Of a stretch of DNA of 64,000 bases, positions 1 through 64,000 are shown in pieces; position 1 is the first letter of the stretch, and every line of letters begins with the position of its first letter. The translations under genes were made by a program, and so were the position numbers. Below the pieces are notes generated by a model, which saw only the letters and a program-made list of their open reading frames with translations, did not search any database and was not told where the DNA came from. The DNA is from Candidatus Tidjanibacter gallistercoris (GTDB lineage: Bacteria; Bacteroidota; Bacteroidia; Bacteroidales; Rikenellaceae), in NCBI GenBank assembly GCA_019114205.1, contig DXFY01000045.1, positions 1-64,000 of the forward strand, read 5' to 3'.

Positions 1-282
1 ACGCTCCTCTACTGTACAACAATACACCGGCTACTTTCAATACGTCACAAGTCACATTCAAATATATGCCAATATACAACAACAAATCGATATATTACTT
101 ATCTTTATCTCAAACAACACCAATCTTTAAATCTGAATAAACCACTTTTCATCCAATCCTGGTCATACAAGCATCGATTATGTAATCGAAATATTCTACC
201 ACGTGAACGGTTCTTCGGAAACGTTGCTGTCGGAAGTAATCGTTTCCAATTTTGAATAACCCTTAATACTAAAAACCTTGCC

Positions 283-1149
283 ATGAAAACGAAATATCTC
301 CGTATGGTTTCCGTCCTGTTCCTCTTAACGGGATGCACCATTGTCGATGGAAACATTACCACGACCTATATATATAAAAACGATTCGAGTTACGACATAG
401 CCATCCATGTGAATCAAGAGACTTCGGACAATCATCCGTGGAAAGGAGAAAAAATTTTTGCACTGGCTGCCGGTGAAGAGCAATCGTTCGAATTCTCCGA
501 TGTGGGCCCACGGAAAAGCTGGGGATTCTTCCAACCGTTTCCGGACTATCCGCATATGAACAGCATGGTCGTTTCCATAAACGACGCAGTATGGGAAGTT
601 GTCTTCGACAAACAAGACGTCGAAAACAAAAACAACCCTTTGGTGACCTCCGGCTATGAAACGGTCTCCCGCGACCACTCGGTCAGCGTATTCCGATACG
701 TTTTTACGGACGACAGGGTGGCGGATATCGTCAAAGACACCGAAGCGAACCATACATCCGTATTCACCTACCGCAACGAAACGGCTCAGGACATCACCCT
801 GTGGATTGTCGACGAACCGGGAGAGGGTATAATATACGATTACAAACACCTGATAGCTCCGGGCGAGGAGGTATCCGACACGCTCACCCTCCGGGGAAAA
901 GCTCCTGCCCCTTTCTGTTACAAAGAAAATCATGAATATTCCGAGAATACGTACCTCGGTATCTGGCTCGGCGATATGAATCCCGGTCTCGCGCCCCCCG
1001 AACCCGATGTCCGACAACCTTACGCAGCCCCGGAAGGCACACTGTTCGACACGTCGGTTTATACGCTGACAAAGCGCAAGGACGAATTCCGTGCCGCGTA
1101 CCTGTTTACTTTTACCGACAACTTTTTTGAAACCGCCGCGGCGAAATAG
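283..1149 (+). CDS. hypothetical lipoprotein
   Basis: 288-aa ORF with lipoprotein-type signal (MKTKYLRMVSVLFLLTGC), followed by a strong terminator hairpin. Confidence 0.75.
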   Translation: MKTKYLRMVSVLFLLTGCTIVDGNITTTYIYKNDSSYDIAIHVNQETSDNHPWKGEKIFALAAGEEQSFEFSDVGPRKSWGFFQPFPDYPHMNSMVVSINDAVWEVVFDKQDVENKNNPLVTSGYETVSRDHSVSVFRYVFTDDRVADIVKDTEANHTSVFTYRNETAQDITLWIVDEPGEGIIYDYKHLIAPGEEVSDTLTLRGKAPAPFCYKENHEYSENTYLGIWLGDMNPGLAPPEPDVRQPYAAPEGTLFDTSVYTLTKRKDEFRAAYLFTFTDNFFETAAAK

Positions 1150-1173
1150 CATCCGGTTTCGACACCCCGACAC

Positions 1174-1216
1174 AAAAGCCCTTCGCTCAGGCTCCCTGCT
1201 TGTGCGAAGGGCTTTT
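1174..1216 (+). terminator. Rho-independent-like terminator
   Basis: AAAAGCCCTTCGC ... GCGAAGGGCTTTT, 13-bp perfect stem, 25 nt after the stop codon of 283..1149. Confidence 0.8.
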
Positions 1217-1384
1217 CACAACTCCGTACCGGCGAGGGAATGCACTGCGGCAACATTGCATTTTTGTTACGGCGACCGGACAGGCAGCCGTCCGGTCGTG
1301 CCGGACGGCACGATACGGCCGTTCCCAACATTTCATAACGCGCTACACACATGTACGTTACAAGTTACAAATCCCTCTGTATCG

Positions 1385-1442
1385 TTGTAACATTTTCGTA
1401 ACACGAACGTAAACGGTGCGTAAATGCGTCTCGATAGCTTTG
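1385..1442 (+). promoter_or_regulatory. candidate Pho box array plus Bacteroidota -7 element
   Basis: GTAA at 1387, 1398, 1409 and 1420 (exact 11-bp period), then TAGCTTTG at 1435-1442, upstream of the porin/pst operon start at 1462. Confidence 0.65.
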
Positions 1443-1461
1443 CGGCGACAAACCGAACGAG

Positions 1462-2718
1462 ATGACACGACGCACGAAAGCTGCAATCCTTCTCGCCGCA
1501 CTGCTGGCCGTCCATAGCGGGGTACAGGCGGCGCCGGACGGAAAAGAGGACCGGGAAGAGAAAAAACGCGAAGCCCCGGCTTCCGACAAGGGCAAACTGA
1601 AAATATCCGGTTACCTGCAACCGCAGTTCCAATGGGGCGAACGCGACGCCGCACTCAAGGTGGGTACGGAGAACGAAAACCCGACGGAATCCTTCAACCG
1701 CTTCGGGCTGCGCCGCGGTCACCTCAAATTCGCCTACGACTACAAGACGGTCGCGGCGGTAGTGCAAATCGACGTCAGCACGGAAAAGGGCGTCATCCTG
1801 AAAGACGCCTACATCAATGTGCAGGAACCGTGGCTGCGGACGTTCGGCATCCGGGCCGGCGTATTCAACCGTCCCTTCGGCCTCGAAATCGAACTCTCCT
1901 CTTCGGTACGCGAAACCCCCGAACGCGCATACATCTTCCCGATGCTCTTTCCCGACGAACGCGACTTCGGCGCCATGTTCACGGTACAGGCGCCGGAAGA
2001 CTCCCCGTGGCGCATCGTCGCCCTCCAGGCGGGCCTCTTCTCCGGCAACGGCATCAGCCGGGACAACGACAGCCGCAAGGACTTCATCGGCCATCTCTCC
2101 TTCGGCGACGAGTTCGACGACTTCTCTTTCCGGGCCGGGGCATCGTATTACCGCGGCGGCGTCCGGCAGGGAACCGGCACCGTCCACACGATGACCGACG
2201 GCGGTTTCCGCACGGACACCGACCCGGCCAACAAGGGCCGCTACGCCAAACGGGAATACATCGGCTTCGACGCCTGCATCCACTTCGAGAGCGACTGGGG
2301 TACGACCACCCTGCGGGGCGAATACCTCTTCGGCACGCAGCCCGGCACGCAAACCTCCGGCAAGAGTCCCGACTCGGCCGCACTGCCCGCATCGGACACC
2401 TACATCCGGCCGGTTCGGGGCGGTTACGTCCTGCTCGCCCACGACATCGAAGATACGCCCTTTTCGCTGGTAGCCAAATACGACGTCTACGACCCCAACA
2501 CGAAGGTATCGGGCAATGCGCTCGGGACGGGCGAGACGGGCGTCACCGACGCGATGCGCACGGCTTTCGGCTTCGGTGCCACGTGGCACATCATGAAGGG
2601 GCTGAAGCTCACCGCCTACTACGACATCGTACGCAACGAAACGAGCACGGCGCTCGACGGTTTCGCCTCCGACCTGAAGGACGACATGTTCACCCTCCGA
2701 CTGCAATACAAGTTCTGA
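1462..2718 (+). CDS. phosphate-selective porin O/P-like outer membrane protein
   Basis: Signal peptide, OprO/OprP-like barrel pattern (SGYLQPQFQWGE... LRLQYKF C-terminus), first gene of the pst locus. Confidence 0.85.
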   Translation: MTRRTKAAILLAALLAVHSGVQAAPDGKEDREEKKREAPASDKGKLKISGYLQPQFQWGERDAALKVGTENENPTESFNRFGLRRGHLKFAYDYKTVAAVVQIDVSTEKGVILKDAYINVQEPWLRTFGIRAGVFNRPFGLEIELSSSVRETPERAYIFPMLFPDERDFGAMFTVQAPEDSPWRIVALQAGLFSGNGISRDNDSRKDFIGHLSFGDEFDDFSFRAGASYYRGGVRQGTGTVHTMTDGGFRTDTDPANKGRYAKREYIGFDACIHFESDWGTTTLRGEYLFGTQPGTQTSGKSPDSAALPASDTYIRPVRGGYVLLAHDIEDTPFSLVAKYDVYDPNTKVSGNALGTGETGVTDAMRTAFGFGATWHIMKGLKLTAYYDIVRNETSTALDGFASDLKDDMFTLRLQYKF

Positions 2719-2749
2719 AACGACAACATTCACAGGAATATCGAAAAAA

Positions 2750-3577
2750 ATGAAGACCATGAAAAAGTTCATGCTTGCGGCCGCCCTCCTGCTGACAGGG
2801 TTCGCAACGGCCAGCGCACAGAAAATCAAAGGTTCGGACACCGTACTTCCCCTCTCCCAAAAAGAGGCCGAGGAGTACATGAAAGTCAATCCGTCGGCCA
2901 CAATTACCGTAACGGGCGGCGGCAGCGGCGTAGGCATCTCGGCCCTGATGGAGGGTACGACCGACATCGCCCAGGCTTCGCGCCGCATGAAGTTCGACGA
3001 GAAACAGAAAATCCAGAAAGAGGGCGACAAGGTGAAGGAAACCGTCATCGCCTACGACGCCCTCGCCGTCGTGGTACATCCCTCCAATCCGGTCACCGAC
3101 CTCACCCGCGAGCAGCTCGAAGGCATCTTCACGGGCCGCATAACCAACTGGAAAGAGGTGGGCGGCCCCGACATGAAAATTGTCCCCTACTCGCGCGAGA
3201 CCTCTTCGGGCACCTACGAGTTCTTCAAGGAGAGCGTCCTGCGTAACCGCAACTACATGAACGGCATCATGAGCATGCCGGCCACGGGGGCCATCATCCA
3301 GAGCATCAGTCAGACCAAGGGCGGCATCGGATACGTGGGGCTCGCCTACCTCAACGACAACGTGAAGGCCGTCCACGTATCCTACGACGGCGGCAAGAGC
3401 TTCACCGCCCCGTCGGTGGCCAACGCCAAAAACGGCAGCTACCCCATCGTCCGGCCGCTCTACTACTATTACATGGCGCACTCCGAAAAGACGGTGAAAC
3501 CTTTCGTGGACTACATCCTCTCCCCCGCGGGACAGAACATCGTCCGGGAAATAGGCTTCGTCCCCGTAAGCGAATAA
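2750..3577 (+). CDS. pstS: phosphate ABC transporter substrate-binding protein PstS
   Basis: KIKGSDTVLPLSQ, GGGSGVGISALMEGTTDIAQASR, ITNWKEVGGPD motifs. Confidence 0.93.
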   Translation: MKTMKKFMLAAALLLTGFATASAQKIKGSDTVLPLSQKEAEEYMKVNPSATITVTGGGSGVGISALMEGTTDIAQASRRMKFDEKQKIQKEGDKVKETVIAYDALAVVVHPSNPVTDLTREQLEGIFTGRITNWKEVGGPDMKIVPYSRETSSGTYEFFKESVLRNRNYMNGIMSMPATGAIIQSISQTKGGIGYVGLAYLNDNVKAVHVSYDGGKSFTAPSVANAKNGSYPIVRPLYYYYMAHSEKTVKPFVDYILSPAGQNIVREIGFVPVSE

Positions 3578-3628
3578 ACGGCCGGCAAACCGGGCGGCGG
3601 CCCCATGCCGCCGCCCCATCCGATTCCC

Positions 3629-4837
3629 ATGAAGAAGTTAAGGAAAATACTCGAACGCACGATAGAAGGCATCTTCACCGTCAGCGGAGCCGTGACGACC
3701 GTCACCATCCTGCTCATCGTGGTGTTCCTCTTCCGCGAAGGGCTCGGACTGTTCGGCAGTCCGGCGGTGGAGAAGGGCTACCTGCTCTGCGTCAATACCG
3801 CCAACACGACGGCGCATCTGGACTCCCGGCAAATCATGGACATCTTCGACTACCGAACCGAAAACTGGGAACAGGTCGGGGGGCCGGACGAGGCCATCGT
3901 CCCGTTCCGCTTCGAGGAGGTATTCGACCGCTACCCGGAGGAGGCCTTCGGAGAGGATTACGAACTGCTGCCCCAGCGACTGGGCGAGGTCATCGCCTCG
4001 ACACCCGGCATCATCGCCTTCATCCCCGACCAATACGTCCCGGACGGAATGCCCGGAGTGAAAATCCTGCGCAGCGACCGCATCACCCCCGCCGACTTCT
4101 TCGGGGGACGCCAATGGATGCCCACCGCCACCCCCGCCCCGCAGTTCGGCGTGCTTCCGCTAATCCTGGGGACGCTGCTGGTCAGCTTCGTGGCAATCCT
4201 CATCGCCCTTCCGTTAGGACTGGGCGTGGCCATCTACATGTCGGAGCTGGCAGGCGAACGGATGCGCAAAATCCTCAAACCGACCATCGAACTGCTGGCG
4301 GGCATTCCCTCGGTGGTGTACGGATTCTTCGGACTGGTGGTGCTCGTACCGCTGATACAGAAGACCTTCGGACTGGCGGTAGGCGAAACGGCCCTCGCCG
4401 GCAGCCTGATACTGGCCATCATGGCCTTGCCGACCATCATCACCGTCGCCGAGGACGCCATGCGCGGCACCCCGCGCGCCATGCGCGAAGCGAGCCTCGC
4501 CCTGGGGGCCACACACTGGCAGACCATCTACCGCGTGGTTATCCCCTACGCCGGTTCGGGCATTTCCGCCGCCGTGGTGCTGGGCATCGGCCGCGCGATA
4601 GGGGAAACGATGGCGGTACTCATGGTGACGGGCAATGCCGCCGTGATGCCCCGCTCGCTCTTCGAACCGGTGCGCACCATTCCCGCCACCATCGCGGCCG
4701 AGCTGGGCGAAGCCCCCGCCGGAGGCGCACACTACCAGTCGCTGTTCATGCTGGGATGCATCCTCTTCATCATCACGATGATAATCAGCATCACGGCCGA
4801 AATGATTTCCAAACGACAAACCAACAAGGGACTATGA
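3629..4837 (+). CDS. pstC: phosphate ABC transporter permease PstC with periplasmic insertion
   Basis: Permease core (EASLALGATHWQTIYRVVIPYAGSGI); ATG at 3629 chosen; stop overlaps the pstA start (ATGA). Confidence 0.9.
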   Translation: MKKLRKILERTIEGIFTVSGAVTTVTILLIVVFLFREGLGLFGSPAVEKGYLLCVNTANTTAHLDSRQIMDIFDYRTENWEQVGGPDEAIVPFRFEEVFDRYPEEAFGEDYELLPQRLGEVIASTPGIIAFIPDQYVPDGMPGVKILRSDRITPADFFGGRQWMPTATPAPQFGVLPLILGTLLVSFVAILIALPLGLGVAIYMSELAGERMRKILKPTIELLAGIPSVVYGFFGLVVLVPLIQKTFGLAVGETALAGSLILAIMALPTIITVAEDAMRGTPRAMREASLALGATHWQTIYRVVIPYAGSGISAAVVLGIGRAIGETMAVLMVTGNAAVMPRSLFEPVRTIPATIAAELGEAPAGGAHYQSLFMLGCILFIITMIISITAEMISKRQTNKGL

Positions 4838-5691
4838 CGGGAAAAAGAACCAATCAGCGCATCGCCTTCTGGATATTCCGCATCCTGGGGCTCATCGTCG
4901 TGGGGATACTGTTCTGGATACTCGGCTTCATCGTCTGGCACGGGGCCGGCGTCATCGACTGGAAGTTCCTCACCACGGCACCGACCGACGGCATGACCGG
5001 CGGCGGCATCTTCCCCGCCATCGTCGGAACGTGCTGCCTCATCGTGGGCAGCATGGCGGTGGCCTTCCCGCTCGGCGTCATGTCGGCCATCTACACCACC
5101 GAATATGCCGGCAACGGGAAAATCGTCCGCTTCATCCGCATCATGACCAACAACCTCGGCAGCATCCCCTCCATCATCTTCGGACTGTTCGGCATGGCGC
5201 TCTTCGTCAATGCCCTCGGCTTCGGGGACTCCATCATCGCCGGTTCGTTCACCCTCGGCCTGCTCGCGCTGCCGCTGGTCATCCGCACCACGGAAGAGGC
5301 GCTCAGGGCCGTTCCAGACTCCTACCGCACGGGGAGCCTCGCGCTCGGCGCCACCAAACTCCAGACCATACGGCGCGTGGTGCTGCCCACGGCCTTCCCC
5401 AACATCACGACGGGCCTCATCCTCGCCATCGGGCGCGTGTCGGGCGAAACGGCGCCGATACTCTTCACCGCGGCGGCCTACTTCCTGCCCAAGCTGCCGA
5501 CGAGCATCTACGACCAGGTCATGGCGCTCCCCTACCACCTCTACGTGATAGCCACGAGCGGTACCGACCTGGAGGCCACCCGCCCCATAGCCTACGGTAC
5601 GGCGCTGGTGCTTATCGTCATCGTGCTGGCCATGAACCTGCTCGCCTCGTTCCTCAGGCGCCATTTCGGTAAAAAAGTCAAAACGAACTGA
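4834..5691 (+). CDS. pstA: phosphate ABC transporter permease PstA
   Basis: [24 protein letters not shown]...; [28 protein letters not shown] motif; the listed 4114..5691 ORF includes out-of-frame pstC sequence. Confidence 0.9.
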
Positions 5692-5698
5692 CAGCATT

Positions 5699-6445
5699 AT
5701 GATAGAAGCGAAAAACATAGATTTCCATTACGGCGATTTCCATGCGCTGAAAAACATCAGCATGACCATGGAAAGCAACACCGTGACGGCCTTCATCGGC
5801 CCGTCGGGCTGCGGCAAGTCCACCTTCCTGCGGCTGTTCAACCGGATGAACGACCTCATTCCCGGCGCACGCCTCACGGGGCAGTGCCTCGTGGACGGCA
5901 AAGACATCTACGCCAAAGGGGTGAACGTGGACGAGCTGCGCAAAAACGTGGGCATGGTGTTCCAGAAACCCAACCCCTTCCCCAAGTCGATATTCGAAAA
6001 CGTGGCCTACGGGCTGCGCGTGAACGGCGTCCGCGACCAAGCCTTCATCCGCCGGCGCGTGGAGGAATCGCTCGTGGGTGCGGCGCTTTGGGACGAGGTG
6101 AAGGACAAGCTCAAAAAGTCGGCCTACGAACTCTCCGGCGGGCAGCAGCAGCGGCTCTGCATCGCACGGGCCCTGGCCGTCTCGCCCTCCATCCTCCTCA
6201 TGGACGAACCCGCCTCGGCGCTCGACCCCATCTCGACATCCAAAATCGAAGAACTGATTCATTCGCTCAAGAAGGACTACACGATTGTCATCGTCACCCA
6301 CAACATGCAGCAGGCCGCACGGGTGAGCGACAAGACGGGATTCTTCATGCTGGGCGAACTGGTCGAATACAACGACACCAAGAAGATGTTCCTCAACCCG
6401 GAAAAGGTACAGACGCAGAACTACATCACCGGCCGGTTCGGTTAA
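5699..6445 (+). CDS. pstB: phosphate ABC transporter ATP-binding protein PstB
   Basis: Walker [10 protein letters not shown], signature [15 protein letters not shown], PstB-type [13 protein letters not shown]. Confidence 0.95.
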
Positions 6446-6465
6446 ACGGAAAAACACACAGCGAT

Positions 6466-7140
6466 ATGGCAATGAAACATACGGAAAAAGAGCTGACGCT
6501 CCTGCGCGAGGAGGTCAGCCAGATGTGGGGGCTGGTACTCTCGCAACTCGAAAAGACCCGGCAGGCCTACCTGAACGACGATGCGGAACTCGCCCGCGAA
6601 GTGGCGAGCCGCGAGAAACGGGTGGACACCTACGAACTCAAGATAGACAGCGACTGCGAAAACTACATCGCCCTGTTCGGGCCGGTCGCCGTAGACCTGC
6701 GGCTGGTGCTCTCGCTCATCAAAATCAGCGGTACGCTGGAACGCATCGCAGACCTGGCCGACGGCATCGCCCGCCACGTAATAACGGGCGAATGCACCGC
6801 ACTGCCGGCTGCGTTCAAAGAGGAACTGCGCATCGGCACGATGTTCGATACGGTCATTTCGATGCTGTCGGACAGCTTCGTGGCGCTCGACTCGGAGAAC
6901 ACCAAGCTCTCCGGACGCATTCTCGCCAAGGACGAAACGGTGGACGAAATCTACCACGACGACATCCGGCTGCTTTCCGAATACGTCCAGCAGGAGCCGC
7001 AGGGAGCGCGGTGCGCGATGGAAACGCTGCTCATCGCCCGCAAAATCGAACGCATCGGCGACCATTGCAGCAACATCGTGGAGGAAATCGTCTTTTACAT
7101 AGATGCCAAGATACTCAAGCACAACAGGAACGAAGAATAA
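6466..7140 (+). CDS. phoU: phosphate signalling protein PhoU
   Basis: PhoU family repeats (SREKRVDTYELKIDSDCENYIALFGPVAVDLRLVLSLIKISGTLERIADLA; ARKIERIGDHCSNIVEEIVFY). Confidence 0.92.
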   Translation: MAMKHTEKELTLLREEVSQMWGLVLSQLEKTRQAYLNDDAELAREVASREKRVDTYELKIDSDCENYIALFGPVAVDLRLVLSLIKISGTLERIADLADGIARHVITGECTALPAAFKEELRIGTMFDTVISMLSDSFVALDSENTKLSGRILAKDETVDEIYHDDIRLLSEYVQQEPQGARCAMETLLIARKIERIGDHCSNIVEEIVFYIDAKILKHNRNEE

Positions 7141-7143
7141 TCC

Positions 7144-7151
7144 TATCTTTG
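7144..7151 (+). promoter_or_regulatory. possible internal -7 element (TATCTTTG)
   Basis: TAnnTTTG consensus 27 nt upstream of the response regulator ATG at 7178. Confidence 0.5.
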
Positions 7152-7177
7152 TACACGGACACGCAAACACCCCGGAC

Positions 7178-7870
7178 ATGGACGAAAGGATACTCGTCGT
7201 AGACGACGAAAAGGACATTTGCGAAATACTGGGCTTCAACCTTTCCAACGAAGGGTACCGGGTGGACACGGCCACTTCCGCCGAAGAAGCCCTCCGGACG
7301 CTGACCCCCGAACACGCGCTCATACTGCTCGACGTCATGATGGGCGGCATGTCGGGTTACAAGATGGCCGAAAAGCTCCGGCACGAGGGCAACCGGATAC
7401 CCATCATCTTCCTGACGGCCAGGGACACGGAGAACGACATGCTGACGGGATTTTCCGTCGGAGGCGACGACTACATCTCCAAGCCTTTCTCCATCAAGGA
7501 AGTAGTGGCGCGGGTGAAAGCCGTTCTCAAACGCAGCGCCGGACAGATGGCCGCAGCAGGACAGCGCGAGGGAAAACTGTCGTTCGGCGACTTCACCATC
7601 GACTTCGACACGAAAGAGGTTGTCATCGGCCGCGAGGCCATCCCGCTGACACGCACCGAATTCGACATCCTCACCACGCTCGCGTCCAATCCGGCCCGCA
7701 TCTTCAGCCGCGAAGACCTGATAGACCGCATCTGGAAAGACGCTCCCTTCGTGACGGAACGCACCGTGGACGTCCACATAACGCGGCTGCGCAAGAAACT
7801 GGGTGACAAGGCTTCGCTCATTTCGAGCCGGCCGGGGTACGGATACCGATTCAACTGTACGGAAGCATGA
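7178..7870 (+). CDS. OmpR/PhoB-family response regulator
   Basis: DERILVVDDEKDICEILGFNL receiver, winged-helix output domain; adjacent to pst-phoU and a histidine kinase. Confidence 0.9.
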   Translation: MDERILVVDDEKDICEILGFNLSNEGYRVDTATSAEEALRTLTPEHALILLDVMMGGMSGYKMAEKLRHEGNRIPIIFLTARDTENDMLTGFSVGGDDYISKPFSIKEVVARVKAVLKRSAGQMAAAGQREGKLSFGDFTIDFDTKEVVIGREAIPLTRTEFDILTTLASNPARIFSREDLIDRIWKDAPFVTERTVDVHITRLRKKLGDKASLISSRPGYGYRFNCTEA

Positions 7871-9603
7871 AACCGACATTCCAGCGGAAGCTCACGCTCA
7901 GCTTCCTCGTCATATTCGTCATATTCACCGCCGGTGTGGTGGTATTCGAGCAGCGACAGGCACGGCGTTACCGTACCGAAGCGCTGGAGGAACGGCTCGA
8001 CGCCTATGCGGAGATGATACACGCATGCGCAGCGGGCAACGCTCCCGCGGGCGAAGACCTGCGGGCGCTGCTCCCCCTGCTGCCGAAAGAGCTGCGCCTG
8101 ACGGTCATCGGGGCCGACGGCACGGTCGTGTACGACAACCTCTTCGCCCGGCCGGGCGAACTCGACAACCATGCCGGACGGCCGGAAGTGGCCGGGGCAC
8201 GGCAGACGGGCGCCGCCTACGACATCCGCACTTCGGCTTCCAACCAGGTGCCGTACATCTATTACGCCAAATACTTCGGCAACGACTTCGTGCGCGTGGC
8301 GCTGCCTTACGACATCCGGGTGAAACACTTCCTCCAGCCCGACAACGGCTTCCTCTACTTCATCGTCCTCCTGTTCGCCGCAGGATTGCTCGTCATCCAC
8401 TACGTGGGGAGCCGGTTCGGCCGGTCGGTCAGACGGCTCCGGGACTTCGCGGCCAAGACGGACGAAGGCGACGCGGACATCAACATCGCCCGGTTCCCCG
8501 GCGACGAGCTGGGCGAAATCGGCCGCCGCATAGCCGGAAGCTACAAAAGTCTGAAAGAGAGCGAGCAAACGCTCGTCCGCGAACGCGAAAAGCTGCTTCA
8601 GCACGTGCACAGTTCGGCCGAAGGAGTGTGTTTCTTCCGGCCGGACTGCTCGGTAGAATTTTACAACGGCCTGTTCCTGCAATACATGAATACCATCAGC
8701 GACGTTGTGGTGAGCGACAACCCCGCCCTTCTGACGCTCGACGTATTCGAACCGGTCCGGCGCTTCCTCGCATCCGGGTCGGGCGAACAGTATTTCGAGA
8801 CGCACCTTCAGGACCAGGGCAGGGAGTTCCTGCTACGGGTGAACGTGTTCGACGACAAGAGCTTCGAGGTGGTATTCAACGACATCACCCGACAAGAAAA
8901 GACGCGCCGCCTCAAACAGGAAATGACCGGCAACATCGCGCACGAGTTGCGGACACCCGTCACAAGCATCCGCGGTTATCTCGAAACGGTGCTCGAAACA
9001 CCCCTGCCCCCCGAAAAGAAAGAGGACTTCATCCGCAAGGCCTACCGCCAGACGCTTTCCCTTTCGGAACTCATCCGCGACATGAGCCTGCTCACGAAAA
9101 TCGAGGATACGCCCGGTTCGTTCAATTTCGGCCGCGTGGAACTCCGGCCGGTCATCGGCCGGGTGGTGGCCGAACTCGAACCGGCGCTCCGGGCCAAACG
9201 CATCGTCTTCGACGACGAGCTGCCGGAAGGCCTCGCGGTAAACGGCAACGAAAACCTCCTCTACTCGGTATTCCGCAACCTGACCGACAACGTCATCAAC
9301 CACGCGGGCGAGGAGGTGCGCATCACCGTCTGCAAACGGGGCGAACGCAACGGCTACGTCTATATCTCGTTCGCCGACAACGGATGCGGCGTCGGAGACC
9401 GCAGCAAGCTGAACCGGCTTTTCGAACGGTTTTACCGCCTCGACGAGGGCCGCACGCGCGATGCGGGCGGTTCGGGACTCGGACTGTCGATTGTCAAAAA
9501 CATCGTCAGCCTGCACGGAGGTACCATCACCGTGAAGGAACGCCGCGAAGGAGGCCTCGAATTTCTTTTCAGCCTGCCGACAGCGAACGAAATCGTCCAA
9601 TGA
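7867..9603 (+). CDS. PhoR-like sensor histidine kinase
   Basis: Two TM segments, HAMP-like region, H-box NIAHELRTPVTSIRGYLET, N/G boxes (DNGCGVG, GGSGLGLSIVKNI). Confidence 0.9.
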   Translation: MKPTFQRKLTLSFLVIFVIFTAGVVVFEQRQARRYRTEALEERLDAYAEMIHACAAGNAPAGEDLRALLPLLPKELRLTVIGADGTVVYDNLFARPGELDNHAGRPEVAGARQTGAAYDIRTSASNQVPYIYYAKYFGNDFVRVALPYDIRVKHFLQPDNGFLYFIVLLFAAGLLVIHYVGSRFGRSVRRLRDFAAKTDEGDADINIARFPGDELGEIGRRIAGSYKSLKESEQTLVREREKLLQHVHSSAEGVCFFRPDCSVEFYNGLFLQYMNTISDVVVSDNPALLTLDVFEPVRRFLASGSGEQYFETHLQDQGREFLLRVNVFDDKSFEVVFNDITRQEKTRRLKQEMTGNIAHELRTPVTSIRGYLETVLETPLPPEKKEDFIRKAYRQTLSLSELIRDMSLLTKIEDTPGSFNFGRVELRPVIGRVVAELEPALRAKRIVFDDELPEGLAVNGNENLLYSVFRNLTDNVINHAGEEVRITVCKRGERNGYVYISFADNGCGVGDRSKLNRLFERFYRLDEGRTRDAGGSGLGLSIVKNIVSLHGGTITVKERREGGLEFLFSLPTANEIVQ

Positions 9604-9978
9604 CCAGGCAGGGCGGAAAAGCCGGATGACCGGCCTGCACACACAGCCGCAGGGAGGGACAACGGAACAACCGGACAAAGCCGAAACAAAAACGGCGACC
9701 GGCCCGCTCCGTCGCAATGCAGCCCCCGACACTAAAGGAGGAGATGCCGGGAACAGTATCTGTCCGGACGACTGCACACAGTTCCGGGCTTCGGCACAGC
9801 GCCCCGACGGAATGAACGGCACCTCGGACAAAAGCCTTCCTTCTCGTCCGTATCGGGCAGAAACAACCGGATGACCGAACCGTATCCATACGGGCAATCG
9901 GAAAGAGGAAATAACCGCAGCAACGGCCGACCGGCGAATACGGAAAGGGAAGCAGACGAAACTCCCCGAAAAATGCAC

Positions 9979-10004
9979 GGGCTGCCGGTTTTTGCCGGCA
10001 GCCC
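9979..10004 (-). terminator. terminator of the VOC gene
   Basis: GGGCTGCCGG-TTTTTG-CCGGCAGCCC hairpin followed on the minus strand by a T-rich tract. Confidence 0.7.
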
Positions 10005-10033
10005 AATGTATGCGATGGCCGAGCCTGAAGAGG

Positions 10034-10501
10034 CTATGCGCCGAGCAGTTTCCGCAGGTCTCCGACCGACACGTCCATTCGGACGGATACCGCTTCCGGC
10101 GTCATTCCGGACGCGAGGAACCGGCGCGCGACCATGCGCATCGCTTCGCCCACCTCGACGAGGTGTCCGTCCGGGTCGTAAAACCGTACCACCCGTTGCC
10201 CCCAGGCGTGCTCGACCGGTTCCCCTAACCATTCAATGCGGAGGTAGCGTTTCAGCCGCTCCAGAAAGCCATCGAAATCCTCCTCCTCGAAATACAGTTC
10301 CATATTGCACGGCCTCGACAGCACGCACTCCTCCGGCAACCCGACGAGCCGGCCGAAATGCTGCTGTAAAACGAGACCGCAGGTGAAAGCCACGTCGATT
10401 CCGTAATCCTGCCACACCTCCAATCCGAACAACTCCTCATAAAACCTCCGCGCGGCGGCGATATCCGTCACCGACAAAACCGTACCGCCGTATCGCATCA
10501 T
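10034..10501 (-). CDS. VOC/glyoxalase family protein
   Basis: VLSVTDIAAARRFYEELFGLEV and VVRFYDPDGHLVEVGE motifs. Confidence 0.85.
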   Translation of the reverse strand: MMRYGGTVLSVTDIAAARRFYEELFGLEVWQDYGIDVAFTCGLVLQQHFGRLVGLPEECVLSRPCNMELYFEEEDFDGFLERLKRYLRIEWLGEPVEHAWGQRVVRFYDPDGHLVEVGEAMRMVARRFLASGMTPEAVSVRMDVSVGDLRKLLGA

Positions 10502-10513
10502 TTCGTTTCCGAA

Positions 10514-10861
10514 TCAATCGTGCACTTTCCCCGTATAAAAATTCGCACCGCCGAGCTTCCTTGCCGTCAGCCGGAAGCACACGCAGCCGTCCGGACATAC
10601 AAATTCCTTGACATACCGGCCGGTGCCGCCGACACGTTCCAAATCGCCGCCGCTGCGTACCGCCTCCATGACCGGGAACAGCACCGTCATCATCTTGGAA
10701 CAGATGCCCTCGCCCGCCGCATTGACCGGACAGCCGTAGGTACAGACATACCGGTCTCCGACCTCCTCCCCGTTGCGGCAATACCCTTCCGTACGGTCGC
10801 CGTGCAGGAATCCCGTCACCTCGATTTCAAACCCGTACTCTTCGTCAAACCATTTCTTCAT
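10514..10861 (-). CDS. TIGR04076-like small Cys-rich family protein
   Basis: 115-aa ORF from MKKWFDEEYGFEIEVTG; CPVNAAGEGICSKMMTVLFPVM. Confidence 0.6.
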   Translation of the reverse strand: MKKWFDEEYGFEIEVTGFLHGDRTEGYCRNGEEVGDRYVCTYGCPVNAAGEGICSKMMTVLFPVMEAVRSGGDLERVGGTGRYVKEFVCPDGCVCFRLTARKLGGANFYTGKVHD

Positions 10862-10951
10862 ACTCGTTCCTGTCGCTATGCCCCACCGTTTCGCGCCCGA
10901 CGAAAGCCCCGCCGCACCGAGCGGGACGGCTCCCCGCACGGAAGGGGCATA

Positions 10952-11158
10952 TCACTCCTCTGGAAGTACTCCGGCCTCGTCGTAAACGGGCCTCTTCCCG
11001 ACTCCTGCCTCATCCAGCGCCTCAGGTATCCGTTCGTCCACAGGCACCTCTTCCGCCAGGTCGGCCGCAAAAGCCGTTTCATCGTTCGTGCCTTCCGCAA
11101 AATCGTTGTTGCCGGTGGAATCCACCGTCCGGTCCGACCGTATCCTAATCTCTGCCAT
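10952..11158 (-). CDS. small acidic hypothetical protein
   Basis: 68-aa acidic ORF MAEIRIRSDRTVDSTGNNDFAEG... Confidence 0.4.
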   Translation of the reverse strand: MAEIRIRSDRTVDSTGNNDFAEGTNDETAFAADLAEEVPVDERIPEALDEAGVGKRPVYDEAGVLPEE

Positions 11159-11344
11159 ACCGCTTCGTTTTAGTAATCCGTCCGGGCGGGCCGCCTCCGG
11201 CCAATCGCCGCAGGCAGGCGCCCCACCCGTACTTTCCTAACGGACAAAAACGATACCACGGAGGGAAGCCCCGAACGGGAACGGACGGAAAGAACGGCGG
11301 AACGCACGCTGCAACCATGCGCGGTGCGCACGCCGCGGAGGGGC

Positions 11345-12466
11345 TCAGCGCGTCTTCTGCGAAAAGAAGCCGGTCACCTTATAAGTATAACGTTCGTCCC
11401 TGCGACGGATGCGCCGCATCCACGTGCCGTACAGATAGCCGAGCCCGTAGCCGTACAGCTGGATGAACGATGTCCACACGGAAAGCCAGCCGATGCGGAT
11501 GCTCCGGTTGCGCAGCGACGAGTCCGCGAACCACAACAGCATGAGCGCTCCGAAGGGAATGCCGAACCACCACGGCGCATAGGCGATGCCGAACACGGTC
11601 AGCAGCAGCCCGCCCCATTGGACGGGAGTTCCGAGCAGCCACAGGGCAGTCACGCCGATACAGGCGAGCAGAAACCACGGACTCGCATACCATGCTGCGA
11701 GCAGCATCGCCAGGGAACCCGCCGTAAAGAGCGACGGCAGCGCATACAGCACCCTGCGCGAAGCGGGATGGCGCATATCGAGATTTACCCGTGCCGTACC
11801 GAAAACGAAAACCTGTTTGAAGAAAAGACGCATGCTCGTCCTTCTCTTGTGGCACACCTTCGCATCGGGCAGAAACCAAGCCTGCGCTCCTGTCGCTGCC
11901 ACACGCATGCTGAAATCGATATCTTCTCCGATGCGCATGTCGCTGAAACCGCCTACCCGCTCGAACAGCGGACGCGCAATGCCGAGGTTGAAACTGCGCG
12001 GGGAGAACTTCCCGATGCTGTGCCGGCTGCCGCGGATGCCGCCCGTCGTGAAAACGGAGGTCATCGAATAGCTGACCGCTCGCTGCAACGGGCTGAAATC
12101 GGGCGCCGCCATATCCGGACCGCCGTAGAACTCGATGCCGCGGGCCTCCACCTCCGCATATACGGTGGCGAAATAATCCGGCGGGACAATGCAGTCGGAA
12201 TCCATGATGACGAAAAAGTCGCCGTGCGCATGGGCCGCCCCCGTATTGCGGGCCGCCGCAGGGCCGCCGTTGGGCTGACGGACATAACAGATATCCAGCC
12301 GGTCGGCATACTCGCGGACCACCCTGTCCGAAGCGAGATGCGGCGCGGAACCGTCCTCGACGACGACCGTCTCGAAATCGCGCCGCGTCTGGCGCGTCAG
12401 CGAGTCGAGCAGCTCGCGCGTCTCCTGCGGCCGGTTGTACACGGGTATGATAAGCGATACGAACAT
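11345..12466 (-). CDS. glycosyltransferase family 2 with C-terminal TM segments
   Basis: FVSLIIPVYNRPQETRELLDSL, DSDCIVPPDY, GEDIDFSMRV motifs. Confidence 0.88.
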   Translation of the reverse strand: MFVSLIIPVYNRPQETRELLDSLTRQTRRDFETVVVEDGSAPHLASDRVVREYADRLDICYVRQPNGGPAAARNTGAAHAHGDFFVIMDSDCIVPPDYFATVYAEVEARGIEFYGGPDMAAPDFSPLQRAVSYSMTSVFTTGGIRGSRHSIGKFSPRSFNLGIARPLFERVGGFSDMRIGEDIDFSMRVAATGAQAWFLPDAKVCHKRRTSMRLFFKQVFVFGTARVNLDMRHPASRRVLYALPSLFTAGSLAMLLAAWYASPWFLLACIGVTALWLLGTPVQWGGLLLTVFGIAYAPWWFGIPFGALMLLWFADSSLRNRSIRIGWLSVWTSFIQLYGYGLGYLYGTWMRRIRRRDERYTYKVTGFFSQKTR

Positions 12467-12491
12467 CCTGTTTCCTTTTTCGACTACGCTG

Positions 12492-12499
12492 CAAAGATA
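12492..12499 (-). promoter_or_regulatory. -7 element (TATCTTTG on minus strand) for the GT2 gene
   Basis: caaagata on plus strand, 26 nt upstream of the GT2 start. Confidence 0.55.
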
Positions 12500-12934
12500 G
12501 GTTTATATTGGATGAAAAAGAACGGTTTCCGCCGAATGCGTTCCACCGGGAGTCCGGCAGGGCAACGCAGCCGAAGCGAACATGCGGTCCATCAGCGTCG
12601 AGTTGCGGCCGCGCCTGGCGCGTATCGCCTGCCTTACGACGGCAAGGCCCTTTCCCCGCCCGCAGGCGGACGAACGGCGGCAGGCGGACGACACGCATGC
12701 ATCCAACTGCCGGGTACCCGATACAACCGAACCGCACGGCTGCGAATGCCGTGCACAGGCTGTTAGGGACGCTGCACTATCCGGAGCGGACAGGTCGTCG
12801 CATCCGTCTGTCGCACCCGGTGCGAACGAGTACAGGCCGAAAGACGGCGCCGGAAAACAAAGCAGGACGCGGCGCTTCCTGCGGCATACCGTCGCCTTTC
12901 CCCGGCGGCGGCACACCCACGACCGCGCACGAAA

Positions 12935-12957
12935 GAAGGCGGCCCGAAGCCGCCTTC
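12935..12957 (-). terminator. terminator of the bacterioferritin-like gene
   Basis: GAAGGCGGC-CCGAA-GCCGCCTTC hairpin downstream of 12981..13475. Confidence 0.6.
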
Positions 12958-12980
12958 CGCAAGACATGCCGCAAAAGAGA

Positions 12981-13475
12981 CTATTCCGCATGCTTGAGGT
13001 TGTCCACCACCTGAAGCGCAAGGTATTCCTTGCCGTACTCCCTGGAGTTCTCCATCTCCAGCCGGAACTGGTCCATGTGGTCCTCCTCCACGACGAGGAT
13101 ATCCTCGAACAGCTTGTGCGAACCGGCGTCGCCGATGGCGGCCGTCTCCTTCGACCACGCGTTGTAATCCTCGATGGTGCATTTTTCCAGTTCGCGCGCA
13201 TAATCGAGCATTTCAGGAACTTCCGTAATATGCTTCACGCCCTTCGCGAGCACCATCTTCACTTCGCCTTCGAGGAAAAGAATGCGTTCGGCGAATTCCT
13301 CGGCGTGCTTCATCTCCTGAATGGCGGTTCTTTTGAAATACTGCGCCAGCGGACGATATCCCTTGTCCTCGCAGATGAAATGGAAATACATGTACTGCAA
13401 CGATGCCGTGTTTTCTTCCGCGAGCGCATTGTTGAGCAGGTCGATACTGCGCTCATACTTTTTGTCGTTTGCCAT
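12981..13475 (-). CDS. bacterioferritin-like protein
   Basis: Ferritin-like diiron motifs (NALAEENTASLQYMYFHF, QEMKHAEEFAERILFLEG, EEDHMDQF). Confidence 0.88.
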   Translation of the reverse strand: MANDKKYERSIDLLNNALAEENTASLQYMYFHFICEDKGYRPLAQYFKRTAIQEMKHAEEFAERILFLEGEVKMVLAKGVKHITEVPEMLDYARELEKCTIEDYNAWSKETAAIGDAGSHKLFEDILVVEEDHMDQFRLEMENSREYGKEYLALQVVDNLKHAE

Positions 13476-13599
13476 AATCCTTAAAGTTTAAGTATGCTAT
13501 CCGGAAACAATCCGTATTACGAAAAGACAGCAAATTCCGTACCCGGCCGCACGCGGAAGGCAGCGGACCGCATTTTTCCGGCCTCCCGGCACATGTATT

Positions 13600-14322
13600 T
13601 CAGACCAGCTCGAAAGCGAGCCGGCACACGGCCTCTCCGCTGCCGTTGCGTATCTCGAAAAGGGGTTCGTCCGCACCGCATGCGAAGATGCGGAGCCGTT
13701 CGCCGTAATGCACCTCCCGGAGGAAATTGATGTCCGTCCGGGCGAATCGTTTCTCCCGCAGCACCTCCAACGGCAGCGTATCGACCACCCACTGTATGTA
13801 TTTCACGCTGTTGGCGTGGCAGTTGAAATCGAGGTCGCTGTACACCACGTCATGTTCGTACTCCCGTTCCGCATCGGGCGTCCCCAGCCTGCGCGGCAGG
13901 GCGGCCGGCAGGGGAAAATCCTGCGTCATCGAATCGCAGGCCCGCAGCGAGTGCAGGTCGAGCATGCGCCGGGCCGAAAGGTCCATCATGGCCCAGTTGG
14001 TGACCGCACACGCTGCGGGGGTTCCGTCCTCCCCGAACACTTCGAAATTACGGGTGGTCATGGCACGGGTGACGTCGCTCACCCACGTGGCAATCCTTAT
14101 GCGCTCGTACTCGGCAGGCATCCGCACCACTTCCAGCGCCATGCGCACGAGTACCCACGAAGCGTTGCGCATGTTGAGGTCGCGTACCCCGAAACCGCCC
14201 CGGTCGGCATCCTCGCCGGCCGTATGGAGTATGTAATCGGCGAGCGACATCAGCGTGGCCCGCTTCATGAAATCCGAATCGCGCGGTTCTATCCTGTAAT
14301 TATATTCCCTTTTCTTCTCCAT
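13600..14322 (-). CDS. acyl-ACP thioesterase family protein
   Basis: Two hot-dog halves; YSDLDFNCHANSVKYIQWVVDTLP motif. Confidence 0.82.
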   Translation of the reverse strand: MEKKREYNYRIEPRDSDFMKRATLMSLADYILHTAGEDADRGGFGVRDLNMRNASWVLVRMALEVVRMPAEYERIRIATWVSDVTRAMTTRNFEVFGEDGTPAACAVTNWAMMDLSARRMLDLHSLRACDSMTQDFPLPAALPRRLGTPDAEREYEHDVVYSDLDFNCHANSVKYIQWVVDTLPLEVLREKRFARTDINFLREVHYGERLRIFACGADEPLFEIRNGSGEAVCRLAFELV

Positions 14323-14473
14323 AAAACTATAATAATTATTAACTTGCCGGAGTATTCAGAACCGTTCCGACACTCCGGAACGAATTCCGGCTCCCCCCAA
14401 GATACGCACAATCCCGCGAATCTGCAAGGACGTATTACGGAAGGATGATAAGGTTAAAAATAAAAATATATCG

Positions 14474-14548
14474 AAAAACAATAAAAAACTATTGTTTTTA
14501 CGGGAAAGAGCGCTATATTTGCATATCGAATAACGATAAATAGTTATT
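14474..14548 (+). promoter_or_regulatory. promoter of the DUF2975/HTH pair with two inverted repeats
   Basis: AAAAACAATA-N6-TATTGTTTTT (14474-14499), TATATTTG at 14514-14521, AATAAC-N8-GTTATT (14529-14548). Confidence 0.6.
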
Positions 14549-14553
14549 GAATC

Positions 14554-15258
14554 ATGAAGTCGAAGAAAATCATCCTGCGCCGCATCACCACGCTGTACGT
14601 CGTCTTCTTCGTGGTAATCGTCTTCGGAATCATCCAGACGGTCTCCCGGTTTTCGGGCGAAGACTTCAATACGGGACGGAACGATGCGCGGCGGATGGTG
14701 GCGGCCGAGAAGATGGAGGACGGTCGGAACGTGGAACTGCTTTACGAACTGCGGGTGGCCACCAGTACGACCGACTTCGACATCCCCATCTACCGCAACG
14801 ATGCCGACAACGTCACGCTTCGGGCCCGCCCGGCTCTGCTCGACCTGGTGGCGGTCATGCCCGACGGCGTATCGCTCGGCGGTTTCGCCTTCAACTCCTA
14901 CAGCATCACGTACGGCATTCTGGCCATGCTGATTTACGCCGCCATTTTCGTCATCCTGTTCGTCATCATCGGCTCGCTGCGGAAAAGCATCCGGAACGAC
15001 GACGTGTTCCGCAAATCGAACATAGCGCTCACACGCGCCATCGGCATACTGCTCATCGCCGCTTCGCTGCTCTTCTCGCTGATGAGCTGGCTCGAAGCAC
15101 GGGCGGCGGCCCCCTATTTCGCCGGCAGCCCCTATGCCATCAATACGGCATTCCCGTTCAATTTCGGGGAAATCATCATGGGGGTACTCATTTTCATCAT
15201 CGCGGAGATATTCTCCATCAGTTCGTCGCTCAGCGAGGAACAGAAACTCACCATCTGA
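14554..15258 (+). CDS. DUF2975-like membrane protein
   Basis: Four hydrophobic segments; paired with a downstream short HTH gene, as is common for this family. Confidence 0.7.
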   Translation: MKSKKIILRRITTLYVVFFVVIVFGIIQTVSRFSGEDFNTGRNDARRMVAAEKMEDGRNVELLYELRVATSTTDFDIPIYRNDADNVTLRARPALLDLVAVMPDGVSLGGFAFNSYSITYGILAMLIYAAIFVILFVIIGSLRKSIRNDDVFRKSNIALTRAIGILLIAASLLFSLMSWLEARAAAPYFAGSPYAINTAFPFNFGEIIMGVLIFIIAEIFSISSSLSEEQKLTI

Positions 15259-15303
15259 CGGCAGGGAGGGAACAAACGGAAAAGCAAGAAGGGAAAAAGG
15301 GAA

Positions 15304-15549
15304 ATGGCGATTATAATCAACATAGACGTCATGATGGCCAAACGGAAGATGTCGCTAAACGAACTTTCCGAACGCGTCAACATCACCCAGGCCAACATGT
15401 CGATTCTGAAGACCGGCAAGGCGAAGGCCATCCGCATATCGACGCTCGACGCGATATGCCGGGTGCTGGAATGCCAGCCGGGAGACATCATCGAATACCG
15501 TCCGGACGAACCGCAGGACGAAACGGAGCGGGACGGGAAGATACGCTAA
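15304..15549 (+). CDS. short XRE/YozG-like HTH transcriptional regulator
   Basis: MMAKRKMSLNELSERVNITQANMSILKTGKAKAIRISTLDAICRVLECQPGDIIEY. Confidence 0.9.
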   Translation: MAIIINIDVMMAKRKMSLNELSERVNITQANMSILKTGKAKAIRISTLDAICRVLECQPGDIIEYRPDEPQDETERDGKIR

Positions 15550-15594
15550 CAGGACAACACGGATAATTCAATCAACTTTTTAAAAGTTTATTTT

Positions 15595-18402
15595 ATGATT
15601 AAGAGAATCTTTTTAACGGTAGCTGCAACGCTCGCAGCCGTTACGGGGCTGTTCGCTCAGGAGCTTCCCGACGACCCGGAAGTACGCAAGGGCGTGCTCG
15701 ACAACGGGATGACGTACTACATCCGCCACAACTCCAAACCCGCCAACCAGGCCGAGTTCTGGATTTTCGACAACGTAGGCGCGCTTCAGGAAGAGGATTC
15801 CCAGCAGGGTCTCGCACACTTCCTCGAACACATGGCCTTCAACGGAACGCAGAACTTCCCCGGCAAGGAGATGATTAACTACCTGGAAAGCATCGGCGTG
15901 AAATTCGGTGCCAACCTCAACGCCTTCACCGCACAGGAAATGACGTGCTACAACATGTCCAACGTGCCCATCACCCGCGAAGGCGTCATCGACTCCGCAC
16001 TGCTCATTCTCCACGACTGGGCTTATTACATCACCCTCGACGGCGATGAAATCGACAACGAACGCGGCGTCATCGTCGAAGAGCTCCGCACCCGCAACAG
16101 CGCGGGATGGCGTACGAACGAAAAGATGCGTCCCTTCTTGTACGGCGATACGCGGTACACCCACCGCAACATCATAGGCAGCGAGGAAGGTCTCCGCACA
16201 TTCGAACACAAGGAGCTCCGCGACTTCTACCACCGCTGGTACCGTACCGACATGCAGGCCATCATGATTGTCGGCGACTTCGACGTGGACATGATGGAGC
16301 AGAAGGTCATAGCGCTCATGTCGGACATTCCGGCTGTAGAGAACCCCGAACCGAAACAGGAAATCGTGGTTGCCCCGAACGAAGAACCCGTCGTAGGCAT
16401 CATCACCGACCCCGAACTGACCGGTACGAACGTCACGCTGTACATCAAACGGGACCCCATGCCCCGTGAATACAACAAGACGGCGGACGTGGCCCTGCTC
16501 GACATGCTCGACCAGTTCATGATGACCATCGCCGACGAACGCCTGAGCGACATCGCCCAGAAGCCCGACGCACCGTTCGTATCGGCAGGCATGTACAGCG
16601 GTTACATGGTCAACGCGATGGACGCCACCCTCGTACAGGCCAACGCCCGCGACGGCGAAGCCCTCAGGGCATTCGACGCGATGTACACCGAGGTGGAAAA
16701 GATGATACGATTCGGCTTCACGCAGTCCGAGTTCGACCGTGCCAAAACCGAAATCGAACGTCAGATACAGCAGGAATACGACCGCCGCGACGACCGCCGC
16801 AGCGACGAATTCATGTGGACGTTCATCTACAACTACATGCTCAACGCCCCCATGATGAGCGCACAGGACGAATACGAGCTCAACAACTACCTGCTGCAGG
16901 TCATCAACCTCGACATGCTCAACCAGTTCGTACAGCAGATGCGCCTCACCCCGACCAACCAGGTAGTCATCGTCATGGCGCCTGAAAAGGAAGGCACCGT
17001 CATCCCGACCGCAGAACAGATAGAGGAGACCATCGCCAAGGTACACGCAGCCGAATTGCAGGCCGACATCGAGGACTTCGTAATCGAACCGCTCATCCCG
17101 GCCAAGACGAAACTCAAAGGCTCGAAGGTGACGAAGACCGAAACCGACAAGTTCGGCGCCACGATATGGACGCTCAAGAACGGCGCGAAGGTCGTCGTAC
17201 TTCCCACCGACTTCAAAGCAGACGAAGTGACGATGCAAGTGATTTCCAAGGGCGGCAAATCGGTACTGGCCGACGACGAAATGCTCTCGGCCGACGTACT
17301 GCCCAACTATACCGCTTTGGCCGGCCTCGGCAAATTCAACGCCAGCGACCTGCGCAAGCAGCTTACCGGCAAGATGGCCAGCGTAAGTCCGTTCATCGGC
17401 AACTACAGCAACGGCTTCTATGCTTCGGCATCGCCCAAAGACCTCGAAACGATGCTCCAGCTGCTTTACCTGTCGTTCACCTCGCCCCGGTTCGATGAAA
17501 GCGATTTCAACGTGATGATGGACAAGCTCGAAGCTGCATACCTGAACATGGCCAGCAACCCGATGTTCCAGCTTCAGGATACGCTGACCAGCACGCTCTA
17601 CAACCACAGCCCGCGCCGTACGATGCTCACGTACGACAAGCTCTCGGAAATCGACTTCGCGAAGTTGCAGGAAATTTACAACAAGCTGTACAGCAACGCG
17701 GACGACTTCACCTACACCATCGTGGGCAATGTAGACCTCGATACGCTGAAACCGCTCGTAGAGAAATACATCGGCTCGCTGCCCAAAACCAAACAGGGAT
17801 ATTCGTGGGTCGACGACGGCGTAAGGTACCCGAAAGGCAAGGTGGTCAATCACTTCTCCACCGAAATGGAGATGCCCAAGACCAGCGTGCTCACCATCTT
17901 CACCGGCGAAATGCCCTATACGCTCGAAAACATCCTCGCAATGGATATCCTGTCGCAGATTCTCGACATCCGCTACACCGCCACCCTGCGCGAGGAGAAG
18001 GGCGGAACCTACGGTGTCCAGACTTCGGGCGATGCCTCCTTCGCACCGGTGCAGACCTATATGCTCTTCACCATATTCGATACCGACCCGGCCATGGCCG
18101 ACGAACTCAAGCAGGACATTGTGAACGAGATTCAAAAACTCTCCGAAGAGGGCGTGAAGGAAGAAGACCTCAGCAAGATTAAGGAATACTTCGCAAAACA
18201 GTATCCCGACCAGATTAAACAGAACGGTTACTGGCTGAGCACCCTCGTCAATTACCACCTCTACGGTTACGACCTCGACGAAAACTACATGGAGACGGTG
18301 AACGGCTTCACGTCCGACTACTTCAAGAAACTCGCCGCAAAAATCCTCGCAGACGGTAACGTAGTCGAAATTCTCATGACCCCCGAAACCGCTGCGGAAT
18401 AG
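15595..18402 (+). CDS. M16 family zinc metallopeptidase
   Basis: Signal peptide, HFLEHMAFNGT (HxxEH), ERGVIVEEL downstream Glu region, second M16 half. Confidence 0.93.
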   Translation: MIKRIFLTVAATLAAVTGLFAQELPDDPEVRKGVLDNGMTYYIRHNSKPANQAEFWIFDNVGALQEEDSQQGLAHFLEHMAFNGTQNFPGKEMINYLESIGVKFGANLNAFTAQEMTCYNMSNVPITREGVIDSALLILHDWAYYITLDGDEIDNERGVIVEELRTRNSAGWRTNEKMRPFLYGDTRYTHRNIIGSEEGLRTFEHKELRDFYHRWYRTDMQAIMIVGDFDVDMMEQKVIALMSDIPAVENPEPKQEIVVAPNEEPVVGIITDPELTGTNVTLYIKRDPMPREYNKTADVALLDMLDQFMMTIADERLSDIAQKPDAPFVSAGMYSGYMVNAMDATLVQANARDGEALRAFDAMYTEVEKMIRFGFTQSEFDRAKTEIERQIQQEYDRRDDRRSDEFMWTFIYNYMLNAPMMSAQDEYELNNYLLQVINLDMLNQFVQQMRLTPTNQVVIVMAPEKEGTVIPTAEQIEETIAKVHAAELQADIEDFVIEPLIPAKTKLKGSKVTKTETDKFGATIWTLKNGAKVVVLPTDFKADEVTMQVISKGGKSVLADDEMLSADVLPNYTALAGLGKFNASDLRKQLTGKMASVSPFIGNYSNGFYASASPKDLETMLQLLYLSFTSPRFDESDFNVMMDKLEAAYLNMASNPMFQLQDTLTSTLYNHSPRRTMLTYDKLSEIDFAKLQEIYNKLYSNADDFTYTIVGNVDLDTLKPLVEKYIGSLPKTKQGYSWVDDGVRYPKGKVVNHFSTEMEMPKTSVLTIFTGEMPYTLENILAMDILSQILDIRYTATLREEKGGTYGVQTSGDASFAPVQTYMLFTIFDTDPAMADELKQDIVNEIQKLSEEGVKEEDLSKIKEYFAKQYPDQIKQNGYWLSTLVNYHLYGYDLDENYMETVNGFTSDYFKKLAAKILADGNVVEILMTPETAAE

Positions 18403-18425
18403 TCTCCGCACCATACTCGAAACGA

Positions 18426-18459
18426 CGAAGGCCCCGATGCGGGGCCTTCGCTGTTTTTC
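18426..18459 (+). terminator. terminator after the M16 peptidase gene
   Basis: CGAAGGCCCC-GATGC-GGGGCCTTCG followed by CTGTTTTT. Confidence 0.85.
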
Positions 18460-19189
18460 GTTCCCGCCCCTGCGAAAGGAGAACGGACGCATGCACACTT
18501 TCCGCAATCCACCGATGCACAACATCCCGACAGCGACGTCCCGGGCAAAAAGGAGCGATACAAAATTGCCGTAAGGAAAGACGTGCAGGCGATGCCCTTC
18601 GGAATGACAACCGGTCGGAAAATCCGAAGGCTGCTCCCAAAGACAGAACGAAACGCCCGACGCTAAAATACAGAACGCCCGTCGATGTCCGGAAAGGACT
18701 CCGACAGCCCGGCCTCACCGCGCAGGACGCTCTTGCGGAGCCGCAATCGCCGTTACACCCTCCTCCGGCAGGACATACGGAAAGCAGCGACACCGCAGCC
18801 TGCCGGTGCCCATCTATGGTCGGACATCGAATTTCCGGACACGTCCCGTGCTGCGGACGATGAAGTTCGGCAGTTCGCAGCGTTCCTCACCTGCGATTGC
18901 GGAAACAGGAGGATATTTCCCGAACGGCCGGAACGTCATCCCCCCCAGCAATAATCCTGTCGCAGCCACCGAAGCATCGGGACGAGGCCCCGACAACAAC
19001 TGTGCCCGTCCGGCACCGGTCGCCACCGCGCAGTCCGATGCGGTACAAGGGAAGACGCGTGCCGCACAAATGCCCCAAACAGGCGAACAGGCCTGCATCG
19101 GATTCGTCCGACTGTTCCAATCGTTTCGGACGACAGTACGCCGACGTGCAATCTCAGGCAGTCGTGCGTTCCTTCCCCCGCAAAAAGAA

Positions 19190-19212
19190 AAAGGATGATA
19201 TACCCATCCTTT
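19190..19212 (-). terminator. possible terminator for the OM protein gene
   Basis: AAAGGATG-N7-CATCCTTT with an A-rich run that gives a U-tract on the minus strand. Confidence 0.5.
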
Positions 19213-19372
19213 CCATTGTTAACAGGGAAAACGGTACTCCGCCAAAGCGAAAGGCATGTAGCCATGGAAAATCCAAATGTTTCTGAGGCCGATACCGAAT
19301 GTTATCCGGTCGTCATTCCGCAGCCAGAATCGGGAGCCCATCAGGTTCGGAAGCGGCGCCTGCCTTAGGCCG

Positions 19373-20113
19373 TCACATGCGGAAAGAGAGCCCTCCCGTG
19401 AAATTGACATCCTCCAGCGCAGGGTTCCAGCTGACGGAGGTGAAAATGCCGAACTCCAGTCCGGCGAGCCCCTCGAACGTCCAGCTGCGCCCGGCACTGA
19501 TGAAGATGTCCTGTACGTAGAAATCGCGATCGATGCCGTACACGCCGACGGAGTTCCACGGTACCACGCCGATGCCGGCCCGCAGCTCGATGCCCTTCAC
19601 GGCGAACGGGTACGATACCTCCGCGTAGGAGGCGTACGCCCGCCGGCCCGCAGCATTATAATCCGAACCGCCCCACACGGTGGTGTACCAGGCGAGCGTC
19701 ACGGGCACCTGCTCGGACACCCGCCACTTGACGCCCGCTTCGATACGGTGCGGAGAACCCTTCGTGAAATCGAAATAGCCGTACCGCTTCTGCCCCGCGG
19801 GCGTGACGCAGTAGATATCGGCGAGCGACAGGGAAACCGGGCCGAGTTCATAGGCAACCGTCAAGTCCATTTCCTTGTACGACGCCGCGGCGAAATCGGT
19901 CGTACCCCACGCCGCGACGGAAAAGTTCCCCGCCTGCATCGCAAGGGAAGGCTGTATGCTGGCACCCGCTTCCCGCAGGCCACGCCACATGTAATTGCTC
20001 ACGATATCCACCTCTCCCGAAAACACAACGCCGCACCGCTGCTCCTGTGCATACGCTCCGCTGGCGAAGATGACCGCCACGACGGTCGCTATTCCTTTCA
20101 TCCAATGCTTCAT
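19373..20113 (-). CDS. putative outer membrane protein (TorF/porin-like)
   Basis: Signal peptide MKHWMKGIATVVAVIFASGAYAQ; VDIVSNYMWRGLREAGASIQP; barrel-like C-terminus. Confidence 0.7.
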   Translation of the reverse strand: MKHWMKGIATVVAVIFASGAYAQEQRCGVVFSGEVDIVSNYMWRGLREAGASIQPSLAMQAGNFSVAAWGTTDFAAASYKEMDLTVAYELGPVSLSLADIYCVTPAGQKRYGYFDFTKGSPHRIEAGVKWRVSEQVPVTLAWYTTVWGGSDYNAAGRRAYASYAEVSYPFAVKGIELRAGIGVVPWNSVGVYGIDRDFYVQDIFISAGRSWTFEGLAGLEFGIFTSVSWNPALEDVNFTGGLSFRM

Positions 20114-20936
20114 ATCCGTAATCGTTTCTTCCTCCGCCATGCAGCCGCACGGCTACGGGTTTTCGTTCCTGCCCGCTGCGGGCGGCACAAAAATACACAA
20201 TCCGCACCCGACGAACAAATGCCGGTGTCGCTTCCGCCCCGCCTACCCGCCGCCCGTACTTACCGAACGGGGCGTACTCCAACGTCCGCCCGACCGCCCC
20301 CACGAACAGGCATCATGCACTGAACGGACGGCAACCGAATGCCGCAGCCGGAAAAAGAGCCCGCCGAGCAATGTCCTTCATGCCCTTTGCAACAATCTTG
20401 CCCCCCGCCGGCCTGCCGCATCATCCGCAAATAGCCGTGCGGCAACCTGCCCTCCGCATCGCCCGCATCCGAAGAACCGTTTCTGCGTGACACCGGCATC
20501 CCTGCCGGGAACACGGCAGCAACCGACGAACGACGCGACAAAACCGGACGGCAGTCCGGTCGTACCACAGGAACATGCGGCCACCGGCCGCCCCATGCAA
20601 CGTCCCCGCAAACGGGCTTCGCCCCCGCCCGCAACCCACCGTCACAGGCCGGTCGCCGCCGAAACCGCGACACTCTTCCGCTCATCCTGCCCGCAGCCGT
20701 TCGCCGAAAGCTTCGGCACGCTGCGGCGTCCAACCCGGTTCACACGTCTCTCCCCGCCGGAGTCCGCATCCGGAATGTCCGCACACCTCGCCTGCCCGAC
20801 CATCCCCCGAAAAGGCAACGCCGACCCGAAACGGTCGGCGCCATACGATACAAGACCAAACCGGTCGCACCGAATGCCGCCCCCATACCGGCGCACGGCA
20901 CATATGTCATCGGTCTTCGGAGCGCCCGTAGCCGGT

Positions 20937-22124
20937 TTACAACAGGTCGAGACAGCCGGTCACGATGCGGCACACATCCGCTGCCTCTTCATCGGTAATG
21001 GTCAACGGCGGCGAAATACGGAAAGCCGTATCGCAGAACAGGAACCAGTCGCTCAGGATACCGTGTTCCTTGAAAAGTTCCATGATTCGGAACAGCCTTT
21101 CGCTGCTGCCGAGCTCCACGGCCATGAGCAGTCCGCTGCGACGAATCTCCCGAACCGCCGGATGGCCGCCGAGCAGCCGCTCGAACAGCGCGCCCCTGCG
21201 TTCGACTGCGGCCAATACGTCATTGTCAATCAGGTAATCCATTGCGGCGAGCCCCGCGGCGCAGCATACCGGATGGCCGCCGAAGGTCGTGATGTGTCCC
21301 AGCGACGGGTCGTGCGATATACACTCCATGACCCGGTTCGACGATACGAAAGCGCCGAGCGGCATGCCCCCGCCGAGTGCTTTGGCAAGAGTGACGATGT
21401 CGGGCGTCACGCCGTATTTCGTCATGGCGAACATCGTTCCCGTCCGACCGAAGCCGGTCTGTATCTCATCGAACACCAGCAGCGCCCCCGTCTCGTCGCA
21501 GCGCCGGCGCAGCGCCTGAAGGTAACCCTCGTGCGGAATGCGCACCCCCGCCTCGCCCTGCACGGGCTCCACGAGCACGCACGCAGTCTCTTCCGTTATC
21601 CGCTCCAGGTCGTCCGCTTCATTGAACCGTATCCAGTCCACACCGGGGAGCAGCGGCCCGTAGGCATCGGAAAACTCCCGGCTGTCCATGACGCTCATCG
21701 CCCCCTGCGTGGAACCGTGGTAGGCGTTGCGGCAGGCCAGCATGCGCCGGCGGCCGGTAAAGCGTTTGGCGAGCTTAAGCGCCCCTTCGACCGCTTCGGC
21801 ACCCGAATTGACGAAATAGACCGACTCCAGCGGGGCGGGCAGATGCTCCGCGATGCGGGCGGCATACCGTACCTGCGGACGCTCGACGAGTTCGCCGTAA
21901 ACCATGACGTGCATGTACGCGCGTGCCTGCCGGCAGACGGCTTCCGCGACTGCCGGATTGCCGTGCCCGACATTGCTGACGGACACGCCCGCGATGAGGT
22001 CGTAATACTTCTTCCCTTCGGGCGTGAAGAAACATACCCCTTCGGCCCGCTCCACCTCCACCAGCATGGGCGAAGGGGACGTCTGGCCGACATGCTGCAA
22101 AAATTGCCGTCTCAATATATCCAT
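20937..22124 (-). CDS. class III (acetylornithine-type) PLP aminotransferase
   Basis: YVSVNSGAEAVEGALKLAKRFTGR-type motif, LLVFDEIQTGFGRTG, TLAKALGGGMPLGAFV. Confidence 0.88.
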   Translation of the reverse strand: MDILRRQFLQHVGQTSPSPMLVEVERAEGVCFFTPEGKKYYDLIAGVSVSNVGHGNPAVAEAVCRQARAYMHVMVYGELVERPQVRYAARIAEHLPAPLESVYFVNSGAEAVEGALKLAKRFTGRRRMLACRNAYHGSTQGAMSVMDSREFSDAYGPLLPGVDWIRFNEADDLERITEETACVLVEPVQGEAGVRIPHEGYLQALRRRCDETGALLVFDEIQTGFGRTGTMFAMTKYGVTPDIVTLAKALGGGMPLGAFVSSNRVMECISHDPSLGHITTFGGHPVCCAAGLAAMDYLIDNDVLAAVERRGALFERLLGGHPAVREIRRSGLLMAVELGSSERLFRIMELFKEHGILSDWFLFCDTAFRISPPLTITDEEAADVCRIVTGCLDLL

Positions 22125-22128
22125 GGCG

Positions 22129-23394
22129 CTATGCTTCCTTTTTACGAACCGCCTGCAGGGTGCGGCGCGTGCGTTGCACGAGGTAAACGTCCGGTGCCCC
22201 GTCCAGCGAAGCGAGCTGTGCGGGAGTATAATTACGGATGGTCAGGAGTTCCATGCCCGTGTTGTAGCGCGTGTAATATCCCTCCTCGCGCAGCCTTTCG
22301 GTCAGTTCCTCCAGATGGCGCGAGCGGTCCAGGCACAGGTCGAGGTTCACGGCGGAACTCTGAATGAGGTTCACCTTCACCATGTACTCGTCGAGCAGGG
22401 CGAATATCCGCGCGAAACGCTCCTCCAGGATGAACGAGAAGTCGTTCGCCCGGATGGTGAGCAGCACCTGCGCCGGCTTGACAATCAGGATGGGCAACTC
22501 CCGGTTCTTCTCCACCCCGCCGCGGATGACGCTGCCCGGCAGCGCGGGGTCGAGGAAACAGCGTACATGCAGCGGAATCCCCCGGTTCTGCAAAGGCTTG
22601 ATGGTTTTCGGATGGATGACCTGCGCCCCGCTGTAAGCGAGCTCGATGGCATCGAGATAATTCATCTCCGGAATGTGGCGCACATCGTCGAACAGCTTCG
22701 GGTCGCCGTTCAGGATACCGGGCACATCCTTCCAGATGGTCACGCTCTCCGCGCCGAGAATGTAGCCCGCCGCAGCTGCCGAATAGTCGGAACCCTCGCG
22801 GCCTATCGTCGTCGGAGCACCGTCCTCGGTGGCGCCGATAAAGCCCTGCCCCACATAGACGCGCGCATCCGTCGCCTCCACCAGCGGTACGAGCCTTTCG
22901 GCCGAACGCTCCAAATCCACATTCGCATCCTTGTGGCGGGCGGTGGTTACGAAACACTCCCGCATGTCCACCCAGGTATTGGGGACGCCTGCGGCGGCGA
23001 GGTATTCCGAAACGATGGCCGTGGAGATGAGCTCGCCGTACCCCACGATGCGGTCATACCATACTTCGTACTCCCGCACGGCGGGATTCGACACGACGAC
23101 CAACTCCTCCAGCTCCATGTAGAAACGCGCCACGCGCCGGGGAAGCGAAGGCGCTCCCCAGAGTTCCGCGATGATTCGGTTGTGGAAATCGACGATTTCC
23201 TGCAAGCGCTCCAGCGCCGCGGCCGTCTTTCCGTCATAAAACGTATCGAGGAGCCTTTCGAGCGCATTGGTGGTCTTACCCATGGCGGAGACGACGACGA
23301 AAAGCCGTTCCTGCTCCGCCCCCACAATCGAGGCGATGTTGCGCACCCCTTCGGCATTCTTCACCGACGCGCCCCCGAATTTGAACACTTTCAT
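22129..23394 (-). CDS. aspartate kinase
   Basis: MKVFKFGGASVKNAEGVRN start; TTIGREGSDYSAAAAGYILGAESVTIWKDVPGI; the listed 664-aa ORF has an out-of-frame extension over the upstream gene. Confidence 0.92.
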   Translation of the reverse strand: MKVFKFGGASVKNAEGVRNIASIVGAEQERLFVVVSAMGKTTNALERLLDTFYDGKTAAALERLQEIVDFHNRIIAELWGAPSLPRRVARFYMELEELVVVSNPAVREYEVWYDRIVGYGELISTAIVSEYLAAAGVPNTWVDMRECFVTTARHKDANVDLERSAERLVPLVEATDARVYVGQGFIGATEDGAPTTIGREGSDYSAAAAGYILGAESVTIWKDVPGILNGDPKLFDDVRHIPEMNYLDAIELAYSGAQVIHPKTIKPLQNRGIPLHVRCFLDPALPGSVIRGGVEKNRELPILIVKPAQVLLTIRANDFSFILEERFARIFALLDEYMVKVNLIQSSAVNLDLCLDRSRHLEELTERLREEGYYTRYNTGMELLTIRNYTPAQLASLDGAPDVYLVQRTRRTLQAVRKKEA

Positions 23395-23481
23395 ATCGTA
23401 AATATCCTTTTCTTCCTTAAATGCTTCAACGTTCGCATATCCGTTCCGCCGGCACGCCCCGCACGAACGCGCCTTAACGAA

Positions 23482-23513
23482 ATTCAAGGCTTCCGCATGC
23501 GGAAGCCTTGAAT
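23482..23513. terminator. 32-bp perfect palindrome in the lysC/S9 peptidase gap
   Basis: ATTCAAGGCTTCCGCATGCGGAAGCCTTGAAT. Confidence 0.5.
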
Positions 23514-23546
23514 ACGTATACGGATTCCGGAAATCCGTCCCTTCCC

Positions 23547-25700
23547 CTATTCCGCCGGCACGTACTCGGTATCGGTGTTCCAGAAGAAGAACGACAGCAT
23601 GTCTGCCGCCTCGGCAATCCGCTTGGCGGTCGGCTTGCCCGCACCGTGACCGGCATTGGTATCGATGCGGATGAGCACCGGCTTGTCGCACCCTTGCGCC
23701 TGCTGGAGCGTCGCGGCGAACTTGAACGAATGGGCCGGCACGACCCGGTCGTCGTGGTCGCCGGTCGTAATCATTGTGGCCGGATAGCAGACGCCGTCCT
23801 TTATGTTGTGCAGCGGCGAATACTTGTAGATGTACTCGAACTGTTCGGGGTTCTCGCTGGAACCGTATTCCACTACCCAGCCCCAGCCTACGGTAAAGAG
23901 GTGGTAGCGGAGCATGTCGAGCACGCCCACCTGCGGGAAGGCCACGGCGAAAAGGTCGGGACGCTGCGTCATGCAGGCACCCACGAGCAGGCCGCCGTTG
24001 GAACCGCCCGCTATGGCGAGTTTCCTGCTCGACGTGTATTTGTTGCGCACGAGGTATTCGCCCGCCGCGATGAAGTCGTCGAACACGTTCTGCTTGTTGG
24101 CGAGCATGCCCGCCTTGTGCCACTCCTCGCCGTACTCGTTCCCGCCACGAAGATTGACCGAAGCATAAATGACTCCCTGCTCCATCATGGCGATGTTCGT
24201 CGGGCTGAATCCGGGCGTCAGCGGTGCGTTGAAACCGCCGTAACCGTAAAGGTAAACAGGGTTCTTGCCGTTCTTCTTGAGTCCCTTGCGGTAGGAAAGG
24301 AACATAGGCACCTGCGTGCCGTCCTTGCTGGCGAAGAAGACCTGTTCGGTCACGAAATCCTCCGGATTGAACTTCACCTCCGGTGCGGCGAACAGGGTGG
24401 ATTCGCCCGTCTCCAGGTCGTAACGGTAAACGGCCGGGGGTGCCGTGAAGGTGGAGAAGGTGTAGAACGTTTCGGTGGAATCGTCGTCGCCGCCGAATCC
24501 GCTCACGGTACCGATACCCGGCAGCTGCACCTCACGCACGAGGGTACCGTCGAGCTGATACTGGTACACGCGGCTGGAGGCATCCTTCATATAGACGGCG
24601 AAAATATAGTCGCCCACGAAGCTGACCGACTGCAGGAGCATTTCCGGATGTTCCGGCAGTATCTTTTCGGCCGGCGAAGGCAGGAAGCGCACATCCATCC
24701 GCAGCAGATGATAGTTGGGAGCACCTTCGTTGGTATAGAGGTAAAGCATGTTGTCGCGTACCTTCGCTACCGCATGTTCGTAGTCGAAGCCCTTGAGGAA
24801 TACGCGGAAAGGCTCCCGTACCCCCACGCGCTTGTACATGAGCTGCTTGCCCGATGTCCCTTCGGAAACGCTCACGAACAGGTAACGGCCCTGGTCGCCG
24901 TCGTCGAATCCGGTGAAATAGCGGAGCGGATGCGAGGGGTCGGCGTACACCAGCTCGTCCTCGGACTGCGGCGTGCCGAGCTTATGATAGTAGATTTTCT
25001 GGAACTGGTTCTGGCCGGAGAGTTCGGAACCTTTGGTCGGCTCGTCGTATCCGCTGTAATAGAACCCCTTCGAATCGGCCGCCCAGTTGGCGCCGGAGAA
25101 TTTCACCCAACGCACCACATCGTCGAGCACGCGCCCCGAAGGAACTTCTTTCACGAACAGCTCCACCCAGTCGGAACCGGAACGGGCGATACCATACGCC
25201 ATGTATTTGCCGTCTTCGGAAAACGCCACGCTGTTGAGCGCTGCCGTACCGTCCGTCGAAAGCGTATTGGGGTCGAGGAACACCTCAGGCTGCGGGTCGT
25301 CGAGGCTGTCGAGCATGTACAGTACGCTCTGGTTCTGCAACCCGTCGTTGCGGAAATAAAAATAACGGTCGCCCACACGCGTCGGCGTACCAATCTTTTC
25401 GTAGTTCCACAGTTCCGTGAGGCGCTTGTCTATCGCCGGACGGTAAGGTATCTGCGACAGGTAGTCGAACGTCACCTCGTTCTCGGCGGCCACCCATGCG
25501 GCCGTCTCCGGCGCATTGTCGTCTTCGAGCCAGCGGTAAGGGTCGGCGACCACGGTGCCGTGGTAATCGTCCGTGACGTCCACCTTCGCCGTCTGCGGAT
25601 AGGGTTTCATCTTAATCTCCATCTTCTTCTTTCCGGAAGTACAGTCTGTCACTGCGAGGCACAGGACCGCCAACGCGGCGTAAAACGGGATTCTCTTCAT
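23547..25700 (-). CDS. prolyl oligopeptidase family (S9A) serine peptidase, lipoprotein-like N-terminus
   Basis: GGSNGGLL nucleophile motif, TGDHDDRVVPAHSFK, start MKRIPFYAALAVLCLAVTDC. Confidence 0.93.
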   Translation of the reverse strand: MKRIPFYAALAVLCLAVTDCTSGKKKMEIKMKPYPQTAKVDVTDDYHGTVVADPYRWLEDDNAPETAAWVAAENEVTFDYLSQIPYRPAIDKRLTELWNYEKIGTPTRVGDRYFYFRNDGLQNQSVLYMLDSLDDPQPEVFLDPNTLSTDGTAALNSVAFSEDGKYMAYGIARSGSDWVELFVKEVPSGRVLDDVVRWVKFSGANWAADSKGFYYSGYDEPTKGSELSGQNQFQKIYYHKLGTPQSEDELVYADPSHPLRYFTGFDDGDQGRYLFVSVSEGTSGKQLMYKRVGVREPFRVFLKGFDYEHAVAKVRDNMLYLYTNEGAPNYHLLRMDVRFLPSPAEKILPEHPEMLLQSVSFVGDYIFAVYMKDASSRVYQYQLDGTLVREVQLPGIGTVSGFGGDDDSTETFYTFSTFTAPPAVYRYDLETGESTLFAAPEVKFNPEDFVTEQVFFASKDGTQVPMFLSYRKGLKKNGKNPVYLYGYGGFNAPLTPGFSPTNIAMMEQGVIYASVNLRGGNEYGEEWHKAGMLANKQNVFDDFIAAGEYLVRNKYTSSRKLAIAGGSNGGLLVGACMTQRPDLFAVAFPQVGVLDMLRYHLFTVGWGWVVEYGSSENPEQFEYIYKYSPLHNIKDGVCYPATMITTGDHDDRVVPAHSFKFAATLQQAQGCDKPVLIRIDTNAGHGAGKPTAKRIAEAADMLSFFFWNTDTEYVPAE

Positions 25701-25878
25701 CGATTCTATTTTTTGGTTCGTAAAATTCCTAACGCGGACACGGCCGTACGGCAAACAAAAATACAAAACTTCCCGCGACTTGCATCTTCTTCTTTCGCGA
25801 AAATGGTTCGCATGACGGAAAAAATGGCTAATTTTACCCCTGATTACATCCGAATATCGTTCAAAACAAGGAAGCACT

Positions 25879-26712
25879 ATGGAAAACTTGGACCATGAAA
25901 ACCTGAAAAGCCTGATAGAGAAGGTCTGGGAAGACCATGCGCTTCTCAGAAACCTCGAAACGCAGGCTGCGGTCAACGAAGTAATCGAACGGCTCGACCG
26001 GGGCGAACTGCGTACCGCACAGCCCGACGGGGAAGGCGGCTGGCAGGTAAACGACTGGGTGAAGAAAGCGGTCATACTGTATTTCCCTACGCGCGAACTG
26101 CGGCAGACCAACGCGGGGGAGATGGAATATAACGACAAGATGGACCTCAAGCGCAACTACCGGGAACTGGGTGTTCGCGTCGTTCCGCCGGCCGTCGCAC
26201 GCTACGGCTCCTATCTGGCCCGCGGCGTGGTCATGATGCCCTCCTACGTCAACATCGGCGCTTACGTGGACGAAGGTACGATGATTGACACTTGGGCTAC
26301 GGTAGGTTCCTGCGCCCAGATAGGCAAAGAGGTGCACCTGAGCGGCGGCGTAGGCATAGGCGGCGTGCTCGAACCGGTACAGGCCGCACCCGTCATCGTC
26401 GAGGACCACTGTTTCATCGGTTCGCGCTGCATCATCGTCGAAGGGGCCCGGATAGGCCGCGAGGCGGTAATCGGGGCGGGAACGGTCATCACGGCCTCTA
26501 CCAAAATCATCGACGTGTCGCAACCCGCCCCCGTCACCTACAAAGGATACGTACCGCCGCGTTCGGTCGTCATCCCCGGCAGTTATGCAAAACGGTTCGC
26601 CGCGGGCGAATACGGAGTCCCGTGCGCGCTCATCATCGGCCGGCGGAAAGAAAGCACCGACACGAAGACGTCGCTGAACGACGCCCTGCGGGATTTCGAC
26701 GTACCGGTATAA
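25879..26712 (+). CDS. dapD: 2,3,4,5-tetrahydropyridine-2,6-dicarboxylate N-succinyltransferase
   Basis: Left-handed beta-helix hexapeptides; MMPSYVNIGAYVDEGTMIDTWATVGSCAQIGKEVHLSGGVGIGGVLEP. Confidence 0.95.
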   Translation: MENLDHENLKSLIEKVWEDHALLRNLETQAAVNEVIERLDRGELRTAQPDGEGGWQVNDWVKKAVILYFPTRELRQTNAGEMEYNDKMDLKRNYRELGVRVVPPAVARYGSYLARGVVMMPSYVNIGAYVDEGTMIDTWATVGSCAQIGKEVHLSGGVGIGGVLEPVQAAPVIVEDHCFIGSRCIIVEGARIGREAVIGAGTVITASTKIIDVSQPAPVTYKGYVPPRSVVIPGSYAKRFAAGEYGVPCALIIGRRKESTDTKTSLNDALRDFDVPV

Positions 26713-26761
26713 AGGATGCCGGCGGCCGCGGCACACCACAATCAACCGACAACGGACACTT

Positions 26762-29755
26762 ATGAAAAGCTATAAACTGTTATTGCCGTCGCTCCTGTTG
26801 CTGCTGCTCGGCGCATGCAGCGACATCGACGGCCTGAACGACTACAACGCCGTGTTCTCTTTCACGATAACGGAACACAAGGGGACGGGCGGCGAAATAG
26901 AAATCGGAGAACCGGTAATGGCCGGCAATACCATCCGCATCCCCGTCCTGCACGGCATCCACAACTTCCCGCTCTATTTCAAGGGGGAACCCCGGTTCGA
27001 GAACCCGATAGACCGCATCACGGGGCTCGACTTCAACGACTGGATTGAAATCGACCTCCAGCGGGGCGGCGAAAGCGGAAACGAACCCGTACTCGACGAG
27101 CACGGGAACTACATTTTCCAGGAACCCAAATTCTACGTACAGGCGCTCAGCGGCATGCCGCGCGAATATACGTTCGAAATAGACTATACGGCCACGAGCA
27201 GCGATGCCGACATTTTCGCGCCGGTATCGTTCGCCGACCTGCCTCAGGAGTACGTGGTGGGCGACCTGCTTACCGTGACGAGCAGCGATGTTCCCGAAGA
27301 AGGGGACATGGTGCTGTTCAATGTAGCCGCGCCGCAATTCCCGCTGACACTGACGCCCGAATTCATGCTCAGCGACGGCGCGACGCTCGAAGGAAACGGT
27401 ACGACCTCCTATACGTTCGAGACGGCCGAAGACCGGCACGACCTGACGGTCGTGGCACGCGACGGAACGACGAAGCGCTGGACGCTCGGCCTTTCCGTCC
27501 TCCCGGTAGTGAGCGCCGTGAGCGCCGGCATGGACGAAAGCATGCTTGCGCTCACCGACCTGACCGGGTTCTCCGCCGAACCGGGCAGCAAGGGTTTCTC
27601 CATCGAGGAACACCGCTTTGCCGCCTCCGCCGGTACGGAAGGCGGTACGGAAGATGCGGCGCCTTCCCGGCAGGCCGCAAAGACGGGAACACCGCAATCC
27701 GAAAAGGCGGCAGCAACTCCTGCGACGGCAGCGAACCGCCTCCACGCCGCAGGGCAGCCGCACAAGACACTCCTCCGCATGGCAGCATCCGGAATGCCTG
27801 CTGCCGAGGAAGTGCTGCCGGCCGATACGCTCAAACTCTACATCAACACGCTCTCCGGCACGCCGTTCCCGATAAGCATCGACATGGAGGTTCCGCTGCC
27901 CGACGGCGTATCGCTGGTCGGCGACACTTCCGACTTGCCATTCGCCGACATGGAGAGCGAAAACGTGTTCTGGCTTCTGGATACGGTGGACGGCATCGCC
28001 CGCCGCTGGGTGGTGGTGCTGGAAGAGTACGACTCGCCCGTAGCCTCGGTGCTCGCATTCTCCTACGAATATACGGCATCGGAGGTGCGGGAAACATCCC
28101 TTTCCGGCCCGAAGGTACCCGCCATCGTCATGGACAAAGAACGCACGGCGGACATCGACCCGGTGAACCGCTGCATTTATCTGCGGGCCGTGGAGATACA
28201 CAATCCCAAATACGCCTCGTTAGACCCATGGGAGCTCAGCCTGACGGTGGACATCAAAATCAGCAGCGGGGCATCGCTCGTGAACGTGACCAACTTCGAC
28301 TGGAGCGGTACGGATTCGTGGAAAAATCCGAAGACGTTCGGCGTACAGGCTTCGGACGGCACCGTCTACGAATGGAAAGTCGTCATCCGCGACTGGAGCG
28401 ACGGAGCGCCCGAAGCATCCGACGAATGCGAACTGTACGGGGTAACAATCAAAGAAATACGGCCCTACACGGTGGAAACCGAGGCGGAACCCCTGACGGT
28501 CGATTACGACGACCGTACCATTACGCTGAACCTGACCAAGGACGACAACGCCTACCCGATAACGGTGGCAGTCGATTACGAGCTCTCCGAATACGCCCGC
28601 ATCGCGACGCAGAACGGCGGGCGCGACCCGCTGGTGTTCGACACCCCCGAAACGGTCAATACGGTGGAAGTGGTGTCCGAAAGCGGCACGAACAGCGCGG
28701 AATGGAAATTCGAACTCCGGCCCCCGCTCAAGGAAACCGGTACGGACGTGACCTCTTTCCGTATCGTATCGTTCTCCGAAAGCGGTTTCAGTGCCGAGCT
28801 GGTCGGAATAGACACGGACAATGCAACGGTCACGGTGAACTTCACGCAGGCCGGGCGTTTCCCCGTCACGATGAATTTCCGCATGGGCCTCTCCTACAAG
28901 GCGACGAGCACCATCACGGACCAGTACGGAGCCGGAACGGTCGAGTTTTCCGCAATCGAGGACAAGCCATTCACCGTGACCGCACAGAACGGCGAGACGC
29001 GCCAGTGGACGCTGCGCACCACCTACATGCCGCAGTTGCAGAACTCCGATTTCGAACTGTGGGCGAACATGACCACCCCCCTGCCCAAAGGCATAAAGGG
29101 CAGTCCCTACTGGGCCAGCGCGAACATGACCTCGCCGGTGCTCGTCGAAAACACCACCCAGACGGAAGGGGCGCCGGGGCAGGGCAAGGCCGTTCAAATG
29201 ACGACCAAGAATACGATTATCGGCAAACTCGCCGCCGGGTCGTTGTTCCTCGGATGGTTCGATGACTCGAACCCCATGGGCAACATGAACGACCCCACCG
29301 TCATGATGTTTTACGGCATGCCGTTCTCGGCCAACAAACCCATCAAGGGTTTCCAGGCGGATGTCCTCTACCACCCCGGCGACGGACCGTCGAGCGATTC
29401 GGGTTCGCTGGCCATCGAACTGATACGGCAGCGCGACCCGTCGATGGAACTCGAATTCCACGGCATGCGTCCCGACGGCACATGGCATCCGAAGAACAAT
29501 GCCGACCGGGTAGCGCGCGGACAGGCCATCGTCGCCACGCAGTCCGGCCTGCTCGATAACGGCGACACGGCCGACATCGTCGTAGCCGACAACACGTGGC
29601 AGACGGTATTCGTCCCGCTGGAATACGACGGGGCCTACCCCTCGTATACCCACCTGACGGTAATATTTTCTTCATCGTCGCAGGGCGACTCCTTCAAAGG
29701 CGCCGTCGGCTCCATACTGAAAATCGACAATATCAAACTGATTTATGAAGAATAG
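26762..29755 (+). CDS. large lipoprotein with tandem Ig-like repeats and a C-terminal PCMD-like domain
   Basis: Lipobox LLLLGACSD; recurrent (V/A)xDGTxxxW motifs; C-terminal LQNSDFELWANMTTPLPKGIKGSPYWASAN. Confidence 0.75.
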   Translation: MKSYKLLLPSLLLLLLGACSDIDGLNDYNAVFSFTITEHKGTGGEIEIGEPVMAGNTIRIPVLHGIHNFPLYFKGEPRFENPIDRITGLDFNDWIEIDLQRGGESGNEPVLDEHGNYIFQEPKFYVQALSGMPREYTFEIDYTATSSDADIFAPVSFADLPQEYVVGDLLTVTSSDVPEEGDMVLFNVAAPQFPLTLTPEFMLSDGATLEGNGTTSYTFETAEDRHDLTVVARDGTTKRWTLGLSVLPVVSAVSAGMDESMLALTDLTGFSAEPGSKGFSIEEHRFAASAGTEGGTEDAAPSRQAAKTGTPQSEKAAATPATAANRLHAAGQPHKTLLRMAASGMPAAEEVLPADTLKLYINTLSGTPFPISIDMEVPLPDGVSLVGDTSDLPFADMESENVFWLLDTVDGIARRWVVVLEEYDSPVASVLAFSYEYTASEVRETSLSGPKVPAIVMDKERTADIDPVNRCIYLRAVEIHNPKYASLDPWELSLTVDIKISSGASLVNVTNFDWSGTDSWKNPKTFGVQASDGTVYEWKVVIRDWSDGAPEASDECELYGVTIKEIRPYTVETEAEPLTVDYDDRTITLNLTKDDNAYPITVAVDYELSEYARIATQNGGRDPLVFDTPETVNTVEVVSESGTNSAEWKFELRPPLKETGTDVTSFRIVSFSESGFSAELVGIDTDNATVTVNFTQAGRFPVTMNFRMGLSYKATSTITDQYGAGTVEFSAIEDKPFTVTAQNGETRQWTLRTTYMPQLQNSDFELWANMTTPLPKGIKGSPYWASANMTSPVLVENTTQTEGAPGQGKAVQMTTKNTIIGKLAAGSLFLGWFDDSNPMGNMNDPTVMMFYGMPFSANKPIKGFQADVLYHPGDGPSSDSGSLAIELIRQRDPSMELEFHGMRPDGTWHPKNNADRVARGQAIVATQSGLLDNGDTADIVVADNTWQTVFVPLEYDGAYPSYTHLTVIFSSSSQGDSFKGAVGSILKIDNIKLIYEE

Positions 29756-30668
29756 CTATCGGGGAATCTGCATGGCCGTCCTGCTCGGCGCCTTCCTGTG
29801 CGGAACGGGGAGCACATACGCCGGAAGCTGTACGGCCGACACCACGGTCGTCCGGTACATCGACGGCGAAGGCGTCTACACCTACACGGGCCACCGGTCA
29901 GCCGGGAAGGTCGGAACCTTCAAACGGCAGCCCGAACAACCCAAATATGCATTCGGGGTACACGTCGGAGTGGATATCGGAGCAGCGGCTCCGTGGCCGC
30001 CGGCTCACATGCGGGCCGGGGCCATGAAGATGAGCGCCGTACCCAAGCTCAATCCTTCGCTCGGCGTCTCCTTCACCGGCCATCTGGCACGCCGGTGGTC
30101 GCTCACGGCGGAACTGACCTACAAACAGGTGGGCATCGACGCCGAGGCATGGGTATCGGGCCAACAGTTCCGAATGCCCAATCCCGACGGCGAGGATTTC
30201 ATTACCCGGTTCAGAGGAACGGCCAACGTCGTCATGAACTTCTCCATGCTCGAAGTACCCGTCTATGTCGGATTCAGTTTCGGCGGAGGCCGCAGCAGGA
30301 TTTACCTCGGCGCCTATTACAGCTACATTCTGAAAAGCCAGTTCAACACCACGCCGCTGAAAGGGCTCGTGGAAAATCCCAACGACCCGTCGCAGCCGCC
30401 CATCATGGTCACGCCGGAGAGCCCCGTACCGCCGGATGCAATGCCCGTGTTCAACGATTACCTGGGAAAATGGGATGCCGGAATGCTGCTGGGATACGAA
30501 TGGCAAATCGTGCCGCGCGTCAAGATGACCGCCCGTTTCTCGATGGGTTTCAAGGATATCTTCCGCCCCGGCAGCAACTACCTCGAATACAAGATGCTGC
30601 ACATGCGCGGCACCGTGGCGGTCAGCTACTCGTTCCTGCGCTACAACGAAAAACCGTTCCGGAAATAA
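29745..30668 (+). CDS. outer membrane beta-barrel/porin family protein
   Basis: Signal peptide, PorT-like barrel pattern; start overlaps the end of the PCMD lipoprotein. Confidence 0.65.
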   Translation: MKNSYRGICMAVLLGAFLCGTGSTYAGSCTADTTVVRYIDGEGVYTYTGHRSAGKVGTFKRQPEQPKYAFGVHVGVDIGAAAPWPPAHMRAGAMKMSAVPKLNPSLGVSFTGHLARRWSLTAELTYKQVGIDAEAWVSGQQFRMPNPDGEDFITRFRGTANVVMNFSMLEVPVYVGFSFGGGRSRIYLGAYYSYILKSQFNTTPLKGLVENPNDPSQPPIMVTPESPVPPDAMPVFNDYLGKWDAGMLLGYEWQIVPRVKMTARFSMGFKDIFRPGSNYLEYKMLHMRGTVAVSYSFLRYNEKPFRK

Positions 30669-30669
30669 C

Positions 30670-31398
30670 ATGCTTCAAGGCACCATCACGGTACTGGACG
30701 AATGCGGCTCCACCAATACCGAAGCCGCAGACAGCGCCCGTTATGCCCACGGCGATGCGGTCGTCGCCGTACGTCAGACGGCCGGCCGGGGCCAGCGGGG
30801 GCATCGCTGGGACAGCACGCCCGGTGAAAACCTTACCTTCAGCCTCGTCCTGGAACCGACTTTTCTCGAAGCGGGACGGCAGTTCCTCCTTTCCGAAGCC
30901 GTGGCGCTCGCTGTCGCGGATACCCTGGCGGACTACGGTGTGGACGCCCGTATCAAATGGACCAACGACATCTACGCAGGCGACAGGAAACTGTGCGGCA
31001 TGCTGCTGGAACACAGCCTCGACGGGGAACGGCTCCGCCGCACCGTGGCGGGCATCGGTCTCAACGTCAATCAGGAGACATTTCCCGCATGGGTGGCCAA
31101 CCCGTGTTCCATCTATACGGAAACCGGCCGGCGGCACGAGGTCATGGAGGTATTCGCCAACCTGTACGAAAAGCTCTCGGCCCGTTACGGCATGCTGGAG
31201 GAGGACGGGGCGGAACGGATAAGCGAAGCGTACAATGCCCGGCTCTACCGCCGCGGAAGGCCGTCGCGCTTTTTCCTCCCCGGCACGGGAGAAGTCGTCG
31301 GCACGATTCTCGGAGCGGCACCCGACGGCAGGCTTTCGGTCGAAATCGACGGAAAAGTACACGGATACCTGTTTCGGGAAATCGAGTTCGTCATCTGA
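30670..31398 (+). CDS. birA: biotin--[acetyl-CoA-carboxylase] ligase
   Basis: TAGRGQRGHRWDS and IKWTNDIYAGDRKLCGMLLE motifs. Confidence 0.92.
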   Translation: MLQGTITVLDECGSTNTEAADSARYAHGDAVVAVRQTAGRGQRGHRWDSTPGENLTFSLVLEPTFLEAGRQFLLSEAVALAVADTLADYGVDARIKWTNDIYAGDRKLCGMLLEHSLDGERLRRTVAGIGLNVNQETFPAWVANPCSIYTETGRRHEVMEVFANLYEKLSARYGMLEEDGAERISEAYNARLYRRGRPSRFFLPGTGEVVGTILGAAPDGRLSVEIDGKVHGYLFREIEFVI

Positions 31399-31520
31399 AT
31401 CCGCACGCCACCGATAACAGTTACATAAACAAGCACATACAGGCCGACACGGACAGGCGTACCTCCCTGCATGCGGCACGGAAGGCGCGGAAGCGACCGG
31501 ACCGTCGGCCACCCGCAGCA

Positions 31521-32552
31521 ATGAAAATAGTAATCGACGACAAGATACCCTACATCCGCGGGGTATTCGAACCCTATGCCGAAACGGTTTACCTGCCGGG
31601 CAAGACCATCTCCCGCCGGGATGTCGCGGATGCTGATGCACTCCTCGTACGCACGCGCACGCGATGCGATGCGGCGTTACTCGACGGTTCCTCGGTCGGA
31701 CTGGTGGCTACCGCCACGATAGGTACCGACCACATCGACCGCTCCTGGTGTGCGGCAAACGGCATCGAAACGGTATCGGCACCGGGATGCAATGCCGGCG
31801 GCGTGCTCCAATGGGTCGCGGCCGTCCTGGCCCGCACGGTCGCAGTGCGGAAGGCACGCCCGGCGGAACTGACACTCGGCGTGGTGGGCACCGGACACGT
31901 CGGTTCGTTAGTCGAACGGTACGCCGCAGCATGGGGGTTCGGAGTGCTGTGCTCCGACCCCCCGCGCGAGGAGGCGGAAGGGCTCGGCAGACGGGAGGGC
32001 TATGTTCCGCTCGGCGAACTCGCAGCCCGTTCGGACATCGTCACGTTCCACGTTCCGATGCTGCGGACAGGCCCCCACCCCACTTTCGGGCTGGGCGGAA
32101 CGGAATTTTTCGCCGCACTGAAAAACGGTGCGACGGTACTCAACTCCTCGCGGGGCGGCATCGTGGACGAAACGCTGCTGCTGCACCGCGTCGCCGAGGG
32201 ACGCTGCACCTGCTGCATCGACACTTGGGAAAACGAACCGGCGATAAACAGCCGGCTGCTCGCGGCGGCATCGCTGGCCACACCGCACATCGCCGGATAT
32301 TCGGAACAGGGCAAGGCCAACGCATCGGCCGTCGTGGTCGCCGCCGTAGCCGAACATTTCGGACTGCCGCTCGCACACTGGTATCCCCGGCAAGTACGAC
32401 CGGTGACGCGCCGTCCCTTAAGCTGGGAAGCGCTGTGTGCCACGATTACCGACCGGTTCGCTATCGAAGACCAGTCCGAGGCGCTCAAAGCCGCTCCGGA
32501 ACGATTCGAGGATTTCCGCGAACACTACGCCTTCCGGCAGGAATACTTCTGA
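31521..32552 (+). CDS. pdxB: 4-phosphoerythronate dehydrogenase
   Basis: MKIVIDDKIPYIRGVFEPYAETVYLPG; VGTGHVGSLVERYAAAWG; C-terminal PdxB dimerisation region. Confidence 0.92.
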   Translation: MKIVIDDKIPYIRGVFEPYAETVYLPGKTISRRDVADADALLVRTRTRCDAALLDGSSVGLVATATIGTDHIDRSWCAANGIETVSAPGCNAGGVLQWVAAVLARTVAVRKARPAELTLGVVGTGHVGSLVERYAAAWGFGVLCSDPPREEAEGLGRREGYVPLGELAARSDIVTFHVPMLRTGPHPTFGLGGTEFFAALKNGATVLNSSRGGIVDETLLLHRVAEGRCTCCIDTWENEPAINSRLLAAASLATPHIAGYSEQGKANASAVVVAAVAEHFGLPLAHWYPRQVRPVTRRPLSWEALCATITDRFAIEDQSEALKAAPERFEDFREHYAFRQEYF

Positions 32553-32626
32553 ACCGCCCTGCACAAACCGCCGAGCAGCACGGTACGCCTCCACGAAACG
32601 ACAGGCCCCCACACGGGGCATGACAA

Positions 32627-32676
32627 AACGACCGCAGCCGCAGGATGTATTCTCCGTCCCTGCGGCTGCGGTCGTT
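32627..32676. terminator. bidirectional terminator between pdxB and the minus-strand lipoprotein gene
   Basis: AACGACCGCAGCCGCAGG-N14-CCTGCGGCTGCGGTCGTT, 18-bp perfect stem. Confidence 0.8.
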
Positions 32677-32695
32677 CTTTCCCGACACCACGGAG

Positions 32696-33622
32696 CTACA
32701 CGGCAGGCCGCGGCGAATAGGTTCTGTCGTAGGCGATGTGCTCGCCGTCTTTCACCACGTTCAGCGTCAGGGTGTAGCGGTCGTTATGGAACACGGCCGT
32801 AATCGTCGCCTCACCGGAGGCCAGCCCCGCATCGATACGCTCCTGTTTCTCCTTGTCCTTGTTGTCGTTCTCCGCATCGGGCGTTTCCGTCGTGCCGTCC
32901 GCCCATGCAACGACCGTACTGTCGCAGACGAGCCCCAACGTCGTACCTCTCGTTATCCGATGGTGCAGCAACAGGTAATACATATAAAACCCGCTTCCGC
33001 GCGAAACAGCCGACTCCTCCGTCTGCAATATCCGGTCGAGTTTCCCGTCCGAGAAGCGGAAACCCGTCACCACTTCGGAACTGCCATACTGCAAAGGGTC
33101 GTACACCATGCCGGCCAACATGTCGTCGCCCTTCGCGGCGAGTCCCGCATAATTGCGTTCGGTCTCCTGCATGGTATCGCCCCAGAACGAACGGAGCACG
33201 TCGCATGCCTCTACCCGAACGGTTTCCTCGCAAGTCACATCCCTGTATAAATTGCCTTCCGTATCGGGCGCACCGAAGACATACCGTGCCGTGCAGCGCA
33301 CCGCATAGGTGCCTTCCGTGTCCGGAGCGGTAAAGTCGTGAGCCTCCACCTGAGGCCCCGCCGCAACATCCCGAACAGGTACGGCCGCCTGCTGCGCTGC
33401 GGATGCCAGCGACCAGTAAAACTCGACGGACGAGATGTTGTGTCCGTCGGCCGGAATCACGCAGGTCGCCCGGAACGGTTGCCCCGTACCGATACGCTCC
33501 CTGTCCACCGTAATGGGGCCGATGCTTTCGGGGGCACGCCCGTGGTCGGTCAGGTCCACCGGTGCGCATGCGGAAAGCGCCAGAGCCGACGCAACGGCAG
33601 CGAAGCAGATAAAACGTTTCAT
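32696..33622 (-). CDS. hypothetical lipoprotein
   Basis: MKRFICFAAVASALALSACAPVD lipobox. Confidence 0.75.
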   Translation of the reverse strand: MKRFICFAAVASALALSACAPVDLTDHGRAPESIGPITVDRERIGTGQPFRATCVIPADGHNISSVEFYWSLASAAQQAAVPVRDVAAGPQVEAHDFTAPDTEGTYAVRCTARYVFGAPDTEGNLYRDVTCEETVRVEACDVLRSFWGDTMQETERNYAGLAAKGDDMLAGMVYDPLQYGSSEVVTGFRFSDGKLDRILQTEESAVSRGSGFYMYYLLLHHRITRGTTLGLVCDSTVVAWADGTTETPDAENDNKDKEKQERIDAGLASGEATITAVFHNDRYTLTLNVVKDGEHIAYDRTYSPRPAV

Positions 33623-33724
33623 ATTCGATATTTTTAATATGTTCCCGCAGCAATGCGGACGCGCAAAGATATTCAAAAAATTGAAAAACATATACCGACT
33701 CCGTTGCTACGGTCCGACCGGGCG

Positions 33725-33757
33725 TTGCGGCAAATCGGAAGCAAGTCCTTATCTTTG
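33725..33757 (+). promoter_or_regulatory. Bacteroidota-type promoter for fabI
   Basis: TTG at 33725 and TATCTTTG at 33750-33757. Confidence 0.6.
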
Positions 33758-33782
33758 TCCCTGCACTTCTAAACGGAAACTT

Positions 33783-34643
33783 ATGTCCTACAATCTCCTC
33801 AAAGGGAAGCGCGGCCTGATATTCGGCGCGCTCAACGACAAATCCATCGCCTGGAAAGTAGCCGAACGCGCTCGCGAAGAGGGTGCGGAACTCGTGCTGA
33901 CCAACACCCCCGTATCCATCCGTATGGGCAACATCGGCGAACTCGCCGAAAAATGCGGGGCCGTCGTGATACCGGCCGATGCCACCAGCATCGCAGACCT
34001 CGAAAACCTCATCGCCCGCGGGACGGAACACCTCGGCGGGAAGTTCGATTTCGTGCTCCATTCCATCGGCATGTCGCCCAATGTACGCAAGGGGCGCATG
34101 TACGACGACCTCGACTACGACTACTACCACAAGACGGTGGACATCTCGGCCATCTCCTTCCACAAGGTGATACAGACGTGCCGGAAGTACGATGCCATCG
34201 AGGAGTGGGGTTCGGTCGTAGCGCTAACCTACATCGCCGCCCAGCGCACCCTGTACGGCTACAACGACATGGCCGATGCCAAGGCCATGCTCGAATCCAT
34301 CGCCCGCAGCTTCGGTTACATCTACGGCCGCGAGAAGAACATCCGCATCAATACCGTATCCCAGTCGCCCACTCCCACCACGGCCGGGAGCGGCGTGATG
34401 GGGCTCGACAACCTGATGGACTTCGCCGAACGCATGTCGCCCCTGGGCAACGCCACCGCAGCGGAATGCGCCGACTACATCATCACGCTCTTTTCCGACC
34501 TCACGCGCAAGGTAACCATGCAGAACCTCTACCACGACGGCGGATACTCCAGCATGGGGATGAGCATGCAGGCAATGCACGTATATAACGAAGGACTCGA
34601 ATACCGCGACGTGCGCAGCGACAAGACCAGCCGCCGCAAATAA
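33783..34643 (+). CDS. fabI: enoyl-ACP reductase FabI
   Basis: LLKGKRGLIFGALNDKSIAWKVAERAREEGAELVLT; YxxMxxAK-type active site region. Confidence 0.93.
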   Translation: MSYNLLKGKRGLIFGALNDKSIAWKVAERAREEGAELVLTNTPVSIRMGNIGELAEKCGAVVIPADATSIADLENLIARGTEHLGGKFDFVLHSIGMSPNVRKGRMYDDLDYDYYHKTVDISAISFHKVIQTCRKYDAIEEWGSVVALTYIAAQRTLYGYNDMADAKAMLESIARSFGYIYGREKNIRINTVSQSPTPTTAGSGVMGLDNLMDFAERMSPLGNATAAECADYIITLFSDLTRKVTMQNLYHDGGYSSMGMSMQAMHVYNEGLEYRDVRSDKTSRRK

Positions 34644-34867
34644 ACGACGGAGCGGACGTTCCGTACCGGCGGGAAGTGGATGCGGCTGCCGCACGTCCGC
34701 TTCCCGCCGCCTTTTTCGCGACCGCGGCCGGTACGGGGATGCACAGGAAGCACCCCGGTTCCGTCTATGGCGGTAAACCGACCGTCCCGCACGAACGCAT
34801 CCTTTACACTCCGGAAAACGGAAAGCGGTCGGAAGAGACGGGCGGAACGGGTAAAGACAAAAAGAAC

Positions 34868-34892
34868 CGCGCAGGCTTCTATCCTGCGCGGC
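34868..34892 (-). terminator. terminator downstream of tRNA-Pro
   Basis: CCGCGCAGG-loop-CCTGCGCGG with TTCTTTTTG following on the minus strand. Confidence 0.8.
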
Positions 34893-34896
34893 CTCG

Positions 34897-34971
34897 TCGG
34901 GATGACTGGACTCGAACCAGCGACCTTTGGTCCCCCAGACCAACATTCTAACCGGACTGAACTACATCCCG
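34897..34971 (-). tRNA. tRNA-Pro (anticodon GGG)
   Basis: Minus strand CGGGATG...TTGGTCTGGGGGACCAA...GGTTCGAGTCC...CATCCCGA; 7-bp acceptor stem, anticodon loop CTGGGGG, CCA not encoded. Confidence 0.93.
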
Positions 34972-34986
34972 CCTTCAATCGAGGTG

Positions 34987-34994
34987 CAAATATA
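34987..34994 (-). promoter_or_regulatory. -7 element for tRNA-Pro (TATATTTG on minus strand)
   Basis: caaatata on plus strand, 16 nt upstream of the tRNA 5' end. Confidence 0.65.
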
Positions 34995-35327
34995 TTCCAT
35001 TTTTTATAAAAAAGCAAAAAATAAAGGAATTATCCTTCCTTTGCCGGAGAACGAACCGGAGAACGGCCGCAGGACCGAGCAAAGCGCTCCCTGCTGCCTT
35101 CGGTCCCGCAGAGGCGAACCGAAACCGTTCGGGCGCAAGGTTCCCGAAAGCCGACACGAAACTGTACGGACAAAGGGGCCGCAGGCACGCCGTAAACCTA
35201 CCTCCGCATCCCGAAAGACTGTTTTGGATTGGTTTTTGTTGCACCATTCCCGTACCGGAAAGCGCACCGCACCGCTTTGCGAGACAGACAGCAGCACCCG
35301 CAACACCTCAAGAAAAACCAGCCTCTT

Positions 35328-36437
35328 ATGACGGAAACAGACGAAAACCTCAAAAGAAACAACCTGTTTTTCAGACAGCTCCTTTTTCTGGCCGTACTGA
35401 TAGTGATAGGCGTCGTCATGCTTCGGGAACTCTCCTTCATCATCGGTTCGTTCCTGGGAGCCATCACCCTGTATATCGTATTCCGGCCCTGGCAGTACAA
35501 ACTGACGGACCGTTACCGTTGGCGGCCCTGGCTCGCATCGCTGCTGATGGTCTGCATCGCGCTGCTCGTGCTGGCCGGCCTGCTCTTCGGCGTATTCCGC
35601 GTAGTGTCGGCCGAAATCATCAACATCGATTTCAAGAGCCTGCTTTCCGGACTCGACAGCGTGGTGGAAAAAATCAACCGCGAACTGCCATTCAATCTCA
35701 TCCCGGCGACCTACCTTTCCGATTCGTCGGCCTACCTGACGAAAGCGGCCGGCTCCATCATCAACACCACGTACAGTTTCGTCATCAACATCCTCTTCAC
35801 CATCATCATCCTCTACTTCATGCTGGCCAATTCGAGAACGCTCGAACGCCGTCTGGGACGGTACAATCCCTTCAAGGGCGAAAGCCGTGACCTGGTGACC
35901 AGAGAAATAACCGACATCATTTACAGCAACGCGCTGGGAATACCGATTATCATGCTCGGACAAGGCCTGACGGCGGCACTGGTTTATTGGCTGTTCGGCA
36001 TCCAGCACATCGCCTTCTGGGCCTTTCTGACCGCCATCGCGGGGCTGATTCCGGTGGTCGGTTCGATTATCGTCAGCGTACCGCTCGGCATTTCCTTCAT
36101 CATGCAGGGACACCTATGGCAGGGCATCCTGCTGATGCTGTGCGGCATGCTCATCATCGCCAACGTGGACAACCTGATACGCATCTTCCTTAACAAACGA
36201 ATGACCGACACCCATCCCCTTATCGTCATCTTCGGAGTCTTCATGGGTATCCCCTTGTTCGGCTTCTGGGGAATCATCTTCGGGCCGCTGCTCATTTCGG
36301 TCTTCCTGTTGCTCATCAAAATCTATTACCACGAGTTCAAACTCATGACGCCGCAGGAAATCAAGGAGGAACAAATCGACGACATGGCCACGAAAAGCGG
36401 CGGACGCAAAAGACTGCGGTTCGGACGCAAACGGTAA
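35328..36437 (+). CDS. AI-2E family transporter
   Basis: Polytopic AI-2E/PurR-like permease; FLTAIAGLIPVVGSIIVSVPLGI, FGFWGIIFGPLLISVF. Confidence 0.88.
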   Translation: MTETDENLKRNNLFFRQLLFLAVLIVIGVVMLRELSFIIGSFLGAITLYIVFRPWQYKLTDRYRWRPWLASLLMVCIALLVLAGLLFGVFRVVSAEIINIDFKSLLSGLDSVVEKINRELPFNLIPATYLSDSSAYLTKAAGSIINTTYSFVINILFTIIILYFMLANSRTLERRLGRYNPFKGESRDLVTREITDIIYSNALGIPIIMLGQGLTAALVYWLFGIQHIAFWAFLTAIAGLIPVVGSIIVSVPLGISFIMQGHLWQGILLMLCGMLIIANVDNLIRIFLNKRMTDTHPLIVIFGVFMGIPLFGFWGIIFGPLLISVFLLLIKIYYHEFKLMTPQEIKEEQIDDMATKSGGRKRLRFGRKR

Positions 36438-36486
36438 AATCCGCTACCTGCCCGGAGGCGGATACGCCGGACACGTCCCGCAATAC

Positions 36487-36525
36487 ATGCACGGCGGCGA
36501 CGCATGATGCGTCGCCGCCGTGCAT
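36487..36525. terminator. bidirectional terminator
   Basis: ATGCACGGCGGCGACGCAT-G-ATGCGTCGCCGCCGTGCAT, 19-nt perfect arms, between convergent genes. Confidence 0.7.
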
Positions 36526-36550
36526 TCACCCGTTGCGGTAAGTCCTATAC

Positions 36551-37213
36551 CTACTTTATCTGCCGGTAGGTCACCAACCAATAATCGCCGTCATATACGG
36601 TACGGCTGACCAGCATGGAGGATGTGGTATAAGTCAGGTTGTCGATGTAATCCTTGTCCTGCCGGTCGCTGTCCCCCAACAGGAGGTACCGTTCGTTCAG
36701 GAAATCGTCGAGCTGCGCCGTCTTGTCCCGGCTGACCGTAATGGAAGAAGCCGTCAGCCTGTTGTTGCCGTCGAACTCATACGACTTGAACGAATTCACC
36801 GAAGAGACGAGCTCGTAGGTCAGGATGCCGTCCTCCATTCTGTCGGGCAGACCGAGCCGGTTCACCACCTGTTCCTTAGTCATTCCCCAGGTCAGATTAG
36901 CCATGGGCTCGTCGTATAAATCGACCCGTCCTTTGACCGTTACGGATACCGATGCATTATTCGCCGTAATGCGTGTCTGTCCGATGCGCAGGCCCGATAT
37001 CCGCCCCGCGTCCACGGTAGCGACGAACTCGTTGTCGCTGCGCCAGGCCACGCCGTTCGGATTGCCCGTCACGACATACACGGTCTGCGTATCCCCCGTT
37101 CGCATTTCGAGCACGTATCTGTCCAACGTCACGTTGTTGTAACCGTCATCATTCTTGCACCCTGCGAGCAGCGCCGCAAAAAGTGCGACGCATGCCAAAC
37201 TCATTCTCTTCAT
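36551..37213 (-). CDS. lipoprotein with BIG2-like Ig domain
   Basis: Lipobox LLAGCKND; NPNGVAWRSDNEFVATVDAGRISGLRIGQTRITA BIG2-like pattern. Confidence 0.75.
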   Translation of the reverse strand: MKRMSLACVALFAALLAGCKNDDGYNNVTLDRYVLEMRTGDTQTVYVVTGNPNGVAWRSDNEFVATVDAGRISGLRIGQTRITANNASVSVTVKGRVDLYDEPMANLTWGMTKEQVVNRLGLPDRMEDGILTYELVSSVNSFKSYEFDGNNRLTASSITVSRDKTAQLDDFLNERYLLLGDSDRQDKDYIDNLTYTTSSMLVSRTVYDGDYWLVTYRQIK

Positions 37214-37396
37214 ACGCTTCGTACGATTGTTATCCTTCCAATATGTTAAAGACGCCGGAGACCGCCCGTTTGTTGCATCCCGACCGGAAAAAACATCTTT
37301 CCGCAAATTTACGCAAATTTCACGAACGACGGCACACCCCCTCCCACTGCCGGGAACGACGGAGCCGGAACGCCCGCCGCCGCGAATACGAACCGA

Positions 37397-37421
37397 GCCG
37401 CCCTTCGCGGGCGGCTCGGAA
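37397..37421 (-). terminator. possible terminator downstream of hpf
   Basis: CCGAGCCGCCC-TTCG-CGGGCGGCTCGG-type stem; no clear U-tract. Confidence 0.5.
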
Positions 37422-37461
37422 CGAAGTCATGTCCCGTATGCCTCTTCGGGCGGCCGGAAGA

Positions 37462-37758
37462 CTATTTGGCGTAACGCTCCTTATGTTTCTCTATCTGTCT
37501 CTTCAGCGCATCTATGGCGTTGTCCACCGATTCCTCGAAACTCCTGCTGCGCGCCTCGGCCACCAGGTCGTCGCCGGGAACCTCTATCCGGATAATAGCC
37601 ACCTTGTTCCCCTTCTCGTTATCCTTGTCGAGTTTCAGCATCACGTCCGCACCCGTCGCACGTTCTATGAAACGGTCGAGCTTCGCCATCTTTGCTTCCA
37701 CGAATTCGATGAGCTTCCTGTCCGCATCGAACTTAACTGCCTGAATCTGTACGTTCAT
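37462..37758 (-). CDS. hpf: ribosome hibernation-promoting factor, HPF/YfiA family
   Basis: MNVQIQAVKFDADRKLIEFVEAKMAKLDRFIERATGADVML. Confidence 0.9.
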   Translation of the reverse strand: MNVQIQAVKFDADRKLIEFVEAKMAKLDRFIERATGADVMLKLDKDNEKGNKVAIIRIEVPGDDLVAEARSRSFEESVDNAIDALKRQIEKHKERYAK

Positions 37759-37830
37759 AACTAATCCTCCCATATTTTAGGGCGCCTGCCCGGCGCCGTT
37801 TGTCCCATACTGCCCCGCCACCGGCTGCCG

Positions 37831-38748
37831 TCACCGGCCCCGGCCCCGCGGATGCGCCTCGTCGTACACCTCCTTCAGCTTCGCAATGCTGTTGTGCGTA
37901 TAAACCTGCGTGGTGTTCAGGGAGGCGTGTCCCAACAGTTCCTGTATCTCCCGCAGGTCTGCGCCGCCGTTCATCATGTGGGTGGCGAACGTATGCCGCA
38001 GCACGTGGGGGCTCCGTTTGCCCTGCACTCCGAGCAGCGTCAGCTGGCGCTTCACGATGCGGTATACCTCGGTTCTCGAAATGCGGGTTCCCTGCTCTGT
38101 TAAAAATAAGGCTTTTTCTCCGGATTTGCAAATTCCGTCGCGTTTTATTACGTCCGTATAGGCGACCAACCGGCGCCTCAGTTCGGGCACCACGGGCACC
38201 ATTCGTTCCCGGTCGCCCTTCCCCGTCACGTGCAGCTCTCTGAAATCCTTCTCGAAATCGGTTCTGTCGATGGCAATCAGCTCCGCGAGCCGCAATCCCG
38301 TAGCGTACAAAAAGAGTACCACCAGCGCGTCCCGCATCCCGCGGAAATCGACCGCCTCGTCCATCTCCTCGGACAGCTCCGCCACGAGTGCCGCCATCCG
38401 GTTCTCCGGAATGAAGGCGGGGAGCAGTACGGGCGTTTTCAGCGACGATACCTTCCGGAACGGATTCTGCACGACGATTCCCTCGCGCTGCATGTAACGG
38501 TAGAACGAACCGCACGCGGAAAGCATCCGGTTGATGCTCGACGGCTTCAGCCCGCTCTCCGAAAGCGCCATAACCCATTCCCGCACGTCGTCGGCCGTCA
38601 CCAGTGCCGGCTCGAACCGCTCGCCGTCCGTTCCGAGAAAGGCGAGCAGCGAGTCGATGTCGCGCCGGTAGCTTTTCACCGTATTGGGCGAATAGCGCTT
38701 TGCGCTTTCAATATAAGTCAGATACGATTCGACGACATTATGGGTCAT
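37831..38748 (-). CDS. tyrosine recombinase XerC/XerD family
   Basis: LYATGLRLAELIAI, SPHVLRHTFATHMMNGGADLREIQELLGHASLNTTQVYTH (R-HxxR-H-Y). Confidence 0.93.
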   Translation of the reverse strand: MTHNVVESYLTYIESAKRYSPNTVKSYRRDIDSLLAFLGTDGERFEPALVTADDVREWVMALSESGLKPSSINRMLSACGSFYRYMQREGIVVQNPFRKVSSLKTPVLLPAFIPENRMAALVAELSEEMDEAVDFRGMRDALVVLFLYATGLRLAELIAIDRTDFEKDFRELHVTGKGDRERMVPVVPELRRRLVAYTDVIKRDGICKSGEKALFLTEQGTRISRTEVYRIVKRQLTLLGVQGKRSPHVLRHTFATHMMNGGADLREIQELLGHASLNTTQVYTHNSIAKLKEVYDEAHPRGRGR

Positions 38749-39024
38749 TGCAGCAAACATTCATGAAGGCGCCGTTTCCGACGCACGTCTCTTTGTATCG
38801 GTATAACGGCGGAACGGGACGGATAGTACGACACGGTGCGATTGCATCCGGACTTTTATCGACGAAAAAGATTCCGATGCCTCCGCGCCCTGCGCGATAC
38901 CCCTGCAAAATATACGGGCAACCTCCCGCACCGCCCTTCCGGAAACGCACCGGGACGCCGCAGTCCGAAACAAGCGGTCGCAGCAACCGACGCCCCGCAT
39001 CGGAGACGGAGCGGAACGGTACCG

Positions 39025-39750
39025 CTAAGCCCGCACCGCAGGACGTATTCTGCGGAACCGCAGCCGGATAACGCCCCAGAACGCTTCGCCGAAAATGCCG
39101 CTGCTCATCTTGGATACTCCCGCCGTACGGTCCATGAAGACAATCGACACTTCCCGTATCCGGAAGCCGAGGCGCCAGGCCGTATATTTCATTTCTATCT
39201 GGAATCCGTATCCCTTCATCCGCACCGCATCCAGGTCGATGGCTTCGAGCACCCCGCGGGAATAACAGACGAATCCCGCCGTCGCATCGCGCACGGGCAT
39301 GCCCGTGACGGTGCGCACATACGACGAGGCGCAGTAGGACATCAGCAGCCGCGACATGGGCCAGTTCACCACGTTCACCCCCTGCACGTACCGCGACCCC
39401 ACCACGACATCCGCCCCCTCGACGGCGGCACGGTAAAGCCGGAGCAGGTCGTCGGGATTGTGCGAAAAGTCGCAGTCCATCTCGAATACGTAGTCGTATC
39501 CCTGCCGGAGCGCCCACCGGAAGCCGGCGATATAGGCCGTACCCAGACCGAGCTTGCCGGCACGCTCCAGCAAAAAGAGCCTGCCGGGAAATTCCCCCTG
39601 CCGGCCGCGCACGATATCGGCCGTCCCGTCGGGCGAGGCGTCGTCTATAACGAGCATGTCGAACCGCTCCGGAAGCGAGAACACCTTGTCAATCATGGCC
39701 GATACGTTCTCCCTTTCGAGATATGTAGGTATTATGACGAGTTTGCGCAT
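39025..39750 (-). CDS. polyprenol monophosphomannose synthase-like glycosyltransferase (GT2)
   Basis: VIIPTYLERENVSAMIDKV, DDASPDGTADIV, EMDCDFSHNPDDLLRL. Confidence 0.9.
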   Translation of the reverse strand: MRKLVIIPTYLERENVSAMIDKVFSLPERFDMLVIDDASPDGTADIVRGRQGEFPGRLFLLERAGKLGLGTAYIAGFRWALRQGYDYVFEMDCDFSHNPDDLLRLYRAAVEGADVVVGSRYVQGVNVVNWPMSRLLMSYCASSYVRTVTGMPVRDATAGFVCYSRGVLEAIDLDAVRMKGYGFQIEMKYTAWRLGFRIREVSIVFMDRTAGVSKMSSGIFGEAFWGVIRLRFRRIRPAVRA

Positions 39751-39917
39751 GAAACAAAAAAAGATATGTCAGTCCCCCTTGCATACAAACTTACGAAAAA
39801 AAAAGGAATTCGTCCGGATTAGCGCGGATTTAAGCACGGCGGCGCTGCATTTCGTGCGGTAAATGGAACGGAATTGCTTACCTTTGGGGCTCAGAAAAAG
39901 GACGACGGCAAACTGCA

Positions 39918-41045
39918 ATGACTTTCGAGCTGGAACATACGGCGGCGGGAAGCGCCGCCAGAGCCGGACGGTTCACCACCGACCACGGCGTCGTGGAAAC
40001 CCCCGTCTTCATGCCGGTGGGAACGGCTGCGAGCGTGAAGGGCGTCTTCCATCGCGACCTCGTCCAGGCGGGCGCACGCATCATCCTGGCCAACACCTAC
40101 CACCTCTATCTGCGTCCCGGCATGGACGTCATCGAGGCGGCCGGCGGCGTCCACCGGTTCTGTACATGGGACCGTCCGATGCTGACCGACAGCGGAGGCT
40201 TTCAGGTCTTCTCGCTCGCCCAGTGCCGCAAGCTGACCGACGAAGGGTGCCGTTTCAGCTCCCACATCGACGGTTCGCGGCACCTGTTCACGCCCGAAAG
40301 CGTCATCGACACGCAGCGTACCATCGGGGCCGACATCATGATGGCGTTCGACGAATGCCCTCCGGGAGACTCGCCGCGCGACTATGCGGCCAAATCGCTC
40401 CGTCTCACGCACCGATGGCTGGAACGCTGCTTCGACCGGTATGCATCCACGTCGCCCAAGTACGGACACGGACAGTCGCTCTTCCCCATCGTCCAGGGCT
40501 GCACCTACCCAGACCTGCGGGCCGAATCGGCCCTGTTCGCCCGGCAGTTCGACGCCGACGGCTATGCCATCGGCGGACTCGCCGTGGGAGAGCCGGCACC
40601 GGTGATGTACGAGATGATTGAAATAGTGAACGACATACTGCCGCGGGACAAGCCGCGTTATCTTATGGGCGTGGGCACTCCGGTGAACATCCTCGAAGCG
40701 ATAGACCGCGGCGTGGACATGTTCGATTGCGTGATGCCTACCCGCAACGGGCGCAACGGGATGCTCTTCACCTCGGAGGGCGTCATCAACATCCGCAACC
40801 TGAAGTGGCGCGAGGACTTCTCGCCCATCGACCCCGCAGGGCACTGCTTCGTCGACACGCTCTACTCGAAGGCCTACCTGCGCCATCTGGCCGTGTCGGG
40901 CGAAATGCTGGCCGCGCAAATCGCCTCGCTGCACAACATCGCCTTCTACATGTGGCTCGTGGACGAAGCGCGGCGGCGGATTCTGGACGGTACGTTCGCG
41001 CAGTGGAAACGCGGAATGGTTGTAAAATTGACCGAGAGGTTGTAA
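39918..41045 (+). CDS. tgt: tRNA-guanine transglycosylase (queuine tRNA-ribosyltransferase)
   Basis: LTDSGGFQVFSLA, GGLAVGEP, YLMGVGTPVNILEAIDRGVDMFDCVMPTRNGRNG. Confidence 0.95.
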   Translation: MTFELEHTAAGSAARAGRFTTDHGVVETPVFMPVGTAASVKGVFHRDLVQAGARIILANTYHLYLRPGMDVIEAAGGVHRFCTWDRPMLTDSGGFQVFSLAQCRKLTDEGCRFSSHIDGSRHLFTPESVIDTQRTIGADIMMAFDECPPGDSPRDYAAKSLRLTHRWLERCFDRYASTSPKYGHGQSLFPIVQGCTYPDLRAESALFARQFDADGYAIGGLAVGEPAPVMYEMIEIVNDILPRDKPRYLMGVGTPVNILEAIDRGVDMFDCVMPTRNGRNGMLFTSEGVINIRNLKWREDFSPIDPAGHCFVDTLYSKAYLRHLAVSGEMLAAQIASLHNIAFYMWLVDEARRRILDGTFAQWKRGMVVKLTERL

Positions 41046-41088
41046 CTTTGGCTTACCCTGCGGCCGGGAGCCGCTTTTCGACAGGAAC

Positions 41089-42207
41089 ATGGCAGACAGG
41101 AAAAAGATAAAATTTCCGGGGTTCAAGATACTCGACGGGTACATAACCCGTAAATTTCTCGGCACCTACGTGTTCGCCATCGCGCTCATCATCGTCATCG
41201 TCGTCGTGTTCGACGCGGTGGAGAAGATGGACGACTTCATCACCACGAAAGCCTCGCTCAAATCCGTCGCGCTGGACTACTACCTCAACTTCATCCCCTA
41301 TTTCATCAACCAGTTCAGCGGTCTGTTCACCTTCATCGCCGTCATCTTCTTCACTTCGAAGATGGCCTACCAGACGGAAATCATCGCCATTCTGTCGAGC
41401 GGCGTCAGTTTCCGCAGGCTCATGTGGCCCTATTTCCTCTCGGCCATACTCATCACCCTGCTCTCGCTCAGCCTCAACCTGTGGGTGATACCCAGCGCCA
41501 ATGCGCGGCGGGTGGAGTTCGAGCGGGACCACCTCACCAAGAATGCCTACATCCGCTACGACCGGCACATCTACCGGCAGGTCTATCCCGGAACGTTCGC
41601 CTACATACGCGGGTACAACGGCACCACGGAAAAGGCCTCCTACCTCGCCATAGAGAAATACGACGGCAACCGCATGGTGGCCTCGCTCGAAGCCTCGGAC
41701 GTGAAGTTCGACCCCGACACCAGACACTGGACCGCAACGAAATACATGACGCGCACGTTCGACGAACACAACGTCGAACGCCTCGAAAAGAAGGAGAAAC
41801 TCGACACGATGATAAACCTCGACGTGCTGGAACTCGGCAAACTGGAAGACATCATCCAGACCATGAGCATCGGCCAGTTGAACCGGTTCATCACGGAACA
41901 GAAAGAGAAAGGTTCGGACATGGTCTCGACGTTCGAGGTGGAACGGCAGAACCGCTTCGCCTACCCGATGGCCACGTTCGTACTCACGGTCATCGGCGTT
42001 TCGCTCTCCTCGCGCAAGGTGCGCGGCGGGACGGGGCTGCACATCGGCGTAGGTATCGGACTCTGCTTCACCTACATTCTCGTGTGCAGGTTCGCTGCCG
42101 AATTCGCCAAGAGCAGCACGTTCTTCTCCCCCATCCTGCTCGTCTGGCTCCCGGACATCTTCTACGCCTTCATCGCCCTTTATCTGTACAAAAAAGCGCC
42201 CAAATAA
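41089..42207 (+). CDS. LptF/LptG family (YjgP/YjgQ) permease
   Basis: DGYITRKFLGTYVFAIALIIVIVVVFD; FAYPMATFVLTVIGVSLSSRKVRGG. Confidence 0.9.
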   Translation: MADRKKIKFPGFKILDGYITRKFLGTYVFAIALIIVIVVVFDAVEKMDDFITTKASLKSVALDYYLNFIPYFINQFSGLFTFIAVIFFTSKMAYQTEIIAILSSGVSFRRLMWPYFLSAILITLLSLSLNLWVIPSANARRVEFERDHLTKNAYIRYDRHIYRQVYPGTFAYIRGYNGTTEKASYLAIEKYDGNRMVASLEASDVKFDPDTRHWTATKYMTRTFDEHNVERLEKKEKLDTMINLDVLELGKLEDIIQTMSIGQLNRFITEQKEKGSDMVSTFEVERQNRFAYPMATFVLTVIGVSLSSRKVRGGTGLHIGVGIGLCFTYILVCRFAAEFAKSSTFFSPILLVWLPDIFYAFIALYLYKKAPK

Positions 42208-42326
42208 CGCTCTTTCCGTGCCGCATGCGCTACTTCATGGCGCAACTCGAAAGTAACAAAATGACAGCGGCGGGGCGTCTTTTGTAATTTTTCGTAGCAG
42301 AAAGGACATTTACACATAAAAATGGC

Positions 42327-42334
42327 TACATTTG
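42327..42334 (+). promoter_or_regulatory. -7 element upstream of aspA
   Basis: TACATTTG matches TAnnTTTG, 73 nt upstream of the ATG. Confidence 0.5.
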
Positions 42335-42406
42335 CGAAATTAGAAGATTCACAATCCGATAATCGATAATCGACATACGGGTTCTTTAAATTAACCGCAT
42401 TTTATT

Positions 42407-43840
42407 ATGGACATCACGACCGCCCGGCTTTCGGGCAAAACACGAGAAGAACACGACCTGATAGGCAATATGCAGGTTCCGGAAGAATACTATTTCGGCG
42501 TGCAAACGATGCGTGCCATGGAGAACTTCCACATCAGCCGCGTACGGCTGAGTTTTTTCCCGGAAATCATCAAGGCTCTCGCCGATGTGAAGGAAGCCGC
42601 CGCCCTGGCCAACCGCGACCTGGGGCTGCTCGATGAAAAGACCGCCCAGGCCATCGTGGACGCATGCCGCCTGGTACGCGACGGCAAGTTCGACGACCAG
42701 TTCGTCGTGGACATGGTACAGGGAGGTGCGGGTACCTCGACCAACATGAACGCCAACGAAGTCATCGCCAACGTAGCGCTCGAACTGCTGGGCCACCGGA
42801 AAGGCGAATACCGCTACTGCCACCCCAACAACCACGTAAACCTGTCGCAGTCCACCAACGATGCCTATCCCACGGCCATGAAGATAGCGCTCATCCGGAG
42901 CATCGCCAAGATGGAAGATTCGCTCAAGCAGCTCGTGGACGCATTCCGCGCCAAAGGCGTAGAATTTGCCGACGTCATCAAGATGGGCCGCACCCAATTG
43001 CAGGACGCCGTGCCGATGACGCTGGGCCAGGAATTCGAAGCCTATGCCGCCAACCTGACCGAGGAGATGGAACGTCTGGAACAGAACTACAAGCTGTTCT
43101 ACGAAATGAACATGGGCGCGACGGCAATCGGTACGGGTATCAACGCCGACCCCGACTATCCGGCCATCTGCGAGAAATACCTGCGCGAAATCACGGGGCT
43201 GCCGATGGTAGTGGCCTCCAACATGATTGAGGCGACGAACGACACGGGAGCATTCGTCATGAACTCTTCGGCACTCAAGCGGCTCGCCGTGAAACTCTCC
43301 AAGATATGCAACGACCTGCGCCTGCTTTCGTCGGGTCCCCGTTGCGGGCTGAACGAAATCAACCTGCCGCCCCGCCAGCCGGGTTCGTCCATCATGCCGG
43401 GCAAGGTCAATCCGGTCATTCCGGAAGTGGTGAACCAGGTGGCATTCCGCGTCATAGGCAACGACCTGACCGTCACGATGGCGGCGGAAGCGGGGCAGCT
43501 CGAACTGAACGTCATGGAGCCCATCATCGTACACTGCCTCTTCGAGAGCATCGAAATGCTGGCCAATGCGATGAACACCCTCCGCGAGAAGTGCGTGACG
43601 GGCATCACCGCCAACAAGGAAGTATGCCGCAACATGGTATACAACAGCATCGGTCTCGTTACGGCGCTCAACCCCTACCTCGGCTACGAAACTTCGACCA
43701 TGCTCGCCAAAGAAGCGCTCACCAGCGGCAAGGGTATTTACGACCTCGTTCTCGAACACAAGCTCATGAGTCAGGAGGAGCTGGACAACATCCTGCGTCC
43801 GGAGAACATGGTAAAACCGAGGAAATTCCTCAAAAAATAA
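42407..43840 (+). CDS. aspA: aspartate ammonia-lyase
   Basis: GSSIMPGKVNPVIPEVVNQV signature; VQGGAGTSTNMNANEVIAN. Confidence 0.95.
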   Translation: MDITTARLSGKTREEHDLIGNMQVPEEYYFGVQTMRAMENFHISRVRLSFFPEIIKALADVKEAAALANRDLGLLDEKTAQAIVDACRLVRDGKFDDQFVVDMVQGGAGTSTNMNANEVIANVALELLGHRKGEYRYCHPNNHVNLSQSTNDAYPTAMKIALIRSIAKMEDSLKQLVDAFRAKGVEFADVIKMGRTQLQDAVPMTLGQEFEAYAANLTEEMERLEQNYKLFYEMNMGATAIGTGINADPDYPAICEKYLREITGLPMVVASNMIEATNDTGAFVMNSSALKRLAVKLSKICNDLRLLSSGPRCGLNEINLPPRQPGSSIMPGKVNPVIPEVVNQVAFRVIGNDLTVTMAAEAGQLELNVMEPIIVHCLFESIEMLANAMNTLREKCVTGITANKEVCRNMVYNSIGLVTALNPYLGYETSTMLAKEALTSGKGIYDLVLEHKLMSQEELDNILRPENMVKPRKFLKK

Positions 43841-43860
43841 ACATCTTACCGTATGCAACG

Positions 43861-43894
43861 AAAAGCGGGGAAGTTTCGACTTCCCCGCTTTTTT
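43861..43894 (+). terminator. terminator of aspA
   Basis: AAAAGCGGGGAAGT-TTCG-ACTTCCCCGCTTTTTT. Confidence 0.9.
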
Positions 43895-43999
43895 ATCGGT
43901 TTTCCGCTCCGGTGCGCCGCGCCAACGGAACTATGTACTGCAAACCGTCCCCGTGTACCGCCGGCAAACAGCGCACCTTAACTGCAAAACAACGACAGG

Positions 44000-44995
44000 C
44001 TAATCCGCCGCACGACGCCCGGCATAGTAAGCCTGTACCCGACGGGCGACATTGTGCCGCAAATTGCCGAAATAGATGTTCAGTTCCTGTACATGGTAGT
44101 TCCCTTCGGGAGCTATCGCCTCAATCTCAGGCATGAAACAGGCCGCCGGGTCGAGCCCCTCCACCACAAGCGTATGGTACGTCGTATCGATACGTGCCGA
44201 AACGGGAGCGATTCGAGCGACCGTACCGTCCGGATTCAGGAACACGGTACCACGGTTCTCTTCCGGCAGGGAAGGCCGGTCGTCCGTGCGCCAGTTCAGG
44301 GGATTGATACAGACACGGTTGCGGCGGAACAGCGACGAAACGGCCGCAGTATCGGCCACGCTGTTGAAACATACCGCCACGCCCGTGTCGAGCGAATCGG
44401 CTGCGGGCACCAGAAACCGGGCCCCAGCCAGGTCATCTTCCGTAATTTCGTACCCGACTGCATAGGCCGCCACCAACCGTTCGTACGACCGGGCATCCAT
44501 TCGTGTCTTGAGCAGTTCGATGATGCATTTGGCCCCCTGGCTGTGCCCCGCCAGGACGAACGGACGGCCGTCGTTGAGCTTTTCGAGGTAATAGTCGAAC
44601 GCGCGCGCCACATCCTCCATCGCCGTCGCGAACCGTCGCTCGATGACCGAATCCGGCTCGAACCACGACTCCATCGTAATCTGACGATAGTAAGGCGCAT
44701 AAAACCGGTTCCCGGCAGCGAATACCCGTTCGGCCAGCTTCAGGGGTTCCTGCAGGTTGCCGCGTTGTGTTTCATCGTACACATCCATCAGCCACCGGGC
44801 GTTTCCGTCCTCGTCCGTCCAGCCCCAGTTGCAGGTAGGCGCTACATAAAACACATCCGCATTCGTCTCCGTTGGGGCCGCACCGCCCGTGCACCACATC
44901 GCGGGATTGCCGTAATCCGGCTTTTCGTTTGCCTTCCCGCTGCGGCAGCTTTCCGCCGCAAGACCAGATGCAGAGGCATGCCAGCAGGCGGACAA
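44000..44995 (-). CDS. DUF3089-like alpha/beta hydrolase, 5' end disrupted
   Basis: GHSQGAK nucleophile elbow; KPDYGNPAMW...ADVFYVAPTCNWGW; starts only at TTG, with a signal peptide in another frame. Confidence 0.7.
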   Translation of the reverse strand: MSACWHASASGLAAESCRSGKANEKPDYGNPAMWCTGGAAPTETNADVFYVAPTCNWGWTDEDGNARWLMDVYDETQRGNLQEPLKLAERVFAAGNRFYAPYYRQITMESWFEPDSVIERRFATAMEDVARAFDYYLEKLNDGRPFVLAGHSQGAKCIIELLKTRMDARSYERLVAAYAVGYEITEDDLAGARFLVPAADSLDTGVAVCFNSVADTAAVSSLFRRNRVCINPLNWRTDDRPSLPEENRGTVFLNPDGTVARIAPVSARIDTTYHTLVVEGLDPAACFMPEIEAIAPEGNYHVQELNIYFGNLRHNVARRVQAYYAGRRAAD

Positions 44996-45022
44996 ATATT
45001 CCGCTTTTTATAATGATGTAAA

Positions 45023-45059
45023 AAAGCGGGACAGCAACATCGCCGCCCCGCTCCGCTTT
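45023..45059 (-). terminator. terminator of pckA
   Basis: Minus strand AAAGCGGAGCGGG...CCCGCTTTTTT. Confidence 0.6.
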
Positions 45060-45076
45060 ATGACTTGAAAGGAACT

Positions 45077-46690
45077 TTATTTCAATTTCGGACCGGCTGC
45101 GACGAGCGACTTGCCTTCCGCATTGCCCGTAAATTTCTCGAAGTTCTTGATGAACCTGCCGGCAAGGTCTTCCGCCCTCCTGTTCCACTCGACCGCGTCA
45201 GCATAGGTATCGCGCGGGTCGAGAATGGCGGGGTCTACGCCCGGAAGCGCGGTCGGTACCGTGAAGTCGAAATAAGGTATCTGCTTGGTCGGTGTCTTGT
45301 CTATCGAACCGTCGAGGATGGCATCGATAATACCGCGGGTATCCTTGATGGAGATACGCTTGCCCGTACCGTTCCAGCCGGTGTTCACGAGGTATGCCTT
45401 GGCGCCGGATTTCTCCATGCGTTTCACCAGTTCTTCGCCGTATTTGGTCGGGTGCAGCGAAAGGAACGCTGCGCCGAAGCAGGCCGAGAAGGTCGGAGTC
45501 GGTTCTGTGATACCGCGTTCGGTACCGGCGAGCTTGGCGGTGAAGCCCGAAAGGAAATAATATTTCGTCTGTTCCGGAGTCAGTATCGACACGGGCGGCA
45601 GTACGCCGAACGCATCGGCCGAAAGGAAGATGACACGCTGTGCGGCCGGCCCCTTCGATACCGGTTTCACGATGTTGTTGATGAAATAAATCGGATAGGA
45701 AACACGGGTATTCTCGGTTACGCTCTTGTCGGCGAAATCGATATGGCCGTCCTTGTCCACCGTCACGTTCTCCAGCAGCGCATCGCGTTTGATGGCATTC
45801 CAAATGTCCGGTTCGCTCTCCTTGTCGAGGTTGATGACCTTCGCATAGCAGCCGCCTTCGAAGTTGAAGACGCCCTCGTCGTCCCAACCGTGTTCGTCGT
45901 CACCGATGAGCAAACGCTTCGGGTCGGTCGAAAGAGTGGTCTTGCCCGTACCGGACAGGCCGAAGAAGACCGCCGTATTCTTGCCCTCCTTGTCGGTATT
46001 GGCCGAACAGTGCATCGAAGCGATGCCCTTGAGCGGCAGCAGATAGTTCATGTAGGAGAACATGCCCTTCTTCATCTCGCCGCCGTACCACGTGTTGATG
46101 ATGACCTGCACTTTCTCGGTGAGGTTGAATACCACGGCCGTTTCGGAATTGAGACCGAGTTCCTTGTAGTTCGTCACCTTGGCCTTCGATGCGTTCATCA
46201 CCACGAAATCGGGTTCGCCGTAGTTTTCGAGCTCTTCCTCGGTGGGACGGATGAACATGTTCTTCACGAAATGGGCCTGCCAGGCCACCTCCATGATGAA
46301 ACGTATCTTCAGACGGGTATTCTCGTTGGCGCCGCAGAAGGTATCCATGACGAAAAGCCTCTTTCCGGAGAGCTCTTCCGTAGCTATCCTCTTGACCTCT
46401 TTCCAGGTTGCTTCGGTGACCGGTTTGTTGTCGTTTTTGTACTCGTCGCTCGTCCACCAGATGGTATCGCGCGTGGTGTCGTCCATGACGAAGAACTTGT
46501 CCTTGGGCGAACGGCCGGTATATTCGCCGGTCATCACGTTCACCGCGCCGGTATCGGTAAGCTGCCCCCGTTCGTAACCGGTGAGAGCCGGATTCATCTC
46601 CTCTTCGAAAAGCTGTTCGTAAGACGGATTGTACACAATCTCCGGAGTTCCGGTGATGCCGTACTTGGTCAAATCAATCTTCTTTGCCAT
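45077..46690 (-). CDS. pckA: phosphoenolpyruvate carboxykinase (ATP)
   Basis: [37 protein letters not shown]. Confidence 0.96.
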
Positions 46691-46803
46691 AATCTACTGT
46701 ATGTTATGTGTTTGTATCGCAATCATCCGTTCGCGGACGCATGGGCGGTCTGCAGCGTTCCGCTCCCCTTCCACGGTCATATAACTGTTTTTCGGGAAAA
46801 TTA

Positions 46804-46834
46804 TTGTTAGCACACTAACAACGGCGCAAAGATA
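46804..46834 (-). promoter_or_regulatory. pckA promoter with a palindrome at the presumed start site
   Basis: TATCTTTG (minus strand, 46827-46834) next to TTGTTAG-CACA-CTAACAA (46804-46821). Confidence 0.55.
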
Positions 46835-47051
46835 TGCAATAATTCCGTCCGCGGTACGAAAAAGCGGTGCGTAACCCGACTTTTTTTAGCGATGCCGGCA
46901 CTGTACGACCCGCAGACCGCCGGCGTCCGCATACCGAAACCGGCGACCGGCGTATTCCCGCCCACCGTTGTCATTGTCATGGTTTTTTGCTAACTTTCGC
47001 ACGTTTTTCGCGCTGACCTTCAACGAATAATTACACTCATACGAGCAAGAC

Positions 47052-48185
47052 ATGTCCGCATTGTACATCCACATTCCGTTTTGCAAAACACGCTGTAACT
47101 ATTGCGATTTTTACAAAAGCACATCGTGTGCCAAAACCGAAGCCTATATCGCGGCCCTCGAACGGGAAATGGACTACCGGCGGGACTTCTTCGGGAATAC
47201 GCCGGTCGAAACGGTTTTCTTCGGCGGCGGCACCCCGTCGCTCCTGCCGCCGGCCGTACTGCAGCGCATCATCGACAAGGCCCGTTCCCTGTGGAACCTG
47301 AGCGGCGTCAAGGAAATCACGGCGGAAGTCAATCCCGACGACATCACGGAGCCGTATCTCGACCGGCTCGCCGAGACGGACATCAACAGGCTGAGCTTCG
47401 GGGTACAGTCGTTCATCGACCGCGACCTGAAGCTGCTCGGCAGACGGCACACCGCCGGGCAGGCCATCGACGCCATCCGGCTGGCTCAGGCAAAAGGGTT
47501 CTCGAACATCTCCTTGGACCTGATATTCGGCATTCCGGGCATGTCGTTGCGCGAATGGGAGAACAACGTATTGCGGGCGGTCATCATGAAGGTGCAGCAC
47601 ATCTCCGCATACTGCCTGACCATCGCCGACAACACCGCGTTCGGAAAGATGCAGGAGGAGGGAACGCTGGCGCCCGCCAGCGACGAAATGTGCGAAAACC
47701 AGTTTCTCATCGCCCACCGCATCCTGACCGACAGCGGTTTCTGCCACTACGAAATTTCCAACTATGCCCTGGGCGAGAAACGGCGTTCCATGCACAACTG
47801 GGCCTACTGGTGCGGCGGAACCTACCTCGGCCTCGGCCCTTCGGCCCACTCCTACGACGGCAACGAGCGCATATACGGCATCAACGACGTGGACCGATAC
47901 ATCGAACTGGCCGGAACCGACCGGATTTACGGCCGTGAAATCCTTTCGCGCATCGACAAATACAACGAATACGTCATGACTGCCCTGCGGACCGACTACG
48001 GCGTTCGCCGCGATGTCCTTTCGGAACGGTTCGGGTTCAAGAGGCTGCTCTATTTCGAATACTGCGCCGGAAAGTTCCTCGAAAACGGAACGATGGTCCG
48101 CGACGGCAATGTATACCGAATCCCGCCCGAAAAGCTGATGATATCCAACAGCATCATCAGCGACCTTTTCTACATCGAGGAATAA
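47052..48185 (+). CDS. hemW: radical SAM HemW-like (coproporphyrinogen III oxidase family) protein
   Basis: LYIHIPFCKTRCNYCDFYK CxxxCxxC motif; VFFGGGTPSLL; GLGPSAHSY. Confidence 0.92.
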   Translation: MSALYIHIPFCKTRCNYCDFYKSTSCAKTEAYIAALEREMDYRRDFFGNTPVETVFFGGGTPSLLPPAVLQRIIDKARSLWNLSGVKEITAEVNPDDITEPYLDRLAETDINRLSFGVQSFIDRDLKLLGRRHTAGQAIDAIRLAQAKGFSNISLDLIFGIPGMSLREWENNVLRAVIMKVQHISAYCLTIADNTAFGKMQEEGTLAPASDEMCENQFLIAHRILTDSGFCHYEISNYALGEKRRSMHNWAYWCGGTYLGLGPSAHSYDGNERIYGINDVDRYIELAGTDRIYGREILSRIDKYNEYVMTALRTDYGVRRDVLSERFGFKRLLYFEYCAGKFLENGTMVRDGNVYRIPPEKLMISNSIISDLFYIEE

Positions 48186-48356
48186 TGCCGCGGGCCGCCC
48201 CGTGTCGCAGCGCTTCGGGCGGCATAGAACGAGCGACATCTTTCCCATCCCGCCGGAACCGTCGCTCCCGCCTTTCCGGAAAACGTGCGGCGCGGCACCG
48301 CTCCCACTGATAAGCGCCCGTGCACAGGCACGGGATGAATCTTCAAAAACGAACGC

Positions 48357-48935
48357 ATGTTCCCTTACATCGAAACGGAACGGCTGCACCTGCGGCCGTT
48401 CGCCGAACAGGATGCGAAAGCCCTGCCGGACATTCTGGGCGCCCCCGAAGTGAATACGTTTCTGCCCATGTTCCCGCTGAAAAATCCGGAAGAAGCCGAG
48501 GCGTACCTGCACAGGAAACTCGCTGCGCTGCGTTCCGGCGAATCGCTTTTATACGAGGCCGTCTGCCTGAAAGGCAGCGATGTGCCCGTCGGTTATGTCC
48601 ACGTAAGCGGCGATGGAAGCCATGATTTGGGGTACGGACTCCGGAAAGCGTTCTGGCACCGGGGCTTGTGTACGGAAGCCTGCCGGCCCGTTATCGACCG
48701 GCTTCGGCGAGACGGCCTCCCTTATATCACGGCGACCCACGACGTGAACAATCCGAGAAGCGGGAATGTCATGCAGGCCATAGGCATGAAATACCGTTAC
48801 TCGTACCGGGAACTCTGGCAGCCCAAAAACATCCCGGTCGTCTTCCGCATGTATCAACTCAATCTCGACGGACAGGAAGAACGGATTTACGACGAATATC
48901 GGAATAGATATCCGCATTTCATAGAGGAACTCTGA
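48357..48935 (+). CDS. GNAT family N-acetyltransferase (RimJ/RimL-like)
   Basis: IETERLHLRPFAEQDAKALPDIL; LGYGLRKAFWHRGLCTEA; HDVNNPRSGNVMQAIGMKY. Confidence 0.88.
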   Translation: MFPYIETERLHLRPFAEQDAKALPDILGAPEVNTFLPMFPLKNPEEAEAYLHRKLAALRSGESLLYEAVCLKGSDVPVGYVHVSGDGSHDLGYGLRKAFWHRGLCTEACRPVIDRLRRDGLPYITATHDVNNPRSGNVMQAIGMKYRYSYRELWQPKNIPVVFRMYQLNLDGQEERIYDEYRNRYPHFIEEL

Positions 48936-49040
48936 CCTGCCGCAAAACCATCGTCCTCCATTCCTTGCCACACAACGCTTTTCAGGCAGCGGTACGGCAG
49001 CCACGAACCGGCAACATCCCGTACCGCATGTTCCCGTCCC

Positions 49041-49651
49041 CGCAACAGCACGACACACACGATGATTCCGAATACCTCCTCCGGCTACCTGTTCCCGGTG
49101 CTCCGGCTAACGGCACACAGGATGCACACAGCCCACAACGACACGACACACGCCAGGGGTTCCGAATACCTCCTCCGACCGCCCATTCCCGGTGCTCCGG
49201 CCAACGGCACACTGGATGCACACAGCCCACAACGACACGACACACGCCAGGGGTTCCGAATACCTCCTCCGACCGCCTGTTCCCGGAGCTCCGGCCAAAC
49301 GGCACACTGGATGCGCACAGCCAACAACTGCACGACACACGCCACGGGTTCCGATTACCTCCTCCGACCGCCTGTTCCCGGTGCTCCGGCCAAGCGGCAC
49401 ACTGGATGCGCGCAGCAAACAACTGCACGACAAACACGACGGTTCCGAATACCTCCTCCGGCTACCTGTTCCCGGTACTCCGACCAACGGCACACTGGAT
49501 GCGCACAGCAAACAATTGCACGACACACACGACAGTTCCGATTACCTCCTCCGACCGCCTGTTCCCGGTGCTCCGGCCAAACGGCACACTGGATGCGCAC
49601 AGCAAACAACTGCACGACAAACACGACGGTTCCGGAATACCGGCAGGAACG
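49041..49651. repeat. ~94-bp intergenic tandem repeat, six full units plus partial ends
   Basis: Units begin at 49066, 49160, 49254, 49349, 49443, 49536 and 49630 (partial) with TTCCG(A/T)(A/T)TACCTCCTCCG; unit lengths 94, 94, 95, 94, 93, 94. Confidence 0.95.
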
Positions 49652-49795
49652 ATTTTCAGTTCCGTCGAGAAAACGCTTCACGGAACGGCATCATTTCCGA
49701 TTGCACTCTGCCAACGGGTTACTGTCCGGCCGGCGGCCCCTCCTTGCCGCACGATTCCGCAGCCGGCACCCTGCGGCTGCCCGCAGTACAGGAAC

Positions 49796-49835
49796 GAGAC
49801 GAGGGGTGCGGCAATCTTGCCGTACCCCTCGTCTC
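49796..49835 (-). terminator. terminator of the acyl-CoA dehydrogenase/etf cluster
   Basis: GAGACGAGGGGTGCGGCAA-TC-TTGCCGTACCCCTCGTCTC, 19-bp stem with one G-T pair. Confidence 0.65.
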
Positions 49836-49870
49836 AATCGGCCGCGCTTTTCGCACGACCGCTCCTTATC

Positions 49871-51592
49871 TTATTCCAGCCTGTCGTTCAGCACGGACTT
49901 GTAGAGGTCGATGTCGCCGCAACAGGAACCGGCGATAAACGTTGCGGCTGCCTTGTTCTGAGCCTGTGCATACTTGATATAGGTTTCCGCAGGCACCCGG
50001 TACTCGTCGCTTTCGGCAGCCTGCCGCAACAGCAGGTGCGATAGGACGATGTGTCCGGTCATCTCCACAAGCCTGCGGGCATGGAAATCGATTTGTTCGG
50101 CATCGCCGCCCGTCACGCGGGCGATGGCCTGCTCGTACTCCTCGCGCATGGCGACGAGCCGGTCGAGCTGGAACTTGAACTCGGCCGGACGCTCGGCAGC
50201 CTCGTATGCCTTCATCTGCGCGAGGAACGTGCCGGTCGTCACGTGGCGGATGGCGGCCACCACCTGAAGCTGCGTCGTGCCTTCGTAAATGTTGGTAATG
50301 CGGGCGTCGCGGTATATCCGTTCGATAGGGTAGTCCTTCATATAGCCCGAACCGCCGTGTATCTGGATGGCCTCGTAGGCGAGCTGGTTGGCATATTCGC
50401 TGGCGAACATCTTGCAAAGCGGCGTATAGGCGTCGGCGAGCTTGTTGTAAGCCTTCATTTCGCTCTTTTCCTCAGCCGTCAGCGGACGGTCCTTGCCTAT
50501 CTCCGCCCAGCATTTGTAAAGTTCGACGAACCGGGCCGTCTCGTACAGCATCGCACGCGATGCGTACAGTTTCGCCTTCATGTTCGTCAGGATTTCGTAA
50601 ATAGCCGGGAACTGGATGATGGGCTTGCCGAACTGTTGGCGCTCGTTGGCATACTTCAGCGCCTCGCGGTAGGCGGCTTCGCACAGCCCCGTGCCCTGTG
50701 CGCCGATACCCAGACGGGCGGCATTCATCAGGGACATCACATATTTGATAAGGCCGAGCTTGCGGTCGCCGACGAGCTCCGCCGGAGCGTTCGTATAGAC
50801 GAGCTCGCAGGTAGGCGAACCCTTGATACCCAACTTGTTCTCGATGCGGCGCACCTTCACCCCACCGTCGCGGCGGTCGTACACGAACATCGACAGGCCG
50901 CGCCCGTCTTTCGTACCCTCCTCCGAACGGGCCAGCACGAGCGAGATGTCGCCGTCGCCGTTGGTGATGAAACGCTTCACGCCGTTGAGGAGCCATTTTC
51001 CGCTGGCCTCATCGTAATGCGCCCTGAGCATCACCGCCTGCAGGTCGGAACCGGCGTCGGGCTCGGTAAGCGCCATGGCGCAGGTAGCCCCGCGCGACAC
51101 GAGCGGCAAGTATTTCTGCTTGATTTCCTCGCTGGCAAACTCGTTGATGGTCTCGGCGCAGTCCTGCAGGCCCCAAATGTTCTCGAACCCCGCATCGCCG
51201 CGCGCCACCATCTCGTTGGCCATTACGAAACAGATGAGCGACATGTTGAGCCCCTCGTACTTGCGGGGCAGGTGAATGCCGCCCAGTCCGGCTTTGCGGA
51301 TGGCATCGAGGTTGGCCTGCGTGCCGCGGGCATAGACGACATGGTCGTCCACCACCTTCGGCCCCTCCTTGTCCACGTCCTCGGCATTGGCCGCAATCAC
51401 GTCAGCACAAATACCGCCCGTTATCTCCAGCACGCGGCGGTAGCTGTCCATCGCATCCTCGAAATCCGACGGCGCATAATCGTACACGTCCTTGTCGGCG
51501 AAATTCTTCTCGCGCAGTTCCACGATTTTCTTCATCAGCGGATGATTCAGGTGGAACTGCAAATCCTTATTATCTAAAAAAAAGTTTCCCAT
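49871..51592 (-). CDS. acyl-CoA dehydrogenase
   Basis: ATCAMALTEPDAGSDLQAV, YEAIQIHGGSGYMKDYPIERIYRDARITNIYEGTTQLQ. Confidence 0.94.
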   Translation of the reverse strand: MGNFFLDNKDLQFHLNHPLMKKIVELREKNFADKDVYDYAPSDFEDAMDSYRRVLEITGGICADVIAANAEDVDKEGPKVVDDHVVYARGTQANLDAIRKAGLGGIHLPRKYEGLNMSLICFVMANEMVARGDAGFENIWGLQDCAETINEFASEEIKQKYLPLVSRGATCAMALTEPDAGSDLQAVMLRAHYDEASGKWLLNGVKRFITNGDGDISLVLARSEEGTKDGRGLSMFVYDRRDGGVKVRRIENKLGIKGSPTCELVYTNAPAELVGDRKLGLIKYVMSLMNAARLGIGAQGTGLCEAAYREALKYANERQQFGKPIIQFPAIYEILTNMKAKLYASRAMLYETARFVELYKCWAEIGKDRPLTAEEKSEMKAYNKLADAYTPLCKMFASEYANQLAYEAIQIHGGSGYMKDYPIERIYRDARITNIYEGTTQLQVVAAIRHVTTGTFLAQMKAYEAAERPAEFKFQLDRLVAMREEYEQAIARVTGGDAEQIDFHARRLVEMTGHIVLSHLLLRQAAESDEYRVPAETYIKYAQAQNKAAATFIAGSCCGDIDLYKSVLNDRLE

Positions 51593-51670
51593 ATGCTCGT
51601 TCGCTCCGGCAGGTTTGCGCCCGTGCGGCCACCCTGCGGGACACCCCGCGGCAGCCCGCGCCGTGCCCGC

Positions 51671-52690
51671 CTATTTGGAATTTTGTTTATAGAACTTTAT
51701 CATTTTGGGCACGACCTCCGTCGCATTGCCGGTAATCACGTAATCGGCGAATTTGTTGATGGGCGCCTCCGGGTCGGTGTTGATGGCGATTACGATGGAG
51801 GACTGGTCCATGCCGGCCGTATGCTGTATCTGCCCGGAAATGCCGCAGGCGATATAGAGTTTCGGGCGCACCGTCACACCGGTCTGCCCCACCTGACGGG
51901 CATGGTCGGCGAACCCGGCGTCCACCGCGGCACGCGACGCGCCCACCTCGCCGCCGAGCAGGTCGGCCAGCTCGTACAGCATGGCGAAGTTCTCTTTCGA
52001 CCCCATCCCGTAGCCGCCGGCCACGATGACCGGAGCGCTTTTGATGTCGATGCCCCGCTCCTCGATATGACGGTCGATGATTTTCACCGCCAGGTCACTG
52101 TCTTTCAAATACTTCCTTACATCCACCGTTTTCACCTCCGGATGCTTCGGCTCTTTCAGTTCCACCCGGCGCATCACGCCTTCGCGGACGGTGGCCATCT
52201 GCGGCCGGTGGTCGGGATTCACGATGGTAGCGATGATGTTGCCTCCGAAGGCCGGACGTATCTGGTAAAGCAGGTCCGTGTACGACTTGCCGCTCTTGGC
52301 ATCGGTATAGTCGCCGATGACGAGGCTCGTGCAGTCGGCCGTCAGACCGCTACCCAGCGTCGACGAAACACGCGGGGCGAGGTCGCGTCCGACGGGCGTG
52401 GCGCCGAAGAGCGCTATCTGCGGCTTCTCCTCCCCGAAAACGCCGCATACCACCGCCGTGTGCGGCAGGGTACGGTACGGAGCGAGTTCCGCATCGTCCG
52501 CCAGCCAGAGCGTATCGGCTCCGTAACGTCCGACGGTCTTGTCCATATCCTTGAGCCCGTGACCGATGGCGAGCGCCTCCAGCTTGCATCCGAGGCGGTC
52601 GGCCAGTTCGCGGCCCTTGGTGAGCAGTTCGAGGCTGACGTCCGCCGTCCTGCCTCCTTCCGTTTCTATATATACGAATACGTTGTTCAT
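51671..52690 (-). CDS. etfA: electron transfer flavoprotein subunit alpha
   Basis: VVAGGYGMGSKENFAMLYELADLLGGEVGASRAAVDAGF; YIACGISGQIQHTAGM; start MNNVFVYIETEGG. Confidence 0.94.
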   Translation of the reverse strand: MNNVFVYIETEGGRTADVSLELLTKGRELADRLGCKLEALAIGHGLKDMDKTVGRYGADTLWLADDAELAPYRTLPHTAVVCGVFGEEKPQIALFGATPVGRDLAPRVSSTLGSGLTADCTSLVIGDYTDAKSGKSYTDLLYQIRPAFGGNIIATIVNPDHRPQMATVREGVMRRVELKEPKHPEVKTVDVRKYLKDSDLAVKIIDRHIEERGIDIKSAPVIVAGGYGMGSKENFAMLYELADLLGGEVGASRAAVDAGFADHARQVGQTGVTVRPKLYIACGISGQIQHTAGMDQSSIVIAINTDPEAPINKFADYVITGNATEVVPKMIKFYKQNSK

Positions 52691-52704
52691 CTTGCGTTCC
52701 TCCT

Positions 52705-53583
52705 CTATCCGAGCGTATGGCTGGCAATAAGTTCGACCATCAGTGAATCGATATCCCCGTCCGAGGCGGTCAGCCTGCGCGACTCCTTGGCCTGGAATAC
52801 CACGTTCTCTATCTGTTTTACCTTGGTCGGCGAACCGAGCAGACCGAGCTGTGCGGGGTCGGCGTCGATGTCGCCTACGTTCCATTCGTTGATTTTCAGG
52901 TAACTCCTGGCTTCGAGCAACTGCATGTAGTAATCCTCTCCCGACTGCTGGAGTTCGCTGCGCGTGCGGGCATGCTTGTACTTCATCACCCGCTTCGCAT
53001 TCTGCGGACGGCATTCGGGTGCGGAGCCGTTCACGGTCATGACCATCGGATACGGCGACGAAACGGTCTCCACGCCGTGTTCGAGACGGCGGACGATGAC
53101 GATTTGCCGGTCGTCAATCGACACGATTCGTTCGGCATAGGTCACCTGCGGCAGTCCGAGTTTCTCGGCCACCTGCGGCCCCACCTGCGCGGTGTCGCCG
53201 TCGATGGCCTGACGGCCCGCGACGATGATGTCGGGTTTAATCTCCGCCAGCGCCCGCGAAAGGGCATAAGAAGTGGCGAGGGTATCGGCGCCCGCGAACG
53301 CCCTGTCGGTCAGCAGGTATCCGCCGTCGGCGCCGCGATACATCGCATCGCGTATGATATCCGCGGCCCGAACCGGCCCCATCGTCAGGATATATACCGT
53401 ACTGCCTTCGCACATGTCCTTTATGGTCAGCGCCTGTTCGAGCGCGTTCAGGTCTTCGGGGTTGAAGATTGCCGGCAGGGCGGCACGGTTCACCGTACCG
53501 TCGGCCTTCATGGCGTCCTTGCCCACGTTGCGCGTGTCGGGAACCTGCTTGGCGAGTACCACTACTTTCAACTGTTTTCCCAT
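52705..53583 (-). CDS. etfB: electron transfer flavoprotein subunit beta
   Basis: VVLAKQVPDTRNVGKDAMKADGTVNRAALPAIFNPEDLNALEQAL; IVAGRQAIDGDTAQVGPQVAEKLG. Confidence 0.94.
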   Translation of the reverse strand: MGKQLKVVVLAKQVPDTRNVGKDAMKADGTVNRAALPAIFNPEDLNALEQALTIKDMCEGSTVYILTMGPVRAADIIRDAMYRGADGGYLLTDRAFAGADTLATSYALSRALAEIKPDIIVAGRQAIDGDTAQVGPQVAEKLGLPQVTYAERIVSIDDRQIVIVRRLEHGVETVSSPYPMVMTVNGSAPECRPQNAKRVMKYKHARTRSELQQSGEDYYMQLLEARSYLKINEWNVGDIDADPAQLGLLGSPTKVKQIENVVFQAKESRRLTASDGDIDSLMVELIASHTLG

Positions 53584-54019
53584 TAGCTTAATTTTATGTT
53601 AGTAACCGGAGCCCCAGGGGACGGCGCCCGCATACGGCTCCCATTCATTCGGCTTCCGATGCCGCCGGCCCGACTGCTTCCCCTTCCGGGATGCCCGTCC
53701 CGCCGGTTCTTCCGGCAATCCGCTGTATGCCAGGCGTATCGTCTTTCGGCCCGAAAGGAGGAAACACACCGTTCCAAAATAGGGCCGGATGCAAATTTAC
53801 TGTTTTTTCGCAAGAAAGGCACAGATACGCCGCGTTTTTTCCGGTCGCCGCCGGACGGCACCGCGTCCCGTCCGGAAGACGTTCTGCCGATATGCCGCAT
53901 ACCGCAGTGCCCCGCAGCACGTTATACACGGAAAAGAATCCGCCGCCTTCCCGAAAAAAGGGCGGCTGCCGTTCATATTCCGATTATAATCGTTATATTA
54001 GCAAGCTTAAATTCCGGGA

Positions 54020-56020
54020 ATGCGTAAATTCATTGGGGCCATATTCTTCCTGCTGTGTGCGTTCGCTCACGAGGCCGGAGCGCAGTACGACAAACGGTAC
54101 TTCGTATGGATTGGCCGCGACATGATTATGGACAACCGCTACCGCGAAGCCATCGAAACGCTCAACATCCTGCTGCGGTCGGACCCGGATGCCTACGAAG
54201 CCTATTTCTGGCGCGGCATCGCCAAATACAACCTCGACGACCTGCTCGGCGCCGAAGCGGACTTCACCCTGACGCTTTCCAAAAATCCCGTCTATACCAA
54301 CGCCTACCAGTTCCGTGCGCTCACCCGCTCGCGCATGGGCAATTATGACGACGCCATGAAGGATTTCGCCGAGGCCATCGACCTCCGCCCGGACTATCCG
54401 GCCCCCTACTACAGCCGCGGCGTCACCAACATCCTGACGGGACGCTACCGGGAGGCCATCGACGATTTCGACATGTACATGCGTTTCGTCCGGCGCGATG
54501 CAGACGCATACGCCAACCGGGGGCTGGCCTACCTCAACCTGAAGGACACCACCGCCGCATACGAGGATTTCGAACGGGCCATCCGCACGAACCGCGAATA
54601 CCCGCGCGGCTATCTCGAACGCGGCTCGCTCTACATGCAGCAGGAGCGGTACGACGAGGCGCTCGCCGACTTCGACCGGGCGGTAAGCTGCGACACGACC
54701 TGCATTCCGGCCTATTTCAGCCGGGCGATGGCCCATTACAGGAAGCACGAGCTTCGGGACGCTCTGGCCGATTTCGACCGCGTACTGGAACTCGACCCCG
54801 CAAGTTCGGTCACCTATTTCAACCGGGCCCTCGTCCGCACCGAAACGGGCGACTACAACCGGGCGCTGGAAGACTACGACCGCGTGGCGGCCTACTCCCC
54901 CGACAACGTCATCGTATATTACAACCGCGCAGGCCTGCACTTCAAACTCGGCGAGCTGCAAGATGCCCTGGCCGATTACGACCGCGCCATCGAACTGTAT
55001 CCCGATTTCGCCAACGCCTACCTCGGCAGGGCCTCTGTGAAATACCTGCTGCGCGACAGCGAAGGGGCCGAACGGGACCGCAGCGTCGCCGAACGCAAGA
55101 TAGCCGAATACCGCGCACGGCTCGAAGGGGGAGGCGAAGTCTCTTTCGCGGATACCTCGCGCCGTTTCGACCGGCTGCTGTCGTTCGATGCGCAGCTTAC
55201 GGACGGTCCGGCCCGGAGCGCGGCGGCCGCACAGGGAGAACGCATCACGCTGCGCCCCTCCTTCCGATTCACGCTGCGGGCTGCGCACGACACCGCTCCT
55301 GCCTACCACCCCGGACAGGACGAAACGGAGGCTTTCCTGGCTTCGACGGGCGACCGTTCCGTAATATTCGACACGGCCGGCAGCGACCTGTCCGCCGACG
55401 CGCTGATGGAAAAAGACGAGGCCGTTTCGGCCGCCATCGCTTCCGGCGGCCCGCGCTGGGAGACGTACTTCATGCGCGGCGTGACGCAGTCGCTGCTGAA
55501 ACAGTACACCAATGCGGTGGACGCACTCTCCGGCGCCATCGCCCTCGCTCCGCGCAATGCGTTCCTGTACATCGCACGCAGCGCGGTACAGGCGGAAATG
55601 ACCGACTTCATCTCCTCCATGGACAGCGAATATTCGCGCATATCGCTCGAAAGCGACCGTTCGGCACGGATGCGCGACGCGGCACGCACCTACAATTACG
55701 ACGACGCCATCTCCGACCTGAACAAGGCGGCGAAGCTCTCCCCCCGGCTGCCGCAAATCTACTACAACCGCGGCAACCTGCTGGCGCTTTCGGGGCGCTT
55801 CCCCGAAGCGTTCGACGACTATACCCGTGCCATCGCGGAAGACCCGCGCTTCGCGGAAGCCTATTTCAACCGCGGCCTCGTACAGCTCTACATGAAGGAT
55901 ACCCGCAAGGGACTGCTGGACATCAGCAAGGCGGGCGAATTGGGCATCGACGACGCCTACGACCTGCTGCGGCTCTACTCCGTACCGGAACCGGACGACG
56001 ACAACCGACAAAATCCATAA
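54020..56020 (+). CDS. tetratricopeptide repeat protein
   Basis: Many DYDRAIELYPDFANAYLGRASVKY-type TPR units; signal peptide. Confidence 0.9.
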   Translation: MRKFIGAIFFLLCAFAHEAGAQYDKRYFVWIGRDMIMDNRYREAIETLNILLRSDPDAYEAYFWRGIAKYNLDDLLGAEADFTLTLSKNPVYTNAYQFRALTRSRMGNYDDAMKDFAEAIDLRPDYPAPYYSRGVTNILTGRYREAIDDFDMYMRFVRRDADAYANRGLAYLNLKDTTAAYEDFERAIRTNREYPRGYLERGSLYMQQERYDEALADFDRAVSCDTTCIPAYFSRAMAHYRKHELRDALADFDRVLELDPASSVTYFNRALVRTETGDYNRALEDYDRVAAYSPDNVIVYYNRAGLHFKLGELQDALADYDRAIELYPDFANAYLGRASVKYLLRDSEGAERDRSVAERKIAEYRARLEGGGEVSFADTSRRFDRLLSFDAQLTDGPARSAAAAQGERITLRPSFRFTLRAAHDTAPAYHPGQDETEAFLASTGDRSVIFDTAGSDLSADALMEKDEAVSAAIASGGPRWETYFMRGVTQSLLKQYTNAVDALSGAIALAPRNAFLYIARSAVQAEMTDFISSMDSEYSRISLESDRSARMRDAARTYNYDDAISDLNKAAKLSPRLPQIYYNRGNLLALSGRFPEAFDDYTRAIAEDPRFAEAYFNRGLVQLYMKDTRKGLLDISKAGELGIDDAYDLLRLYSVPEPDDDNRQNP

Positions 56021-56036
56021 ATTAAATGAAGGAAAA

Positions 56037-57434
56037 ATGACACAGACAATTCAAAGAAAGCTGAACGACTCGGTCGTGGCAAGATGGGGGGCGCTGGTGC
56101 TCATCGCGCTGATGATGTTCTTCGCCTACATGTTCGTGGATGTGATATCCCCGATTTCATCGTTATTGGAAACCCAGCGGGGATGGTCGCCTGACGTTTA
56201 CGGCACGGTCGTGGGTTCGGAGTATTTCCTCAACGTATTCGTGCTGTTCCTGATTTTCGCAGGCATCATCCTCGATAAGATGGGGGTACGCTTCACCGGT
56301 CTTCTGTCGGCGGGCGTAATGATAATAGGCGCCGGCATCAAACTGTACGGCATCAGCGACTATTTCGTGAGCGGCGGCTTCGGCTGGGAGTTCTTCAACT
56401 CCTTCTGGCCTTCCATGCCCGCCAGCGCGAAGGTGGCCTGCATCGGTTTCGCCATCTTCGGGTGCGGCGCCGAAATGGCGGGCGTGACGGTTTCGCGCGC
56501 CATCGCACGCTGGTTCGACGGTAAGGAAATGGCGCTCGCCATGGGTGTCGAAATGGCCATCGCACGCCTCGGCGTGACGGCCGTCTTCTTCCTCTCGCCC
56601 CGTCTGGCCGCAATCGCACCCGAAAGCGTCGTGCGCCCGGTAGCGGTCGTAGGCACCCTGCTCTGCATCGGCTTCCTCACCTTCCTCGTCTTCACGTTCA
56701 TGGACCGGAAACTCGACCGGCAGATGGGCAACATCGAAGAATTAGAAGAAGACAAGTTCAAGGTGAAAGACCTCGGCAACCTCTTCGGCAGCAAGACATT
56801 CATGATTGTCGCATTCCTCTGCGTGCTCTACTACTCGGCCATCTTCCCGTTCCAGAAGTTCGCCGTGCCCATGCTCCAAAACACGCTCGCCATCTCCAGC
56901 CAGGAGGCATCCGACCTCTTCGCATGGTTCCCCATCGGGGCGATGATACTGACGCCGCTGCTCGGCGCCTTCCTCGACTTCCGGGGCAAGGGGGCCACGA
57001 TGCTCATCCTCGGCGCCATTCTGATGTGCGCCTGCCACCTTACCTTCGCGCTCGTCCCGCTGACGAAGCCCATCGCCTACATCGCCATCATCCTGCTCGG
57101 CGTATCCTTCTCGCTCGTCCCCGCGGCGCTCTGGCCCTCGGTTCCCAAACTCGTGGACGGCAGGTACCTCGGTTCGGGTTATTCGGTCATCTTCTGGATA
57201 CAGAACCTCGGCCTGTGGGCTTTCCCGCTCATCATCGGCAAAACGCTTCAGGCGACCAATCCCGGCGTATCGGAACAAATACAGGCCGGCGTGGAAGGCG
57301 TGACCTACAACTACACGGTGCCGATGCTCGTCTTCGCAAGTCTCGGTGTCCTCGCATTCTTCCTCGGACTGTGGCTCAAACGCCTCGACACGAAGAACCA
57401 TTACGGCCTCGAACTGCCGAACGTGAAGAAATAA
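56037..57434 (+). CDS. MFS transporter
   Basis: About 12 hydrophobic segments; FAGIILDKMGVRFTGLLSAG motif A-like region. Confidence 0.88.
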   Translation: MTQTIQRKLNDSVVARWGALVLIALMMFFAYMFVDVISPISSLLETQRGWSPDVYGTVVGSEYFLNVFVLFLIFAGIILDKMGVRFTGLLSAGVMIIGAGIKLYGISDYFVSGGFGWEFFNSFWPSMPASAKVACIGFAIFGCGAEMAGVTVSRAIARWFDGKEMALAMGVEMAIARLGVTAVFFLSPRLAAIAPESVVRPVAVVGTLLCIGFLTFLVFTFMDRKLDRQMGNIEELEEDKFKVKDLGNLFGSKTFMIVAFLCVLYYSAIFPFQKFAVPMLQNTLAISSQEASDLFAWFPIGAMILTPLLGAFLDFRGKGATMLILGAILMCACHLTFALVPLTKPIAYIAIILLGVSFSLVPAALWPSVPKLVDGRYLGSGYSVIFWIQNLGLWAFPLIIGKTLQATNPGVSEQIQAGVEGVTYNYTVPMLVFASLGVLAFFLGLWLKRLDTKNHYGLELPNVKK

Positions 57435-57456
57435 CGGAACGGCCCGTAAAACGCGG

Positions 57457-57497
57457 AAGGGGTTGTATCAAAACGCAGGTTTTTGATACAACCCCTT
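57457..57497 (+). terminator. terminator-like hairpin after the MFS gene
   Basis: AAGGGGTTGTATCAAAA-CGCAGGT-TTTTGATACAACCCCTT, 17-bp perfect stem. Confidence 0.75.
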
Positions 57498-58263
57498 AAG
57501 GTGTATCCGAATTAGCAAAATGCAAGGCATCGAGGGTGACGGCGACAGGAATTTACTTCCGTAAATGACTTAGCCTGAATCCCGAAAATAACGCAGCAGT
57601 TCGCAATTATGACACGCCGCCTTTTCTCGTATCCGCCCGGCCGATGAAGCGCACCCTCGCCGGGGGCCGATACGCAACCGTTCCCTGCCCCGGCCGCAGC
57701 CTACACTGCTCACAACAGCCGCACCGAATCCTCCCACCGGCACCGTCTCCGCAACTCCGGCCTGCTCATCCTCTCCTGCTTTCCTGCGGCCGCGCCCCAC
57801 GACGGTATACCGGTACCATCCGTATCGAAAGGCGACATTTCCGCCGCCGGAAGCAAAAAGCGGGGATAGGGCCGACCGCTCGTCTCCTGCCCTGCCCCGA
57901 CCGCAGCCCGCAAAGTTCCGCGTATCCTGTCCGCATCGGCAGCAACGATGGCAGGCCGAATCGCGGCGACGAGCTTTCCGAAGAACGGACACGCACGATA
58001 CCGTAACCCGCCCCCGGTTCCGAAAGTTGCCGCACGGAGAGCGGCAGCCGGCCGTTCCGCAGAAGCATACCCGATGTTTCGCTCCGCATTCCGTCGGATG
58101 GGCCGGCCGACGCACATCCAGCACCCGCCGCTCAATCATCCGGCCGGTCGGCATGCCGGCCGCAGACCGACAGTACCGAAAAGAACGTTCGGCCGTCGAT
58201 GTGTCGGCGGCCGAACGCAAAAGGACGAACCGGTTGCCCGGAAGAAAAACAACAGTCTCCTGC

Positions 58264-60516
58264 CTAACGGCGGCGCCTGCCCCGCGGCTTCGCCTGCGCC
58301 GGACGACCGGTCGGAACGGGCCCCATGGGCCGGAAATGCCCCGTACCGAACTCGATGGTTCCGACGAGCTCGAAATCGAGCTGTTTGCGTGCCAGGTCGG
58401 CATGTTTCACCCGGATGCGCACGCGGTCGCCGAGCATCAGCGTCCGTCCCGTCCGCTGGCCGCGCAGCGCATAATTCTCTTCATCGAACGCATACGCATC
58501 GTCGCAAATATCCCTCGTGGAAACCATTCCCTCGATATGCGTATCGTCGAGCTCCACATAGACGCCCCATTCGGTAACGCCCGAAATCGCCCCGTCGAAT
58601 TCCTGCCCTATCTTGTCTTCCATAAACTCCACCATCTTGTATTTCACCGAGGCGCGTTCGGCGTCGGCGGCAACCACCTCCATGTCCGAAGAGTGTTCGC
58701 ACTGCCGGTTGTAGAAGTCCGCGTCGGGCGACTTGCCGCCGGCGAGGTAATGCGCGAGCAGCCGGTGCACCATCATGTCGGGATAGCGCCGGATGGGCGA
58801 CGTGAAATGCGTATAGTAGGGAAATGCAAGCCCGTAGTGCCCGATGTTGTCGGTGGAATAGTATGCTTTGGCCATCGAACGTATGGCGAGCGTCGAAATG
58901 ACATTCTCCTCGCTCTTCCCCTTGATTTCCTTGAGCAGCCGGTTGATTTCGCGCGAAATATCCTTTCCTCTGGCGTCCGGCTTGAAATAGTAGCCGAACT
59001 TGAGGATGAAATTGCTGAAACGCTCCAGCTTGTCAGGGTCGGGCTTGTCGTGCACGCGGTAAACGAACGTGCGCTCGGCATCGGCCCCCCTGCCGCGCTT
59101 GCGGCCCACGAATTCCGCCACCTTGCGGTTGGCCAACAGCATGAACTCCTCGATGAGCTGGTTGGCCTCCTTCTGTACCTTGAAATAGACGCCCGTGGGC
59201 TTGCCCTGCCCGTCAAGGGTGAATTTCGCCTCCTCGCGTCCGAAGGAAATCGCACCGTTGCGGAAACGCTCCGCACGCATTTTCTGCGCGAGCATGTTCA
59301 GCGTAAGCACCTCCTCCCTGAATTCCCCCTCGCCGGTCTCTATGATGCGCTGCGCCTCCTCGTAGGTAAACCGCCGGTCGGAACGAATCACCGTGCGGCC
59401 GAGCCATTCGCCCGTAATGTTCAGTTCGGCATCCATCTCGAATACGGCCGAGAAACAGAGCTTCTCCTCCTCCGGCCGCAGCGAACAGAGGTAATTGGAG
59501 AGTTTCTCCGGCAGCATGGGAATAGTACGGTCCACCAGATAGACGGATGTGGCGCGTTCGCGCCCTTCGGCCTCTATCACGCTGTCTTCCTTCACATAGT
59601 AGGTAACGTCGGCGATATGTACGCCCACTTCCCACCGGTTCTCCCCTATGGTACGTATCGAGAGCGCATCGTCGAAATCCTTGGCATCGGCCGGGTCGAT
59701 GGTAAAGGTCGTCACGCCCCGGAAGTCGCGGCGGCGGGCGATTTCTTCGGCGGGTATCGCTTCCGGTATGGCGTCGGCCGCACGCTCCACCTCTTCGGGA
59801 TACCTGTAAGGCAGATTGAACTCGGCCAGTATGGCGTGCATTTCGGTATCGTTGTCGCCCGCGGGGCCCAGCACATCGACGATTTCACCCGAAGGCGACT
59901 TGGTGTCGGCCGGCCACTCCTTTATCCGCACCACGACCTTATCGCCGTCGTGCAGCTCCATCCCTTTGGTATAGACGAAGATGTCGTAGGGCATCTTGCG
60001 CGAATCCACTCGCACGAACGCATGGTTGCGCGTCAGTTCCACCCTGCCGACATAGCGTTTGTCCGCCCGTTGAACGATTTCGGTAATCTCTCCTTCGGGG
60101 TCGCCGTTGCGCTTGCGGCGGATGACGACCAGCCGCACCACATCGTCCTGCAGGGCATGGTGCGTATTGCGGCCGTCCACATAGACGTCCTTGTCGAAAC
60201 CTTCCACCTTCACATAGGCCGCACCCGACGGTACGAGGTCTACCACGCCCACATAGGAGGGCATTTGCGAGGTGCTCAGCCTGTACTTGCCGGGGAGCGC
60301 CTCGGTCACCCTTCCTTCCTTCACCATGCCGTCCACAATCTCCCTGGTACGGCAGCGGCCCTCCCGGTCGTTTCCGCCGCTGGCCGAAGCAAGATGCTTT
60401 ATCGTGTACAGCTTGCCGGGGAACGAACGGAACAGCTCCGCTATCACCGCACTGCGGTCGGTTCCCCGTCTCGACGAAGCCCCCTTCGGACTTCCTTCAG
60501 TCTTCTTCTTAGACAT
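58264..60516 (-). CDS. rnr: ribonuclease R
   Basis: TIDPADAKDFDDALSIR, PYYTHFTSPIRRYPDMMVHRLL, C-terminal S1 domain. Confidence 0.94.
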   Translation of the reverse strand: MSKKKTEGSPKGASSRRGTDRSAVIAELFRSFPGKLYTIKHLASASGGNDREGRCRTREIVDGMVKEGRVTEALPGKYRLSTSQMPSYVGVVDLVPSGAAYVKVEGFDKDVYVDGRNTHHALQDDVVRLVVIRRKRNGDPEGEITEIVQRADKRYVGRVELTRNHAFVRVDSRKMPYDIFVYTKGMELHDGDKVVVRIKEWPADTKSPSGEIVDVLGPAGDNDTEMHAILAEFNLPYRYPEEVERAADAIPEAIPAEEIARRRDFRGVTTFTIDPADAKDFDDALSIRTIGENRWEVGVHIADVTYYVKEDSVIEAEGRERATSVYLVDRTIPMLPEKLSNYLCSLRPEEEKLCFSAVFEMDAELNITGEWLGRTVIRSDRRFTYEEAQRIIETGEGEFREEVLTLNMLAQKMRAERFRNGAISFGREEAKFTLDGQGKPTGVYFKVQKEANQLIEEFMLLANRKVAEFVGRKRGRGADAERTFVYRVHDKPDPDKLERFSNFILKFGYYFKPDARGKDISREINRLLKEIKGKSEENVISTLAIRSMAKAYYSTDNIGHYGLAFPYYTHFTSPIRRYPDMMVHRLLAHYLAGGKSPDADFYNRQCEHSSDMEVVAADAERASVKYKMVEFMEDKIGQEFDGAISGVTEWGVYVELDDTHIEGMVSTRDICDDAYAFDEENYALRGQRTGRTLMLGDRVRIRVKHADLARKQLDFELVGTIEFGTGHFRPMGPVPTGRPAQAKPRGRRRR

Positions 60517-60536
60517 ATCATCATTATTTCTCGGGC

Positions 60537-60544
60537 CAAAGGTA
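60537..60544 (-). promoter_or_regulatory. -7 element for rnr (TACCTTTG on minus strand)
   Basis: caaaggta on plus strand, 21 nt upstream of the rnr start. Confidence 0.5.
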
Positions 60545-60683
60545 CACATAAAAACCGGTTATCGCCACCGTGCCCGGTCAATCGGCCGGACACTGCGCGT
60601 TCGGCAGGCGGCCGGCAGCCCCGCTTCGGTGCCCTCCCGCCAAATCCGGAACGCCGTCCGGTCAAAAAGGCAGAATAATTGCA

Positions 60684-60691
60684 TATCTTTG
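60684..60691 (+). promoter_or_regulatory. -7 element (TATCTTTG) for the downstream membrane protein
   Basis: TAnnTTTG, 25 nt upstream of the ATG at 60716. Confidence 0.5.
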
Positions 60692-60715
60692 GTGGAAACG
60701 AAAACGGAATCATTC

Positions 60716-62353
60716 ATGAAGGGGAAAAGAGACGGTCGGCTTTCACGAAAAGCACGGATTTTACTGACGGCGGGGATTGTGGCGGCCGTACTGCTGGGGG
60801 CATGGTTCGGAGTACAGGCATGGCTGGGGTACAAGGTGACGGAGCTGCTTGAAAGCGCCCCCCTGAACCTCGACGGCAGCGCGTACGTCGCGGACGTGCG
60901 GAAGACGCGGGTGGACATGGCCCGCCGCAGCGTTACGCTATACGGCGTGAGCATCCGCACGCAGAAACATTCCCACAACCGCAGGAACGGCCCCGTACCC
61001 GTACTCGAAGCCAGCGCCGCACGGATAAGCGCTTCGGGCGTCCATTTTCGCAGGGAACGCGACATCCTTCCGGCCGGTCTGCGCATCCGCAACATCGAAG
61101 TGGAATCGCCCGAAATACTGTTCGAAGGTATCCCCGGTTCGGGTTGCGACACGTGCCGGACAGAAACGACGGGCAGGAAGTTGGATGTGGCCATCGACCG
61201 CCTCGCGGTAAGGAACGCCACGGTTCATGCGGGCCTGTGGGCAGGGGACGAAAAGAACACCCTTTCGGTCGAGGGGCTCGACCTGACGCTCCGCGGCATA
61301 GCGCTGGACGGCACTCCGGCACCGGACACCCTCCGAACGGAACAAACGGCACGGCAGGCAGTAGCGGCTGCACGCCTGTCGGTGCGGAACTGCTCCTACG
61401 CATTCAAGAACGGAGCGCTCAAAATAGAGGCGGACACCCTTTCCGCCGACACCGAAACGGGAACGCTGTCGGCCGAACGGCTGGCGCTGCTTCCGCAGTA
61501 CGACAAGTACCAGTACTCGCTGCGCGTCGGCGACCATACGGACTGGGTACTGCTCGATGTGAAGGACGTCGCAGGAACCGGCGTCCGCTTTCCCTACCTT
61601 TCGGGCGAACAGACATTCCGTGCCGACTCGGTCGGGGTGGGCAGCGTGGAGATAGACAGCTACAAGGACCGCAACCAGCCGCAGTCGCCCGCCTTCCGGC
61701 AGATGCTCTATACGTCGGTGCAGCGCATCCCCGTGGGCATCGACATCCCCGTTATCGACGCACACAATATCAACATCCGTTATGAAGAGGTATCCAAAGG
61801 AGCTTCGGTACCGGGCGTGGTACGGTTCACCGACATGAACGCCCGCGTTACGGGACTCACCAACCGGCCGCGAGAAGAGGCGCAGCAATACCGTATATAC
61901 GCCGAAGGTTACCTGTTCGGCGGAGCGCCCGTGACGACCGTCCTTTCGCTTCCGGCCGACAGTCTGAACGACCGCTTCTCGCTCCGGGCCGTGGCGGGGC
62001 CCATGTCGGCCACGCTGGCCTCGCCCGTCACGGAACCCATCGCCAACGTGCGCATCGTATCGGGCGACATCCATTCGGTACGCGTCGAGCTGTCGGGCAA
62101 TTCCCTCCGGGCACAGTCGGTGGTGGACATGCGTTACGATGACCTGCAAATCGCCATCCTGCGCAAGAACGACCCCGACCGGGAACGCGAACTGCTCACG
62201 ACGATAGCCAACGGCATGGTACTCCACCGCAACAATCCGCAGGACGGCAAGCTGCGCATCGGACACGGCGCATTCGAACGCGACCCGCAGAAATCGTTCT
62301 GGAACTACCTGTGGAAAACCTCGTTCGCCGGAGTATCGGACATCGTGATGTAA
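60716..62353 (+). CDS. membrane-anchored protein, AsmA/DUF748-like
   Basis: Single N-terminal TM then a long periplasmic beta-rich region (LDGSAYVADVRKTRVDMARRSVTLYGVSIR). Confidence 0.5.
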   Translation: MKGKRDGRLSRKARILLTAGIVAAVLLGAWFGVQAWLGYKVTELLESAPLNLDGSAYVADVRKTRVDMARRSVTLYGVSIRTQKHSHNRRNGPVPVLEASAARISASGVHFRRERDILPAGLRIRNIEVESPEILFEGIPGSGCDTCRTETTGRKLDVAIDRLAVRNATVHAGLWAGDEKNTLSVEGLDLTLRGIALDGTPAPDTLRTEQTARQAVAAARLSVRNCSYAFKNGALKIEADTLSADTETGTLSAERLALLPQYDKYQYSLRVGDHTDWVLLDVKDVAGTGVRFPYLSGEQTFRADSVGVGSVEIDSYKDRNQPQSPAFRQMLYTSVQRIPVGIDIPVIDAHNINIRYEEVSKGASVPGVVRFTDMNARVTGLTNRPREEAQQYRIYAEGYLFGGAPVTTVLSLPADSLNDRFSLRAVAGPMSATLASPVTEPIANVRIVSGDIHSVRVELSGNSLRAQSVVDMRYDDLQIAILRKNDPDRERELLTTIANGMVLHRNNPQDGKLRIGHGAFERDPQKSFWNYLWKTSFAGVSDIVM

Positions 62354-62397
62354 CACGTATCCGCGGACGGGAAACAGCAGCAACGGAATACGGAACG

Positions 62398-62429
62398 GCC
62401 GGGGCGGGAACGAATGTTCCCGCCCCGGC
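62398..62429. terminator. bidirectional terminator
   Basis: GCCGGGGCGGGAAC-GAAT-GTTCCCGCCCCGGC, 14-bp perfect stem between convergent genes. Confidence 0.75.
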
Positions 62430-62453
62430 TTCATTTGCATGTCCTACGCAAGG

Positions 62454-63004
62454 TCAGCGTTTCCGTCGCGCCTCCCGCCGCCGTCGCAATTCGGCCTTCA
62501 GCATGGTCAGCTCGCGCGCAGTCTGTCCGCCACCGAGGTGTTCTCCTCGGCCCGGCGAATCAGGTACGGCAGCACTTCCCGCACGCCGGCGTAAGGTACG
62601 TATTCGACCGCGTTGTACCCCGCGGCAGCCAGGTTGAACGAGATGTGGTCGCCCATGCCGTACAGCTGGGCGGAGAACACCCGCCCGTCGTTTCGTGCGA
62701 TTCCATGCTCGTCCGGCAGCCGCGCGAGCAGGCAGTTGCTTTGCTCGTTGTGGCTCCCCATGAAAATTTCCATCCGGTCGAGGTGGTGCATCTGGAGCGT
62801 CTCACCCCCGACGAACTGCCGGTACAGGGTAGGTTTCAACGCCCAGCCTGTCGGCAGCCGGAGCGCGGCAGCGATGCCGGCGAGCCTCTTGCCGGTCTTC
62901 ACGATTCCCGGATGCCGCATCATGCCGAAAAGCATGACGGCATTGCGCATCCCGCCGTCGCTTTTGCCGGCGAATGCGGTCGCGGTGTCGTCGAAATCCG
63001 ACAT
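62454..63004 (-). pseudogene. proline dehydrogenase remnant: internal in-frame core deletion plus C-terminal 1-nt frameshift
   Basis: N-term MSDFDDTATAFAGKSDGG...PTLYRQFVGGETL joins directly to C-term LDRMEIFMGSHNEQSN...SAQLYGMGDHISFNLAAAGYN...YLIRRAEENTSVA; another frame continues QTARELTMLKAELRRRREARRKR*. Confidence 0.8.
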
Positions 63005-63014
63005 GGCCGCCCTC

Positions 63015-64000
<986 letters not shown>

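Follow-up and report, generated by a model that had tools for sequence, protein, structure and literature searches.

An open reading frame of 165 codons close to one end of the stretch analyzed here (the window, 64,000 nucleotides of Candidatus Tidjanibacter gallistercoris) starts and ends like a proline dehydrogenase (PRODH) and lies beside a gene for L-glutamate gamma-semialdehyde dehydrogenase (P5CDH), raising the question of what such a shortened frame represents. An initial annotation proposed that the gene is decaying while the second pathway step is kept, that the assembly is wrong, or that the frame encodes a repurposed mini-protein. The first is the best supported: there are two independent lesions, amino-acid change is faster in PRODH, and the rest of the contig shows no disrupted gene. 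We consider it very probable that the frame is a decaying pseudogene of the stand-alone PRODH from a P5CDH-PRODH pair, with P5CDH retained. In this reading, 210 codons, and with them most of the FAD- and proline-binding barrel, were lost in an in-frame deletion that is most simply a single event; a separate one-base deletion moved the conserved C-terminal tail into another frame; and P5CDH most likely persists by oxidising glutamate semialdehyde/P5C formed by ornithine aminotransferase, on the route from arginine and ornithine to glutamate. Both lesions, the lack of another PRODH, the intact P5CDH frame and the presence of an ornithine aminotransferase gene are observed; that activity is lost, in what order the events took place and what P5CDH does are what we infer, for a species represented by one genome.

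The PRODH remnant and its missing catalytic core

To locate related sequences, we searched the genus with the intact 393-aa PRODH of G002, the closest intact relative, which belongs to the same genus and has the same neighboring genes. Three separate pieces were returned in the window genome (Table 1), bearing out the view that an N-terminal PRODH segment runs straight into a C-terminal one: the first ~71 PRODH residues are fused to the C-terminal ~90 of a stand-alone PRODH. The frame lies on the minus strand (63004-62507), a point absent from the initial annotation, and reads from an ATG at 63004 to its stop codon; a longer frame starts within P5CDH. Just upstream of the ATG, an AGGAGG stretch is present (window 63005-63020), and the G002 sequence there is less typical.

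Table 1. Positions within the window of the PRODH pieces, their lesions and the neighboring P5CDH gene
Feature	Position	Strand	Details
N-terminal PRODH remnant	62792..63004	-	G002 residues 1-71, 72% identity, E 5.9e-28; first 204 nt collinear with G002
C-terminal PRODH remnant	62519..62791	-	About residues 282-372 of G002; search match 283-372 at 62788-62519, 77% identity, E 4e-41
Displaced conserved tail	62457..62531	-	G002 residues 369-393 in the other frame, 68% identity, E 0.002
Deletion junction, GGETLQ/MHHLDRM	62780..62796	-	630 nt (210 codons) absent relative to G002; breakpoint +/- a few codons
One-base-loss region GCGGACAG and out-of-frame end DRLRAS	62507..62531	-	Tail match changes frame from 62531; stop 62507-62509
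P5CDH (L-glutamate gamma-semialdehyde dehydrogenase), intact	63015..64000, runs past the window	-	Open for 547 codons, with its end at 63015; TIGR01236 503 bits

The remnant lacks the full catalytic domain of PF01619: the Pfam Pro_dh match (E 1e-25) extends from profile position 188 to 277, out of 278, and so takes in just the last third of the domain. The barrel motifs FKP, DAED, TLQMY and KFVRGAY all fall within the missing segment, and the C-terminal substrate-side motif RRAEENTS is present. Judged from an alignment with PutA and from PRODH enzymes generally, most of the barrel residues that contact FAD or take part in catalysis lie in the missing segment, and the RRxxEN motif at the C terminus is kept; with most of those residues gone, it is very unlikely that the remnant encodes a functional proline dehydrogenase.

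The N- and C-terminal sequences of the remnant are those of the stand-alone PRODH of Bacteroidales (PF01619; ~390 aa, for example in Parabacteroides), and about half of the stand-alone loci that we fetched carry a P5CDH gene in the same locus, as here; the remnant differs from these enzymes in its absent internal codons and its out-of-frame tail. PutA, the fused PRODH-P5CDH, combines the same two pathway activities and has a PRODH domain related by sequence, but it is a fusion, whereas the window locus has separate genes and fusion-like long frames are found in other genomes of the family. The closest parallel in kind is with ordinary bacterial pseudogenes, which share the deletion plus frameshift, the single copy and the faster amino-acid change, and from which we see no notable difference.

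Two lesions and the deletion junction

Both lesions were defined relative to G002, in which PRODH is flanked by P5CDH on one side and by a gene ending ..SFAGV(S/T)DIVM on the other, as at the window locus; measured against this intact orthologue at the same place, they are disabling. The net deletion is in frame, and its size agrees with the roughly 200 barrel residues that had been estimated to be missing. We aligned the PRODH of 82 intact relatives (80 loci fetched from public genomes, together with G002 and G216), all of which proved to be full length (82/82, ~390 aa), with no conserved 165-aa form among them. Between the securely aligned pieces lie 215 G002 columns, of which 53 are conserved at >=95% across these relatives.

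Near the 3' end of the remnant, a short G run has one base fewer than in G002, which shifts the tail into another frame. With GCGGACAG, the window is short of the relatives by at least one G, and the other frame then continues as QTARELTMLKAELRRRREARRKR followed by a stop, matching the G002 tail, so the C-terminal frameshift proposed earlier stands. The tail is well preserved in its shifted frame, which suggests that this lesion is probably young.

The large deletion is most simply explained by a single event, whose breakpoint can be placed to within a few codons. We had first preferred two successive deletions within the same decaying gene, with a short piece of the middle (TLQMYR-DRM) surviving where the ends join, on the grounds that the junction DNA agrees with an internal G002 stretch, in the same order, at 26 of 30 bases, and that short direct repeats accompany each step. 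That model was downgraded after residue frequencies in the 82 relatives were considered, and it now seems a possible but clearly less probable history: one deletion predicts the same residues, with Q at the N-side position (just after GGETL) in 31/82 and each of M, H and L frequent on the C side (just before DRM), so that only one unusual residue is left, and the internal stretch would require changes at an invariant Y and an invariant R.

Constraint, assembly quality and the alternatives to decay

Pseudogene decay predicts relaxed constraint on what remains, and the evidence for this is modest. Of the amino-acid changes in the retained PRODH codons, an outgroup comparison assigns 10 to the window alone and 2 to G002 alone (sign test, two-sided ~0.04, computed by hand), as against 8 and 8 for P5CDH; the test is of modest strength, with thresholds chosen by us and one sister genome (G002). 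Mean dN to the outgroups is 0.330 for the window and 0.267 for G002 in PRODH, compared with 0.178 and 0.184 in P5CDH. The PRODH/P5CDH ratio of window-G002 dN is 2.31, at the upper edge of intact pairs (median ~1.5; 95th percentile between 2.0 and 2.4 according to which subset is taken). These comparisons point to relaxed constraint on the retained part of PRODH with P5CDH unaffected, and P5CDH looks still constrained. Against decay stand a dN/dS of 0.22 over the retained PRODH codons (window-G002), the lack of any internal stop in the 165 codons and the in-frame size of the large deletion. The first two would mean that decay is recent or that constraint is only partly lost; a low pairwise dN/dS is in any case expected if most of the divergence from G002 predates the deletion.

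It is improbable that the missing 630 nt and the absent G are assembly or sequencing errors in a genome whose real PRODH is intact. The fragmentation of the assembly into 77 contigs, the position of the one-base loss in a short G run and the in-frame size of the large deletion would all suit such an error, but two unrelated errors would be needed within one gene and the surplus of amino-acid changes among the retained codons would go unexplained. Moreover, the missing PRODH segment is on no other contig of this 99.6%-complete genome, and comparison with G002 revealed no other genuinely disrupted gene on the 81-kb window contig. On that contig, 47 G002 ORFs have counterparts, a few of which appear split. 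These candidates for further frameshifts (g26, g49, g53 and g60) were judged to be spurious antisense or out-of-frame ORFs, g49, g53 and g60 by inspection only and g26 in detail, the true genes of its region (pstA, pstB and phoU by sequence) being intact. The sole tRNA found in the window, a tRNA-Pro (GGG) at 34896-34971 on the minus strand, is part of a stretch of 143 bases that has 97% identity to G002.

Less probable still is that a 165-aa product is made and has acquired a new function. The ATG-to-stop open frame, the in-frame deletion and the dN/dS of the retained part would fit a mini-protein, but this dN/dS would be expected anyway if the divergence is mostly older than the deletion, the conserved tail is no longer read in frame, window-specific changes fall at conserved positions (for example F111S and K134E) and the short form occurs in the window only, being present in no other genome examined (the family genomes and the 82 aligned relatives); this option of the initial annotation thus gained no positive support. 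A new non-enzymatic role for the product, such as binding the adjacent P5CDH, is if anything slightly more doubtful again.

Distribution of PRODH and P5CDH in the family

The search for an intact PRODH elsewhere, which the initial annotation had proposed, returned no second or relocated copy in the window genome, where the remnant is the sole Pro_dh/PRODH match. PRODH is rare and patchy, with matches in 2 of 23 genomes in the genus and 13 of 268 in the family. The window apart, all Pro_dh matches in the family cover essentially the whole domain, and most sit in long frames (835-1283 codons), which would fit fused PutA. No convincing PRODH remnant was found in other members of the genus (G018 gave only E 0.04-0.06), and a literature search on PRODH in Alistipes or on such a loss found nothing relevant among the papers searched.

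P5CDH, by contrast, reads cleanly to the window edge, as had been claimed, and remains open beyond it; its frame is full length, intact and 89% identical to that of G002. The TIGR01236 score in Table 1 is for the in-window 327 aa of P5CDH, and the cut-off of 613.6 applies to the whole protein. Stand-alone P5CDH of this type is found in 5 of 268 family genomes, as is ornithine aminotransferase above cut-off (TIGR01885), and the two occur together in four (G000, G002, G020 and G261); the chance of such an overlap is ~1e-7 (hypergeometric, hand-computed, uncorrected for kinship, with three of the four genomes from one genus). The fifth P5CDH genome, G227, which has no above-cut-off aminotransferase, is only 57% complete. 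In G000, a high-scoring ornithine aminotransferase lies at C1:67198-68385. The product of this enzyme, glutamate semialdehyde, is the substrate of P5CDH. The co-occurrence, though seen in few lineages, offers a reason for retention that the initial annotation did not give: P5CDH is probably kept for converting ornithine to glutamate in arginine/ornithine breakdown. Members of the arginase/agmatinase family are present in 7/7 genomes checked and hence do not discriminate, and a PutP-type proline transporter (TIGR02121) was found in neither G000 nor G002, which is hence uninformative. G020, of the same genus, has P5CDH in a different gene neighborhood (C3:3930-4910) and also carries ornithine aminotransferase, but has no PRODH at all.

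Read as a decaying gene, the remnant is a clear case of the stepwise loss of proline catabolism in a family in which PRODH is already rare: it is ordinary gene loss, seen midway. It suggests that the remaining P5CDH belongs to ornithine/arginine breakdown, and for annotation it means that neither a P5CDH gene nor a partial PRODH match is ground for predicting proline use in this species.
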